Shown piece after piece: positions 1 to 64,000 of a DNA stretch of 64,000 nt. Origin of the DNA: Alternaria dauci (Eukaryota > Ascomycota > Dothideomycetes > Pleosporales > Pleosporaceae). A program made the translations under genes and the position numbers. Each line of letters opens with the position of its first letter. Within the stretch, counting starts at the first letter, position 1. The stretch spans positions 3,100,001-3,164,000 of the forward strand of contig NC_091275.1 of assembly GCF_042100115.1 (NCBI RefSeq), written 5' to 3'. The notes beneath the pieces were generated by a model. The model had not been told where the DNA came from, did not search any database, and saw nothing but the letters and a program-made list of their open reading frames with translations.

Positions 1-741
1 CGCATCGCCCGAGCCGCCCTCCGCGCGAGGCCCGCTGCCATTGCCCGCCCCATCCAGCGCAGAGGATACGCCGAAGTCGCCAACGACAAGATCAAGCTCT
101 CCCTAGCTCTCCCGCATCAGGTACGCCATACCGCCCGTCGCGACGTGTGGGGGAATACATGTGGCTGGAATTCTTGCTGGAAAGCAGAGGCTAACTGACT
201 ACCGACAGTCCATCTACAAGTCCCAGGATGTGTATGTCCCTCGAGACCCCGGCCGATCCCGCAATGCGAAAGCGCGAAAACTGACTTGAGGCTGTTTGTA
301 GTGTCCAGGTCAACCTGCCCGCGGAAACTGGTGACATGGGTGTTCTGGCCAACCACGTTGCCTCGATTGAGCAGCTCAAGCCCGGCCTAGTCGAGATCAT
401 CGAGGAGCAGGGCGGCAGCAAGCAGTTCTTCCTGTCTGGTGGATTTGCCGTCGTGCAGCCAAACTCCGTCCTCAGCATCAACGCCGTCGAGGGCTACCCA
501 TTGGAGGACTTCAGCGCCGAGGTACGAACGAACACGCGGCATTGGAGAAATAGCGACTGACACAGGGACAGGCTGTCAGGAACCAGATCGCCGAGGCACA
601 GAAGATCGCCAGCGGAAGCGGCAGCGAGACTGACATTGCCGAGGCCAAGATCGAGCTCGAGGTGCGTAAGATGGGTGTAGCCACACAGCAAGTACTGACA
701 TGACATAGGTTCTCGAGAGCCTCCAGGCCGCGTTGAAGTAA
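1..741 (+). CDS. ATP16: Mitochondrial F1Fo ATP synthase delta subunit, 5' partial
   Basis: Central-stalk subunit of the F1 rotor (homologue of bacterial epsilon), working in the mitochondrial inner-membrane ATP synthase. The open start reads as an Arg/Ala-rich mitochondrial presequence ending near RRGYAEVAND, followed by the family core VNLPAETGDMGVLANHV and FLSGGFAVVQPNSVLSINA, then a short helical C-terminus ending LQAALK. My exons are 1-120, 209-231, 302-521, 572-661 and 709-741; all junctions are GT-AG and keep frame. The initiator codon lies outside the window. Four introns in so small a gene fits a filamentous ascomycete. Family assignment is secure; the tiny second exon (23 bp) is the least certain part. 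Confidence 0.93.
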
Positions 742-1114
742 ATGTGTCAATAGCGTTCCTTGAGCACGGTATGCGTGGTATGTATAGTAGCAAATGCAGA
801 GCATGCGTGCTTTCCGCGCCCAAAGAATAGAAGGAGCTCCATGAGGTGAAGAAAACACCGCAAACTTCTTGCAATTTGTCTCCCTTGATCATATTCCCCT
901 ACAACCAGCAACCCTACGAACTTCACATTACCTTCATTGCTATCGTCTTATCTGTTTGTCTTGAATTCCCTGTCTTACCTAGCCCAAGTTTGCTAAAGCG
1001 TGTCTTACCTTACCACAGTATTCTCAGTTCTCTTTACACAGTCACCAATCAATTCAAGTCCACGCCATTGCCATATCCGTATTGGCAAAGCATCACCCCA
1101 CGACTTAGCGTCCG
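742..1114. other. Intergenic, ATP16 3' end to large disordered gene
   Basis: Contains the ATP16 3' flank and a pyrimidine-rich stretch at about 890-1060 that is a plausible promoter/5' leader for the following gene. No further coding signal is seen. Confidence 0.5.
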
Positions 1115-4100
1115 ATGCCCCGAGGCTTCGACCAACCCACGTCAAGTTCTGCGTCCCGAGCTACCAATGCGGGACCACGCGAGCACAGCCAACAACCATC
1201 GAGCATAAGAACTAGGCAGGGTAGATTCGAAGCTCCTGTCACGATGCCGGGAGTCGAGGACCCGAAGCAGCTACACCTCACAACATCTAGACGCAAGTCG
1301 AGTAACCTACCAGCTTCGCCCCCTCCACAGTCTTCGAGCGAATCTCAACCGTTTCCAGCTGGTCGCAAAACACCTGCCTATCTCCAGGGCAGGAATCCCT
1401 ACGGCCAAGTCTTGGACAAGGTCGAACATCCTTACCGTGAGCCGAAGGGAGTGACGACAACAGCAGTACCACCTGCCCAAGCTGGCTCTGGTATCGAGAC
1501 AGCGTCACGCGCGTCTGGTCCATCTGACTCCAAGCCGCAATCTCGAGCCCAGGAGCCAGAACGACGCGATCCCAAAACAGCACCTTCGTCATCAAGACCA
1601 CAGATACCCAAGTCGGTTCGCTCTGCCAAGGAGTATTTCGAAGCGAGGGCCTCTCAATACCAGTCAACATCCCTTGTTCCACCTCCAGCGACCGGCGCCA
1701 GCAGGAAGAGCTTCGCACCGAAGATTCAACCTCCGAATGTTTTTCATGAAGCACCTACCCATGTCCCAAGTCCAAAGGTGCCCTCCACTCCAGAGGTGGC
1801 ATCTCCTGAAGTCGGATTACTTTTGCCTTCTTTGATGGACTTTGGCGACACCAATGAATCTGTGCAGTCCGTGATCCCTCCCACGCGAGCTGCGGCGGAC
1901 GAACATGCTCCCACTATCACCGTCGGAAGAGCTACATCTCCCATGGACATGCCTGAAAATGGGGAGCAGTACGGGCAAGATGTTGAACGAGAGCCCATCG
2001 GTCGCCGAAGGTCTACGAACAACTTTGTAGGCACACCTCAAGACGTCAAGCCTTTCGGTATCAATTTACAGGCCGCGAGTGATAGCTCTGCTCAAGCTCC
2101 TATACCGGAGGAACCACTCGTGGGCAATGGAGATCAAAGCTTAGTTGATAAGCCAGAGCCCGCTGCCGAAGCTGTGAGAGACCTTTCCACCCACAGTTCA
2201 GTGCCAGCTGCTGAGACCAGAGCAGCCGAACCTCCCAATACCCAGTCGCAACAAGAAGGCAGACGTGCGAAGTCTGGTCGCAATCTTCGAAGAACTTTCG
2301 AAGAAGACCAAGGAGCTTTCCCCAAACGACTCAGGCGCAGTGGATCACAAACTGCTTCTTTGACTGAGACTGGCAGTTCTTCGAAGGAATCTATCGATCG
2401 CGTCGCTGAGTGGAGTTCGAGCACGGATGCTAAAACTTCTCTCTATCAATCTGGAAAGTCTATCAATGTTCGCAGGCGAGCCGCAGAAATTTCATCAAGG
2501 AATCTTGGTCACGACGGAGCAAGTGACTTCAGTTTTTCTCGACGAAGCACTGTTTCAAGTCCAGTCCCAACAGCCAACATTGGTGTTGAAGAGAAGTATC
2601 ATGAGATTGAAGTTCCGGACGACGTCGACAATCGACAAGGGTACGGACGTCGCGTCACGCAAGATTTTGGGTTTCCAGGTGCAAGAATCAAGTCACACGG
2701 CACGAACAGAACCAGTAGGCCACTGCAAGACCCTGGTAAGTGGACCAAACGGGCGTGCGGTCACTTCTCATACATGGGTAAGAGCGAGCATCGGGGCAAT
2801 GCACAGAAGAAGATGTGTCGGCAATGCTCAACTCGAGCACAGCCGGCTGAAGAACTGCCAGCCACCCAACGGCGAACACGCGGACGAGCCTTGTCTGAAT
2901 CTTCGACCTCTACAATCTCTTCTCTGAAACCATCGAATGATGATGTTCGTCGTAAGCGGAGACGCCGAAGGCATCACTCCGAACGTATACCGTCCGACAG
3001 ATGCGGAGATGCATTTGCTGAAGAGCTGAGTTACATCATCGACAACATCCTCGAAGAGCATGCGAACAGCTTGCAGTCTGTCATCAGCAACATCAAGAGC
3101 AGCCAGCCTAGTATCCATCAGCTTCGACGAGTATCTGGAGATCTTGTACAGCGACGCCGGACCAACAGTCTCTGTAAACAACGTTGCAAACCACCTTGCC
3201 AAGGACATGATGACTCGCTTCACCCTTGTGCATACATTCCACCCAAAGCAGCAGAAAAGCTTAATGTGGGATCAACCGGGCAACTCAAGCCAAACCTCAA
3301 CGACCCTCGTCACAGTCTGCGCGATGCATTGCAGTCGATACCTGACCTTGTCGACTTGGTAAACTCCGCAGCTGATGATCTCGGCGTCGATCTCGAGCGA
3401 AAGCCCACGGCAACCGATGACGATATGTTTCGCAACGCGCCGTATGAAAGTGCGCCTCGGGAATCTGGATCGTGTCATCCAGACGTTTCTATCGAGGCCA
3501 TAGAAGACAAGGCTACGGATAAAGAGCCGGTTACTGAAGACAATTGGCTACAGGAGACACGAAGACATCTGAGTGAGCTTTCAGAGGCGCGAAAGCAGCT
3601 TATGGACGAACTGGATTCTATTGCTGGAGATTTTGAGGTCCAGCTACAGGACCAGCAAGAGACCGAGCTAGGAGACGAGTCTATCGTAAACCCTGTACAG
3701 CGTGTACTCAATAAAGCTTCTACCCGCCTTTCGCACATGTCTACATTGCATACAGACGCTCTTGTTGAATCAGTGCACTGTATGCTCGATAGCGCCTCTA
3801 CCAGCCCTTCGCGCAGACTCACTCTGCGGGATGAGGATATGGTAGATGACCTTGTTGTCGAACCCGTACAGCGTGTACTCAGCAAAACTCCTCTCGGCGC
3901 TTCGCCAGAGGAGATCGAGGAGGTGCTGAGAGTAGCGAGAGACGAGCTTCCTGCTGCTGTTGCTTCCGTCACGGCTGTCCTGCAGACATTGCCAGGGACT
4001 GAGTACGAGCCTGCCAACGAGGGCGAGGTCAGTGCCACACCGACGGCTATGCACGAAGAAGAGCACGAGCTTCCATCAGACATGGATATAGAACAACCAC

Positions 4101-7100
4101 AAAAGATTCAACGCGCTGATACGTGCCGCCGGTCTTCAGTCGTTGCGCCTGCATACGAATCGGATCTTCCACTGGATTTAGAGGGAGATGAGCTGCAAGA
4201 CGTTCAACGTTCTACTACACGTCACAGGCCTTCGGTCGCTTTGCCGCTATCTCGAGGGAACATTACAAGGGCGTTCTCTTTCGTTGTCTTAGATTGTCTA
4301 CCAAGCCCAGAAGCCGAAGCATTCCAGTGCATACAGCGCTCCGATACTCGACAGCGATGTGCAGTCGCATCTCCCATCTCCCAACTCGTGAAACAAGGTA
4401 CAAGGACGTTCTCCTCTGCATCATCTGAGACTACTCCGCCTGAGGATTTTGCCTCTCAGTTGCGACGCAGACTCTCTGAAGTTGAGGTCGCTATGTCGTT
4501 GAGGAGTTCTGAAAATCGACCGATGTCTCTCGATTTGTCGTCGCCACGTGTTGTTCCAGGCTTGTCATCTCCAAGGTGTACGGAGATAGCTTCTATAGAG
4601 ACTGTGCGTTGTTTATCCACAAAGAAGGCAACTTTGAAGCGCTCGCGACAGCCGACCGTCAGGGAGTCTGATCGCGCAGTATCCCCGCTGGTTTTCCAAG
4701 AACAAGAACCCGATATTCTTCCTACTGTGCAACGGATCCGCAGGATGAAGACAGTCTCTCCTGAACCGGCAAGGATCTTTTTGAGAAGAGATTCAATGGA
4801 GGGATTTAGGCGTCATGGTACCTTCTCAGGGCTCGCATCTCAGAATAGATCTCCGCCGTTTGTTGATGAGACGGAGTCAGAGTCCCTACCACCAGTACAG
4901 GGGCTTCGTCGGTCGACTGCTGTGGCACTGGCTCAGCAGCGGCGAGTAAGGACGCAGTCGCAGATCAATGAAGAGATGGAAGATTCACGGACTTTACCCC
5001 CAGTACGGCAGTTGAGCCGGGTGAACACCGTGGCACCTACTGAGCAGCGGAGGGCAAGCATAGAATCGTCACTTATACAAGAGCAAGACCAGTCTGAGTT
5101 CTTACCTCCTGTACAATGTATTAGTAGGACTGCTACCGTTTTGGAACGCAAACCAGCTTGGGAATCATCGACAGCCCTTGATGCTGGTGAGCAGAAGGAT
5201 GAGGAGTCAGGATCCTTACCTCCGGTAGAGCGAATCCGTAGGGCAACTACAGAGGTGCCGTTGGAGCAGCCGCAAGAGAGAGAAGAGCAAGAGCATGGTG
5301 CGACTTCCTGTGAGTCCGAAGATTCTCCGCCGCTATTGCTGGTCGAAGGAGAGGAATCTGGATTTCAGCCTTCGGTAGAAAGAATACATCGAACCACTAC
5401 TCTCTCGCCGGCTTATCAGAACGAGCCTGGAGATCTGCTCTCAGCCCGGCAAATTCGTCGAATCACAACTGTGTCTCAACAACAGCCACTATCTTCCAGC
5501 GACGAGGATGAACCGGAATTGCAACCAAGTGTACAGCAACCAGTAATGTCAGAGCTGGAGTCTAACACGCCGCTGAACGCGGGGTTGCAGTCTCCAGTAG
5601 AACGGATTCGCAGATCAACTACTGTTGTTCCTGATACTCCTACTCCCCAGTCTGAATCTCAAGAGGCCGAGTTTCCGTCCTCAGTTGAACCTGCTTCCAT
5701 GTCTTCCAATGTCACTCCTGTTGTGGAAGCGATGCTTGAACAGCCTGTCTCGTCCCGCGTAGCTTTACGCCGGCCTACGCTTCAAGGTCGTCGGACAAGT
5801 ACGATGCCATCATCCTCCAAGCGTCCGGATTCGATCGGATCTATCTCGTCGCCCGTCACGGAGGGCTTGGCAGAGGTACCTTTTGTCTCGCATGTGGTTC
5901 CGCGCCAGCCAACGCAAGCGGGCCGTAGAAACACAGCGCCATCAGCTGTATCGCGGAATGAATCTTTTGAAGTTGAGAAGTCTCCCCCCTTACTCCTGGC
6001 CGAAAACGATGGACCCAACCAGGTCTCACACCCTATTGAGCGTCGGTCTTCGCCAGCGGTTCGTCCGACGAGCAAATTGCCAACTGGTAAGCTCAACACA
6101 TCTCCTGATTTGACGCCTGGTGAAGAAGGTTCGCCCGTACCATCCATTCCACGGCGCGCCGCTACACGTCAGCCCACGCGCAGAGTGACGATCTGTGAAG
6201 CAGCAAAAGCTGTCCTTCCATTCGAGACCCCACCGGCGATAGAAGATGTACCCACTTCAAATTGGACGCCTGATACGGAGTCATTTGAATCCTATATCTA
6301 CCAAAGGGTAGCGGAAGAGCCGCTGAACAAAGAAAACGACTCTCGAAGTCAAAGCATAACTGTATCGCCTGAAGATCACGGGCGCGAAGACTTGATTAGG
6401 CAAGCTGGGAGAGCACCTACTACCCACTTCTCGCCCAATCCGGAGCCAGTTTCCCATGCTGATGCTGGAGATCAGCCTGATCAACATCGTCAACTCGGAA
6501 CACGCATAACGCAAGCTACACGAGAGACTCAACCCGGCATACCACGGATATTGACGATACCTAATGGATCACATCATAGGCGAAGTAGTGATGCTGCCGA
6601 TGTCGCACCGCCTGTCGCGGACTTTGTGTCTTCAGTGCACACTGACGTTGAGAGTCCGGGCAATGAAAATCCTCTGATTGAGAGAAGAATGACACGAATA
6701 CCGACTGGACCTCGCACAGCAGGTCGTAGACGCAGCAGTGCTGCTCCTGGGATCACAGCGCCCCCTCCAGAGACGATTGGCAAGCAAATGAAAACCGGGA
6801 TGCAACCTAGAAGCCCTAAGCAGAAGCCAAAGAAAGTCGCAAACTACCCGCCTGAGCAGCAATATCCGCCAGCACCAGCATATCCGCTGCGCGACACACC
6901 TTCATGGACGAAGCCGGATACTCAAACGCCATCACCAAAGCCAAAGGCCGAAAGCCTGCCCAAAAAGCGGGGATGGTTGAGGATTGGGCCTAAGCCTAAG
7001 GAATCTCCTGCAGAAGTAGAGGAAGAAAGCCCATCTCGCCGACCTAGTCAGCTCGCTCTGGATCCATCATCTGTCGAGCCCTTTCGGGACGCGGCACCTG

Positions 7101-9067
7101 GGTCACCAAAAGTCCCAGGGGGAACGCAAAAAAGGCAAAAGAGCTATCCGAGTCAAGTCAGACGGTCCGCCTATCGTCGAGTTTCCGATGTCATCCCTCT
7201 CCGAAGAGCCGACACTCGATCAAGGCAGACCTCCGTCTACGCTTGCAAGGACGACTACTACCCAATCGCTCCAATCCTTCCAGACCGCATTGACGACGAT
7301 ACACAGCCCCAGTCCTCGCCTTCTCGAAAGAACAGTTGCTCCGTCCATCAAGCAGCTTCAGCAATCGAAACCTCCTGTCGAGACGAACCGCAGCGACAAT
7401 CTCCGCGCCGTCTTTCGTCAGGACCCTCTCGCCGCCGATCGCAGCCTCGGCACATTCTCCGCACACAGACGGAAGTTCCTGTCAGCACCCAAGCATCTGA
7501 GTTCCAGGCTGGGCCGGATACTAAAGTTCAAGTCCCTCTTACAGTTCGAGAATCGCGAGAAGAAGATACCTAAAGCCCAATCCGCAGAGACGTTCACAGG
7601 CCAACCGACATCGAAGGTCCAGCCGCAAAAGAAAAAACAGCGCCCAGAGAAAGTACTCAACCGCCGGAAAGGCGACAGAGCCTGTCTCGGGTTCCCTAGA
7701 AAGAAGGCCCGTCAAACGAAGGGGAGTCGGATCGATCGCCGAGCAGAGTGTTGGAAGTACCTAGTACTCAAGCGCCGCAGAAGCAAGCCCAAAAGCCAAC
7801 AAGACGGTCAAGAGTACCAAGAGGCGAGGAAAGTAACGCCAGAAGACAAACGAAGATGGTCTTGGAAGAAGATCCTACGCATACATATCCCAATATTTCA
7901 CAAGGCGATCAAGACATCTACATCCGCCGTGGAATTGATGGATCGGGTGAGGACTCCGACGATGACAACGCCAGAATCAGCAGTACAGTCGGCCCCTGGC
8001 GTCCAGGAGCGTCACAAAAACCAACTAACGGAGATAAACGTAGCCAAAGAAGGCTTTCAGCAGCAAGTGCAGAAGAAGAGGCTCCCATCGCGCGAGAAGA
8101 CATCCGTCGCGCCACCGCAGGAGGAGCGCGTGGCATCACGGCCTCCAAGCCTGCAGGAGAGAACCCAACACCTGCCACACGAAGGCCGTCATCGTCAGTC
8201 AAGAGGACGAAAACACGACGCAGGTCGTCGGCCACTCGAGAAGACCGAGCGCCAACAGTTGCCAGAATCCCAACGCGAAAGGCAACGACGGCATCGAGTT
8301 CCAGACGAGCAGATAGTCGAAGACCATCCACTGCGCCAGGAACACGTGTGCCAGTATCCCGAGCGGCATTGCCAGGATATAGGACAACAAGAAAAGGAGG
8401 AGACGGACCTACTTTGCGAATGTCACAAGGATTCCTTGGTGCAATCTCATCAGGCCCAGCATTCAACACGGGGAGTAAACAATCCGGACCGCAGCCAGCA
8501 GAAGGTTCACTGGAAATGAATCAGCGAACAGACCCAGGCGCAGAGCAGCAAATCCAGTCAGGCCCGCGGCCAAATCGAAGTGATGTCAATCCAGCCCTCT
8601 CACGCCGTGTAACCTCACATGGAATACACGAGTCTAGTTCAAGTGACCCGTATGCTATGCCCATATCCTGGCCCCATAGGGCAGGTGCTCTCGCTTCCTC
8701 AAGCGCAAATGCAAATGTGAACACGTCACCAGCTACCCAACAGGCTGATCACAAATCGCAACCGCTCGCTCGTCGGGATTCACTGAAGCCACGACGCAGT
8801 CCTACGTCAAAGATATCGGAATTCTTTGGACGAGAGAAGACTGTTCCTGGGACTGGAAGTCAACAGCATCAGCAAGCTCCAGCATTTGCAGTGAAGCCGC
8901 CGGGTGCAGTTATATATGGCTCCGGGCTTACTCCCAGTGGAGTAGAAAAAGGGGCTGGGGCGGATACGGCAGCGAAGTCATCGCAACCGCAGCAACCACA
9001 GACAGCTAGATTCCAGGCAAAGGCTGCACAAGGAGCTGGTACAACAAATCCGATTCGAGGACGCTGA
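1115..9067 (+). CDS. Very large disordered protein with degenerate internal repeats; frame changes unresolved near the 3' end
   Basis: Not recognised as a named family. One frame stays open from 1115 to 7573 (2152 codons) and the same frame is open again from about 7699 to 9067, separated by stops at 7571 and about 7696. A different frame is open 7188-8519, and between about 7430 and 7560 that frame has the more gene-like codon use (GC-ending codons; LGRILKFKSLLQFENREKK), so the transcript probably changes frame twice, by introns I could not place or by sequence errors. The protein is rich in Ser, Pro, Arg, Glu and Thr and mostly disordered. Two cysteine motifs stand out: ACGHFSYMG...CRQC near residues 548-572 and CKQRCKPPC...HPC near 686-706, possibly metal-binding. 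About thirteen degenerate repeats follow. Start MPRGFDQP chosen as the first ATG of the long frame. No signal peptide or membrane span seen. Confidence 0.6.
3690..5640 (+). repeat. Degenerate protein-level repeats inside the large disordered gene
   Basis: Roughly thirteen units share a core like PPVQRIRRxTTVxP, followed by a variable acidic Ser/Gln/Glu linker. Examples: NPVQRVLNKAS, EPVQRVLSKTP, LPTVQRIRRMKTVSP, LPPVQGLRRSTAV, LPPVERIRRATTEV, QPSVERIHRTTTLSP and SPVERIRRSTTVVP. Spacing varies from about 25 to 60 residues or more and the DNA is well diverged, so this is an old duplication array kept at the peptide level, perhaps a short linear binding motif. Confidence 0.7.
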
Positions 9068-9730
9068 GCGTGGGGATGGGCAAAGTGATTACTTGAGGGT
9101 GTGTGCGCTACGTGTGCGTGCAGGATATATGGTAAGAGGAAATCGGCTTGCTACTTTGTTGCTCGAGGCGTGGAAATGTGAGGATATAGATACCTAGACC
9201 CTAAACAGAGTTCTTTCTACGGTGTCTTGTTTACCGCGTACACGTGATTTCGCGGCGGCAAGTGATGCGATGCTAAACGGTTTCTAAACCCATGTCTTAG
9301 CTAAGTGTCATTATATACGTACCCTTTAGAAATAAGTCTTAATACCCATATCCCTGTGTTGTGAGTTGTCTATCTCAAGACCAAGTTCCGTCTCAACCAC
9401 GTCATTCACCTTGCGTAGATTCGCGCTAAGCACAAGCTATGTCATACTAAGAAGCTCGCTAACCGCATCTACCGAAGTATGATATGTCCTAAACAAGAAG
9501 AAGCATTTTGTATGGAACGACTAGAATGTCAACTAATTGTAACACCTGCGTCATACACGTAGTCGTAGCAAAACATGATGGTATGTAAGGTAGATCCAAC
9601 TGACTCAATCGAGTATCAAGTCGCATGTGCAACTACCAGAACCCTTCACTCCATTGAACAACGTACCTAGATTTGTGCATACCGCCAGATACAACGAATA
9701 TCACGTATCGCAAACATACATTTCGAAATC
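9068..9730. other. Intergenic
   Basis: 3' flank of the large gene and promoter side of the first small secreted-protein gene. No ORF, RNA gene or repeat that I can support. Confidence 0.5.
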
Positions 9731-10047
9731 ATGTTCTCAAAACCATTACACCTCATCACCCTCCTTGGCGTACTAACCACCGCGCAAGAGATTCCGGCTG
9801 GTGTTTCCAGTACCCTTGGTGGTATCGATCCTTCCGCGTATTCTTCGGCTGCATCGGTTCTCTCTGCGTCGTCGGCGTCTGTTGCTTCGGCTGCGGCGAC
9901 TAGTACGGGTGGTGCCAGTGCTCATGGTGAGTTAACTCGGAGGACGCGGTTGTTGCGATATTGAGATGGGTGGGCTGACGTATTACAGAGGTGAACTATG
10001 CTGCGTTGCTTGGTGTTGGTGGTGCGGCTTTGAATGCATTCATGTAG
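9731..10047 (+). CDS. Small secreted Ser/Ala-rich protein, GPI-anchor-like
   Basis: Predicted 84-residue extracellular or wall-attached protein of unknown function. Exons 9731-9926 and 9989-10047 (GTGAGT donor, TTACAG acceptor, phase 1). The N-terminus MFSKPLHLITLLGVLTTAQE is a clear signal peptide, followed by about 45 residues dominated by Ser and Ala, then a hydrophobic tail encoded by exon 2 (AALLGVGGAALNAFM) like a GPI-attachment signal. No cysteines. The next gene has the same architecture and the same intron phase and position, so the two look like a tandem duplication. The first ATG lies at the head of the signal peptide, which fixes the start. Function unknown. Confidence 0.72.
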
Positions 10048-10819
10048 GAGAATAATGGAGGGTGTAAGAGTGAGGGTCGTGTTGGGGACATGTTGGTAGT
10101 ACGCTACCCGATACAAAGCTATGCAGCACACGAGAAGTAATTCGATAGTTATAAACATACATTCAACTCCTTGAAAATTCCAATAGGATCTCGATTCAAA
10201 CTCCAATTCTATCAAAGGAAGCGAACCACCATCCCCCCCCACAGCACCCTGAGGTGCCCACGCCACTAGCGCCCGCGGATACCCAAAACGTCATCACTTG
10301 CATCACTTGTCCGATCTACACTGCATCATCATATGCGTTTTCTCGATCGCCTCCTAGCCCGTCCCAGTACTCCGGGCCATAGGACAGCCTTGCATCAAAA
10401 CATGTGCTTCTATACGCGAACATCTATGGCTATGACTGAACCTCCGCTATGACCACGGAACGCTTGCGCCGTAGGTATGTCAATTGTCTAAGGTCGATTG
10501 TATGCTTGCAATAGGAATTGTGGCTTGTTATCCTGACGACTTGGGGTAAGAGGCTGAGTGTACGTACGTACGTTGTGCGTATTGAGTGGTTTAGTTTAGA
10601 GGACTCGGCGTCATGGAATGTGGTTTTGGGTCATACTGGGAGGCGGCGGACGGGATGAGATAATGGGCTGTTCTTTCAGCAATGTTGTTATGAGACAACG
10701 GTTTGGAGGATACAATCACATCTATAAGCAGACATTCATACACGTCTTTACTCACTCAATCCACATCCCCTAGGTACATACGCAACATCACCCCAACTCC
10801 CCACCACCCACCGACCACA
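10048..10819. other. Intergenic between the two secreted-protein genes
   Basis: No coding signal. Holds a short ACGT-type run (TACGTACGTACG near 10560) and a pyrimidine-rich leader just before the second gene. Confidence 0.5.
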
Positions 10820-11270
10820 ATGTACCCCTCCACCCTCCTCCCCCTCCTCCTCCCCATCTTCATCTCCATCTTCATCACCCTCCCTTCCCCCACTCTCGCC
10901 CAAGACCAAGCCCTCTCCGACGCCGAAACAACAGCATCAGGAACCGCACTCACCACATCCACACAACCCCCCGCAGAAGCTACTTCAGCCGCCCAATCAG
11001 CCGTGTCGTCGCTTGCTTCTGACGCTTTTTCGTCGGCGTTGGCGTCGGCTGCGAGCAGTGTTTCGGAGAGGGTGGCGCAGAGTCCGAGTGCGACGGCTGC
11101 TGTGGGTGCGGCGGGATCTACAAAAGGTAATGCCCTTTCTCTGCCCTGGTTTTGTACTTTGGGTGTATGATTAGTTCAGGAGTGGGATGTATGCTAATCG
11201 TGTGTCAGATGCGCAGTTTGCTGCGGTGATTGGTGGGGGGCTTGCGGTCGCTGCTGGGTGGTTTGTGTGA
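10820..11270 (+). CDS. Small secreted Ser/Ala-rich protein, sister of the upstream gene
   Basis: Predicted 122-residue secreted protein. Exons 10820-11126 and 11209-11270 (donor GTAATG, acceptor GTGTCAG, phase 1). The start MYPSTLLPLLLPIFISIF leads a long hydrophobic signal ending near PTLAQ; an upstream in-frame ATG at 10703 is less likely because it would bury the signal peptide. A Ser/Ala/Thr-rich body follows (SSLASDAFSSALASAASSV), then exon 2 gives a C-terminal hydrophobic segment AAVIGGGLAVAAGWFV, GPI-signal-like. Exon 2 starts DAQFAAVIG versus EVNYAALLG in the neighbour, with the same intron phase, which argues for common origin. No enzyme domain or cysteine is visible. Function unknown. 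Confidence 0.72.
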
Positions 11271-11667
11271 GCAGGGAGACTGAGATGGATATGGGGAGAT
11301 GAGGATACAGAAGGAAGGGAATGTCGGAAACACTATACCTAACAGTATAGTCGTTCTGGGGCCAGCGACAAGTAGTCACAGACACGCCTCCAAACCGTAC
11401 CATACTGTTATAACATCAAGATCGATAAGCGCAATTCATCGACTCGACCTGTATATTCCAAATACAGAAAGCAACCATGCTGCTCTTCATAACCAATCGT
11501 CTAAACTTCATGTCTAGGTACCCCATCATCTATGCCATGCATCTTGAACCCCAGCATTTCATAAGCCAGGCCAATCCCATAACCATCTAATCATAATCCG
11601 TAAAAAAGAAAAGTATTTCCCTCGTCGCCTCGATCCAAAGAATACGCACCTCTTCCCCGCCACACAT
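11271..11667. other. Intergenic, converging 3' ends
   Basis: Shared 3' region of the second secreted-protein gene and of MET3. Nothing else recognised. Confidence 0.5.
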
Positions 11668-13615
<1,948 letters not shown>

Positions 13616-14305
13616 CTCTACAGAATGTGCGGGGGACAAAAGATTGGAGTAAAAGTCTGTCGAAATATGCCAGCGAAAGCTTGATGTCGTTCCTGACTAC
13701 ACAAGGCTGTCTTCGCAAAGGGGTATTTTGGGTCACTCAAAGGTAAAGATGCGCGACTAAGAAACTACAAGACGGGACCGGGAGCACTGAGCTTTTTAAT
13801 CCCCGGGTTTCTGCCAACACGACTGGATCTAGTTCCCGGTTGTTGACCCATGGGCGTCTCTGGATTTTCTCTGCTTGCAGAGACTAGAGCACAAAGCGGG
13901 TTGTTGTATGGGTCGGCAGATCTTGGAAGCGATTGCGCAATTGCACGCGATATCTCAAGCCTGTCTTGCCCGGCCTTTCGTTGGGCCCAGTTACCACAGT
14001 GACGTGAGCGCACCGGAGATGCAGTAATACGTCCTGCACGATGTGATGCGCTTTAGCGATTTTCAGGAACATGGCACGTATATGACAGGTCTAGCGCATT
14101 GACTGATATTCGTTTGATTCATGATGGAGCTTCATTGGCTCGTAACATCGGTGGCAACTCGGCCCCGTCTACATCATCGGATGCGGATGCCGCAGACCCC
14201 ATTATTTCATTGTCCCAAACCCCATGCTATGCCCTGACCCAAGAAAAAACCCAAACGCCCATGCTAATGCGATACAAGTAAACGCCAATGTCATAGCCTG
14301 GCAAA
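13616..14305. other. Intergenic MET16-MET3, MET3 promoter
   Basis: Upstream region of MET3 and 3' flank of MET16. I looked for the CYS3/MetR-type palindrome ATGRYRYCAT and saw only partial matches (for example ATGGCACGTAT near 14072), so no regulatory site is claimed. Confidence 0.45.
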
Positions 14306-15265
14306 CTAAGCGTTCAGCGAGACGTTTTGCAGCTTGTTGGCTAGGTCCTCGTTTTGTTGCTTCATGGCCTGCTCCTGGAGGAACTGAGCGTACCGTGACT
14401 TGGGGTTGTGGATGCCGCACTCGGTCTTCGCCTTGCCCTTCCAGCGTCCTGATCGCTCGTCCTCTCCTGCGGCTACTGGCTGGGTAGAGTGCCAGTCACC
14501 AACACTCTTGTAGCCCCGGTTGAGAAGGTCATTGTATGGGACGTCGTTGGCGTCGACGTATTCTTTGACCTGGGCAAAGCTCCAGTTGGCTAGAGGGTTG
14601 ATCTTGATAAGGCCAGCCTCGTCAACCTCGACAATGTCGAGATCTCCTCGCTTTCCACCTTGGCTGCGTCGGCGACCAGTCAAGACGGCCTTGACTTGAA
14701 GGTCAGAGTAGGCACGCTCAGCAGGCTCTACCTTGGCGACGTAGTCGTAGAGTTCGTCGTTGGTTTCCCAGAGCTTGTCGCCATGCTTGGCAGTGAAGTC
14801 GTTGACAGTGTCGCAGCCAGCAGGCTTGTAGACGTGGACCGGTGTTCCGTATCGCCTCCTTACTCGGTCGACGAGGGCATATGTTTCATCGAAGTGGTAT
14901 AGTGTGTCCAAGAAGATCAAGTCGATGTTGTGCTTCAATGGTCCATCAAGCTTCGAAAGCATGTCCACAGTGACAAGGCCAGTAAGTCCAAAGGCGGTAG
15001 TCTGGAATAGTCCAGGGAGAGATGTGATGCACCATCGGAGGATGTCTACCTCAGTCAATCTATGAAGCTTTCCAACAACGAATCACTGCCACATACCTTG
15101 GGGCTCAAGCTTTTGCAACTGTGCGTTGATGAACTTCAAGTGAGGCTTTGTGAAGTAAACTTCAGGCAGACTCTCCTGGCTGGACTCTGCTGAAGCATAA
15201 CCCGACTCCTCACGGAGTGTAGGCTGCTTGAAAGAGTCTACACTCGCAAATAGTGGTGACGACAT
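14306..15265 (-). CDS. MET16: Phosphoadenylyl-sulfate (PAPS) reductase
   Basis: Reduces PAPS to sulfite using thioredoxin, the step after APS activation and phosphorylation. Exons 15265-15097 and 15045-14306 (donor GTATGT, acceptor GTCTAC read on plus) give 302 residues. The PAPS-reductase core is plain: ILRWCITSLPGLFQTTAFGL, the nucleotide loop region LDTLYHFDETY, VYKPAGCD, and the C-terminal catalytic KTECGIH with its cysteine. No thioredoxin domain is fused, as is usual in fungi. Start chosen at ATG 15265 (MSSPLFASVDSF). It stands head-to-tail with MET3; the linkage of these two genes is also known from Aspergillus nidulans (sA and sC), so it is probably ancestral. Confidence 0.96.
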
Positions 15266-16881
15266 TTTCAAGGTGGCGTGGCGGGAGTTTGGGGTATGAC
15301 AAGCACGTGCCGTGAAACCAAAAGCAAAGATGTATTTGTGGTTTGGTGTATAATGGGGGTTCCCCGAAAGAGACTGCTATTATCAATCGTTTGGATCTGG
15401 AGGTGGAAAGAGGGAGAGCGCCCACGGTCTGGAGTATATATTGGGCGCCGCCATCGGACTCGCTTTGTAACCCTTCTCCGCAAGGTGCGATAGTTTGGGG
15501 TGAAGACGTGCGATCACGCAATTCGCGCTAGTACGTGGTGGAGCAAAACTCTTCCTGCCAGCCTTATGTAAGGCAGTCTCGCCAATCATCCGGCGGCAGC
15601 AGACGTTTTGCTAGACGTGAGGCTCGGACGGCGTCTATGCTCATGGCGTCTGCGGCTGTGCGTTGGTTGGAAATCGCCCGATGGCGTTGAGGTTTGTCAT
15701 CATCGTCATCGCGTCGACGTTTGCCGGACAATGCAAAGGGTTGAAGTCATAATGATCTGGCTTTGGCCGACGGACTAGGCGGGCGGACGAGCTGTCTGGT
15801 GGCCAATCTCAGAATGCGATCCTGTCTCATCTTGACCCTCTCTTGATGTCTGTCTTTGTTGGCAATATGGAGTCGGTGGAGGCCTCGGTCCATCGGCAAG
15901 CGCCGGGCGATCGCGTCCGGGCCTCCGCGCAAAAGACTTGCGACACGCATCAGGATTTTCTACATAATCATCGATTAGTGCGAGTTGTTGTGGAACGGCA
16001 ATTACAGAATTTACCTATAGCTGTCCATGCATGAGGCTGAAGAGCTCCAGCCTTCTACACGACTCGGTGCACCCTGTCGCCAGGTCGCGCGGATTGTCCC
16101 GGATGCGCCGTCTATTCTTTTCATCTTCGACACGTCGCTGTGGTCCTTTTCTGAGTAGTCATTCGAGGCAAAATGCGACGCATTCTTATCTGTGCGCTTT
16201 GTGGCGAGTTGTTGTCGTGAATGTGGCGGATGTCACAGCGGGGTGGTTGCTGTCTTAACCGATTCGGCCTTGACACACTAACTGCCCCGCGGCTAACCGG
16301 TAAGGTTTGCAGCTTTGCATCAATTGGGTGGATTGTTGCCGCTCTCAGCAATTGTACATTGTTGTACAGCCATGCTACTAGGAAGTTGTTACACTAATCC
16401 GAGCAGTTCAGCTGCGTAGATGCGAGAAGGTCATCTACAGTTGTTGTTCAGGTATGGTCGCGGAGACCATGACATGCCGTCAACCCTTGTCCGGACGTTT
16501 TTGGTGGACTGGTGTTTTGTTGTTTCTGTCGTGTCGCTTGCATTACTGCGCTCAACCTCAAGCCCTTCCATTGCTCCATCTTCATTCTCATGCCCCGACT
16601 TCGTAAATCATCGTCGACTGCATATGACCGTAGTCTGTGCCGCCGCTACGATAAATTTCATCACTGTCATACAACCACATATTCATCATACAATCAACCG
16701 TTCCCCAAAGCTCAAAACCAATGATTATCGCGACACAGTAGGCCTCCCAGGAACCCGAAAAAGCGACTTTATACTCTCGTGGAACCACGTATTCATCATT
16801 TCATCAACATCATAGACCCATCATACAACCCCATATCCATCATTTCATCAACATCACAGACACATCAACCATCACACCCCC
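15266..16881. other. Intergenic 1.6 kb, MET16 promoter side
   Basis: MET16 promoter and the 3' flank of the amidohydrolase gene. Short ORFs exist on both strands but none has family resemblance, intron-supported structure or codon bias. Pyrimidine-rich runs occur near 16560 and 16680-16900. Confidence 0.45.
15304..15309. promoter_or_regulatory. CACGTG palindrome upstream of MET16
   Basis: A perfect CACGTG E-box stands 39 bp before the MET16 start. In yeast this is the Cbf1 site that drives MET16; a role here is inference only, and the closeness to the start codon is unusual. Confidence 0.3.
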
Positions 16882-18371
16882 CTACTTCCCCATCCCCTCC
16901 AACACCCCAATCCGCCCCCTCCACAACTCCCTCGCATTCTCCCAAAACACCATCTCCTTCTCCTCGAACCCCAACTCGCCCGACCACGCCAGCCCATCAA
17001 TATTCGCATCCACATCCCAAAACCCAATGCCATACGGATAATCCGTGCCAAACACCATCTGCCGAATCGGAACGCCCATGCTGTCCGTTAACCCCTTGAT
17101 CTGGTTCGGCCACACGGGTCCCGCGCTGTCGTACCAGAAGCGCGATTTGTAGGCTTCGCTCGCGGCCGCGGTGATGTCGGGGAAGCCGAGCAGGAAGCGG
17201 GTCGAGATGTCCGGGAAGGCGCCTGCGCCGTGGGAGATGCGGAAGTGCAGGGTGGGGTGGGTGATGATGGTGGAAGAGGCGGTTAGGCTGGAGATTGCGC
17301 GGGCGGTTTCGAAGTAGAATTCTCCGAGACCGGAACGGAGAGGGGCTGTGGTAGGTAGGTTTTTGATCAGTAAAGGGGGGTTTTGTTTTCCCGATGCTGT
17401 GGGAGTTTTGGAGGAAGGGGAAAGTTGACGGACAAACTTACAAGGGTTAGAATTTATCAATCGGCCATCGTCGAGCTTGATAATGGGTTCCGTTGGATGC
17501 ACAAAAACAACTTCCTTACCATCTCCTCCAGCTTTCCTCGCTCTCTCCTCAAGAAACGTCCACAGCGGATCGAAAACCGGATCCCCTGGATACAACCCTT
17601 CATGATTCGTCAACACGCCCACGCCCACCGGCAATCTCCCCACCATGCCAAACACGCGCTTCAACTCCGTAATCGACTCCTGCACATGCGGCAACGGCAT
17701 AATCGCCATCCAACTGAACCTCTCAGGGTAGATGCGGCACAGTTCCGCAACAAAGGAATTGAGTAAGCGGGCGAGGGCAAGCGTCTTCTTTTTCCGTAGT
17801 GCCTCGTCTGTCTCGGTTAGGAAGGCATTGGCTTGGGGCGTGGAGACACAGAGTATGGAATGTGCGATGTGGTGGTCGCTCATGAAGCGGAGGTGGGATG
17901 ATATGTTCCAGGAGGGTGTTGCGCGGCCTGCGGCGTTTAGTTCGAGGGCACGGAACCAGTCTGGGATGGGGCTGTAAGTTTTCTCAGTAAGTTTTCATTC
18001 GCATAGTCTGTTAGAGTGGCTTTGGACTGGATATGGACTCACTGTGTATGTGTATCGACTCTTGTCGAAGTCGAAAAGTCAAAGTCTTGCAGGTCCACTA
18101 CATTACTGGCAAGCGAAGCGATACTAGCGATGGCGTCTTTGGCAAAGGGTAATACGGTAAGATCGATGCCGTCTACATATGCTTCGTATTGTATCTGCAC
18201 CCAGAGTTTGTTCTCGTCATGCTGTATATCGTTCGACGGCGTTAGATACGGTTTCCCATAAGGGTATTCCTTCATTGTGTTAGTCATACTGTTCTGGAAT
18301 AGAAGACACGGGGTAGACTAGAGCTTCAATCCTCTTTTGTCATTACTCACCATCCTTTCGCTAGACGACAT
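16882..18371 (-). CDS. Amidohydrolase-2 family protein (ACMSD-like decarboxylase/hydrolase)
   Basis: Metal-dependent TIM-barrel enzyme of the aminocarboxymuconate-semialdehyde/2,3-dihydroxybenzoate decarboxylase group; the exact substrate cannot be told. Exons 18371-18351, 18293-18043, 17971-17442 and 17345-16882 give 421 residues. Splicing joins VDTHT to HPIPDWFRALE, rebuilding the N-terminal HxH metal motif across intron 2, which supports the model. Further signatures are LPHVQESITEL, a central HPT, RISHGAGAFPDISTRF (metal His region) and VFGTDYPYG with the catalytic Asp. Intron 3 is 96 bp, a multiple of three without stops, so retention would also be translatable. No signal peptide, so probably cytosolic. 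Its neighbours give no pathway clue. Confidence 0.85.
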
Positions 18372-18857
18372 TCTGATGTGGGGAAAGACGTTGATAACGC
18401 TAGCGCTTGTGGTGGTTATGATGCAGGCTACCCCACACGTCAGTAAGAACAAAGAAGTTCGCATATCTGACAGCTGCAGCTCAACTCACAGTCTTGCCCG
18501 TACAACGTTTATTATGGTCCGCAGATCTTTGCACGCGGCCACAATCTTTGTTGTTGTTGTCGTTGGATCAGTCAGTTTAGCTCCATGTAACTAGTCCACG
18601 CATGTGCGGGGAGCCGCCACCCAAGGAAGTCGCACCCGTACCTTGTGCTCTGCTACTTCCTAGCTGTTTCTAGAACTAAAGATGCATACTAGATTCATTT
18701 AGCTTAGTAGACAGGGCGATGCATCGGAACTACTCCTGCACAAGACAGACGTCGCCCGAGACGATGCGCAAACATCCGCAACAACACAACAAGTCACATT
18801 GAGAAGGAACAAAGAAAAAAAGCAACAAGAAAACCCACTAACCCCTCACTTACCGCA
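18372..18857. other. Intergenic
   Basis: Promoter side of the amidohydrolase gene and 3' end of the catalase-related gene. No coding signal. Confidence 0.45.
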
Positions 18858-20162
18858 CTACCCAACCTCGGCCGTAGTAACAGCACTCTGATACTTGACC
18901 TGCACCTGCGGCGCCTCGTCCCCCATCCCAGGCACCTCCCCCAACCCCCCCGGCTCCACATAATCCCCCTCCTCATACCCATTAACCTTCAGCCTCAACT
19001 TCCTACTCTCCGCATACACAACCCTGCGCATCCTATTCGTGCTTCCGAGCGGCTGATGCGTCTTCAATCCATGCCAAGTATTCACCGTAATCCGATCATC
19101 CCACCACGTCCTAAACGCCGGTCTCCACGAGTCCTGTGGCGGAAACACAACCGTCGCAACAGCCTCAAACGGATATTTTTTCATATCCCATTCGATTCCG
19201 ATGTCGTCGACGGGCTGCTCGGTGAGATCTTGTAGGAGCTGTGCACAAAAGGTGTAAGAGATTGTGTTGTGGAGGTGGTGTGTGCGCAAGGTTTGGGAGA
19301 GAACGTTGATAGGATCCGTGTCCTTGATTTGTGTATCTGACAGCGATTTTTGGAAGTCGCTGAGCGGAAAGACGCCGTATTTGGCTACGTAGGGACCGTG
19401 GCGGTACGCGGATTGCGAGTACTCTGGCATAGCGACGAGATGCTGTCGTGGCAATTGTCCACCGAGAGTGGCAACATCTGCGTCTACTCTTTTGCTCTGC
19501 TCGTTGGCAAAGGCGGGCAGATCGTTCCAGTTGCGTTCGAGGGCGTCGGCGATGTCAAACGTAGTTTGTGGGTCGCGCAGCTCGAGGACGGGGTAATTGT
19601 TGAAGGTCCAGTCTTGTGTGTTTTTGTCTGGGCCCTCCTTCCAGAGCTTTTCGCCCTCGATGCCGAAGATTTTCATGCCGATGCCGCGTGGGGCGGGGAG
19701 GTTGTCAGGCAGGATTTTGGGGGTGAGAGAGGAGTAGCGCATGATTACATCGTAGGTGCCGGGTTTGGAGAACATGCCTTGGGCGAGGTGCTCGGGGAGG
19801 TTGTCGTGGACTGTGAATTTGCCTATGACGCACTGTGTTTGGGGTTAGCATGTGAGTTGCTTGAAGAAGTACAAAAGGAGACTTACACCCTGGGTCTTTA
19901 AATGCGTGCCTCGAAGACAATGCATGTGCTCGTTAAAGTTCATCATCTGGAAACGACTGAACTGAGCAGACACCTGCTTAATCTTTTCCTCTTCGTCATC
20001 TGGTATGTTTTCAACACCTGGCGCATCCCATTTGATGTATGTCCCTGGGGCCTTTTTGTCCTGTCCGCCCGCTTTGACGGTACCGCTAGCCACCTTGCCG
20101 TTATGGATGTTTTCGATCCGATGATAGCCCATGGGGCACGTTTCAATCTTAGCCCCACTCAT
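18858..20162 (-). CDS. Catalase-related heme-fold protein
   Basis: Member of the catalase-like superfamily (small, srpA-type), expected to bind heme and act on peroxides or peroxy compounds; activity is inferred. Exons 20162-19887 and 19832-18858 give 416 residues, shorter than the classical catalases (500 or more). Recognisable pieces are HLAQGMFSKPGTYDVIMRYS, PAPRGIGMKIFGIEGEKLW, FNNYPVLELRDPQTTFDI and, near the end, NRMRRVVYAESRKLR. No signal peptide or peroxisomal SKL-type end (it ends TTAEVG). The intron has a GTAAGT donor and CACAG acceptor in phase 0. The start at MSGAKIETCPMGYHRIENIH is the first ATG in the frame. Confidence 0.85.
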
Positions 20163-20787
20163 GTTGATGAAGCAGTGATAAGGTCCTGCCTAATGCTTGA
20201 GAACGGACGACAGTCTACTTAAGCCACCAGCGTAGTCCTCGTAGCGACCCCGCAATGGGTAGCATCTAGCTTCCGCCTCCCCGACAATTTCGACTTCTCC
20301 ATTTCAGTCTGGACGAGATGGCTTTGGCTCATGCGGGGTAGCACATGAATGATTCCAGTTCTTTGATGTTCGCGCGTGCCGTTGCGTAGTCGGAAGCTGC
20401 TCCGGACGGTCTTCTTGCATGCGTCGTCGATCTAGTCTGCTGAAGTTAGCCAATAAGGAGCATCGAGTTGGAGATGATGATCTCAGGTCGCATAGTCACC
20501 CGCGATTACATGTTACTGGGTTTCGTGATTTGGAAGAATAGTGCTCCGGGATTACGTGATGAGGGTGCAATTGCGTGTTCAGCAGATCAAACATTATATT
20601 AGATTGAGTAACCTTGCAGCGACAAGTGTCGAGCTGCGGGGAGCGACTGCTTATAATACTGGAAGTTGATAGACCATATACGGTGTCTTCAAGCTTCTAC
20701 AGCCAAGACTGAGAATAGGCGAAGGCCGAAGTTGAATGCACGGTGCGGCAGCCCAGTGCAATGGCGAAGCGAACATAGTCAACAAGA
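20163..20787. other. Intergenic
   Basis: Promoter of the catalase-related gene and 3' flank of the LysM gene. Nothing further recognised. Confidence 0.45.
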
Positions 20788-21458
20788 TTATGCGATAACT
20801 CCAACGCAGACGTAAGTGTTTGCCCACATGTTGGTGCAGTCGGACGAAATCGCAGGATCTAATCACACACATAACGTCAGCCATCAAGTCCGAGTCAATT
20901 TCCAAGATGCAAGATACTCACTCCACTCCACAATGCTGGCCTGTGTAACTTCATACTCCCGCTGCAGAAACGGGCAGTTCTCGCCGGGCTGCACGAGATG
21001 GAACGTGTCACAGTTGCCGACCATGCCATCTTGGATAGGCGTGGGCGTCTCGATTCCGTTCGGGGGCGCGACAGGCGTGGGCGTGTGTCCGACGACGGAA
21101 ACACAGGCGTAAGCGTCGGCAAGCAGGTTGGTGCAGGTCTCATCGATCCCAGTGTTCCAGGAGAGGAGCTCGTCGAGAGTGATGCCGTTGGCGCTGGCGA
21201 CGGTGACGCAGAAGTCGCCGGGCTGCACGAGGGCGTATGCATCGCAGATGGGTACGACGCCTGGCTGGAGAGGAGAAGGGATAGTAGTGTCTGGAAGAGA
21301 GTAAGTTGGTATTCGCATATATCGCTTTCATCGCCTAGCGAGGACTTACCGCTGATGGGCGGAGTGATGGTCGCGTTGGCCAGGACGGGGTCAGAAGGCT
21401 GCAGGGGAGCAGCGACGGCCGCACCGGCGAGAAGCAAGCTGGACAAAAAGAATGACAT
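20788..21458 (-). CDS. Secreted protein with two LysM domains (candidate chitin-binding effector)
   Basis: Extracellular protein expected to bind chitin or related N-acetylglucosamine polymers. Exons 21458-21350, 21290-20922 and 20858-20788 give 182 residues. The signal peptide MSFFLSSLLLAGAAVAAPLQ is clear. LysM 1 starts CDAYALVQPGDFC and ends ACVSV; LysM 2 starts CDTFHLVQPGENCPF and ends VCVGVIA. The third exon was found because the second domain broke off at IVEW: splicing restores NPAISSDCTNMWANTYVCVG, which matches the first domain's layout. Only LysM domains and short Pro/Thr linkers are present and there is no hydrolase, the architecture of fungal LysM effectors. Whether it acts on a host cannot be told from the sequence. 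Confidence 0.9.
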
Positions 21459-22553
21459 GGTCGGATTTGGATAAACGAATGGAGTTGTGCGGTTGGGAAT
21501 GTTAGGTGGTCTTGGATATCGTATTCCCCCGGGGCAAGGTCACTCTTATGTACCTGTGAAGACAGGCCCGACACATCGTCTTACGATAGGCTACAGCCCC
21601 TGAACTAGACTGGGCCATGATTCTGTACCTGGTGTTTGGTATCATGGCATCGGAAAGTGCTCGGCGCTGCTGCGGTCCACGGGTGTAAGACGGTCGAGCA
21701 ATGATATCGAGGCACTAGGCCCACATATTTTCTCATCCGAATCGAGAGGGAATTGCTGTAGTATTGGATGCAGGTTTGTGGGATGGGAATAAGAAAAGCA
21801 TGAACTTGGACCCGAGTTGTATATCCAGCCTTGAATTGGACGGCATGCTTGTAGCTGACCAGCGCAGATGTCTAGGCAAGTGATTTGAACGGCATGACGT
21901 ATGGGGCTCAGCGAAGTGAAATGAACATGTGCAAGTAAGCGCTTACTACTGCCGACTGTCCGGGCAACGTAAGGTATATTACCTGGTGAGCTGACAAGAG
22001 CCGCAAATGAGAGACCAAGAAGGTCCAGCTTGGCGGGAATCTATAACAGGCCGCGAGTCGGGTGCTTGTTTGTGAAGCTGCAGAAAGACTGGAGTCTCTC
22101 GAAGATGCATGTGGACCGTTGGATTGCTTACCGGCCTAGCATCCGACTAGTGCGCATGCGACAACCGACTAGAAGACGCGAAGTAGATCTCTGATGGTGT
22201 TCGGTTGGTTTGGAAGGACAGGCTTCGGGCAAGGTGCTGGTCCATGCTCTTGCAGAGTCCGTGGTGAGGACGAGGTGGGACGGCAAAGTGTGGCTTCGAG
22301 ATGAGGAAGCGACTAGAATGCCATGTGCAGCATTCCATGCGATGTGTTATTCCAGAAGCTCTAGCCATGATTGCCAGTAGTTCACGTCGAGTGTGGAGTG
22401 TATGCATGCACGTGCGTTGAGATGCCAGCACCTTCTCCAGACCACCGCGTCGGGCCAGCTAGCCCCGCCATTGACGACGGCCTCTTGCGCAACCTACCCT
22501 CGCCCAGCTACGCATATCACACCCCCTCGCACGCAACCCACACGCCGCCCACG
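21459..22553. other. Intergenic, LysM gene and SNX3 promoters
   Basis: Divergent promoter region of the LysM gene (minus) and SNX3 (plus). An in-frame extension upstream of SNX3 reaches back to 22371 but is low-complexity and probably 5' leader. No other feature seen. Confidence 0.45.
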
Positions 22554-23188
22554 ATGCAGTCGCTCCCCGATGCGCGATCGCAAAGCTTCGAGGAGCTCTA
22601 CGGCCCTCCCGAGAACTTTCTCGAGATCGAGGTAGGCGCGCCACAAGCTCCCTCCCCTGCCCCGGTCCTGTCCCGCAGCCTTGCTCACAAATGTCGCGTG
22701 CACAGGTCCGAAACCCAATGACCCATGGTGAGTTGTTATCGCGAGGAAAGGAGATGCAGCACACAAAGCAAAGAAGCGTTGGCGACTAATATGCGCTGCA
22801 ACAACCAGGTGTCGGCCGTGGCATGTACACGACGTACGAAATCGTAATGCGAACCAACATCCCCGCCTTCAAGCTCAAGTCGTCGACAGTCCGCCGTCGA
22901 TACAGCGAATTCGAAGCTTTCCGCGACATCCTCGAGCGCGAATCCGCGCGCGTCACAATACCCCCGCTGCCGGGCAAGGTCCTGACGAACCGCTTCTCCG
23001 ACGACGTGATTGAGCACCGGCGCGAGGGGCTGCAGCGGTTCCTGCAGATTGTCGTGGGCCATCCGCTGCTGCAGACAGGCAGCAAGGTGCTGGCGGCATT
23101 CGTACAGGGTGCGTGTGCATATCAGAGGCTGGGGAAAATCAATGACTGACGACTGGCAGATCCAAACTGGGACAGACACGCATGGTAG
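22554..23188 (+). CDS. SNX3: Sorting nexin 3 (PX-domain retromer cargo adaptor)
   Basis: Endosomal PX-domain protein that binds phosphatidylinositol 3-phosphate and works with retromer in recycling to the Golgi (Grd19 in yeast). Exons 22554-22631, 22706-22727, 22809-23108 and 23160-23188 give 142 residues, the family's normal size. Motifs include [39 protein letters not shown], the phosphoinositide-binding [27 protein letters not shown] and the conserved end DPNWDRHAW. The 22-bp second exon and the last exon were placed from these conserved words. The start [17 protein letters not shown] is the conserved one; an upstream in-frame ATG would add a disordered leader. Confidence 0.95.
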
Positions 23189-23690
23189 ACTGGCCCGAGT
23201 ACGTCAAGCGCACGACTTATGACATGTTCTTGCTTGTTGCAAAGGCGCTTTCAGACGCCCACGCCGGGACACTTGATACCAGATTGTCGCATTTGCTGCG
23301 TTACGGAGCGATAGGGCGTTTTTTTCATGTCGAGATTTCAAATGGGAGGCTTAGTCTCGTGCCACGAGTAGTCACAAGGAAAATGTTAATGCTTCTTCAT
23401 CACATATCACATGTCGCGCATATCAAGCTCGATGCGAGCCCGTTCACGCACCCCCACGAGCCGCTGAGTGCGGCTAGGGGGATTGCTAACAAATTGACAT
23501 CAGCGGCGAACTGCTCCGCGCAGCGCTAGCGATGCAACAGGAAGGCGCGGGGTCTAGTCGCAAGCAAAAGTTTTGAGCTGCCGAACCATCTTAACCCTGC
23601 ATGTTCCCGACCTCGTGGCACCGGTCCATCTTCACCCCATCTTTGTAAACACAAAACTGCCATCGCGTGCAGATACTGTCTTGTCCAGCC
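23189..23690. other. Intergenic SNX3 to symporter
   Basis: SNX3 3' flank and symporter promoter. A 115-codon frame at 23182-23529 overlaps the SNX3 stop but shows no family resemblance. Confidence 0.4.
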
Positions 23691-26095
23691 ATGGCTATCC
23701 CCTCGCAACCAGCCTCCAACGCCATCATCTACCTTACCCTAGGCGCCTTCCTGTACGTCCAATGATCAGTTCGCAGAAGGAAACAAGTGGGAACGGTGCG
23801 ACTAACGTGGATGGAATAGGGTCCTGGGATGCTACGTCGCATGGCGATTGCGACACCAGTCCAAGACGGAGTGGCTGTCTAGTAACCGCACACAAAAGGG
23901 TCAGATACCGTCGCGGCGCACCAGTTGCAAACAAGATTTTCCCCTTCAAATCAACGTTGCGTGACGTTGCGCTGCCGACATGAATGCTGTTGTAGTAGGA
24001 CTTGGCTGACTTTCAGATAGGCGTACCGCTCGCTTTCAACTTCATCGCTAGTGGTGAGTGCATTCGTGCACCGAGTGTGCTTCTTTGCACATGAAAAAAA
24101 AAGGCAGCGGCAGTATCGATGTTTATCACGACCATGTTCAATGTCCGACGATGGAAAGATGCTTCGATCGCAGGCAACACGTCTTCAAGCCCAGACAAGG
24201 CTTGATTGAAATCCTCAAGGTTCGTATTGAGATCTCTCACAGAAGCCGCTTTCCATTCGCACCGCTGCAATAGAAACTCATCCCAGTTCTCCAATTGCAT
24301 GCACGTGGCATGGGAGGCGGTCTTTTGTGCGGCTACACTGCGGGCGCGAATCCAATACCAGACTTGGACGGACGACACAGGACTTTGTTCTGCGTCGCAA
24401 CTCCGAGTTCTGGTGGCGGAGAAGCTGAGAAGTACCGTAAGAACTCGATCAAGATAATACTTGCGTGAGGAACGTGCTGCCGCTACTTTCCCCCTCCCTT
24501 CTTCTTACAATTTCTCCTTTCTGATTGGTGCAAGTAGCTGACCTAGGTTTTTCAAACGCTTACAGCCCTCGGATCCGGTATTCTCTTTACGTATCCCCAG
24601 ATCGCGACGATTGCGGGTGTGCAAGGACTTTTGGTGTACGCGCTCGCTTCGTCTTTGCCGTTGTTGGTGTTTGGTGCGCTTGGGCCCATTATCAGACGGA
24701 AATGCCCTGAAGGTTTTGTCCTGACGGAGTGGACAAGGCAGCGTTATGGCGCTATTGGAGGACTGTTCCTGAGCATCTGCACGCTCATCACCATGTTCTT
24801 GTACATGGTCGCTGAGCTCTCGGCGCTCCAGCAAATCGTCACTCTGCTCACCGGACTCAACGGCCTCCCCGTTGTTATCGTCGAATGCGCCGTTACTACC
24901 ATTTACACCTGTAGGCCTCCCCAATTATCCAGGAAAATATCAACATTCCAGCTAACAACCCCAGCACTCGGCGGCTTCAAAGTCTCCTTCCTAACCGACA
25001 ACATCCAAGGCGCCATGGTCATCGGCCTCATCATCATGGGCGTCATCGCCGTCGGCGTAGAAACAGACATCGACCGCTCCCTCATCGACCAATCCGGCTA
25101 CCTCGAGCCCAGCCTCCTCGACTGGCAACTCATCTACATCCTGCCCGTCGCCATTTTGACCAACGATTTCTTTCTCTCGGGCTTCTGGATGCGCACCTTC
25201 GCTGCGCGCACAGACAAGGATCTGTGGATCGGTGTCTCGCTCGCTAGCATGGGCGTACTGGTTATCCTCACGTTACTCGGCGTTGCGGGTATGCTGGCTG
25301 CGTGGTCTGGTGCTTATACCATTGGCGATGCGGAAAACGGGTCGTTGGCTTTCTTCCTCTTGCTTGAGCGGCTACCGGCATGGGTCGTTGGCGTGGTCCT
25401 CGTCATGACCATTTCGTTGTCAACGGCTGCCTTTGATTCCTTCCAGTCTGCCATGATTAGCACGGGCAGCAACGACTTTTTTCGCAATAAGCTCAACATT
25501 TGGGTTATTCGCGCCTGTGTTGTTGCGCTGATTTTCCCCGTTGTGGTTGTGGCGCTGCGTAGTCCGGATATTTTGCGCATCTTTTTGATTAGCGATCTGG
25601 TGAGTGCGGCGGTGGTGCCGTGTCTTGTTGTGGGGTTGAGCGAGAGGTTTTATTTCTATCGTGGGTTTGACTTTGTGGTTGGCGGGTTAGGCGGGATCTT
25701 TACGATTTTCTTGTTTGGCCTGGTGTATTATGAGGGGGATGTGGGGCTTGCGGCGGATTTGTTGTTGTTGGAGGGTGGGTTGTATGCGAATGACTGGAGC
25801 GTTTTTGGTAATTATTCAAGCCCGCTGTCTTTTTGTCCGTCATGACTTGCTAATTATGTCCCTAGGTGCTTTCGTAGCAGCGCCGTTTGGAGGTTTGCTC
25901 TGGGCTTTTGCTGCATGTGCGCTTCGTATTGGCTTCTTTTGGGTCAAGGCGAGGGTTCAGGGTCGTCGTTTCGATGCGTTGGATCGACCTATTCCGCGAA
26001 CTATCGATAGACCTGGTGCTTTTGGTGAGCATGAGGGCGAGGCGGTGATCGAGCATACTACCGTAGAAAGTGGCAGTAAAGGAAGGTTTTTCTGA
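23691..26095 (+). CDS. Solute:sodium symporter family transporter, urea-permease (Dur3) type
   Basis: Plasma-membrane multi-span transporter of the SSS family, closest in feel to fungal active urea transporters; substrate inferred. Exons 23691-23752, 23820-23899, 24021-24053, 24566-24910, 24965-25807 and 25866-26095 give 530 residues, short for Dur3 proteins (about 650-700). Family words: KGVPLAFNFIASALGSGILF, YPQIATIAGVQGLLVY, CPEGFVLTEWTRQRYG, SFLTDNIQGAMVIGLI, STAAFDSFQSAMIST. About 13 hydrophobic segments are visible; the end is a hydrophilic tail GSKGRFF. Exon 3 (33 bp) sits between a 121-bp intron with tandem acceptors TTTCAG/ATAG and an unusually long 512-bp intron. Confidence 0.85.
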
Positions 26096-27777
26096 ACTGC
26101 GAGCGGTGCGGAAGTGTGGGGTGGAGGAGGAAGAGGATGTGGAGGATGGGTTGGATAAGGAAACACTGAATGGTGGAATGTGGTGCTATGCGGTTGGTAG
26201 CGGTGGGTACGAAGAGAGGAAAGAAGAGTAGTACAAAGAAGATATATATTGCTTTGACGTAGTGTTTAAAATCTGATTATTTGCACATCACATGCGTTCA
26301 CTCATGTTAGACAGCCGCTTTCAGCAAGTCGATCAAAAGAACTGGTCAACCAGTTTCCTCTGGATCACCCAATTCACTGCTGTCAGTAGGGACAAAGTAA
26401 GCAAGGGCATATCGATGCTAACCCCCGAAGCTTTCGATTTGCCGACGGATCAACCGACAGGCGGGACGGAGAACGCGCAACCCGTCGAGTCCGAATTCCC
26501 CGCGAGCGTGTAGAATCATCTCGGGTCCTGAGGAGGCTTGGTCTGGCAATGGTTGTAGTAGTAGCCATTGAGTTACGCTTTGGTAACAGTGGAGGTACTC
26601 GTAATCAGCGGGATTACCCGTCCCGAAACTAAATACCGAATGAACGACCAATAGTGGGAAAAGCTGCAAGACTTGCTGGGCAACAACGTTGTCGGACTTT
26701 AATCTAGAGGCGGGTGGAGAGGATTTGACTAGGATCTGGGGAGTGTGGGGTAGATATCGATCTTGGCTAGCAGGGTTTCTTAGTTCCGGGTGATCCGGTG
26801 TGGTCCCTGTTCGCTCGTTCCTCCGCAACCTTTACTCATCCTCCATATACCGTACTCTGGACTCCAAATTTGTAGCCGAGATCCAAGACGTCGAGAAGAT
26901 ACAGCGTGGTCGTTGGCGTACCGCACCTACACATCCGTATATCGCAGCTGGCGCGGCTACTCTGCAACGAACAACTCGACTAGAACCAACTATCTTTCAC
27001 TACGATATGGCGCGTATACCTGAGACGAATTTGGATTTACTGACTTGAATGCACTTAGTTCACCCCGCCCCTCGGAGAAGATGGGTAGCGTCGTTGTCAT
27101 GCTCCTCCCTAATGGGTGACATTCCAGCCCCCACTAGCGGCTTTGACGTCTTGGAAAGCAAAAGAGCTAAGAAACAAGCTCCTGACTGAAGCGTTCTTTT
27201 CCTTTTCAAGGCTTTGGCTACACTTCTCTGTTGGTCCAAAAGAGTCAAAGCAGCGCTACGCATTTCAGCTGGGACTGCACTACAGAACAAGCCGTCGTCG
27301 CGTAGTGCTTTCACAACCCTGCATTTGCACGAGTCGGCAGTTGCATTACGCATAACCCATTGGAAGAACGAGGAACTAATTTAAGCTCCTTTTCAAGGTC
27401 ATGTTGCATGCGTTCGAGGAAAACAAAGGCGCTGTAGCTATAGCACGAGGATGTTTGAGAGATACTGTCAACCGACATCATGCGAACTCATTGTTAATCA
27501 CGATTAGTATTCATCAATGCCGGAGCAGAGCAGTTTCGTCCGGCCATCTGACTGCCATGGCTTGTGTATCTCAAGAACAGTTACGCGCCACGGCGTTCGA
27601 TGTCGTTGATTGCTAAGGCCAAGCATTATTCGCGGTTTGCGGGGTATGGGCCTCCCGTTGTGGGGGGATCTCGGGAAGAGTGGAGGTGGAACTTCTATAT
27701 CTGGTGCACGCTGTATACAACGAATCCGCAGTGATCGCAGAGCGCCTATTGCTGGACCCACATCACAACTGGTTACA
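26096..27777. other. Intergenic 1.7 kb
   Basis: Symporter 3' flank and MFS promoter. Several frames of 70-136 codons (the longest at 26418-26828, minus) lack recognisable domains or splice-supported extensions; I call none of them. Confidence 0.4.
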
Positions 27778-29804
27778 ATGTCGACTATGCGGAACACTGT
27801 CGAGAAGCCGAGCACGGAAGTTGAGCATCATGAACAGCTCAATGTGTCCCGGAAGAATGAAGCCGCTTTTGAAGATGAAGAGGAACAGAGGATACACTTG
27901 AAAACAATGATTGCTCTGGCAGCAATGGGAGTTTTACAATTCACTACACTGATAGCATTGGTTGGCCCACCTGCAGTCGTAAGCTGAGTCCTGTCTTTTT
28001 GTTGGTGTGTCTCTTTCAGCAGGCTGACGGCTAGGCTATAGCTCGACAACATCAGTTCAGCGTTCCCTGATCCTCAATGGAAATACTGGATCATAAATGC
28101 ATGCACGCTCGTTCAAGCAGCTCTCGGTCCTTTCTTCTCCTCACTTTCAGACGTGTTCCAAATTCGGAAAGCGATAATAGTGGGCTTGATGACATTAGCC
28201 ATCATCGGGTCGGCTATTGTACCAAACTCAGACTCCATTTATAGAGTCATCGGCGGATCGATCATGATCGGTTTCGGACTCACGTCAGCTCCTTTGAGCT
28301 ACGCTGTTCCCAGCGAGATCGTGCCGCGGAGATGGAGATCAGGTTTGTCTTCTTTTGATACCGACTGTATGCATACTGTGCTGACGGATTGCGACAGCGT
28401 GTCAAGGGTTCATCAACATGTGCGGAACTTTGGGTGCCATCACAGGGCCTCTTGTTAGTAAGTTGCCTTGGTTAGACTAACTCCTGCACCGGATTCTGAC
28501 AGGCTTTAGTTGCTGCATTCACAAACGAGAACCCTACTCAAGGCTGGCGCAATTTCTATGTGAGTCCATATCATTGCCGGCCATGGCTATCAGGACCTCG
28601 TTAATCGATGATAGTGGCTCCAAACAGGACTCTGGGCCATTGCCACCATCGGTATCTTGATCGGTTACTCGCCACCGAAACGGACTATGGCGAGATCTGA
28701 ACTCCAAGCGAACCTCAGACATATAGATTGGATTGGCTCAGTGCTTCTCACTGCAGGTATTACGTTAATCGTAGCCGGATTCAACTTCCAGTCTACGTAT
28801 GGATGGTTCAGTGGACAATTCCTTGGCCCTCTCGTCTCCGGCCTCGTGGCTCTCCTAGCTTTTGGTCTGTACGAGACCTTTGGCACAAAGACAGGCATCA
28901 TACCACACGAGCTCTTCAGTGTCAATCGCAGATATGGCTGGGCCGTTGTGAACCTCGCAGTCTTGTTTTTCATCGAAGGAGTCACCTTCTTTGCCATTGT
29001 CACGTTCTATCCAGCACTGTGAGTAAACCCCTGCTAGCGCGTTACGCCATCACTGACGTGAGTTTACATAGCACGCGCTCGCTGTTCACGACAAATCCGA
29101 TAGGGATAGCCGTCCGCCAACTTCCATTCTACTGCCTCATCGGTGTAGTCACGATGATCTATGGCTGGGCGAGCAGCTACTTCAGAGACATCAAGTATAC
29201 GTTGTTCGTGGCCTATCTTCTCTATACTGCCGGCATCGTCGGGCTCGCCACTGTGCAGCCCGGACAACCTGGAGTAGCACTGGGAACCATCGCCCTTGCA
29301 GGCATTGGCCTAGCTGGAGCCTTGATCTTGATCATTACTGGCGTGCAGCTCGCGGTACCACACCATCTCATCGCGACAGCAACAGCTATGGTGGTTTCCT
29401 GCCGCACGTTGGCTGGCTCCATCTTTGTTGCCGCATACTCAACAGCCCTCTCAACTCGACTTGGCTCCTACATCCCTGAATATATCGGTGAAGCGGTCGC
29501 CAAGGCAGGATTGCCGCCTTCTTCCATAGGGCCCTTTATCGGAGCGTTCGCGAGCCACAACGACACCGCACTGGCGCAGATTCCTGGTGTCACACCGGTT
29601 GTACTCGGAGCGGCTGGCGGTGCTATGCAACAGGCCTTTGCGGATGCCGTGCGTGTTGTCTTTATGATTGCGGCTCCGTTTGGAGCTGTTGCGTGTATTC
29701 TCTGCTTATTGTTGCCGAGTTTTAGGGACGTCATGGATCGGAAGATTGAAGCGCCGCTTGAGGAACATGTGCACAAGCACCACAAGGAGGAGCCGGTGGC
29801 CTGA
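27778..29804 (+). CDS. MFS transporter, TRI12/DHA14 type multidrug or siderophore-like pump
   Basis: Plasma-membrane proton-coupled exporter with about 14 spans. Exons 27778-27978, 28042-28342, 28398-28457, 28510-28559, 28615-29018 and 29072-29804 give 582 residues, typical for the family. Seen words: IALVGPPAV, LDNISSAFPDPQWKYWIINA, SSLSDVFQIRKAIIVGL (the loop 2-3 motif), SYAVPSEIVPRRWRS, GWRNFYWLQTGLWAIATIG, MQQAFADAVRVVFMIAAPFG. The short internal exons of 60 and 50 bp were placed by conserved text (INMCGTLGAITGPLV, NENPTQGWRNFY). The acidic N-terminus and His-rich C-terminus (EEHVHKHHKEE) are cytosolic. Substrate unknown; no toxin or siderophore genes are adjacent. Confidence 0.9.
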
Positions 29805-30667
29805 TAGTGCTTGTAACGCTGAACGAGGCAGCATTGTGTAGGAAGTAGCGAACGGTCTGGAGGACGGAATCGATCTTCAGGTCTTACCCGATGTTAAGTG
29901 CGTTGCGCTTCTTGGGCAGATTTTGTCAGAGATCACGATGACTGTACCATGAAAATTCAGGCGGTTCGGTGGTGTCGTACGTCAGCGGAATCACATAGCG
30001 TTGTTGTATAGAGTGTGATCAGGGTCCTCAGGGGGTTACAATATTACCCCTAGTAATTGCTCAACATATCATTACCTTGTACATCACAGTAACATCCTTC
30101 ACGCAAATATAGGGAACTAATTAAGTACATAGTAAACTTCTGTTCCTAGACCGCTGGGATGCTTGTCCAGTGTTCAGCGAGATTGCGCCATGTCATGCAC
30201 CGCATTCATGGCGAGCCCTATAGCGCAAATCACTCAACCTCCCCCAGATCCACTTCTACGTTGTTTGCTTTCTGTAACATGTGGGTGATGAATGATGCAT
30301 AAGTCTACCGAACTAACTTGGATGGGACGGGTCCCCTATCTACCCCGGTATCGGGTATGCATGGCGTCATGTGACAGGTTCCATCTTGGTACCAAAACTG
30401 GTGCTTTGTTCTTGTATTCCGATGGCGCTACTTCGGGACCCGAATCTGTTGGCCTCCAGCACTTTCCTGTCGATTCTTCGTGAAACCTCAACAATCGTAG
30501 AGCATGAGGTTGTCCCAGATATTGTAGTGTAGTACTCCTCAAAGGTTGTTGACGACATCATGGCCCACGACTTCCAGAGGACGCTCTTTGTGCCGGATTG
30601 CTGAATACATGTAGCCGCTTCCAGGCTTCTTTCCGCAAATTCGGCGATTGTAGTCTCCAAGACCTTC
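29805..30667. other. Intergenic
   Basis: MFS 3' flank and 3' side of the unassigned minus-strand gene. No supported feature. Confidence 0.4.
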
Positions 30668-31288
30668 TTATTGCATCGCAGACTTTGGATTGCCAACCAC
30701 CAAAGGTTTGCTCTCTAAATCCGGGCTGTAGCCAAATCTTGTCTTAAAGAACTCGACAGTTTCTTCTGTCGTCTGGTAGAGCGCATTTGCGCTTCCAGAG
30801 TTTTCATCGGCTAGTGGTACAACCGGATCGTGCTCGCGACGTCTCAATGCCCCTGGTAGCTTGCTGACGTCGGGTTTGGCATTGCAATCGATTGCATGCT
30901 CGTGGTCATGTATTTGCCATCTTGGCTTCACTGGGGAACCAGCCCCTCCACGCAGATGGACCTTCTTGGGTGATGGTGGTTCGCCACTAGGGCTGCGATC
31001 AGCTCTCTTCTTGAGAGGTGATTCGCATTCCGATTCTGTCGCGCTTGGAGACATGTAACCCTCTTCAGGATTGGATGCCAAAAAATCCTTCTCTATCCTC
31101 GCTTCGAGGTAGGCAATCTGCCTCCTGATAGCCCCCTTCTCCTCTGATGCTGCGAGGGGATGGTCGATCCATATGTGAAGGAATTCGATGGATGGTTGGT
31201 AGCATTCCATGCTGATGGTAGGTCGGGAGCGGTACGGAAGACGAGAAAGTGGCAAGGGAAGAGACGAGGCGGTACGAAAAGACGACAT
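30668..31288 (-). CDS. Hypothetical protein
   Basis: A 206-residue predicted protein of unknown function. The open frame reaches back to 31489, but the ATG at 31288 (MSSFRTASSLPLPLSRLPYR) is chosen because the text upstream reads like untranslated leader. The middle carries a probable helix, EEKGAIRRQIAYLEARIEKDF, then a Ser/Pro/Lys-rich disordered stretch (SPLKKRADRSPSGEPPSPKK, a possible nuclear signal) and an acidic helix ETVEFFKTRFGYSPDL. No cysteine pattern, signal peptide or membrane span. Could be a nuclear regulatory protein; that is guesswork. Last gene before the accessory region. Confidence 0.5.
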   Translation of the reverse strand: MSSFRTASSLPLPLSRLPYRSRPTISMECYQPSIEFLHIWIDHPLAASEEKGAIRRQIAYLEARIEKDFLASNPEEGYMSPSATESECESPLKKRADRSPSGEPPSPKKVHLRGGAGSPVKPRWQIHDHEHAIDCNAKPDVSKLPGALRRREHDPVVPLADENSGSANALYQTTEETVEFFKTRFGYSPDLESKPLVVGNPKSAMQ

Positions 31289-32699
31289 GGAACCAAGAAA
31301 AGGTGTGGAATGAAAAAACTTTACGAAGCGAGAAGACGACAACGTGTGTGTGAGTTGAAATGTAAATGCAGGACGGGCGGTGCTGAAGCTTAAAATGTCC
31401 TGGCCAAACGTTCTGTACTCGTTCATAAACCAAGAAGCCGCTGCCATGTGCTTACCGTGTCTATGCCTGGCACCTCCCTCACACAACATGAGTAGCGAGA
31501 ACCACGGTCTACAGTATGGGCGCTTGCCATCGTAACATTTCTCCTTCTAGGAGCCAAACTGTATAAGGGCTTGCCTAACTAGAGTAAGGAAGTAACAGAG
31601 GTCTTGCGAGGTCAGAACGCCTAGCATACCTGCTATTACTAGTCATCTCAACGTCATCGCAGGACCTGAACTATAGCGTCACGAAACTCCTTCGGCAGCA
31701 AGCTCCGGAACTTTAACGCTGAGACGGAAATGATAGTCCCAGGCGATCTTTAGCAAGGCTCGGAGGTGGGGGTTGTGCAACAGCGCAAGGCTGGGCTTTT
31801 GGAAAGAGCGGTCGTTGGAGCTAGGCGAATACAAGGCAGGAGAGAGAGCATAGCCCCAAAGTCAGATAAGCTCTAGGAGGTGACGCTCACGCGACTTCTC
31901 GAGGTAGGAAACTGGGTTCAGGAAGATGGAAGTGACCAGGCAGTGGCTCAAAACAACCTTGCTCTTAACGAGCTGTACTAAGCCAACTAGGTGTTCAAGT
32001 GGTAACTACCTGAAAGGTATAATGAGCGTTCATCAGCGAACTTTAGACCCCATCCCTATTACCTACAGTCATGCAGATCCGCCCACAGTCTATCTGCAGG
32101 CCCGAACCACAATCTCTAGCCTTGTCGGAATTCTTGATATCACGACCAAACACTAAAGAGACTAACGGAGTTCCAGATTGTAAGATAAATTATAGTAAGC
32201 TGTATTTTTCCCTATAATTTAGGAACTATTTAGACTATAGCTTTATCACCGCTCTCGAAGGAAGGGCTGTACGTCACGGCGGGCGTGTTGCAGGTCGCAG
32301 GCGCCAATGTGGTGGATGTCGCAACGATGATTTATGTTAGGTCCTGGTTCCGGCGCTACAACCGACTTCGCGTACGTCGTGCAGGATCCTGACCAATTTT
32401 GGTCACTCCACAAAATGCAGTGCGAAATATACTTCAGTTTACATACGTCACCAGTGACTGTTGGTAGCACTAACATGCTAGCAGTAAACAAGTGTTAAAG
32501 TTAATTCTATTTAGAAGAGAATAGCTCTAACCTATCCAAGCCGTAAATAATTCTCAAAGTCAGTGTTGTCAAGAAGAAATTGCTTTATGGGATACCTTCT
32601 CGCTAGTTTTCCTTCGAATCTCTTCTCCACACGTCTTGTCATCTGGGACGTGTTTTCGCCATTAACCTCTACAGTAAACAGAATGCTTGTGTGAGTCTC
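31289..32699. other. Non-coding or decayed stretch
   Basis: Promoter side of the hypothetical gene, then sequence that grows more AT-rich. Reading 31680-31930 on minus gives a protein-like run (RALLKIAWDYHFRLSVKV) broken by stops, perhaps an old coding remnant, but it matches nothing I recognise. Confidence 0.3.
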
Positions 32700-33300
32700 T
32701 CAGTTGCCTATTCTTTCTGAGAAAGTCCCACGATCCCGAATGACTATGACGAAGATATTTTTCCAGTTGATATCGAAGAACACAACACCCCGGAACGCCT
32801 TGACAGCCGAAGCGATCGAAAGCTGATGATTCTGTTGAGCTAGGAATTGAACTGGGATTGTAGTTTCTGCATGAATCGCAATGCCCATCAACGAGGCGAG
32901 AACTCCTTTGCCATGACCATCCATTGTGCATGTAAAGTCCACGACTGTAGCCTTGATATGAATGAACCGGCACCTTGAGTCCTCTATCAACCCACTCCGT
33001 TGTAGCCATACTAGCTGTTCGCTCCGGGCAAGGTATCTGTCTGAAGGTATAAGTGGCGAATCCTTACACGCAGGCAAAGCTCCCCGCCTCTGTAGCTTTG
33101 CAATCGTGTGGGCATCAAGTTCGAACTCAAATTTGAGGGAAATAAAATCTGGTCGAATCTCTGCATTACCACCATAGAGGCCATTCAAGCCAACCCAGGA
33201 CCACGACGGGAATTCATCCCGCCGACCCTTGCACTGCTTTATGTTCCAGCACAGACCTGTCAGAAAAGCGGAATCCATGTTCCTAGCTTCCAGCGCGTAA
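32700..33300 (-). pseudogene. Truncated HET-domain (heterokaryon incompatibility) protein, C-terminal part only
   Basis: C-terminal remainder of a HET-type protein. The diagnostic word is RRDEFPSWSWVGLNG, preceded by SAFLTGLCWN, as found just after the HET domain in these proteins. About 195 residues survive, from around MDSAFLTG (33277) to FSERIGN. The N-terminal HET domain itself, which would lie above 33300 on this strand, is missing and replaced by TA-rich degraded repeat DNA. So the gene is very likely broken by a repeat insertion or a rearrangement; no intact start is available. HET relics beside transposon blocks are common in filamentous ascomycetes. Confidence 0.7.
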
Positions 33301-35220
33301 TAAGAATTAAAAAGGTAGGACTTCTTAATATACTTTAGATTAGGATTATAGACTATAATAAAAAGCTTGTAGCGTATATAGGAGGTGTAGTACAGGCACA
33401 TATAGGTGTTATTATAAAGGTGTGAAGTAAAGTTATTAAAAAACTTCAATTATAATAAACTATAAATAGATAGCTATTACAATAAAAATCTATATTTACC
33501 TTTATTTAAATAATAAACGTACTAGTAAAAGATATAAGTATAATACTTTTAAAAAATACTATAATAGATTATAGTAAAGGTATATTTCCTAAATACTTAT
33601 TTTTACTATATATAGCTATATATAGTTTAATAATAGATAGGTTAAAACTAAAGCCTTAAACTTTAAGGAGTTCTAGAGAGTTATAGTAATATTAAGGAGA
33701 AGAGGAGTTAAAGTAGAAGAGGAGATTTTTAGTTAATAACTATAGTTTATAGCTTACCTCTAAACTTATAACTATAGTACTTAAGGCTATAGAAATATTT
33801 AAGTAACTTTTTAAATTTCTATCTCTTAACTTCTACTTTAATACTCTATCCTAAAGCTTACTACTAAAGAGAAATACTTTCTTTAATACTATACGCCTTA
33901 TAATATATAATTATATTAAGGGTATTAAGTAGCTATTCTTAGAATTATAGACTATACTTAATATTAATACTAATATAGATATAAAGTACTAGTATACTAA
34001 GGATTAAATTAGCTTAAATAATAATAATCTTAAGCCTTATAGTATCTTAAGCCCCTTCTTAAATACTTACCTCTCCTCTCTTAACTTATTAAATAATACT
34101 ACTAAGGACTAATATAAAATTCTCTTTTATATAAATAGCTTATTTAGCTAGTACTAGGATAAATATAAAAGTAAGGTTATCTATTACTATAGAGTAGAAT
34201 ATTTATATTAAGAAGCTAAGTAATATAATAGTAGCTAGGGGTATATATATAATAAAGTAAGAGGTATATATTAAGATAGTTATAAGTAGGGACTATAATA
34301 AATAGCTATAGTAGGTCCTTAGCTAGCTTATCCCTATCTTATAATTATATTAAGTAGGTATAGCTAATAATTATATACGTAAGGTAAGTATTAATAAGGT
34401 AGTAGATAATTAATTTAATAATAATAATAATAATAATATAGGAGGTTTAGGATATAGCATAATAGGACTTAGGTGCGTAGTAGCTATAGAGGAGTTTAGG
34501 TAATAGTACTACTAATATATAAGCTTTATAGCTACTTTAAGGGAATTATAATTATAATTATAACTATAACTATAACTAAAACTATAACTATAACTATAAT
34601 TATAATAGTAGTAGTACTTATACTCTTAAAATATAATTACTATAATATAATAGAGCTTCTTAATCTCTAGGTAGTATTAGTAGTAATTATAATAGTAGGG
34701 ACGTTAAGGTAGTATAGGGTATAATATAGGTAGAGTAGATAGAGAGGTATTATAAGTAAAAAGAGACTTCTAAATATACTAGGATAGTTTAGGCTTAGTT
34801 TTAAAATTTCTTAGTAATATAATATAAGATAATACTATAGGCCCTATCCTTAAGGCCTAGGGGGATATAATCTAGCTATTAGATACCTCTAACTATATAA
34901 CTATAGCGCTAAAATTTTTTAAAATACTTTGCGTAGGTAGTATACTATCCCTTATATATTACTTTATATACTTTATTAACTCCTCCTCTTATTATAGACT
35001 AAGGAGTTATTATTATAATTATTTAGTATTATAGGAAGCCTATACGCCCTTATACTACTATAATAGTGTTATTTAATTAATACTAAATTTTTTTACAACT
35101 TAGTAGTATAAGAAAATATTTCTAGCTTTATATAATATAATATATTTAATTACTTCTTAAATTAGATTTATAGTAGTAGAGATATAACGCGTTAAAGATA
35201 GGATAATGCGTAATATTAGG
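33301..35220. repeat. TA-saturated, RIP-degraded repeat block (family B, copy 1)
   Basis: Almost devoid of CpA/TpG and full of TpA, with stops in every frame; the signature of heavy RIP. From about 33500 to 34875 it matches, as reverse complement, the block at about 61055-62300. Shared landmarks are AATAAACGTACTAGTAAAAG, GGGACGTTAAGGTAGTATAG and TATAGGCCCTATCCTTAAGG. It includes a short AAT microsatellite near 34420 and a TATAAC-type run near 34550. Original element class unknown. Confidence 0.8.
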
Positions 35221-35611
35221 ATAGTGGGGTGGCTTGTTACGCGAACTGGCTCGTTACGCGCACGGGCACTGTATTGTATACGCACGCACACGGTACGTTG
35301 CCTGTTGTTGGAACAAACGAGTCACGATTTGTTTCTTCTGCAGTCTGTCTGCAGTCTTTACGCCCTACACAATACGTAGTTGCTAATGCAAACTTCGGAC
35401 TTTGGCCATCAGATCAGTACCTGCAAGTGAGTTTACGCGTGCACAGGTGAGAGTCGGCCCGAGAACGAGCTCTTGAGAGCTGGTTTTCGCAAAAGGCCAC
35501 AGAGACTGGTTGAACGGTGCTTTACAAGGCCCTGTTGACGTGCAGCGTGTGTGAGTCGTTAGAACACGATCTACGCGCATGCCTGGATCGACAAAGAAAT
35601 GAAGCTGATAG
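35221..35611. other. Unique-sequence boundary between RIP block and island
   Basis: Base composition switches abruptly to balanced at about 35220. No gene is supported. Confidence 0.4.
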
Positions 35612-36151
35612 CTATACAGATGAAAAGGTAGAAAGAAACGTAAGATTAGGTTGCTCTGGACAGAAATCTTCATGCATGCTGGAATAGCGCGTTCCTCGCA
35701 TTTTCGCAGGATCGCGGTAGACTATGTACTGTAAACCTTTTGGATGAGTTTCGGGAACGGAAGAACTAGGCTTCATAAACATGATATGTGCTAAACCAGC
35801 TCTATGTGCTCCCACTAGTACATCTGTGTTTACGGCGGTGACAATCTGCTTGCGAAAGGACAGTGCTGCAAAACCCACAACATTGATAGTGACACCTCGA
35901 GGGAATCGTGCTCACAGTCCTCCTACTAGCACGCTTATATGGGCTAGACGACGGGAGGGCTTGCGATCAATAGCGGTGATAACAAGATCAGACGCGAGAG
36001 CTTGTCGCTCAAGATCAAAGTAAGAGATGGCACGATGGGAGAAGGCCTCAACAGTGGTCGGAATGGTCGGGTCTGGTCTGGTCTGAGGGTGCAGACCAGA
36101 CCCGACCATTCCGATCACTGCTACCGTGGACGCTCGTAAGCCTAGGACCAA
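35612..36151 (-). pseudogene. Broken glycosyltransferase family 61 (GT61/DUF563) C-terminal fragment
   Basis: Remnant of a Golgi-type GT61 glycosyltransferase. Reading minus from about 36060: SYFDLERQ, then LVITAIDRKPSRRLAH (family TxIDRKxxRRL motif), then an in-frame TGA (35912-35914), then in the same frame GFAALSFRKQIVTAVNTDVL, VGAHRAGLAHIMFMKPSS and KMRGTRYSSMHEDF. These are the ordered motifs of the GT61 catalytic C-terminus (normally VGxHGAGL; here Arg replaces the first Gly). The N-terminal half is missing, and at its upstream edge lies a 61-bp hairpin. Broken by truncation and one nonsense codon. It is the leftmost member of the carbohydrate-gene island. Confidence 0.75.
36056..36116. 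repeat. 61-bp inverted repeat (25-bp arms, 11-nt loop)
   Basis: Arms 36056-36080 and 36092-36116 pair at 24 of 25 positions; the arm core is GGTCGGGTCTGGTCTG. The loop is 36081-36091. It is far GC-richer than the surroundings and lies at the upstream edge of the GT61 relic. Confidence 0.9.
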
Positions 36152-37454
36152 ACCATATGACTGTTATGCAGCCATGACTAATGCGTCCGACAATCTCAGA
36201 GGCTAGACACATACTTGTACAAACACAGAACAATACACGCATACATAAGACCTCATGCTACTATCCCACCTTGCTTACATCAGCTTCATCTCAACATTAC
36301 TACCCTGCATCGATCATCATTCCCCTAAGCACTTTTTCTCACTTTCGAAGAAGAAAAAGACTAAGCTGGTCAGGAGAGTAGCTCAGCGCATTCGGCAGTA
36401 GAAAGGCCTGCAGCACCGAAAAAGTATCCGATCATAACAGAGCGACAATAAGAAGATCTTACAGCCAACTAGATAGAGACACAAGCGTCAGAGGCAGATC
36501 ATCGATGCTAGTCATGTCGGTGGAGCTTTTCCAGCTGCAACCGCTAATGACTGTACTGTTTCGAAAAACCAGCTCTGGAGAGCTGATCTGGATGCCTGTC
36601 TACCTAGCGTACTTGTACTAGTTGTCTCCGCCCATAACGTAGTGAAACATCCTGTGAGTTCTCCATTTGAAGGGTATTCGATGCGATGAATTACATTGTG
36701 ATGTATACAAAGATGAGTGTGTTATGTGTCTTTGGTATTGGTGGTCAGAAGGCCATATAGAATCTGGCCTGACCGAACTCCTCTTTTCTTCTGTCTCTCC
36801 GCTAATCTCCGCGTCTGATTGCCTCTCAGATCGTTCTTTCCCTTAATCCCTCCGCCATGATGACACCTCTGCCAACTCAATTCTCACAGCCGTTAGCGGT
36901 TGCGGCTTCACCTCTACATACAGCATTCCAAAAGACTGATCACCATTAGATCGAAGATTGACCAATGATATCGACTGTGGCGAAGCACTAAGTCATGTGC
37001 GGAAGGCAGGGCTGCTTAAGACCGTTGCGCAGCTGCATGTTGGGGTGAAGCCGCAATCGCCAACGGCTGTATCAACTTTACGGCAAGATCTTGGTGATTT
37101 TTATGATTCTAGCTATTGACAATGGACTTACAAGTGCGAGAAACGCTGTAGAATGATACAGTGACCATGCACCGGATAAATCGGTTTATGGGATGAGCTG
37201 CCCAATTCTGTCCCGCACTACTCTTGGCCTCCATAGAGAGAATTTGAAGCTAGAAGTCGGATAAATTGTGAGATGTGTCAGAACCGGAAGCCAATCGTAC
37301 AAATGAGTGTAGTATTGACTCCCTTACATCTTGAACCTTTGGCCTTGTACCGCCTCATACCATCGCATACCAATATCTAATTCAGAAAGTGGCTGCCTTG
37401 GTCGATCGATTTGCTTCCCAAATTCTTTGCCGATGTACTGGCGTACAGACAACT
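36152..37454. other. Intergenic or decayed sequence in the island
   Basis: No intact gene. A plus-strand run near 36480-36640 reads protein-like with stops but matches nothing recognised. Low-complexity pyrimidine-rich DNA near 36780-36860. Confidence 0.35.
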
Positions 37455-38636
37455 CTATGTTCTAAGATCTTCTGTTAGAATTCTACCTTGATATTTCAAG
37501 CTCTTACTTCCCTTACTAAAAGACTCGTGCAGCGTGTCTTCTTCCCAATGGGGGCTACTTGTCGAATGTTTTTCCGCTTTTCCGGCTGCTTTGTAGTCGT
37601 GAAAGAGCCCTGGTGTTACGGAGATGCAGTTCAAGACGGTTTGACAAGACAGCGCCAAGGCATTGTCGTACTGCGCAACAGTAGAGTTCAATCCTACCTG
37701 GTAGCTATGGAACTTATTAGAAAGGTACATATATTTCGTGATAGGCATAGCGCGTACAGAATCTTTTTTGCCCCATGGTAGCTGACTGCATATGCAAACG
37801 TTCCTAATGGGAAGTTGCTCTGATGAATTCCTCGGGTTCTTGGTGGGAAATGTGCTGTGCTTTTCGCATAATAATCTGAGAGAGTATTCGGAAGTGTTGG
37901 GTCATGAAAGGTAATCAAGCTTGGGTCAGCAGGGTCGAAGGTCTCGCCAAAGTGACCGAGCCATAGAACGCTTGTAGAAGTCAGTGATATCGCCTTCCAA
38001 CATACTTTTGTAACGCATACTCCCAATTCTTGGCCCTTTCTTGACCAAGGTTGCTCCAAAAATAGGATACCTGCTGTCGCAACCGCACGTCCCAGTCTAC
38101 GTCATCCTCTAGAATCAGTGTCGTTGGAAGTCGATTCTCGATTACGCTTCCGACCGTCAGCTTCTTCTATGAACTGAAAACTCTCACTCACCTCCTAACA
38201 GCATTGAGGTGGCTCCTCCAGCTCCCACGTGAGCCGATACTGGGTTCGTTCGTTGAACGTCCCTTGGTGTTCTGAGCAAGGTGCATGAGTTGCAACGTGA
38301 GGATGGGCTTACAGATACCAAGGCTACTTCATCAACTTCTTCGCCTTTCATGGCCCTTGAAAATTCAAGCTTTATGTCCGTGGTCGCTGCCAGCAGTTCT
38401 ATTGCATCTCTGCGATCAGTCCTGGATGGAAGATTGATAACCAAGATTTTTTCGAATCCAAGTGTCTGATTGATATTAGCATTTCGCCCCACTCTACAGT
38501 GAGGCGTCGAGTGCCAGGATTTGTAAAATCTCGTGATAAGTAGGCAAGGCCAAACGCTCCACAGAAGCCATGAAAAAAGTGTAAATCTGACGCGCATTCT
38601 GAATAAGTGCTCTTTTGGATAAGGATCAAGGATCAT
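37455..38636 (-). CDS. Glycosyltransferase family 25 protein (LPS/collagen-type galactosyltransferase fold)
   Basis: Type II membrane glycosyltransferase expected in the Golgi. Placed exons: 38636-38313, 38271-38192, 38146-38006, then from 37970; the join to the last part (to 37455) is uncertain. An N-terminal signal anchor (FTLFSWLLWSVWPCLLI) is followed by the GT25 entry motif FEKILVINLPSRTDRRDAIE, then GSWRSHLNAV, the nucleotide-sugar/metal motif TLILEDDVDWDVRL, VLWLGHFGETFDP, GTFAYAVSYHGAKKILYAL and finally NALALSCQTVLNCISVTPGL. These appear in correct family order. The intron at 37971-38005 would be only 35 nt, and the last exon needs a frame change, so the 3' half could be decaying. The start may instead be the Met at 38597. 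Divergent from the GT2 gene. Confidence 0.75.
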
Positions 38637-39097
38637 TGGAGGAGAACCGTACTATCTTAAAAGCACATCTTCATCTTGGCAAAACTATAGACGCTGAAGT
38701 AATAGGCTTGTCGGCTTTGTACCGGTAAGGCCGAAATACGATAGGCCACGGTTTTCTTAGCAAGCGTGATTAGGGTTACCATGGTAGTCGAGGATGACGT
38801 GGACTACAGGGCTTAGATCAACTCAATGCGGAATCTTCAGGTGGCGGATGGAAGCTCAATTAATAATCGAGATGAGGACTAGCTTCTTCGAGCCCTTCTT
38901 TGTTGGGAGATCCTCCACTATGCGATCTTATGGACTAGTAGGGTGTGGGCCAAGTGTTCTTCAGATCAACTGACCTAACAAAAGCCTGTGGGATCGTAGA
39001 ATTTCTTGTTTTTATATTTTCAGCTTCATCAATACTCAGACCAAAAAATCACAACTCGTGGAAAGAATTACCCCAAATCGCCGACCTCTAACCAAAC
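38637..39097. promoter_or_regulatory. Divergent intergenic region between GT25 and GT2
   Basis: 461 bp shared upstream region of two genes transcribed away from each other, hence a likely common promoter. No specific motif claimed. Confidence 0.4.
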
Positions 39098-41304
39098 ATG
39101 CCTATTCGTGCTTCTCGCCCAGGCAAAACCTTGCAGGCGACGTTCATGAACCGCAGCGAGGCTCACGTTTCTCGATACCAGATTCTATCTGCTGACAACA
39201 AAAGTAAGGACTTGTTCACTCTGACTGAAAAAGAAAAGCTAGCACTCCGGTTCATGCCTTTAGCAACGGTGTTGCCAATGGTTTTGAGCTTCTGCTACTG
39301 GTGGATGCAATATCGCTCTCTGTCGGTTGCAGATGGCGCTTCTCTAAGCACGGCTTTGGTAGCTCAACGTGGCTACGTGATCCTCGATATGATCACCAAT
39401 GGTACCCAGAACTCTCATTTCCTGCAGATGTATAGAGCTAAGTTTGGTAGTACCTGACTATTTGAAGAAGTTACTGGACGCTTCGGTAACTGCAAAGGGT
39501 ACCTGGAGACCTCGCCTACGGTTGGTCGGCGAAGATGTCCCATCAGTCGATATTGCGATAGTATGCTGTAACGAAGACCTGGCTGTGATTCTTGATACGG
39601 TTAAAGCCGCTCTGAATACAGACTGGCCGAGTGACAGAATGCGGATCATCGTCTCAGATGACGGAGCTCAAAAGAGTGTCCAAAAGGGGGTGCAATATTT
39701 ACAAGAGCAGTATCCCAACAGAAACCTTTTCTATACGGCGCGTCAGAAGACTCCTGTCAATAGTCACAAGGCAGGCAACTTAAACCACATACTGGATTAC
39801 ACTAGGAGGCTTCCAGGAGGCCAGGCGCCATTCATCGCAGGATTAGATGCCGACATGATTCCCCAGAGGAACTGGCTGAGAGCACAGCTACCACATCTGC
39901 TCATGGATCCTCAGATGGCATTCACTTGTCCCCCACCTTGTTTCTACAACGTTCCCATCGACGATCCTCTTTCGCAGTCTTTGTTTGCCTTCAATAGGTT
40001 CGAGGAAATCTTAAAGGATGCAGCAGGCATCGCTTGGTGTACTGGATCTGGTTGGGTCATGCGGCGGACAGCGCTGGCCCAAATAGACGGCTTTCCTTCA
40101 CAATCACTAACGGAAGACCTTCTTTGTGGCAATCTCCTGCTTGGTAGAGGTAGGCAAAACTATTTGTCTTGCTATTCGTAAACGTCGGCTAAATTATTTC
40201 TAGGTTGGCGGTCAGCATACGTGCAGGAAGAGCTACAATGGGGTCTGGTTCCAGACTCATACAGTGCACACATCCGCCAACGTACGCGCTGGGTATGTTA
40301 AGTGCCGTGTGATATCTGAGCATGTAATGGAAGGCTAACTTTGAGCGACTCTTTATAGAGCACCGGTGGCGTGCAGGCGGGCTTGATTATGAAGCTCTGT
40401 CTCTATGGTGATCTGTCGAGCAGTCTCACTGGCTGGCAGCGAGCCTATAGCTTTTGGTACCTTTTCCAAAACGCTTCGGCAACATTGAAAACGCTAGATG
40501 TTTTGAAAACCATGGTTATGCTTCTTGCTGGCTGGCCTGTTGTCATGTATGCACGGGAAGAACAACTGATTGCCCTGGTGCGAGTTGCTTCGGCGGCTCA
40601 TGCTTTGTTCTTCCTGCGCCAATGCTTGATGGCGTATGTAAACGGTTACGGAGCCGGCTGCCGAGAAGTAATTTGCGTGTATTTCCTGAACACATGTACG
40701 TCCGTTTTGAACAGATATCAACAGCGAGGCTAACATTCACACAGACTTTGCAATGAGCCACTGGAAGACATTCGTTATTCCTAAATGGTTAGGAGGACAT
40801 CCCAATGCTTTCTCTGCAAAGTTCCAATCAACAGGAAGCTTACCCGATGAACTCTATGAGAGGAACCGCTCACGTAGGGCTCCTCTTGGAAAGCGTTTGA
40901 GATCTGTCTTGATCAAAAACGGTGGACTTCTCCACTTGTGTGTCGCTGTGGTATTTGCTGCTGGATTCCTCAACAGCATACGAGCAGCTTCAAATCTTCA
41001 CGGACCCGCCTTGAGAGAATGTTTCTTCTATCTTCTTCCGCGGGCACTATGGGTATCCTCTATTTGGCCTGCTTATACTGTGGCGTTTTTCCAGCCGCTT
41101 TATTATGCGGTTTGCCCTCCAACAATGCCTGAACGAGAGCTTTTGCTTCAGCGTGATGCTACAGGCATTGCCTATCCTAAGGATAGGGTAAAACTTCCAA
41201 AGTCTCCAATTAGAGGATTGGGAGTTGAACTAGTCAACACTGTCTCTGGAATCTGGGCAATCCTTTTGCTCTTTTGGTCATGGCAACCACAAACAATAAC
41301 ATAG
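39098..41304 (+). CDS. Processive family 2 glycosyltransferase, cellulose-synthase-like
   Basis: Membrane polysaccharide synthase that would polymerise an NDP-sugar on the cytosolic face and export the chain. Exons 39098-39401, 39451-40149, 40204-40292, 40359-40695 and 40745-41304 give 662 residues. A membrane span lies near residues 50-68. The catalytic series is complete: SDDG (D171/D172), LDADM (D234, D236), TED (E323, D324) and QRTRW (360-364), followed by several C-terminal spans (VMLLAGWPVVMYA, LCVAVVFAAGFL, ELVNTVSGIWAILLLFW). The first intron (49 bp) and the others are GT-AG and keep frame throughout. The product could be a cellulose-like, mixed-linkage or other glucan; the sequence does not decide. 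Confidence 0.9.
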
Positions 41305-42224
41305 TCGATAGCCTAGTACCAAGGAGGGTGCAACGCAGGAGTTTTACACTGAATAAGAAAAGCAATTCTACAAGTCACGGGTACGCTAGTGGATGTCTTC
41401 GCAAATAAAAAGGCATAATGCCTCACTGTAAGTGAGACAGGGGTCCAATCAACTATAGCGCACTTTGCTGCAGTGGTTGCATAGTTACTAAGGTAAGATC
41501 CTTGCTATGAGGAAACCATTCCAACGGTCGTCTCTGTGTGTTGTATACGACTAATCGGAGCGCAAGGGTCACGGAGAAGTCCACAACCTTGGCGACCTAA
41601 TTGGTCATTCTCGGCACACAGAGCTTTCCGTCACACAGGGACGACCATTACAATGGTGTTTAAGATAAGACTGAAAGATCACTTGACGTTAGCCTCCCTC
41701 CTTGCGCAGCAAACAACCCAGTCGCCGAAGCCAGCCAATTAGAACGCAAGGGTAACAGGTCTTCCGACCGTACGCTGCCTCTCATTGGCTGACATCGGTC
41801 ACTGGGTTGTTCGCCGCGCAAGGAGGGAGATTTGGCCCCATAGTCCTTCCCTGTGTGATGGAAAACCCTGTACGCTGGGAACAACTAACAAGAGGATAAG
41901 TACAGCACCTTTCCCGATAAGATGCCTTGTCTTATTGGTTGTTTCCGGCGCACGGTGTTTTCCGGTACACAGGGAGGGACTTTGCTAATCTTATCTTCGA
42001 AAGGGCCGAGATGACTTCCGCGGCTTTAGTATGCTTGGATGCCCAGTTGAGGTGACGTGGCGTACACTGTATTCATGGCACTATCGAACGAAGCCCGAAG
42101 TAACGCGCCCCCCTTCCCCCCTCCCTGATGGGACCTATCGATAAGGCCTAAAATGCCATAAGAAGCAAAGGACAGTCATGGCGTCGCTTCAGTCATAAGA
42201 TCTTTCATCTCAGCTATCTCAGAT
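41305..42224. other. Intergenic GT2 to GH16 with palindromic repeats
   Basis: Holds the three inverted-repeat units listed separately (41526-41980) and the GH16 promoter. No coding sequence. Confidence 0.5.
41526..41980. mobile_element. Three consecutive MITE-like inverted-repeat units
   Basis: Unit A: arms 41526-41540 and 41632-41646 (14 of 15 pair, GTCCCTGTGTG core). Unit B: arms about 41694-41740 and 41783-41829 (core CTCCCTCCTTGCGC...AACAACCCAGT). Unit C: arms about 41843-41887 and 41934-41980 (core TCCCTGTGT...GGAAAAC...GGAAACAAC). Units A and C share the arm start CCCTGTGTG; B and C share AACAAC and CCAATNAG-like segments. Each is about 120-140 bp with no ORF, as expected of non-autonomous TIR elements, though none has a confirmed target duplication. 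Confidence 0.6.
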
Positions 42225-43354
42225 ATGAAACTGCGTACAAAATGTTCTCTTTCCTGTTTGGCGCTGTACGTCGTTTGGTACTTTCAACATACCCCCAAGC
42301 GGCAAGAATGCTATCAATTAGAGGATGATTACTCACCTCCTTTGTTTTTCGAGAAGTTCACTTTCTTCGAGGTGAGTTTGACATGATCGCACTGCAGCTT
42401 ACTCTCATTGGCCAATCCAAAAAGGCTTACATTGGTTTTAGGATAATGACCCCACTGAAGGCTACGTTGATTACGTATCCCGAGCCGATGCACTAGCAAG
42501 TGGATTGGTCAAGGTAAACGAATCGAGTGTGTACATTGGAGTAGACCACTCCACTGAAGCGCAAGGGCGCGGCAGACGAAGTGTTCGGGTGGAAACTAAG
42601 AAGTCGTATAATCACGGCCTGTTCGTATTGGATCTTTACCACATGCCGGCTTCTATATGTGGTGTATGGCCTGCCTTGTAAGAAATCCCTACACACTTCC
42701 TATAACTATACCAAGATGTTGAAGTCCTCGACTGACAAACCCAGTTGGACTCTAGGACTTAATCATCCATGGCCCGAGCTCGGTGAGCTAGATATAATAG
42801 AAGGGGTCAACTCCCAGAGTCACAACAACATTGCACTTCATACTCGCAAAGGATGCTCAATAAGCGATAGCGGTGACTTTACTGGCTGGGTTGATAGCTT
42901 CGATTGTTACTGGGATGCCCCTGACCAAAACCCAAACGCTGGCTGTAAAGTCATTGTCAACCAAACAAATGCATACGGTAATGCCTTCAATAGGAATGGA
43001 GGGGGGATCTACGCTATCGAATGGACAGGCAACGCAATTCAAGTCTGGTTCTTTGCCCGTGGACACATTCCCACCAATATATTATCAGACCACCCGGTAC
43101 CAATGTCTTGGGGATTACCATTAGCCAAGTTCTCCGGATCTTGCGAGTTGGATTCTTTCGTAAGAAATCAAACCCTTGTATTCAATACAACATTCTGTGG
43201 AGGATGGGCTGGTAAAGCATGGGAGGCTGATCCAGTCTGCAGCAAGAAGGCAAGAACTTGCAGAGAGTTCGTAGAGACGTGTCCAGATGAGTTTGTGGAT
43301 GCCTTTTGGGGGATCAATAGCCTTAGAACGTTTCAATCGAGTAAATCCAATTAG
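42225..43354 (+). CDS. Glycoside hydrolase family 16 (endo-beta-glucanase type)
   Basis: Extracellular or wall-facing beta-glucanase/transglycosidase fold. Exons 42225-42371, 42442-42677 and 42745-43354 give 330 residues. The N-terminus is a short cytosolic tail plus hydrophobic segment (CSLSCLALYVVWYF), so it is secreted or a type II anchor. The substrate-binding word GVWPAFWTLG is restored only after splicing intron 2, which validates the model. The catalytic motif GELDIIEG (nucleophile and acid/base Glu near residues 142 and 147) is intact, and the cysteine-bearing C-terminal part (CGGWAGKAWEADPVC) resembles lichenase/laminarinase-like fungal GH16 enzymes. Adjacency to the GT2 synthase suggests remodelling of that polymer (inference). 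Confidence 0.9.
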
Positions 43355-43740
43355 CAGAGATGTACCTGCATATTCGTAGTACATGATGCGACGTGAATCG
43401 ACCCCAATACATCCTGACCTACTCATGTGTTGTGGCACAGAATATCTCCTATCCCCAAACTGAACGCTTTCTCTTGCCGGCGCCTTCTCGCATGCGCTGC
43501 TGTGCCGTCAGGCTTGCTAATCAATCAATCTCTTGGCAACATTGTTTCAACATGTTGTTTCCATGTCAATTCAAGTGGCTCACTGCTGCTAACATAAGCA
43601 ATCGCAATTCAACTCAACCTAACCCCTAGTGGATTGACAATAAGTTGAGATGACTACAGTATCCGTGCGCCACATGCTACCGGCTGCGTCGCTAACCAGG
43701 GACGTCTTGACTTTTGTTTAGACGCGACACGACGCGACGC
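43355..43740. other. Intergenic at the right edge of the island
   Basis: Ordinary composition ending at about 43740 with a CG-rich word (GACGCGACACGACGCGACGC) immediately before TA-rich DNA starts. No gene. Confidence 0.4.
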
Positions 43741-45205
43741 GTTAACTGGCGCCTCTATTAGTACGTCTATCAAGCATCTTATATATTGTTATAGATTTAG
43801 ATGTCGTTAACGCCTCCTCTATCAACACCCGCTTCTATACTGTGCAGTCTTAGCCACCTACCTCTATAGAAGCCTAGTTTGAGCTATCTGCGTCCACCTA
43901 TTCTCTTATAGATAATAACTACTACTAAGGTATTATCTAGGCGCGACTACTAGGCTATATACGTCTACTAACTAGTGATAAGTTGCGCGCTTAGTTTTAG
44001 AGATATAGTTACTATATTTTATAAGGGCTAAGCTTAGAGCGCTACTAGCTCTATAATAAGTGCTATTTAAAAAAGCCCTATTATATAACTAAGTACATTA
44101 TTACTAGAGTTAATAATATTAAGAAATATCTTCTTAACGTCTACTAGATATTAAAAATAGGCCTCTCTCTAGGAAACGCAGCTGTATAGTGTTTAAGTAA
44201 TTATAGCTAAATATAGATAACCTAAAAGACTAGTAGGTAATAAATTAAATAAATAGTAGATTTAACCCTAAACGCTTTAAGAAGCTTCTTTCTTCCTAGG
44301 TAGTATCTAACGCTATTCCCTTTTATAAGCTTAAGAGTAAGTATTTCTATAAGCTATATAAATATCTCTATCTTTAGAGCTAGCCTTATATTTCTTACTA
44401 TATAATAGTGTAGAGTATAATTATTAATAAGTATAAGTAGTATCTACCTATTATTATTAGTCTAATTTAGAGTACTACTACGTAGATATATCTATTATTA
44501 AATATCTAGATAAGTAAGTAGATATTATATTTACTTAGTAAGTAGTATACTAACTACTTCCTCTAAGCTAATCCCTTAGTAGGTATTATTTATAAAGGGC
44601 TACGCTTAGGGAGCTATTATATAAGTATACTATTATTATATTTAATAGAGAAAAGAACTATAAGCTACCTTATCTAAAAGTTAATTAGTAGTAGCTTAGA
44701 TTATCTTTTAGTCTAAGGTTTAAGGGTTTAGTCTAAGTATTATTTAGATATATTAATAATAAACTATATACCCTATATATATAACTAAGATACTATTAAG
44801 GAATAGACTAATTAGGCTTTAGCCTATTATATTCTTATATATTTCTTTTATTAAGAGTTTAAGTATAAAACTATCCTTCTCTTACTTCTAGAGTAAATTA
44901 ACTATATATTATAAACTAATAAAAGGATTCTCTCCTTAATATAAGGACTAGGGTTAAAGGCTAACTAGTAACTATATTAAAAGGTAATAATCTTAGTAGG
45001 GCTAAGATTATATATTTAGTATCTTATAAAGGTAAGATATCTTACTAAGAATATAGATATTACTATATCTAGGGATATTAAGGTATTAGTAAATTCTTAG
45101 GATATTAAGAACTTTAGAGAAGACGTATATACTAAGACCTAAGGTAATAGGTATAAGAATATATTAGATTTTATTATTATACTTATTATAGTTAACTTAA
45201 ATATA
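43741..45205. repeat. RIP-degraded unidentified repeat (family C)
   Basis: TA-saturated sequence with no usable reading frame. The last part (about 45120-45200) is an inverted fragment related to the LTR-like relic at 46302-46520. The rest has no second copy in the window that I could find. Confidence 0.6.
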
Positions 45206-46136
45206 GAAGGGTAATATAAAAAAAGAGTAATTTTAAAAGTTACTCTTTTTAACACTTTGTATTTCTAGGACTATAGTAGCTAGAAAGAGAAATACTTACT
45301 TTATTAGATAAGCTATTAGTAGGTCTACTTAAAGAGTTCTTATTAGTAGGTTAAAAATTATTAAAGAAAGTAAAAAAAGGTAAAATAAAATTTTTTATCC
45401 TTATTACGTAATATTCTTACTTTTTAAAAATATAATATTTACTTTATTAATATTTTAAGTTTTAGCTCTATATCTTTACTTTTAGCCTACTTATACTTAT
45501 TTAAGGTAGAAAGAATATATTTTTATAGTTATTTATTTTTAGATATCTTTTTCTATAAACGTATTATTTATACTTTATTTTATAACTTTTATTAAGAAAG
45601 ACTTTTTAAACTAAGAATTAAAAGAAATAAAGCTATTTTACGTTTTACTTATATTAATACTATATTTAATAATAAAAAATAGTATTTTTATTTTATATTA
45701 TATTAGTTTTAGTATAAAATAAAACTTTTTACTAAATATATACTAAAAATAAACCTTATAGATACTTATATAATAAAGCTTTTATCTAATTTTATCTTTT
45801 TATAATATTCTTATTTTAATATATTAGAATTCTCTAATACTTTATAGAGATAACTTTTCTATAGTAAGAAATACTAAATAAAAATTTTAGCCTAAAAGAT
45901 ACTCTAAATAAATTTTTATATAAGATATAAAATAAGTTCTTTTTTATACTTAGGTTTCCTTTTCTTTATCTCTTAAGTATTACTTACTAAGTAGACCTAT
46001 TAATAGCCTATCTAATAGAGTAAGTTTTTATTTTTCTAAAACTCTTAATATCTTCTTTCTAGCTACTAGAGTCCTAGAGATATAAAGTATTTAAAAGAGT
46101 AATTTTTTAAATTACTCTTTTTTTGTATTACCCTTC
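45206..46136. mobile_element. TIR DNA transposon relic with TA flanks
   Basis: 931-bp element. Its ends are mirror images: both arms begin GAAGGGTAATA and run, with few mismatches and one indel, through AAAAAAAGAGTAATTT, CTCTAGGAC/TTCTAGGAC, GTAGCTAGAAAGA and CTATTAGATA to about 130-150 bp inside. TA dinucleotides flank both ends (45204-45205 and 46137-46138), which fits a Tc1/mariner-like target duplication. No transposase frame survives; RIP or non-autonomy could explain this. Confidence 0.7.
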
Positions 46137-46301
46137 TATATTAAATAAATAAAAATAATAAGAAAATAATAATAATATATAGTAGCTTAAAGAATGTTTA
46201 GTAATAAGAAAAGTATAAAGACTAAGGAATATAAATAAGTAAGGATATAGAAAAATCCCTAAAAGTAAAGAAGGATATAATAGAAGTATTAAATATACTA
46301 A

Positions 46302-46520
46302 TATTATATAGGGGTTTACTATACTTCTCTAATCTTAGTCTATAAGGTAGTGTATAGAATAATTAGGTAGAAAAGAGTTATTATTATAACTAAGAGAATA
46401 ATAATACTAATTTTATAAATAATAGAATAACTAGTTAATAATCTATATAAGAGATAAACTATTTAAGTTAACTATAATAAGTATAATAATAAGATCTAAT
46501 ATATTCTTATGCCTATTACC
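46302..46520. repeat. Truncated LTR-like relic
   Basis: Matches the start of the gypsy LTR (TATTATATAGGGGTTTACTA through TTCTTATGCCTATTACC) but lacks about 30 bp near its start and diverges after about 46510. A related piece lies inverted at about 45120-45200. Confidence 0.55.
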
Positions 46521-46576
46521 TTAAGTCTTAGTATCTTACTTAGCTTTCTATATCTTAGATATTAATAGTATTTAGT

Positions 46577-49500
46577 TATTACACGGGGTTAGGCGATACT
46601 TCTCTAAACTCAGTCCGTACTAAGGCGAGGTAGACTAAAGTAGTAGTCCGTAAGGTAGTATATAGAATAATTAGGTAGAAAAGAGTTATTATTATAACTA
46701 AGAGATAAATAATACTAATTCTATAAATAATAGAATAACTAGTTAATAATCTATATAAGAGATAAACTATTTAAGTTAACTATAATAAGTATAATAATAA
46801 GATCTAATACATTCTTATACCTATTACTATAGGTCCTATCCTCCTTACCCTCCCTTCTAAGAGGGAGGCCTAGGAGGGCTATAACCTCCTAATCCTTACT
46901 AGCCTCCTAAAGGCTAGGTCTTAGCGGGATACTATTCCTTTTACGTAATCTAGGCCCCGCCCTAGATCTACTTTTATCTATTATATCCGCCTAATAGTCT
47001 TCCTTTATATAACCTATATAAAAGGGAAGTAATTCCTTATTACCTTATAATATTACCCCCCCTCTTAGGCGTATTATCTTAATACCCTAGATTATTATTT
47101 TCCTACGCCTAGTCTAGTAGCAGTAGTAGAGGTATAGCTACTCTAGTAGTGTTATATCCTCTCTTTCCTCCTTTCCTTACTTTCCCTAACTATACCTAAG
47201 GTTTAGACTTCTTAACGCGTCTGTGCCTAGAACTTAACTTAATAGCGCTAGGCTTATGCTAACTATATCTACTAATAAGGGAACGAGATAACGTTTTATT
47301 ATAAGCGCTGTAAGGAGAAGAATCTCCGTTATTTTATAGATACTGCGTCTAGGCAGTGTACTAGTTATATTTTAGTAAAAGCTAAGTGTAGTTTATTTAT
47401 AACTAAGGAAGAGTAGGAGAAGGTTAAGGCTAAAAAGTGTAAGAAGCGCTTAGTACTTCTTTAAGCTAAGGCTAAGGTTACTTAACTTTAGCTAGAAGTA
47501 GTAGAGACTAAGGCATAAGAGTAAGTATTTACTAATTAAGATTACGCTATTTTAAGTCTTTAGGATTACGCGAAAGAGTAAGCTAAGGGGAACTCTACCC
47601 TTAGTATAGACTTTTAGCTAACTAAACTATTACTACCTAGACTATTAACTAACTTAGGCTAGTTATAGGGTAACACTTCTTTTAATCCTTTTTCTAAATT
47701 CCTTTCTTCCCTTAAGGATCTAGTCCTCTCTTCTCTAGGTATTTCTAATAGTACTTACATACCTATAACTTATAGTTTATTAAATTTTCCTTTAGTTCCT
47801 AAGTATTCTAGCTCTCTAGCTATCCTAGCCACTTAACTAAGTATTTCTACTAATAACTAATTTTCTATAGGTCCTTAATTTCCTTAACCTTATACTCGTC
47901 GTCTTTAAGCTCTATATTAGTAGCTAGCTTAGTATCTAGAGGTACTCTTTCTAGGAGTTTCTTATAAAAGACAGGGTAGATATGTATACCTAGTAGGAGT
48001 TAGAGTTTATAGTTTACTTTACCTATTTCCTCTAGAACCTTAAATAGTCCTACTTAGAGGTTATCTAGTTTCTTACTTAGTTACTTAGTTTTTAAGTTCT
48101 GTTATAATAGGAAAACTTTATCCCCCTTCTTAAAGGTTAGTCCCTTAATCCTTTACTTATTAGCCGCCTTAGCTGTTATAAGGTTCCTATAAGCTATATT
48201 CTTACTTAATTTATTATATAGCTCTCGCATTAAGTAGGCTTTATTATCTGCGCCTACTATAATACTTTCTATATCCTTTAGATCTTAATAAGCGACTAGC
48301 TTATATCTGTAGTTCGCGTAGTATAGTAAGTACTTTATCGTTATAGACCTAGTGCTGTTATAGGCTAATTATACTGTTAGTAAGAGTTTAACCTAGTTAT
48401 CTTATAGCTTATTAGTGTATATCCTTAGATACTATTCTAGTATCTAGTTCGTTCTTTCTATCTAGCTATCTATTTTAGGGTAGAAGCTAGTTAATAGCTT
48501 CTTCTTTACACCTAACTTTACTAGGAATATATCCTAATACTTAGAAGTAAATAGTTTATTATAGTTAGTAATAAACTCTTTAGGTATCCTATACTCTAAT
48601 ATTAGTGCCTTACTAACCTTATATATATATTCTTCTACTATAATAGTTTCTTCTATAGGTATAAACTTTACTCCTTTCGTATATTAGTATATAATAACTA
48701 GGGTTATATCGCACAATCTTCTAGATCCTAGTTCTAACAATTTTAGGAGCTTTACTATAAAGTCTATTATTACGCTACTCTATAGTCTTATTAGTAGTAG
48801 TAAGGGTTATAATAGACTATAAGGCTTATATCTCTTAGGCTTATTCTAGTAATAAGCTAAATAGTTACCTAGGATATCTTATACCTTTACTTATAAGCGT
48901 AGTATTATAAACACCTTTAATAGTCGCCTAACTATTTCTTCTAGTAATATATATCTATACTTTAGGGACTTATATAGTTCCTTAATAAGACTTAATCTTA
49001 TATATAGAGGTATATATATTTAATTACCTTAAATTATATCTTAGTACTCTCGCTTATCTTGTAATAGTTTGTTAGAGCTGTTCTCGTTAGGCTCGAACTA
49101 CTAGCTAGCCGCTCTCTACTACTACTACTACTAAAGTGTTTCTACCTACTTAGCCACCTTAGCTATCTTAGCTAGTTCTAGCTAGTTATAATATAGTATA
49201 CTATCTAGTATCTTTCTAAATATAGCGTTATATAGTTCTTTATAACTCTCTTTACATAAGTCGAATCTCCTACTTAGAGCATCCGCTACTCTATTAAGCG
49301 TTCTAGCGCGGTAAGTTATCTTAAAGTTAAACTAAGCTAATATCTTAGCCTATTAGACTTATCGTCTATTAAGTGTCTTTGTTATTATAAAACCTACCAA
49401 GTTCTAGTAATTAGTAAAAACCTTAATCTAGTATAGTAGTCCTAGTAAATAGACTTCCTACTATTTAAAGGAATTAACTACTCCTAGTAGCTCCTTATCG

Positions 49501-50998
49501 TAAACATTATAATTAAGTTCTACTCTAGAGAACTTCCTTAAGTAGTAGAACACTAGTCTCTACTTCTTATCTAGGTACTACTATAATAATATAGCTCTAA
49601 GTACGTAATCTAACGTATTAGTCTTAACTCGCGTTTCTCGTTTTAGGTTATATATTTCTAGTATAGGTGCCTTAAGGAATATCTACTTAATTCGATTAAA
49701 AGCCTCCTAATATTCCTCGTTCTATTTAAAACTAATTTCCTTCTTTATAATCTTAGAGAGGGGTATCGTAATCTTTAAGTAATCCTTAATAAACTTCTAG
49801 TAGTAGTTAGCAAATCCTAGGAAGGATTGCATATCCTTGACTATTTTGGGCGTTAGCCACTCCTATACAGCCGCTATCTTCTTTAGGTTTATCTTTACTC
49901 CCTCTATAGATATAATAAAGCCTAGGTATTCTGTTTCCTTTATATAGAATTTACACTTCCCTAGCTATAGGTACAGCTTATATTCCTTAAGCTTCCTTAG
50001 CACTTTCTTAATATACTCTATATATTCTTCTAGCATTCCGCTAGTATATACTAGTACATCGTTAATATACGCTATAACGAAGATTCTAAGGTATTTATAG
50101 AGCGCGTTATTAATAACTAACTAAAACGTTACTAGGGCATTTATTAACCTAAAAGGTATTACTATATACTTAAACAGTCTATATTTTATCTTAAACGCTG
50201 TTCTCTATTCGTGTCCTTCCTTAATCCTAATTTAGTAAAATCCTTCCTAAACATTAAACTTTGTAAACTACTTAGCTCCCTAGAGTTAATCTATAAGCTC
50301 CGTAATTAGTAGTAAGGGATATTAGTTTTTCTAAGTAACGCTGTTTAACCTATAGAAGTTAACATATAGTTGCTACTTCCTGTTAGGCTTCTTTATAAAT
50401 AAGATAGGTAAGGCTATTAGGCCTAATCCTAGTTAGATAAATCCCTTCTTTAGATTCTTCTAGATGTACTCCCTTAGCTTAGTATTATGCTTAGGCGATA
50501 TAGGATACATAGGTCCTAGGCTTAACTTTACCCCTTTATCTAGGATAATCTTATAATCCTAATCCTAATAGTCTACTAAATCTATAGCTTTATTTTCCTT
50601 AAAGAGTTCTCTAAACTTATTAGTTTAATACTCTTTTAGTATCTCTAATAGTAAGGGTCCTTCCTTTATAGTTATAACTCGTCTTATCTATATAACTCCT
50701 ACTCTTTAAGGGTCCTTCTTATAGATTCTTATAATCTTATAAGGTAAGATCTTACCGAACCTCCTATCCTAAGTTAAGCTCTAGTCCTTTAGGCTTACTC
50801 TTTAGCGTACTCTAGTAACCTTATATATAAGTTCTCTTCTAAGTATTATCTTTATTTACTAGTTAATAGTAGGGTTATAAGTATCTAGCTAGTTATAACT
50901 AATTAATATATTTAGTCCTCTTAGCTCTATTATATTAATATTTATTTAGTACTCTATACTAGCTATTTATAACTTTATTAATTCGGTTTCTATCTATA
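46577..50998 (-). mobile_element. Older RIP-saturated copy of the Ty3/gypsy element, left part
   Basis: Coincides base for base with the younger element after C-to-T and G-to-A changes. It begins with a 476-bp LTR (46577-47052; first bases TATTACACGGGG) and includes degraded counterparts of the antisense ORF (about 47199 onward), integrase, RT and protease. It stops at the insertion point of the younger copy, a site equivalent to 55416-55420 of that copy. Stops saturate all frames. No target duplication for this older insertion is recognisable (TTAGT left, TATAG right). Confidence 0.92.
50994..50998. repeat. Target site duplication, left copy (CTATA)
   Basis: The five bases directly before the left LTR; identical to 58171-58175 after the right LTR. 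Confidence 0.9.
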
Positions 50999-51474
50999 TG
51001 TTACACGGGGTTAGGCTATACTTCTCTAGGCTCGGTCCGTACTAAGGCGAGGTAGACTAAAGCGGTAGTCCGTGAGGTATCGTATAGAATAATCAGGTGG
51101 AAAAGAGTTATCGTTGTAACCAAAGGATAAACAATACCAATTCTATAAACGATAGAATAACTAGTTGACAATCTGTGTAAGAGATAAACTATTTGAGTTA
51201 ACTACAACAAGTGTAATAATAAGATCTAACACATTCTTATACCCCTTACCTTAGGTCCTGTCCTCCTTACCCTCCCTTCTAAGAGGGAGGCCTAGGAGGG
51301 CCGTGGCCTCCTAATCCTTACTGGCCTCCTAGAGGCTAGGTCTTGGCGGGATGCTATTCCTTTCACGTGATCTGGGCCCCGCCCTAGATCTACTTTCGTC
51401 TAACGTGTCCACCTAATAGTCTTCCTTCATACGACCTGTATGAAAGGGAAGCAATTCCTTGTTACCTTGTAACA
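50999..51474 (-). repeat. Downstream (3') LTR of the younger element
   Basis: 476 bp. Differs from its partner at roughly two dozen sites, nearly all transitions in which this copy has T or A where the partner has C or G, mostly in CpA/TpG context. Confidence 0.95.
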
Positions 51475-51477
51475 TTA

Positions 51478-51489
51478 CCCCCTCTCTTA
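51478..51489 (-). other. Polypurine tract
   Basis: Read on minus, AAGAGAGGGGG stands three bases before the 3' LTR, the expected plus-strand primer site of LTR elements. Confidence 0.7.
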
Positions 51490-51613
51490 GGCGTATCGTC
51501 TCGATACCCTGGATTATCGTTTTCCCGCGCCTAGTCCGGCGGCGGTGGTGGAGGTATAGCTACTCCGGTGGTGTCGTATCCTCTCTTTCCTCTTTTCCTC
51601 ACTTTCCCTGACT

Positions 51614-52258
51614 ATGCCTAAGGTTCAGACTTCTCGACGCGTCCGTACCCAGAACTTGACTTAACAGCGCCAGGCTCGTGCTGACCGTATCCGCCAACAA
51701 GGGAACGAGATGACCTTTCGTTGCAAGCGGTGTGAGGAGAAGAATCTTCGTTGTTTCGTGGACACTGCCTCTGGGTAGTGTGCGGGCTGTATTTTGGTGA
51801 AAGCTGAGTGTAGCTTATTTGTGACTGAGGAAGAGTGGGAGAAGGTTGAGGCTGAAAAGCGCGAGAAGCGCTTGGCGCTTCTTCGAGCTGAGGCCGAGGT
51901 CGCTCAACTTCGGCTGGAAGTGGCAGAGACTGAGGCGCGAGAGCGAGCATTCGCTGATCGAGATCACGCTATTTTGAGTCTTCAGGATCGCGCGAAAGAG
52001 CAAGCCGAGGGGAACTCTGCCCCTGGTACGGACTTTCAACCAACTGAACTATCGCTACCCGGACTGTCGACTGACTTGGGCTGGTTGCAGGATGACGCTT
52101 CTTTCGATCTTTTTTCTGAATTCTTTTCTTCCCTTGAGGACCCGGTCCTCCCTTCTCTGGGTGTTTCCGATGGTACTCACGTACCTGTGACTTGCAGTTC
52201 GTCAAATTTTCTTTTGGTTCCCAAGTGTTCTGGCTCTCTGGCCATCCTAGCCACTTGA
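51614..52258 (+). CDS. Antisense Cys-rich/coiled-coil accessory ORF of the retrotransposon (interrupted by two stops)
   Basis: On the strand opposite to pol, one reading frame runs 214 codons from an ATG at 51614, interrupted by TAA (51662-51664) and TAG (51776-51778). It reads MPKVQTSRRVRTQNLT, a basic segment, then FRCKRCEEKNLRCF, CAGCILVKAECSLFV (CxxC...C...CxxC...C, zinc-finger-like), then a heptad-like helix (EKRLALLRAEAEVAQLRL) and an acidic/aromatic tail (FDLFSEFFSSLEDPVL). It overlaps the 3' end of pol tail-to-tail for 290 bp. The degraded older copy has CAG at the place of the TAG, so that stop is a C-to-T change; the TAA occurs in both copies. A shorter start at ATG 51710 avoids only the first stop. 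Possibly a nucleic-acid-binding or dimerising factor; function unknown. Confidence 0.6.
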
Positions 52259-55200
52259 CCAAGTATTTCCACTGACGACCGATTTTCCGCAGGTCCCTGA
52301 TTTCTTCGACCTCGTACTCATCGTCTTCGAGCTCTATGTCGGTAGCTAGCTCGGCATCTGGAGGTGCTCTTTCCAGGAGTTTCTTGTGAAAGACAGGGTG
52401 GATGCGCATGCCTGGTGGGAGTTGGAGTTTGTAGTTTACGTTACCCATTTCCTCTAGAACCTCGAATGGTCCTATTCGGAGGTTGTCCAGTTTCTTGCTT
52501 GGTCGCTTAGTTTTCAAGTTCTGACGTGACAGGAAAACTTTGTCCCCCTTCTTAAAGGTTGGTCCCTCAATCCTTTGCTTATTAGCCGCCTTGGCTGTCG
52601 TGAGGTTCCTATGAGCTATGTTCTTGCTCAATTCTTCGTGCAGTCCTCGCATCAAGCGGGCTTTGTCGTCTGCACCTACTGCGATACTCTCTATATCTTT
52701 TGGATCTCGATGAGCAACCGGCTCATATCCGTAATTCGCGTAGTGTGGTGAGTACTTAGTCGTCGCAGACCTAGTACTATTGTAGGCCAATTGTGCTGTC
52801 GGCAAGAGTTCAACCTAATTGTCTTGCAGCTTGTTGGCGTACATCCTCAGATACTGTTCCAGTGTCTGGTTCGTTCGTTCCGTCTGGCCATCTGTTTCGG
52901 GGTGGAAGCTAGTCGATAGTTTCTTCTTCACACCCAGCTTTGCCAGGAATGTGTTCCAATACTTGGAAGTGAACAGTTTATCACGATCGGTGATGAATTC
53001 TTCAGGTATCCTATGTTCTGACATAAGTGCCTTGCTGACCTCATACGCGCATTCTTCTGCCGTAATGGTTTCTTCCGTGGGCACAAACTTTGCTCCTTTC
53101 GTGTGACGACACACGATGACTAGGACTGTGTCGCATAATCTTCCGGATCCTGGTTCTAACGACTTCGGGAGCTTCACTATGAAGTCCATTGTTACGCTGC
53201 TCCATGGTCTCGTTGGTGGCGGTAAGGGTTGTAACAGGCCATAGGGCTTATGTCTCTTGGGTTTGTTCTGATGACAAGCCAAACAGTTGCCTAGGACGTC
53301 CTGCACCTTCGCTCGCAAGCGTGGTATCGCAAACACCTTTGATAGTCGCCTGACCATTTCTTCTAGCGATGCATGTCCATACTCTGGGGACTCATGCAGT
53401 TCCTTGATGAGACTCGATCTCATGTGTGGGGGTACATATGTTCGATCGCTTCGAATCATATCTCAGTACTCTCGCTCGTCTTGTAACAGTTCGTCGGAGC
53501 CGTTCTCGTCAGGCTCGAACTGCCAGCTGGCCGCTCTCTGCTGCCACTGCTGCTGAAGTGTTTCTACCCGCTCGGCCACCTTAGCTATCTTAGCTAGTTC
53601 CGGCTGGTTGTAACGTAGTGTGCCATCAGGCATCTTCTTGAACATGGCGTCATGTGGTTCCTTATGATTTTCCTCGCGTAAGTCGGATCTCCTGCTTAAA
53701 GCATCCGCAGCTCCGTTGAGCGTTCCAGCGCGGTGAGTTATCTTGAAGTCGAACTGAGCTAGCATCTCAGCCCATCGGACTTGTCGTCGGTTGAGTTTCT
53801 TCGTTGTCATGAAACCTGCCAAGTTCTGGTGATCGGTAAAAACCTCGATCTGGTGTGGTAGTCCTAGCAAATAGACTTCCCACTGTTCAAAGGCATCGAC
53901 TACTCCTAGTAGCTCCTTATCGTGAACGTCGTAGTTTAGTTCTGCTCCAGAGAACTTTCTTGAGTGGTAGAACACTGGTCTCCACTTTTTGTCTGGGCAC
54001 TGCTGCGACAATACAGCTCCGAGTGCATAATCTGACGCGTCGGTCTCGACTCGCGTCTCTCGCTTTGGGTCGTACATCTCTAGTACTGGTGCCTCGAGGA
54101 ATATCTGCTTGATTCGATCAAAAGCCTCCTGATGTTCCTCGTTCCATTTGAAACCAACTTCCTTCTTCGTGATCTCGGAGAGAGGTGTTGTGATCTTTGA
54201 GTAATCCTTGATGAACTTCCGGTAGTAGTTGGCAAATCCTAGGAAGGATTGCACGTCCTTGACTGTTTTGGGCGTTGGCCATTCCTGTACAGCCGCTGTC
54301 TTCTTTGGGTTCATCTTCACCCCCTCTGTGGATATTATGAAGCCTAGGTATTCCGTTTCCTTCGTGTGAAATTCGCACTTCCCCGGCTGCAGGTACAGCT
54401 TGTATTCCTTAAGCTTCCTGAGCACTTTCTTGACATGTTCCACATGTTCTTCTAGCGTCCCGCTAGAGTATACCAAAACATCGTCGATGTACGCTGTGAC
54501 GAAGATTCCAAGGTACTCGTGAAGAGCGTTGTTGATGACTGACTGAAACGTTGCCGGGGCATTCGTTAACCCAAAAGGCATTACTGTGTACTCGAACAGT
54601 CCATATTTCGTTTTGAACGCTGTCATCCATTCGTGTCCTTCCTTGATCCTGATTCGGTGAAATCCTTCCCGAACGTCGAACTTCGTAAACCACTTGGCTC
54701 CCTGGAGTCGATCCATGAGCTCGGTTATTAGTGGTAAGGGATATCGGTTCTTCCGAGTAACGCTGTTCAACCTTCGGAAGTCGACACATAGTCGCCACTT
54801 CCCGTTAGGCTTCTTTACGAACAAGATGGGTGAGGCCATTGGGCCTGATCCCGGTCGGATAAATCCCTTCTTCAGATTCTTCTAGATGTACTCCCTTAGC
54901 TCAGCATCGTGCTCGGGCGATATGGGATACATAGGTCCTGGGCTTAACTTTGCCCCTTCATCTAGGATGATCTCGTGATCCCAATCCTGATGGCCTGCCA
55001 AGTCCGTGGCTTCGTTTTCCTCAAAGAGTTCTCTAAACTCGTCGGTCTGATACTCTCTTGGTATCTCTAGTGGTAAGGGTCCTTCCTTCGTGGTCGCGAC
55101 TCGTCTTATCCATATGACTCCTACTCTTTGAGGGTCCTTCTCATAGATTCTCATGATCTTATGAGGCGAGATCTTGCCGAACCTCCCGTCCTGGGTTGAG

Positions 55201-55694
55201 CTCTGGTCCTTCGGGCTCACTCTTTGGCGTACTCTAGCAACCTTGTGCACAGGTTCTCTTCTGAGTATCGTCTTCATTCGCCAGTCGATGGCGGGGTTAT
55301 GGGCATCTAGCCAGTCATAACCAATCAACATGTCTAGTCCTCCTAGTTCCATTATGTCGATATTCATTTGGCACTCTATGCCAGCTATCCGTAGCTTTGT
55401 TGATTCGGTTTCCATCCGTATCATGCCGTTTCCATATTCCATGGGTTTCTCGTCGGCTAACAGTACCGATACTGGGTTCTTCTTAACCCGGTAGGGTAGT
55501 TCGTGTTTCTCCACCACTCTGGGTGAGATCATCGTTCGTGCGGCCCCGCTATCTACGAGCGCCTCGATGTTTCGTCCCTGTACAGATACGGTCGTGAGCA
55601 GCTGCTTCACCCGACCATCGGTATCCTGCACCTTCCTAAGGGTCGTTTTAGGACTGCCTTCACCAGCGTGACCCTGTCCCTGGCGGCATCCTAG
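51969..55694 (-). CDS. pol: pol polyprotein: protease, reverse transcriptase, RNase H, integrase, chromodomain; three in-frame stops
   Basis: Single frame from the gag-pol junction down to 51969, broken by TAG (54882-54884), TGA (53463-53465) and TAG (52815-52817). In order: aspartic protease ALVDSGAARTMIS (about 55560), reverse transcriptase with CVDFRRLNSVT, LTNAPATFQ and YIDDVLVYS (about 54480), RNase H entry ETDASDYALGAVLSQQ, integrase zinc region (HESPEYGHASLEEM...CLACHQNK) and DDE core (TMDFIVKLP, FITDRDKLF, HPETDGQTERTNQ), then KYLVKWLGWPESQNTWEP, a chromodomain that targets insertion to heterochromatin in related elements. Translation is expected by -1 frameshift from gag. The stops make this copy a pseudogene in practice; a short basic tail follows the chromodomain. 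Confidence 0.93.
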
Positions 55695-55702
55695 TTTTTT
55701 GA
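55691..55702 (-). promoter_or_regulatory. -1 ribosomal frameshift site at the gag-pol junction
   Basis: Read on minus the end of gag is TCA AAA AAC TAG, containing the slippery heptamer A AAA AAC in the required phase (last two codons AAA AAC) just before the stop. A -1 slip enters the frame that runs into pol without a stop up to the protease. The degraded copy near 58450 keeps the same six-T run. Confidence 0.75.
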
Positions 55703-57631
55703 CTGCTTACCTTTCCTGTACTTAGGAAAGTAGCCTGTGTCATTCTTTGAGCTGTAGTGCGTCAAGCACCTGTCGTCGTAACAGAAGCTCCAATGAATGT
55801 TCTGGTGAGGTATCTCCTCCCTGGTGATCCTCTTCCTTGGTTGAGCCTTCTTGGCCTCGTGAATCTCACAATCTGCTACCTCGCAGATGTTTGATGATAG
55901 GGTGCGATGGTAATAGTCATCCACCTTGTGTGCTTCCTTGAGCTGCTTGCGATGGAAGTCACACCCGTTCCTGCATTGCGTCCATAGAAGTCTGTAGTGG
56001 ATCTCCACTTTCTCTGGTTCGTGTAGATGGCAGATGTCTGCTAGACATTCGTCTGCCCAGAGGTTCAGGTGGCAGCACCGGTCCTGGTCTGTCCTGCAAT
56101 CCTCCTTATCTTGCTTATGGAACTCGCAATTTATCTTACAGTCATACCAACACAAATCCTTGTGATCCTTGGTATCTTCTACTTCGTGGGCTTCTTGGTC
56201 CTCGACCTCAACCATTGGATCATCGAAGTAGGGTTGTTGGTGTATCGCCTGATACCCAATTTCTTCGGCATTCGGGCCGGTAATCATGATTCGTTCGCGA
56301 ACCGTGCATTCGTCGGCGTAGTGTGTCTTGTTACCACATACCCAACACTGGTTGTTGGCTAATCGTTCCATCACGATGGTGCCTTTGACCTTCCAGTCAG
56401 TCTTCTTTGGCTGGCCCATGGTGAGAACTTCGTTGTCCGGTTTAACTCTTGGGACGATTTCGTAGCCTTCCTTATCCTCCAAGCGTGCCTCTTCGTATAG
56501 GTCTAAGTCGCTTAGGTTGTCATCCGGCTCTATCCCGGCCGGGTAAGGCGTGCCTTGTCTGATCATCCGGATCTTGACAGCTGCCTGTTTAACTTGTTCT
56601 TCTTCGCAATCCCTAGCGAAGTGTCCTGTCTTCCCGCATCGGAGACATGCTTTGTTGTCGTAACGCCGCTGGCGTTCTTCCTTGGAGAGACCGTCGTGTC
56701 TTTTACCTCCTCGGGTTTTCTTGTCTTTGGCCTTCTCTTGTACCTTGCCGGTCATGATGGCGTCGCCATCCCTGTCGAATCTACCACGCTGTTTCTTCAT
56801 GTTGGGCAGGTTGGGTCGGAAGTATTTCTTCTGATCGTTTCGTTCCCACAACCTGTTGTCGATACGCGTGGCTAGCTCGATCAGAGCGTGTAGCGTCCCG
56901 GGCTTATCGTGGTGTACAAGGCCGTCCTTGACATTCTCTTTGAGGCCTGCTTCGAATACCGTTCGAAGTGCCGCATCATCCCAATCGATCCGTGCTTGTA
57001 GTTGCTTAAATTCCGCCGTGTATGCCGATACTGACGAGGTCTGCCTCAGGCGAGTGATCTTCTTCTCTGCCTGGTTCTGAGCGTCTACTTCTCCGAAGAT
57101 GCGTCCCATCTCTTGCTTAAACTCTGTCCAACTTGCGAATAAGGTACGGGTTCCTTCTTTGGTGCCCATGTGTTCTGCATCCAGCAGATAATCGTCCACA
57201 TAGGGTTGCATCCAATTGGAAGCCTTATCCTTCATGTATGTACTGGCCATGAGGATCTTTTCCTGGTCGTTGGGTACCTCGTTGTACTCGCAGTACAGGT
57301 CGATGTTGGTGAGAAATACTCGTAGCTTTTCTCGTTCTCCACCGTATTTCTCTGGTGACGCTATCTTGGGTTTCTTTGTAGCAACGGGTCGTTCGTTAGG
57401 GGTCATCATCAGTTGCCCTGCAAGCTGATTGATCATTGCCTGCATCTCAGCAATCTGCTGAGCCTGCGTGGTTGTGTGTTGCCTAAGATTCCTGAGCTCG
57501 GTGACGTTAGGGTTCTCTCCCTCGTCATCGGATGCTTCCAGCATCTCATCATTTTCTGGGGTAGGGCGTGCTGGCGTCGAGGGTCCCTGACCCTGAGCCC
57601 TGTTGTTCTGCGCGTTTCCCTGATGAGCCAT
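55691..57631 (-). CDS. gag: gag polyprotein with two CCHC-type zinc knuckles
   Basis: 646 residues, intact. The structural protein forming virus-like particles and packaging RNA. N-terminal disordered part, helical region with MQAMINQLAGQL, then a capsid-like Retrotrans_gag core (ASNWMQPYVDDYL, FASWTEFKQEMGRIFGEVD). Basic linker, then the first knuckle CLRCGKTGHFARDC (CX2CX4HX4C) and a second, CWVCGNKTHYADEC. The C-terminus has unusual Cys/His pairs (CKINCEFHKQDKEDC, CRNGCDFHRKQ, CEVADCEIHEAK) beyond the ordinary knuckles. Ends KGKQSKN and stop; the heptamer A AAA AAC directly precedes the stop and leads to the pol frame. Start MAHQGNAQNNRAQ follows the upstream LTR after a 63-bp leader. Confidence 0.93.
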   Translation of the reverse strand: MAHQGNAQNNRAQGQGPSTPARPTPENDEMLEASDDEGENPNVTELRNLRQHTTTQAQQIAEMQAMINQLAGQLMMTPNERPVATKKPKIASPEKYGGEREKLRVFLTNIDLYCEYNEVPNDQEKILMASTYMKDKASNWMQPYVDDYLLDAEHMGTKEGTRTLFASWTEFKQEMGRIFGEVDAQNQAEKKITRLRQTSSVSAYTAEFKQLQARIDWDDAALRTVFEAGLKENVKDGLVHHDKPGTLHALIELATRIDNRLWERNDQKKYFRPNLPNMKKQRGRFDRDGDAIMTGKVQEKAKDKKTRGGKRHDGLSKEERQRRYDNKACLRCGKTGHFARDCEEEQVKQAAVKIRMIRQGTPYPAGIEPDDNLSDLDLYEEARLEDKEGYEIVPRVKPDNEVLTMGQPKKTDWKVKGTIVMERLANNQCWVCGNKTHYADECTVRERIMITGPNAEEIGYQAIHQQPYFDDPMVEVEDQEAHEVEDTKDHKDLCWYDCKINCEFHKQDKEDCRTDQDRCCHLNLWADECLADICHLHEPEKVEIHYRLLWTQCRNGCDFHRKQLKEAHKVDDYYHRTLSSNICEVADCEIHEAKKAQPRKRITREEIPHQNIHWSFCYDDRCLTHYSSKNDTGYFPKYRKGKQSKN

Positions 57632-57694
57632 TGTTGAATCTTAATCGGGCTGTCCTGTTGGTTAAACGTCCACTGATATCCAAGGTGGTCAAAG

Positions 57695-58170
57695 TGTTAC
57701 ACGGGGTTAGGCTATACTTCTCTAGGCTCGGTCCGTACTAAGGCGAGGTAGACTAAAGCGGTAGTCCGTGAGGTATCGTATGGAATGATCAGGTGGAAAA
57801 GAGTTATCGTTGTAACCAAAGGATAAACAATACCAATTCTATAAACGATAGAATAACTAGTTGACAATCTGTGTAAGAGATGAACTATTTGAGTTAACCA
57901 CAACGAGTGTAATAATGAGATCCAACACATTCTTATACCCATTGCCATAGGTCCTGTCCTCCTTACCCTCCCTTCCAAGAGGGAGGCCTAGGAGGGCCGT
58001 GACCTCCCAATCCTCACTGGCCTCCCAGAGGCCAGGTCTTGGCGGGATGCCATTCCTTTCACGTGATCTGGGCCCCGCCCTAGATCCACTTTCGTCCATC
58101 GTGTCCGCCCGATGGTCTTCCTTCATGCGACCTGCATGAAAGGGAAGCAATTCCTTGTTACCTTGTAACA
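57695..58170 (-). repeat. Upstream (5') LTR of the younger element
   Basis: 476 bp, starts TGTTACACGGGG and ends TTGTAACA on plus. Less RIP-altered than its partner. The sequence directly inside it, toward gag, does not begin with TGG, so a standard tRNA primer site is not evident. Confidence 0.95.
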
Positions 58171-58175
58171 CTATA
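58171..58175. repeat. Target site duplication, right copy (CTATA)
   Basis: Identical to 50994-50998 on the other side of the younger element. Confidence 0.9.
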
Positions 58176-60926
58176 TTATACTATTTCTATATTCTATAGG
58201 TTTCTTATCAGCTAATAGTACTAATACTAGGTTCTTCTTAACCTAGTAGGGTAGTTCGTATTTCTCTACTACTCTAGGTAAGATTATTATTCGTGCAGCC
58301 CCGCTATCTACGAGCGCCTCGATATTTCGTCCCTATATAGATACGGTTATAAGTAGCTACTTTACCTAACTATTAGTATCCTACACCTTCCTAAGGGTTA
58401 TTTTAGGACTGCCTTTACTAGCGTAACCCTATCCCTAGCGGTATCCTAGTTTTTTAACTACTTACCTTTCCTATACTTAGGAAAGTAGCCTATATTATTT
58501 TTTAAGCTGTAGTACGTTAAGTACCTATCGTCGTAATAGAAGCTCTAATAAATATTCTAGTAAGGTATCTCCTCCCTAGTAATCCTCTTCCTTAGTTAAG
58601 CCTTCTTAGCCTCGTAAATCTTATAATCTACTACCTCGCAGATGTTTAATAATAGGGTACGATAGTAATAGTTATCTACCTTATATACTTCCTTAAGCTA
58701 CTTATAATAGAAGTTACACCCGTTCCTATATTACGTCTATAGAAGTCTATAGTAGATCTCCACTTTCTCTAGTTCGTGTAGGTAGCAGATATCTACTAGA
58801 CATTCGTCTACCTAGAGGTTTAGGTAGTAGCACTAGTCCTAGTCTATCCTATAATCCTCCTTATCTTACTTATAGAACTCGCAATTTATCTTATAGTTAT
58901 ACTAATACAAATCCTTATAATCCTTAGTATCTTCTACTTTAGGGGCTTCTTAGTCCTTAACCTTAGCTATTAGATTATTAAAGTAGGGTTATTAGTATAT
59001 CGCCTAATACCTAACTTCTTTAGCATTTAGGCCAGTAATTATAATTCTTTTGTAAATTATATATTTATTAGCGTAGTATATCTTATTACTATACACCTAA
59101 CACTAGTTATTAGCTAATCGTTCTATCACGATAGTACCTTTAACCTTCTAGTTAGTCTTCTTTAGCTAGCCTATAGTAAGAACTTCGTTATCTAGTTTAA
59201 CTCTTAGGATAATTTTGTAGCCTTCCTTATCCTCTAAGCGTACCTCCTCGTATAGGTCTAAGTCACTTAGGTTATTATCTAACTCTAGTCTAGCTAGGTA
59301 TAGCGTACCTTATCTAATTATCTAGATCTTAATAGCTACTTACTTAACTTATTCTTCTTCGTAATCCCTAACGAAGTGTCCTATCTTCCTACATTAGAGA
59401 CATGCTTTATTATTATAACGCCGCTAGCGTTCTTCCTTAGAGAGACTGTTATATCTTTTACTTCCTTAGGTTTTCTTATCTCTAACCTTCTCTTATACCT
59501 TACTAGTTATAATAGCGTCGCTATCCCTATTAAATCTACTACGCTGTCTCTTTATATTAGGTAAGTTAGGTTAGAAGTATTTCTTCTAATTATTTTATCT
59601 CTACAGCCTATTATTAATACGTATTACTAACTTAATTAGAGCGTAAAGTATTCTAGGCTTATCGTAGTATATAAGGCTGTCCTTAACATTTTCTTTAAGG
59701 CCTACTTCGAATACTATTCGAAGTGCCGCGTTGTTCTAATCAATCCGTGCTTACAGTTACTTAAATTCCGCCGTATACGCTAATACTAACGTAGTCTACC
59801 TTAGGCGAGTAATCTTCTTTTTAGCCTAGTTTTAAGCGTCTACTTCTCTAAAGATACATCCTATTTCTTACTTAAACTTAGTCTAACCTATAAATAAAGT
59901 ATATATTCTTTCTTTAGTTTCTATATATTCTATATCTAGTAAGTAATTATTAATATAGAGTTATATCTAATTAGAAGCCTTATCCTTTATATATATCCTT
60001 ACTATAAGGATCTTTTCTTAGTTATTAAGTACCTCGTTATACTCGCAGTATAGGTCGATATTAGTAAGAAATACTTATAGCTTTTCTTATTCTCCGCCGT
60101 ATTTCTCTAGTAACGCTATCTTAGGTTTCTTTATAGTAATAGGTTGTTCGTTAGGGGTTATTATTAGTTACCCTATAAGCTAATTAATTATTACCTATAT
60201 CTTAGTAATCTACTAAGCCTATACATTTATATATTACCTAAGATTCCTAAGCTTAGCGACGTTAAGGTTCTCTCCCTTATTATTAGATACCTCTAGCATC
60301 TTATTATTTTCTAGGGTAGGGCGTACTAGCGTTAAGGGTCCTAGACCCTAGGCTATATTATTACGTGCGTTTCCCTAATAAGCTATTACTAAATCTTAAT
60401 TAGGTAATCCTATTAGTTAAATAGTCTACTAATATCTAAGGTAGTTAAAGTATTATATAGGGTTAGGCTATACTTCTCTAGGCTTAGTCTATACTAAGGC
60501 GAGGTAGACTAAAGCGGTAGTCTATAAGGTAGTGTATAGAATAATTAGGTAGAAAAGAGTTATTATTATAACTAAGAGATAAATAATACTAATTCTATAA
60601 ATAATAGAATAACTAGTTAATAATCTATATAAGAGATAAACTATTTAAGTTAACTATAATAAGTATAATAATAAGATCTAATATATTCTTATACCTATTA
60701 CTATAGGTCCTATCCTCCTTACCCTCCCTTCTAAGAGGGAGGCCTAGGAGGGCTATAACCTCCTAATCCTTACTAGCCTCCTAAAGGCTAGGTCTTAGCG
60801 GGATACTATTCCTTTTACGTAATCTAGGCCCCGCCCTAGATCTACTTTTATCTATTATGTCCGCCTAATAGTCTTCCTTTATATAACCTATATAAAAGGG
60901 AAGTAATTCCTTATTACCTTATAATA
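58171..60926 (-). mobile_element. Older RIP-saturated gypsy copy, right part
   Basis: Continues exactly where the left part stops: begins with the duplicated CTATA, runs through degraded protease start, the frameshift site (about 58450), the whole gag equivalent and ends with a 476-bp LTR (60451-60926; TATTATATAGGG to TTATAATA). Left plus right minus the 5-bp duplication gives about 7173 bp, one base off the younger copy. Confidence 0.92.
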
Positions 60927-62400
60927 TATAGGCTAGCTAAGATATTATTAGAATATATTAAAAATATATTTTAGTAATACTTATATTAGTTTAAAGTATC
61001 TTAAAGACTATAGTAGAGTTAGTAATAGTAGTAGTATATATAGTATTATAGTTAAAGGATAACCCCCCTAGGCCTTAGGGATAGGGCCTATAGTATTATT
61101 TTATATTACGTTTCCTAGTATATTTAGAAGTCTCTTTTTACCTATAATACCTCTTTATCTATCCTTTATATTACGCCCTATACTACCTTAACGTCCCTAC
61201 TATTATAATTACTACTAATACTACCTAAAGATTAAGAAGCTCTATTATATTATAGTAATTATAGTTATAGTTATTATTATAATTATAATTATTATTCCCT
61301 TTAAGTAACTATAAAGCTTATATATTAGTAGTAGTACCTTTATATATTACTACTATAGCTACTATAGCTATTAAAGCTATTACAGCTATTATACTATACT
61401 TATTACTATTCTATACCTAAATCCTATTACGTTATATCCTAAGCTATCTATATTATTAAATTAATTATCTACTACCTATACCTATCTTAGCTCCTTAATA
61501 ATATCTATAATATATAGTAGCTAGTCCTTAAAGTCCCTATTACGGACCTCCTCTAAGTACCTATACTACTTATTAGTTATTATAGTACTAATAACTTATA
61601 TATCCTAAAGAAGAGTAAATAACTTATTAGCTTTATTTATGCCTTTACTAGCTAGCATAATAGTAGTGCCTATAAGGAGTACCTTAGTAATAAACGCTAG
61701 GTCCCTAAGTATATAGTTAAATTCTTTTTTAGTAAACCTATATAATAGGCTAAGTGATTAAATATAAGTTTAGAACTTATACTTAAGGTTACTTTTAAGT
61801 AGGTTAATCTTAATAATAACTTTATACTCGCTGTACTACTTAATAGTAGCTACTATAGTTACTAAGAGGGTTACTAGGCCCTCTAAAACTAGGCGCTTTA
61901 TACCTATAATAATATTATATATAATAACCTTTATGTTAGAGATACTAGAGTTGCTAGAGTTACTAGATATACTAGATATATTAAAGTATAGGAGTTAAGA
62001 GAAGAAAATTTAAGTAGTTACTTAAATATTTCTTTATTCTTAAGTACTATAGTTATAAGCCTAGATATAAGCTATAAACTATAGTTTAAAAACTCCTCTT
62101 CTCCTTAATATTACAATAACTTTCTAGAAGCGCCTAAAGCTTAGGGCTTTAGCTTTAACCTATCTATTATTAAATATATATAGCTATATATAGTAAAACT
62201 AGGTATTTAAGAAATATACCTTTACTAAAATTTATTATAGTATCTTTTAATAGTATTATACTTACGTCTTTTACTAGTACGTTTATTATCTAAATAGTTA
62301 AAGGATAGAATATAATATAAATACGTTTAGAATATATTTATATATAAATCTCGCTTAATTCTCTACTAACCTTTTATAGACTAGTTATAGCTAACCCTAT
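60927..62400. repeat. RIP-degraded repeat block (family B, copy 2, inverted)
   Basis: TA-saturated. From about 61055 to 62300 it is the reverse complement of the block at about 33500-34875. Balanced composition returns at about 62405. Confidence 0.8.
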
Positions 62401-62493
62401 TTTTTTATAGCTAGGTGACATGCTGCCTCGTCTACTTGTTCTATTACCCGAAAGATCCGACACAAGCTATAAATCTTGCCTAGTATGAAGGTG

Positions 62494-64000
62494 CTACTTT
62501 TGACAGAGCTTTCCGCTGTTCAAGTCGTACTCCCACTGATGACTTCCCACGCCCGCCTGGACAAACAAGCTTGCAGTTGGGTCATATTTCTTCTTAATCT
62601 CAAGCAGACGCTCGTAGTTGCCGCCATAAAAGTCGTACTCAAAGTTGCTGTTGAAGGGGTTCGCTTCGTTGATGTACGAGCCCGAGTCAGGACCCCAGTT
62701 GCGCCAAGCCGGTTCCTTGTGTTCTTCTGTCCACGCACCGGCAGCGGTTAGTGCCTCTTGAGGCGTTGAGCTTGTGGTGTTGACAATTGCGCCCGTGGCG
62801 AGGAGATGGATGTATGCCTTGCGCCAGGCTGGCGTCAGAGCGCCACGCATTGCCTTTTCCACATTCCTGGGACCCGGTCCGCCTTGCAGTCCGTACACTA
62901 GTCTGCACTGATCTGTTGTCACTTGGGTTTTTGTCACGTTTCGGAGGTGGTCTTCCAGTGTCTCGAGCGGAATCTCGGTCAGCTCAGACCGACCGAGCAG
63001 GCGACTAGAAATCAGGCTAATATCTCCGCAATGGCTGGGGACCGGGTTCAGGACATCGAGGAGTGCAGAATAGGATGCTAGGATGGTGGGTTCCGAGAAT
63101 TCGATCAGCAGCGATTGGTTTCCTGCGTATCCTACGATGCTGGCCTTTACAGGCTCAAGAAGAGACTTGTATGCCACCGCCGACATGTTGTACCCAAACA
63201 ATGTCATGGACAGCTCGATGCCCCTTTGGGTAGATGTTGAATGGTTCGTAGTGATGTCTCTCGTGATGGCGTTTCCGTTGCCTGTAAGGCCCGCATCCAT
63301 GAGGTCTGGAAGGGAGTTCGATAGTGCCGCGAGAGCCTTCCAGGATGCCCCGACTGTGTCAGCTGTGCTGTTGTCTATCATGGTTATAGAGACGGTACTG
63401 AGAGCCACAGACGCGGGCAACGGGAACGTGCGCATCACGTACTCGACAACGATGCCGTACAGCCCTGGCCCGCCTCCTCGGATGGCCCATAGCAAGTCCT
63501 GGTTCTGCGCATCATTGGCCACCAATACTTTGCCTGCGGTTGTGACCACAGTAGCTTGGAGGATCTGATCAGCTGCCAACCCGTAGCGGGATGACAGTGG
63601 GCCGTGACCGCCGCCACCAATGAACCCTCCAAGACCGACTGTTGGATCCTGCCCGCTCACGACTGTCCTCCCAACAGCAGCTGCCGCCTTCAGGATCTCG
63701 CCCCAGTTGTTCCCGCTCCCGGTGATGACGACGTTTTCCGACTTGTTTCCCGCAGGGTGCAACCAGGTGGTGTTGAAATCCATGGTTCGGAGGTGATGAG
63801 TCCAAATCGACAGCGAGTACGCTCCGCTGGATCTTGATTTCATGTCAGCACACTATAAGTCCAGTGGGAAGACGTAGATTCTCAACGTACCTGCCATTAA
63901 GATCATGGCCAGTGCCTTTGATCACTATGCGGATGTTGCGCGAACTTGCCCACTTGGCAGCTGTTGCAATTTGTGTAGCACTCGTGGCGTTAAGGACGTA
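62494..64000 (-). CDS. FAD-linked oxidase of the berberine-bridge/BBE-like family, N-terminus outside the window
   Basis: Probably secreted flavoprotein oxidase acting on sugars or secondary metabolites; substrate unknown. Two exons are visible: 64000-63891 and 63832-62494; the 5' part lies beyond the window. Splicing joins VIKGTGHDLNGR to SSGAYSLSIWTHHLR, giving the PCMH motif in which the His of GTGHD is the covalent flavin site in related enzymes. Further words are TVGLGGFIGGGGHGPLSSRY, LLWAIRGGGPGLYGIVVEYV and, in the C-terminal BBE segment, SGSYINEANPFNSNFEYDFY. Many N-glycosylation sequons (NTT, NAT, NKS, NHS) suit secretion. It lies immediately beside the RIP block. Such genes often belong to secondary-metabolite clusters; the rest is out of view. 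Confidence 0.9.

Follow-up and report, generated by a model that had tools for sequence, protein, structure and literature searches.

In Botrytis, a fungal Gypsy element reportedly carries an extra gene, brtn (2011, Virology 417:248), near its 3' end and on the strand opposite gag-pol. The passages of PMC7264820, PMC8365987 and PMC4227169 that deal with Boty-like elements give their gag-pol a chromodomain, and background on the brtn-type antisense gene is contained in passages of PMC8365987, PMC4227169 and PMC5987419. The plant Gypsy elements Grande, RIRE2, Retand and PvRetro13 have conserved antisense open reading frames (aORFs) between pol and the 3' LTR; antisense genes at Gypsy 3' ends are known in this way from plants and Botrytis, with no known function according to section 5 of PMC7264820.

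We analyzed such a gene in Alternaria dauci, in a window of 64,000 nucleotides (the whole stretch of DNA under study). Our preferred reading, with a probability of roughly 0.6, is that a Gypsy chromovirus of the Pleosporales carries it as a conserved accessory gene for a dimeric Zn2Cys6 factor, which most likely acts on the element's own 3' cassette.

An antisense gene at the 3' end of a Gypsy chromovirus

The element in the window had protease, reverse transcriptase, RNase H, integrase and chromodomain in the order of Gypsy chromoviruses, together with LTRs and a target duplication (Table 1). The Pfam scan of its pol gave RVT_1, RT_RNaseH, Integrase_H2C2, aspartyl protease and Chromo above cut-off and the integrase core rve below it, and BLAST gave 94.4% identity over 479 positions between its 5' and 3' LTRs. 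The initial annotation had described a frame opposite gag-pol with a cysteine cluster, a helix and an acidic aromatic tail, overlapping the pol end tail-to-tail. All of these parts were present, and the window pol frame stopped within the antisense frame. The stops of the window antisense frame were codons 17 and 55. They had been ascribed to RIP on the ground that an older copy in the window lacks them; this was true of one stop, but at the other the older copy was stopped too. The older copy (47192-47834) was a second copy of this antisense gene, heavily struck by RIP and with many further stops, and its pol lay at about 49044-50414.

Table 1. Positions in the window of the element, the antisense gene and the parts of both.
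Feature	Position	Strand	Basis
Ty3/Gypsy chromovirus element	50999..58170	gag-pol on -	LTRs, ends, target duplication, Pfam
5-bp target duplication CTATA	50994-50998 and 58171-58175		read in sequence
3' LTR, TGTTACA...TGTAACA	50999..51474	-	BLAST against 5' LTR; ends read in sequence
R-U5-like part of 3' LTR	about 50999-51212	-	split inferred from divergence step
U3 part of 3' LTR	about 51213-51474	-	split inferred from divergence step
Exchange cassette: U3, polypurine tract, spacer and antisense N-terminal module	51213..51991, approximate		transversion density
Polypurine tract adjoining 3' LTR	51478..51487	-	by eye; inside transversion-free block
Palindrome GTATCG-TCT-CGATAC, GTATCGTCTCGATAC, candidate regulatory site between polypurine tract and antisense start codon	51493..51507	.	
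Antisense gene, 214 codons, two in-frame stops in window copy	51614..52258	+	ORF list, intact genomic copies
Six-Cys Zn2Cys6-like cluster, codons 37-66, Cx2Cx6Cx8Cx2Cx6C	51722..51811	+	spacing, Pfam, fold
Predicted long coiled-coil helix, codons 72-134, heptad-varying length among relatives	51827..52015	+	model, distances
Acidic, aromatic, mostly disordered tail overlapping pol end, codons 135-214	52016..52255	+	model, composition
Protease, reverse transcriptase, RNase H, integrase and chromodomain frames, stop-split in window copy	51969..55631	-	frames and Pfam
gag frame, 646 codons, open in window copy	55691..57631	-	named by position and CCHC-like motif, by eye
5' LTR, same element	57695..58170	-	BLAST; ends read in sequence

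Intact homologues, which the initial annotation had made a test of its proposal, were found in the same genome. Among 90 scored matches, 22 were full-length and free of stops, and 20 of these had at least 98% identity; since just the best candidates were scored, the counts of 90 and 22 are lower bounds. The proposed location at the Gypsy 3' end held as well: of the 83 own-genome matches with E ≤ 3.1e-6 (7 weaker rows left out), 71 lay tail-to-tail with a pol match within 2.5 kb, which is the brtn-type position, antisense and between pol and the 3' LTR of a Gypsy element. An antisense gene accompanied 72 of 93 pol matches in the genome, including all 61 best-scoring ones, and the 21 without it among the matches listed were diverged, RIP-struck or partial. 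The antisense gene is a regular part of the element. In one copy (L059) the frame was open, yet a cysteine of the cluster was lost.

Coding constraint on the antisense frame

Three types of 3' cassette, A (L002), B (L059) and C (L061 and L065, two of six aligned C copies), were compared. RIP produces transitions, and therefore the dN/dS ratios were computed from transversions only; codons stopped in one or both copies did not enter the count, which leaves RIP-struck codons under-represented in these ratios. The initial annotation had staked the gene on a ratio away from 1 outside the overlap. In codons 1-118, the half outside conserved pol, the ratio of the antisense frame was 0.25 for A-B, 0.20 for both A-C pairs and 0.09 for B-C, while the pol frame over the same bases gave 1.42, 1.52, 2.03 and 3.04. 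The pairs of A with L063 and with L069 had zero transversions over these codons. Transversions by antisense codon position numbered 19/12/33, 15/8/29 and 10/8/32 (chi-square P = 0.005, 0.001 and 2e-5), with the excess at the third position, and those in the A-B spacer were even over the three positions (6/7/7). When all six frames over the codon 1-118 stretch were compared, the antisense frame was lowest in all three repeated comparisons; the second-lowest frame, whose third positions coincide with those of the antisense frame, gave 0.31-0.56, and the other four gave 0.89-2.97. Frames laid over U3 and spacer gave 0.37-1.84. In the overlap with the pol end the antisense ratio was 0.34-0.51, from just 5-7 changes, too few for a firm ratio.

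Indels in the antisense N-terminal half were 3 and 21 bases long, and those in LTR and spacer were 1, 2, 3, 4, 5 and 12, a list in which the first gap of some rows is merely the edge of the slice. Since copy A has an open pol frame over this half as well, in-frame indels alone do not distinguish the antisense frame from it. In an intact copy, pol was open across the whole antisense gene (51618-51968, - strand), giving a long, unconstrained, Pro/Ser-rich C-terminal tail. This extension was considered as a conserved product in its own right and rejected, with a ratio of 1.4-3.0 and a peptide that differs between types.

The open pol of the intact copy could be taken to mean that the antisense frame is a chance frame opened by pol codon make-up. 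However, it was the pol extension that was unconstrained (1.4-3.0) and the antisense frame that was constrained, and relatives of the latter occur in several genera; a chance frame is ruled out by this frame-specific constraint. The frame, with the lowest dN/dS and relatives in other genera, exceeds chance, and the antisense gene is almost certainly real.

Relatives in other genera and the putative zinc cluster

The supposition in the initial annotation that similar proteins exist in other ascomycetes was borne out by protein searches. Three overlapping searches gave 165, 192 and 191 relatives at E ≤ 0.001, of which the best 120 in each case were inspected, the sets being largely identical. 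The genera named among the matches listed were Bipolaris, Exserohilum, Pyrenophora, Alternaria, Stemphylium, Sporormia and Ophiobolus, and many rows were metagenome proteins. Sporormia and Ophiobolus belong to the Pleosporales by taxonomy look-up, and we take the other five to be Pleosporales too, which makes seven named genera of that order. Several relatives had been named 'Zn(2)-C6 fungal-type domain' automatically and one 'GAL4 domain'. The best 120 matches listed of each search held no Botrytis protein, and no DNA relatives were found in viral_contigs or genome_contigs.

Zn2Cys6 clusters (PF00172) have the spacing CX2CX6CX5-12CX2CX6-8C. The spacing Cx2Cx6Cx8Cx2Cx6C was exact in 122 of 132 proteins, including P0001, which falls within the PF00172 pattern; by this measure the cysteine cluster has the spacing of a Gal4-type Zn2Cys6 cluster, which the initial annotation had not pointed out. 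The 10 misses were 3 pieces in which the cluster was wholly or mostly absent (P0066, P0067 and P0089) and 7 proteins with a cysteine replaced. At E ≤ 1, Pfam Zn_clus matched 40 of 46 proteins (best 1.7e-4). Scanned singly in 20 relatives, it passed the gathering score in 1, fell below it in 16 and was unmatched at E ≤ 0.5 in 3; against the gathering score of 21 bits, P0117 had 22 and P0001 had 12. An NCBIfam match to Cas12k in 12 of 46 proteins, up to 6e-5, was surely spurious. It showed that weak profile matches on this protein can mislead, and the case for Zn_clus therefore rests on the agreement of several tests.

Two AlphaFold models (pLDDT 68 and 75) predicted an N-terminal helix, two short cluster helices, a helix of 63-65 residues and a loose tail. 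In Foldseek searches of the PDB, 11 of the 13 chains matched by the first model were Zn2Cys6 factors (HAP1, GAL4), as were 11 of the 12 matched by the second (PUT3, HAP1, Pho7, AlcR, GAL4), with several chains for each factor and no match at E ≤ 0.001. A PDB sequence search gave two unrelated weak matches, and a profile search of the PDB gave none. The host genome has 141 PF00172 matches; seven weak matches of the antisense protein in it (E 0.017-1.2) included 4 that coincided with genes found independently by PF00172. Six weak host matches were fetched, and 5 had a complete six-Cys cluster while the sixth had part of one. Comparison with five host zinc clusters by hhalign gave E 8.7e-6 (probability 83) and E 2.7e-5 (probability 74), values that are partly circular because these clusters had been picked as matches. 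Pfam, Foldseek and the host-genome search thus appear to agree on fungal Zn2Cys6 factors, although most of the single scores were weak. We consider it quite probable that the protein is a zinc-cluster regulator, in which the cluster would bind zinc and DNA.

The loop between Cys 2 and Cys 3 was atypical. K43 and R46 were at least 90% conserved, E41/E42 were common and the position after K43 was variable. Gal4 presumably has other residues in place of the two acidic ones, which make the canonical CGG contact doubtful.

The predicted coiled coil and the acidic tail

The coiled-coil helix was predicted to span 63 residues in one of the AlphaFold models. The distance from Cys 4 to a conserved Arg-Asp was 60, 67, 74 or 81 residues (60+7k) in 125 of 130 proteins measured, with 5 other values; in 16 of 146 it was unmeasurable, and the proteins share ancestry, hence are not independent events. 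Judged by these distances, the length of the predicted coiled coil varies by whole heptads. In 92 of 101 proteins the tail had a net charge of -5 or lower and at least 8 W/F/Y/L in a 40-residue window, a count that takes the best window per tail, without a shuffled control. Such a tail looks like an activation domain, but its acidity alone is no proof of activation.

These features bear on two other explanations. The antisense transcript itself could matter, through double-stranded RNA or transcriptional interference, with the frame as a by-product; its position over pol could yield double-stranded RNA, and retrotransposon small RNAs are reported in Botrytis in passages of PMC8365987. Purifying selection within the frame, conservation of the six cysteines and heptad-stepped length all speak against this. 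By itself such a reading is very improbable, since constraint at the codon level refutes most of it; RNA may have a role in addition. The product could also be a zinc coiled-coil protein with no role in transcription: it might help to assemble RNA or particles, direct the integration complex or interfere with silencing, its likeness to Gal4 being an inherited scaffold. The atypical loop, the long predicted coiled coil and the weak single-protein Pfam scores would suit such a protein. Against them stand the acidic disordered tail, the matches in the host genome that land on zinc-cluster genes, and the linkage of the cluster with U3 described below, and we regard this explanation as rather improbable.

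Exchange of U3 together with the N-terminal module

Transversions were dense at reference positions 1099-1878 between A and C and 1137-1869 between A and B, corresponding to about 51213-51991 in the window, and few lay outside. A and C differed by 3 transversions in 1500 pol bases, by 52 in 355 bases of the antisense N-terminal half and by tens in U3. In gag, the A copy L079 had 0 transversions in 1941 bases against one C copy (L074) and 3 in 1906 against another (L073). Synonymous transversion divergence was 0.62-1.01 in the N-terminal half and 0.004-0.044 in pol, more than tenfold apart in each pair, and therefore faster protein evolution alone cannot explain the divergence of the N-terminal half. 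Type B (L059/L072) had near-identical pol but strongly diverged gag (127/1591), which indicates a more complex history of B with mosaicism beyond the 3' cassette.

The 5' LTR of a C-type element was 92.9% identical to its own 3' LTR and 73.7% to the A LTR, which suggests that the exchanged elements have transposed. In the R-U5 part, 6 transversions were peculiar to the own 3' LTR of the A reference in comparison with other copies, A-like ones included; the two LTRs of the reference element were just 95.2% alike, which marks its 3' LTR as unusual. In this element (L002/L075), an otherwise near-identical A element, the 5' LTR was 99.8% identical to the window 5' LTR, against 95.4% for the 3' LTR, a pattern that would fit a change or exchange of the 3' LTR once the element had inserted.

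From these divergence patterns, the promoter (U3) and the DNA-binding module appear to travel together as one block. A single template switch close to the RNA's 3' end would suffice for such an exchange. However, U3 adjoins the gene, and one such switch would move the two without any functional link. The linkage to U3 was seen in the A. dauci genome, other genera being represented by proteins alone. At protein level in other taxa, 9 of 4077 pairs had N-terminal identity below 62% with C-terminal identity of at least 88%, and 8 had N-terminal identity of at least 88% with C-terminal identity below 50%, at thresholds of our own choosing; N- and C-terminal identity across the pairs were still correlated (Spearman 0.47).

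Candidate sites in U3 and spacer

Within the cassette, the zinc-cluster core (38 bases) and the polypurine tract with the palindrome GTATCGTCTCGATAC (36 bases, 51478-51513) formed the longest blocks without a transversion among the three types. Next came 26 bases at the second stretch with cysteines, 24 around the start codon and 23 at the tip of the LTR. The palindrome was exact in 10 of 21 loci, among which two elements occur twice (L002/L060 and L008/L062), and the other 11 differed by transitions only. GATA-factor sites have the pattern TATC...GATA. The palindrome may be an operator, and equally a host GATA-factor site or a replication signal beside the polypurine tract. No CGG/CCG arrangement common to all three U3/spacer types was found; A and C shared one CGG-N1-CCG, in the R-U5 part, and RIP may have removed some CGG/CCG sites. 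At 51364-51385 in U3, CACGTG and GCCCCGC blocks, seen by eye, were common to the diverged U3 types barring transitions and are candidate host-factor sites.

Discussion

Computation gave a conserved coding gene, its architecture and an exchange of U3 together with the N-terminal module. A short promoter region between the 3' LTR and pol would drive expression of the gene, on the strand opposite gag-pol. The product would be a dimeric Gal4-type factor that contacts DNA through a basic N-terminal arm and the zinc cluster, pairs through a coiled coil and activates rather than represses through an acidic aromatic tail. It would act on the 3' cassette of the element (U3 and spacer), raising transcription of the element, of itself or of both. 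The architecture and the U3 linkage make a regulatory role likely, and we lean towards the element's own cassette as the target, including the LTR.

A Zn2Cys6-type factor could instead restrain the element. It would bind the cassette and block sense transcription for the control of copy number or superinfection, and would change hands along with its target, as phage immunity regions do. The joint exchange of the DNA-binding module and the U3 with its target would be expected of such a factor, and the gene reads towards the 3' end of pol. The tail, in contrast, resembles an activation domain in 92 of 101 proteins, and the 20 stop-free antisense matches at 98% identity or more, together with many stop-free pol matches, indicate that spread has not been halted outright. 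We consider restraint unlikely. More speculatively, and less likely than not, a self-encoded Gal4-type factor may be traded with its target U3 as a cassette in the manner of a temperate phage immunity region. The type of cassette would then determine response or exclusion among elements, and the factor may also influence host genes in the neighbourhood of LTRs.

One antisense gene at a Gypsy 3' end now has a concrete, testable molecular reading as a zinc-cluster regulator, and element types with common gag-pol but different U3 and DNA-binding module provide a natural experiment. If the factor does act on its own LTR, the retrotransposon carries its own promoter-specific switch, and a route for the capture and spread of host regulators would be possible.

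The titles and abstract openings covered by a literature search held no retrotransposon-encoded Zn2Cys6 factor and no U3-linked exchange. A term search of a paper on C. heterostrophus elements (PMC4112212), which mentions gag and pol frames, did not find 'antisense' or 'zinc', and passages of a Rhynchosporium paper (PMC5118889) are unrelated. Botrytis brtn and the Alternaria gene share their antisense location at the 3' end of chromodomain-bearing fungal Gypsy elements, but the passages on brtn contain no zinc-cluster reading, and the two are likened by position, not by sequence. The plant Gypsy aORFs, which are conserved and have the same position and orientation, occur in another host kingdom and are likewise compared by position. 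HBZ of HTLV-1 is an antisense bZIP protein. Like the proposed factor, it regulates transcription as a dimer and is read from the side of the 3' LTR, but its fold and origin differ, and the comparison is one of analogy only. Zn2Cys6 factors usually have a middle regulatory domain, for which the antisense protein has no room; the latter also differs from them in being encoded by a retrotransposon, in its acidic first loop and in falling mostly under the Pfam gathering score. With Gal4, HAP1 and PUT3 (PF00172) it has in common the six-Cys spacing and a predicted two-helix cluster followed by a coiled coil and an acidic tail.
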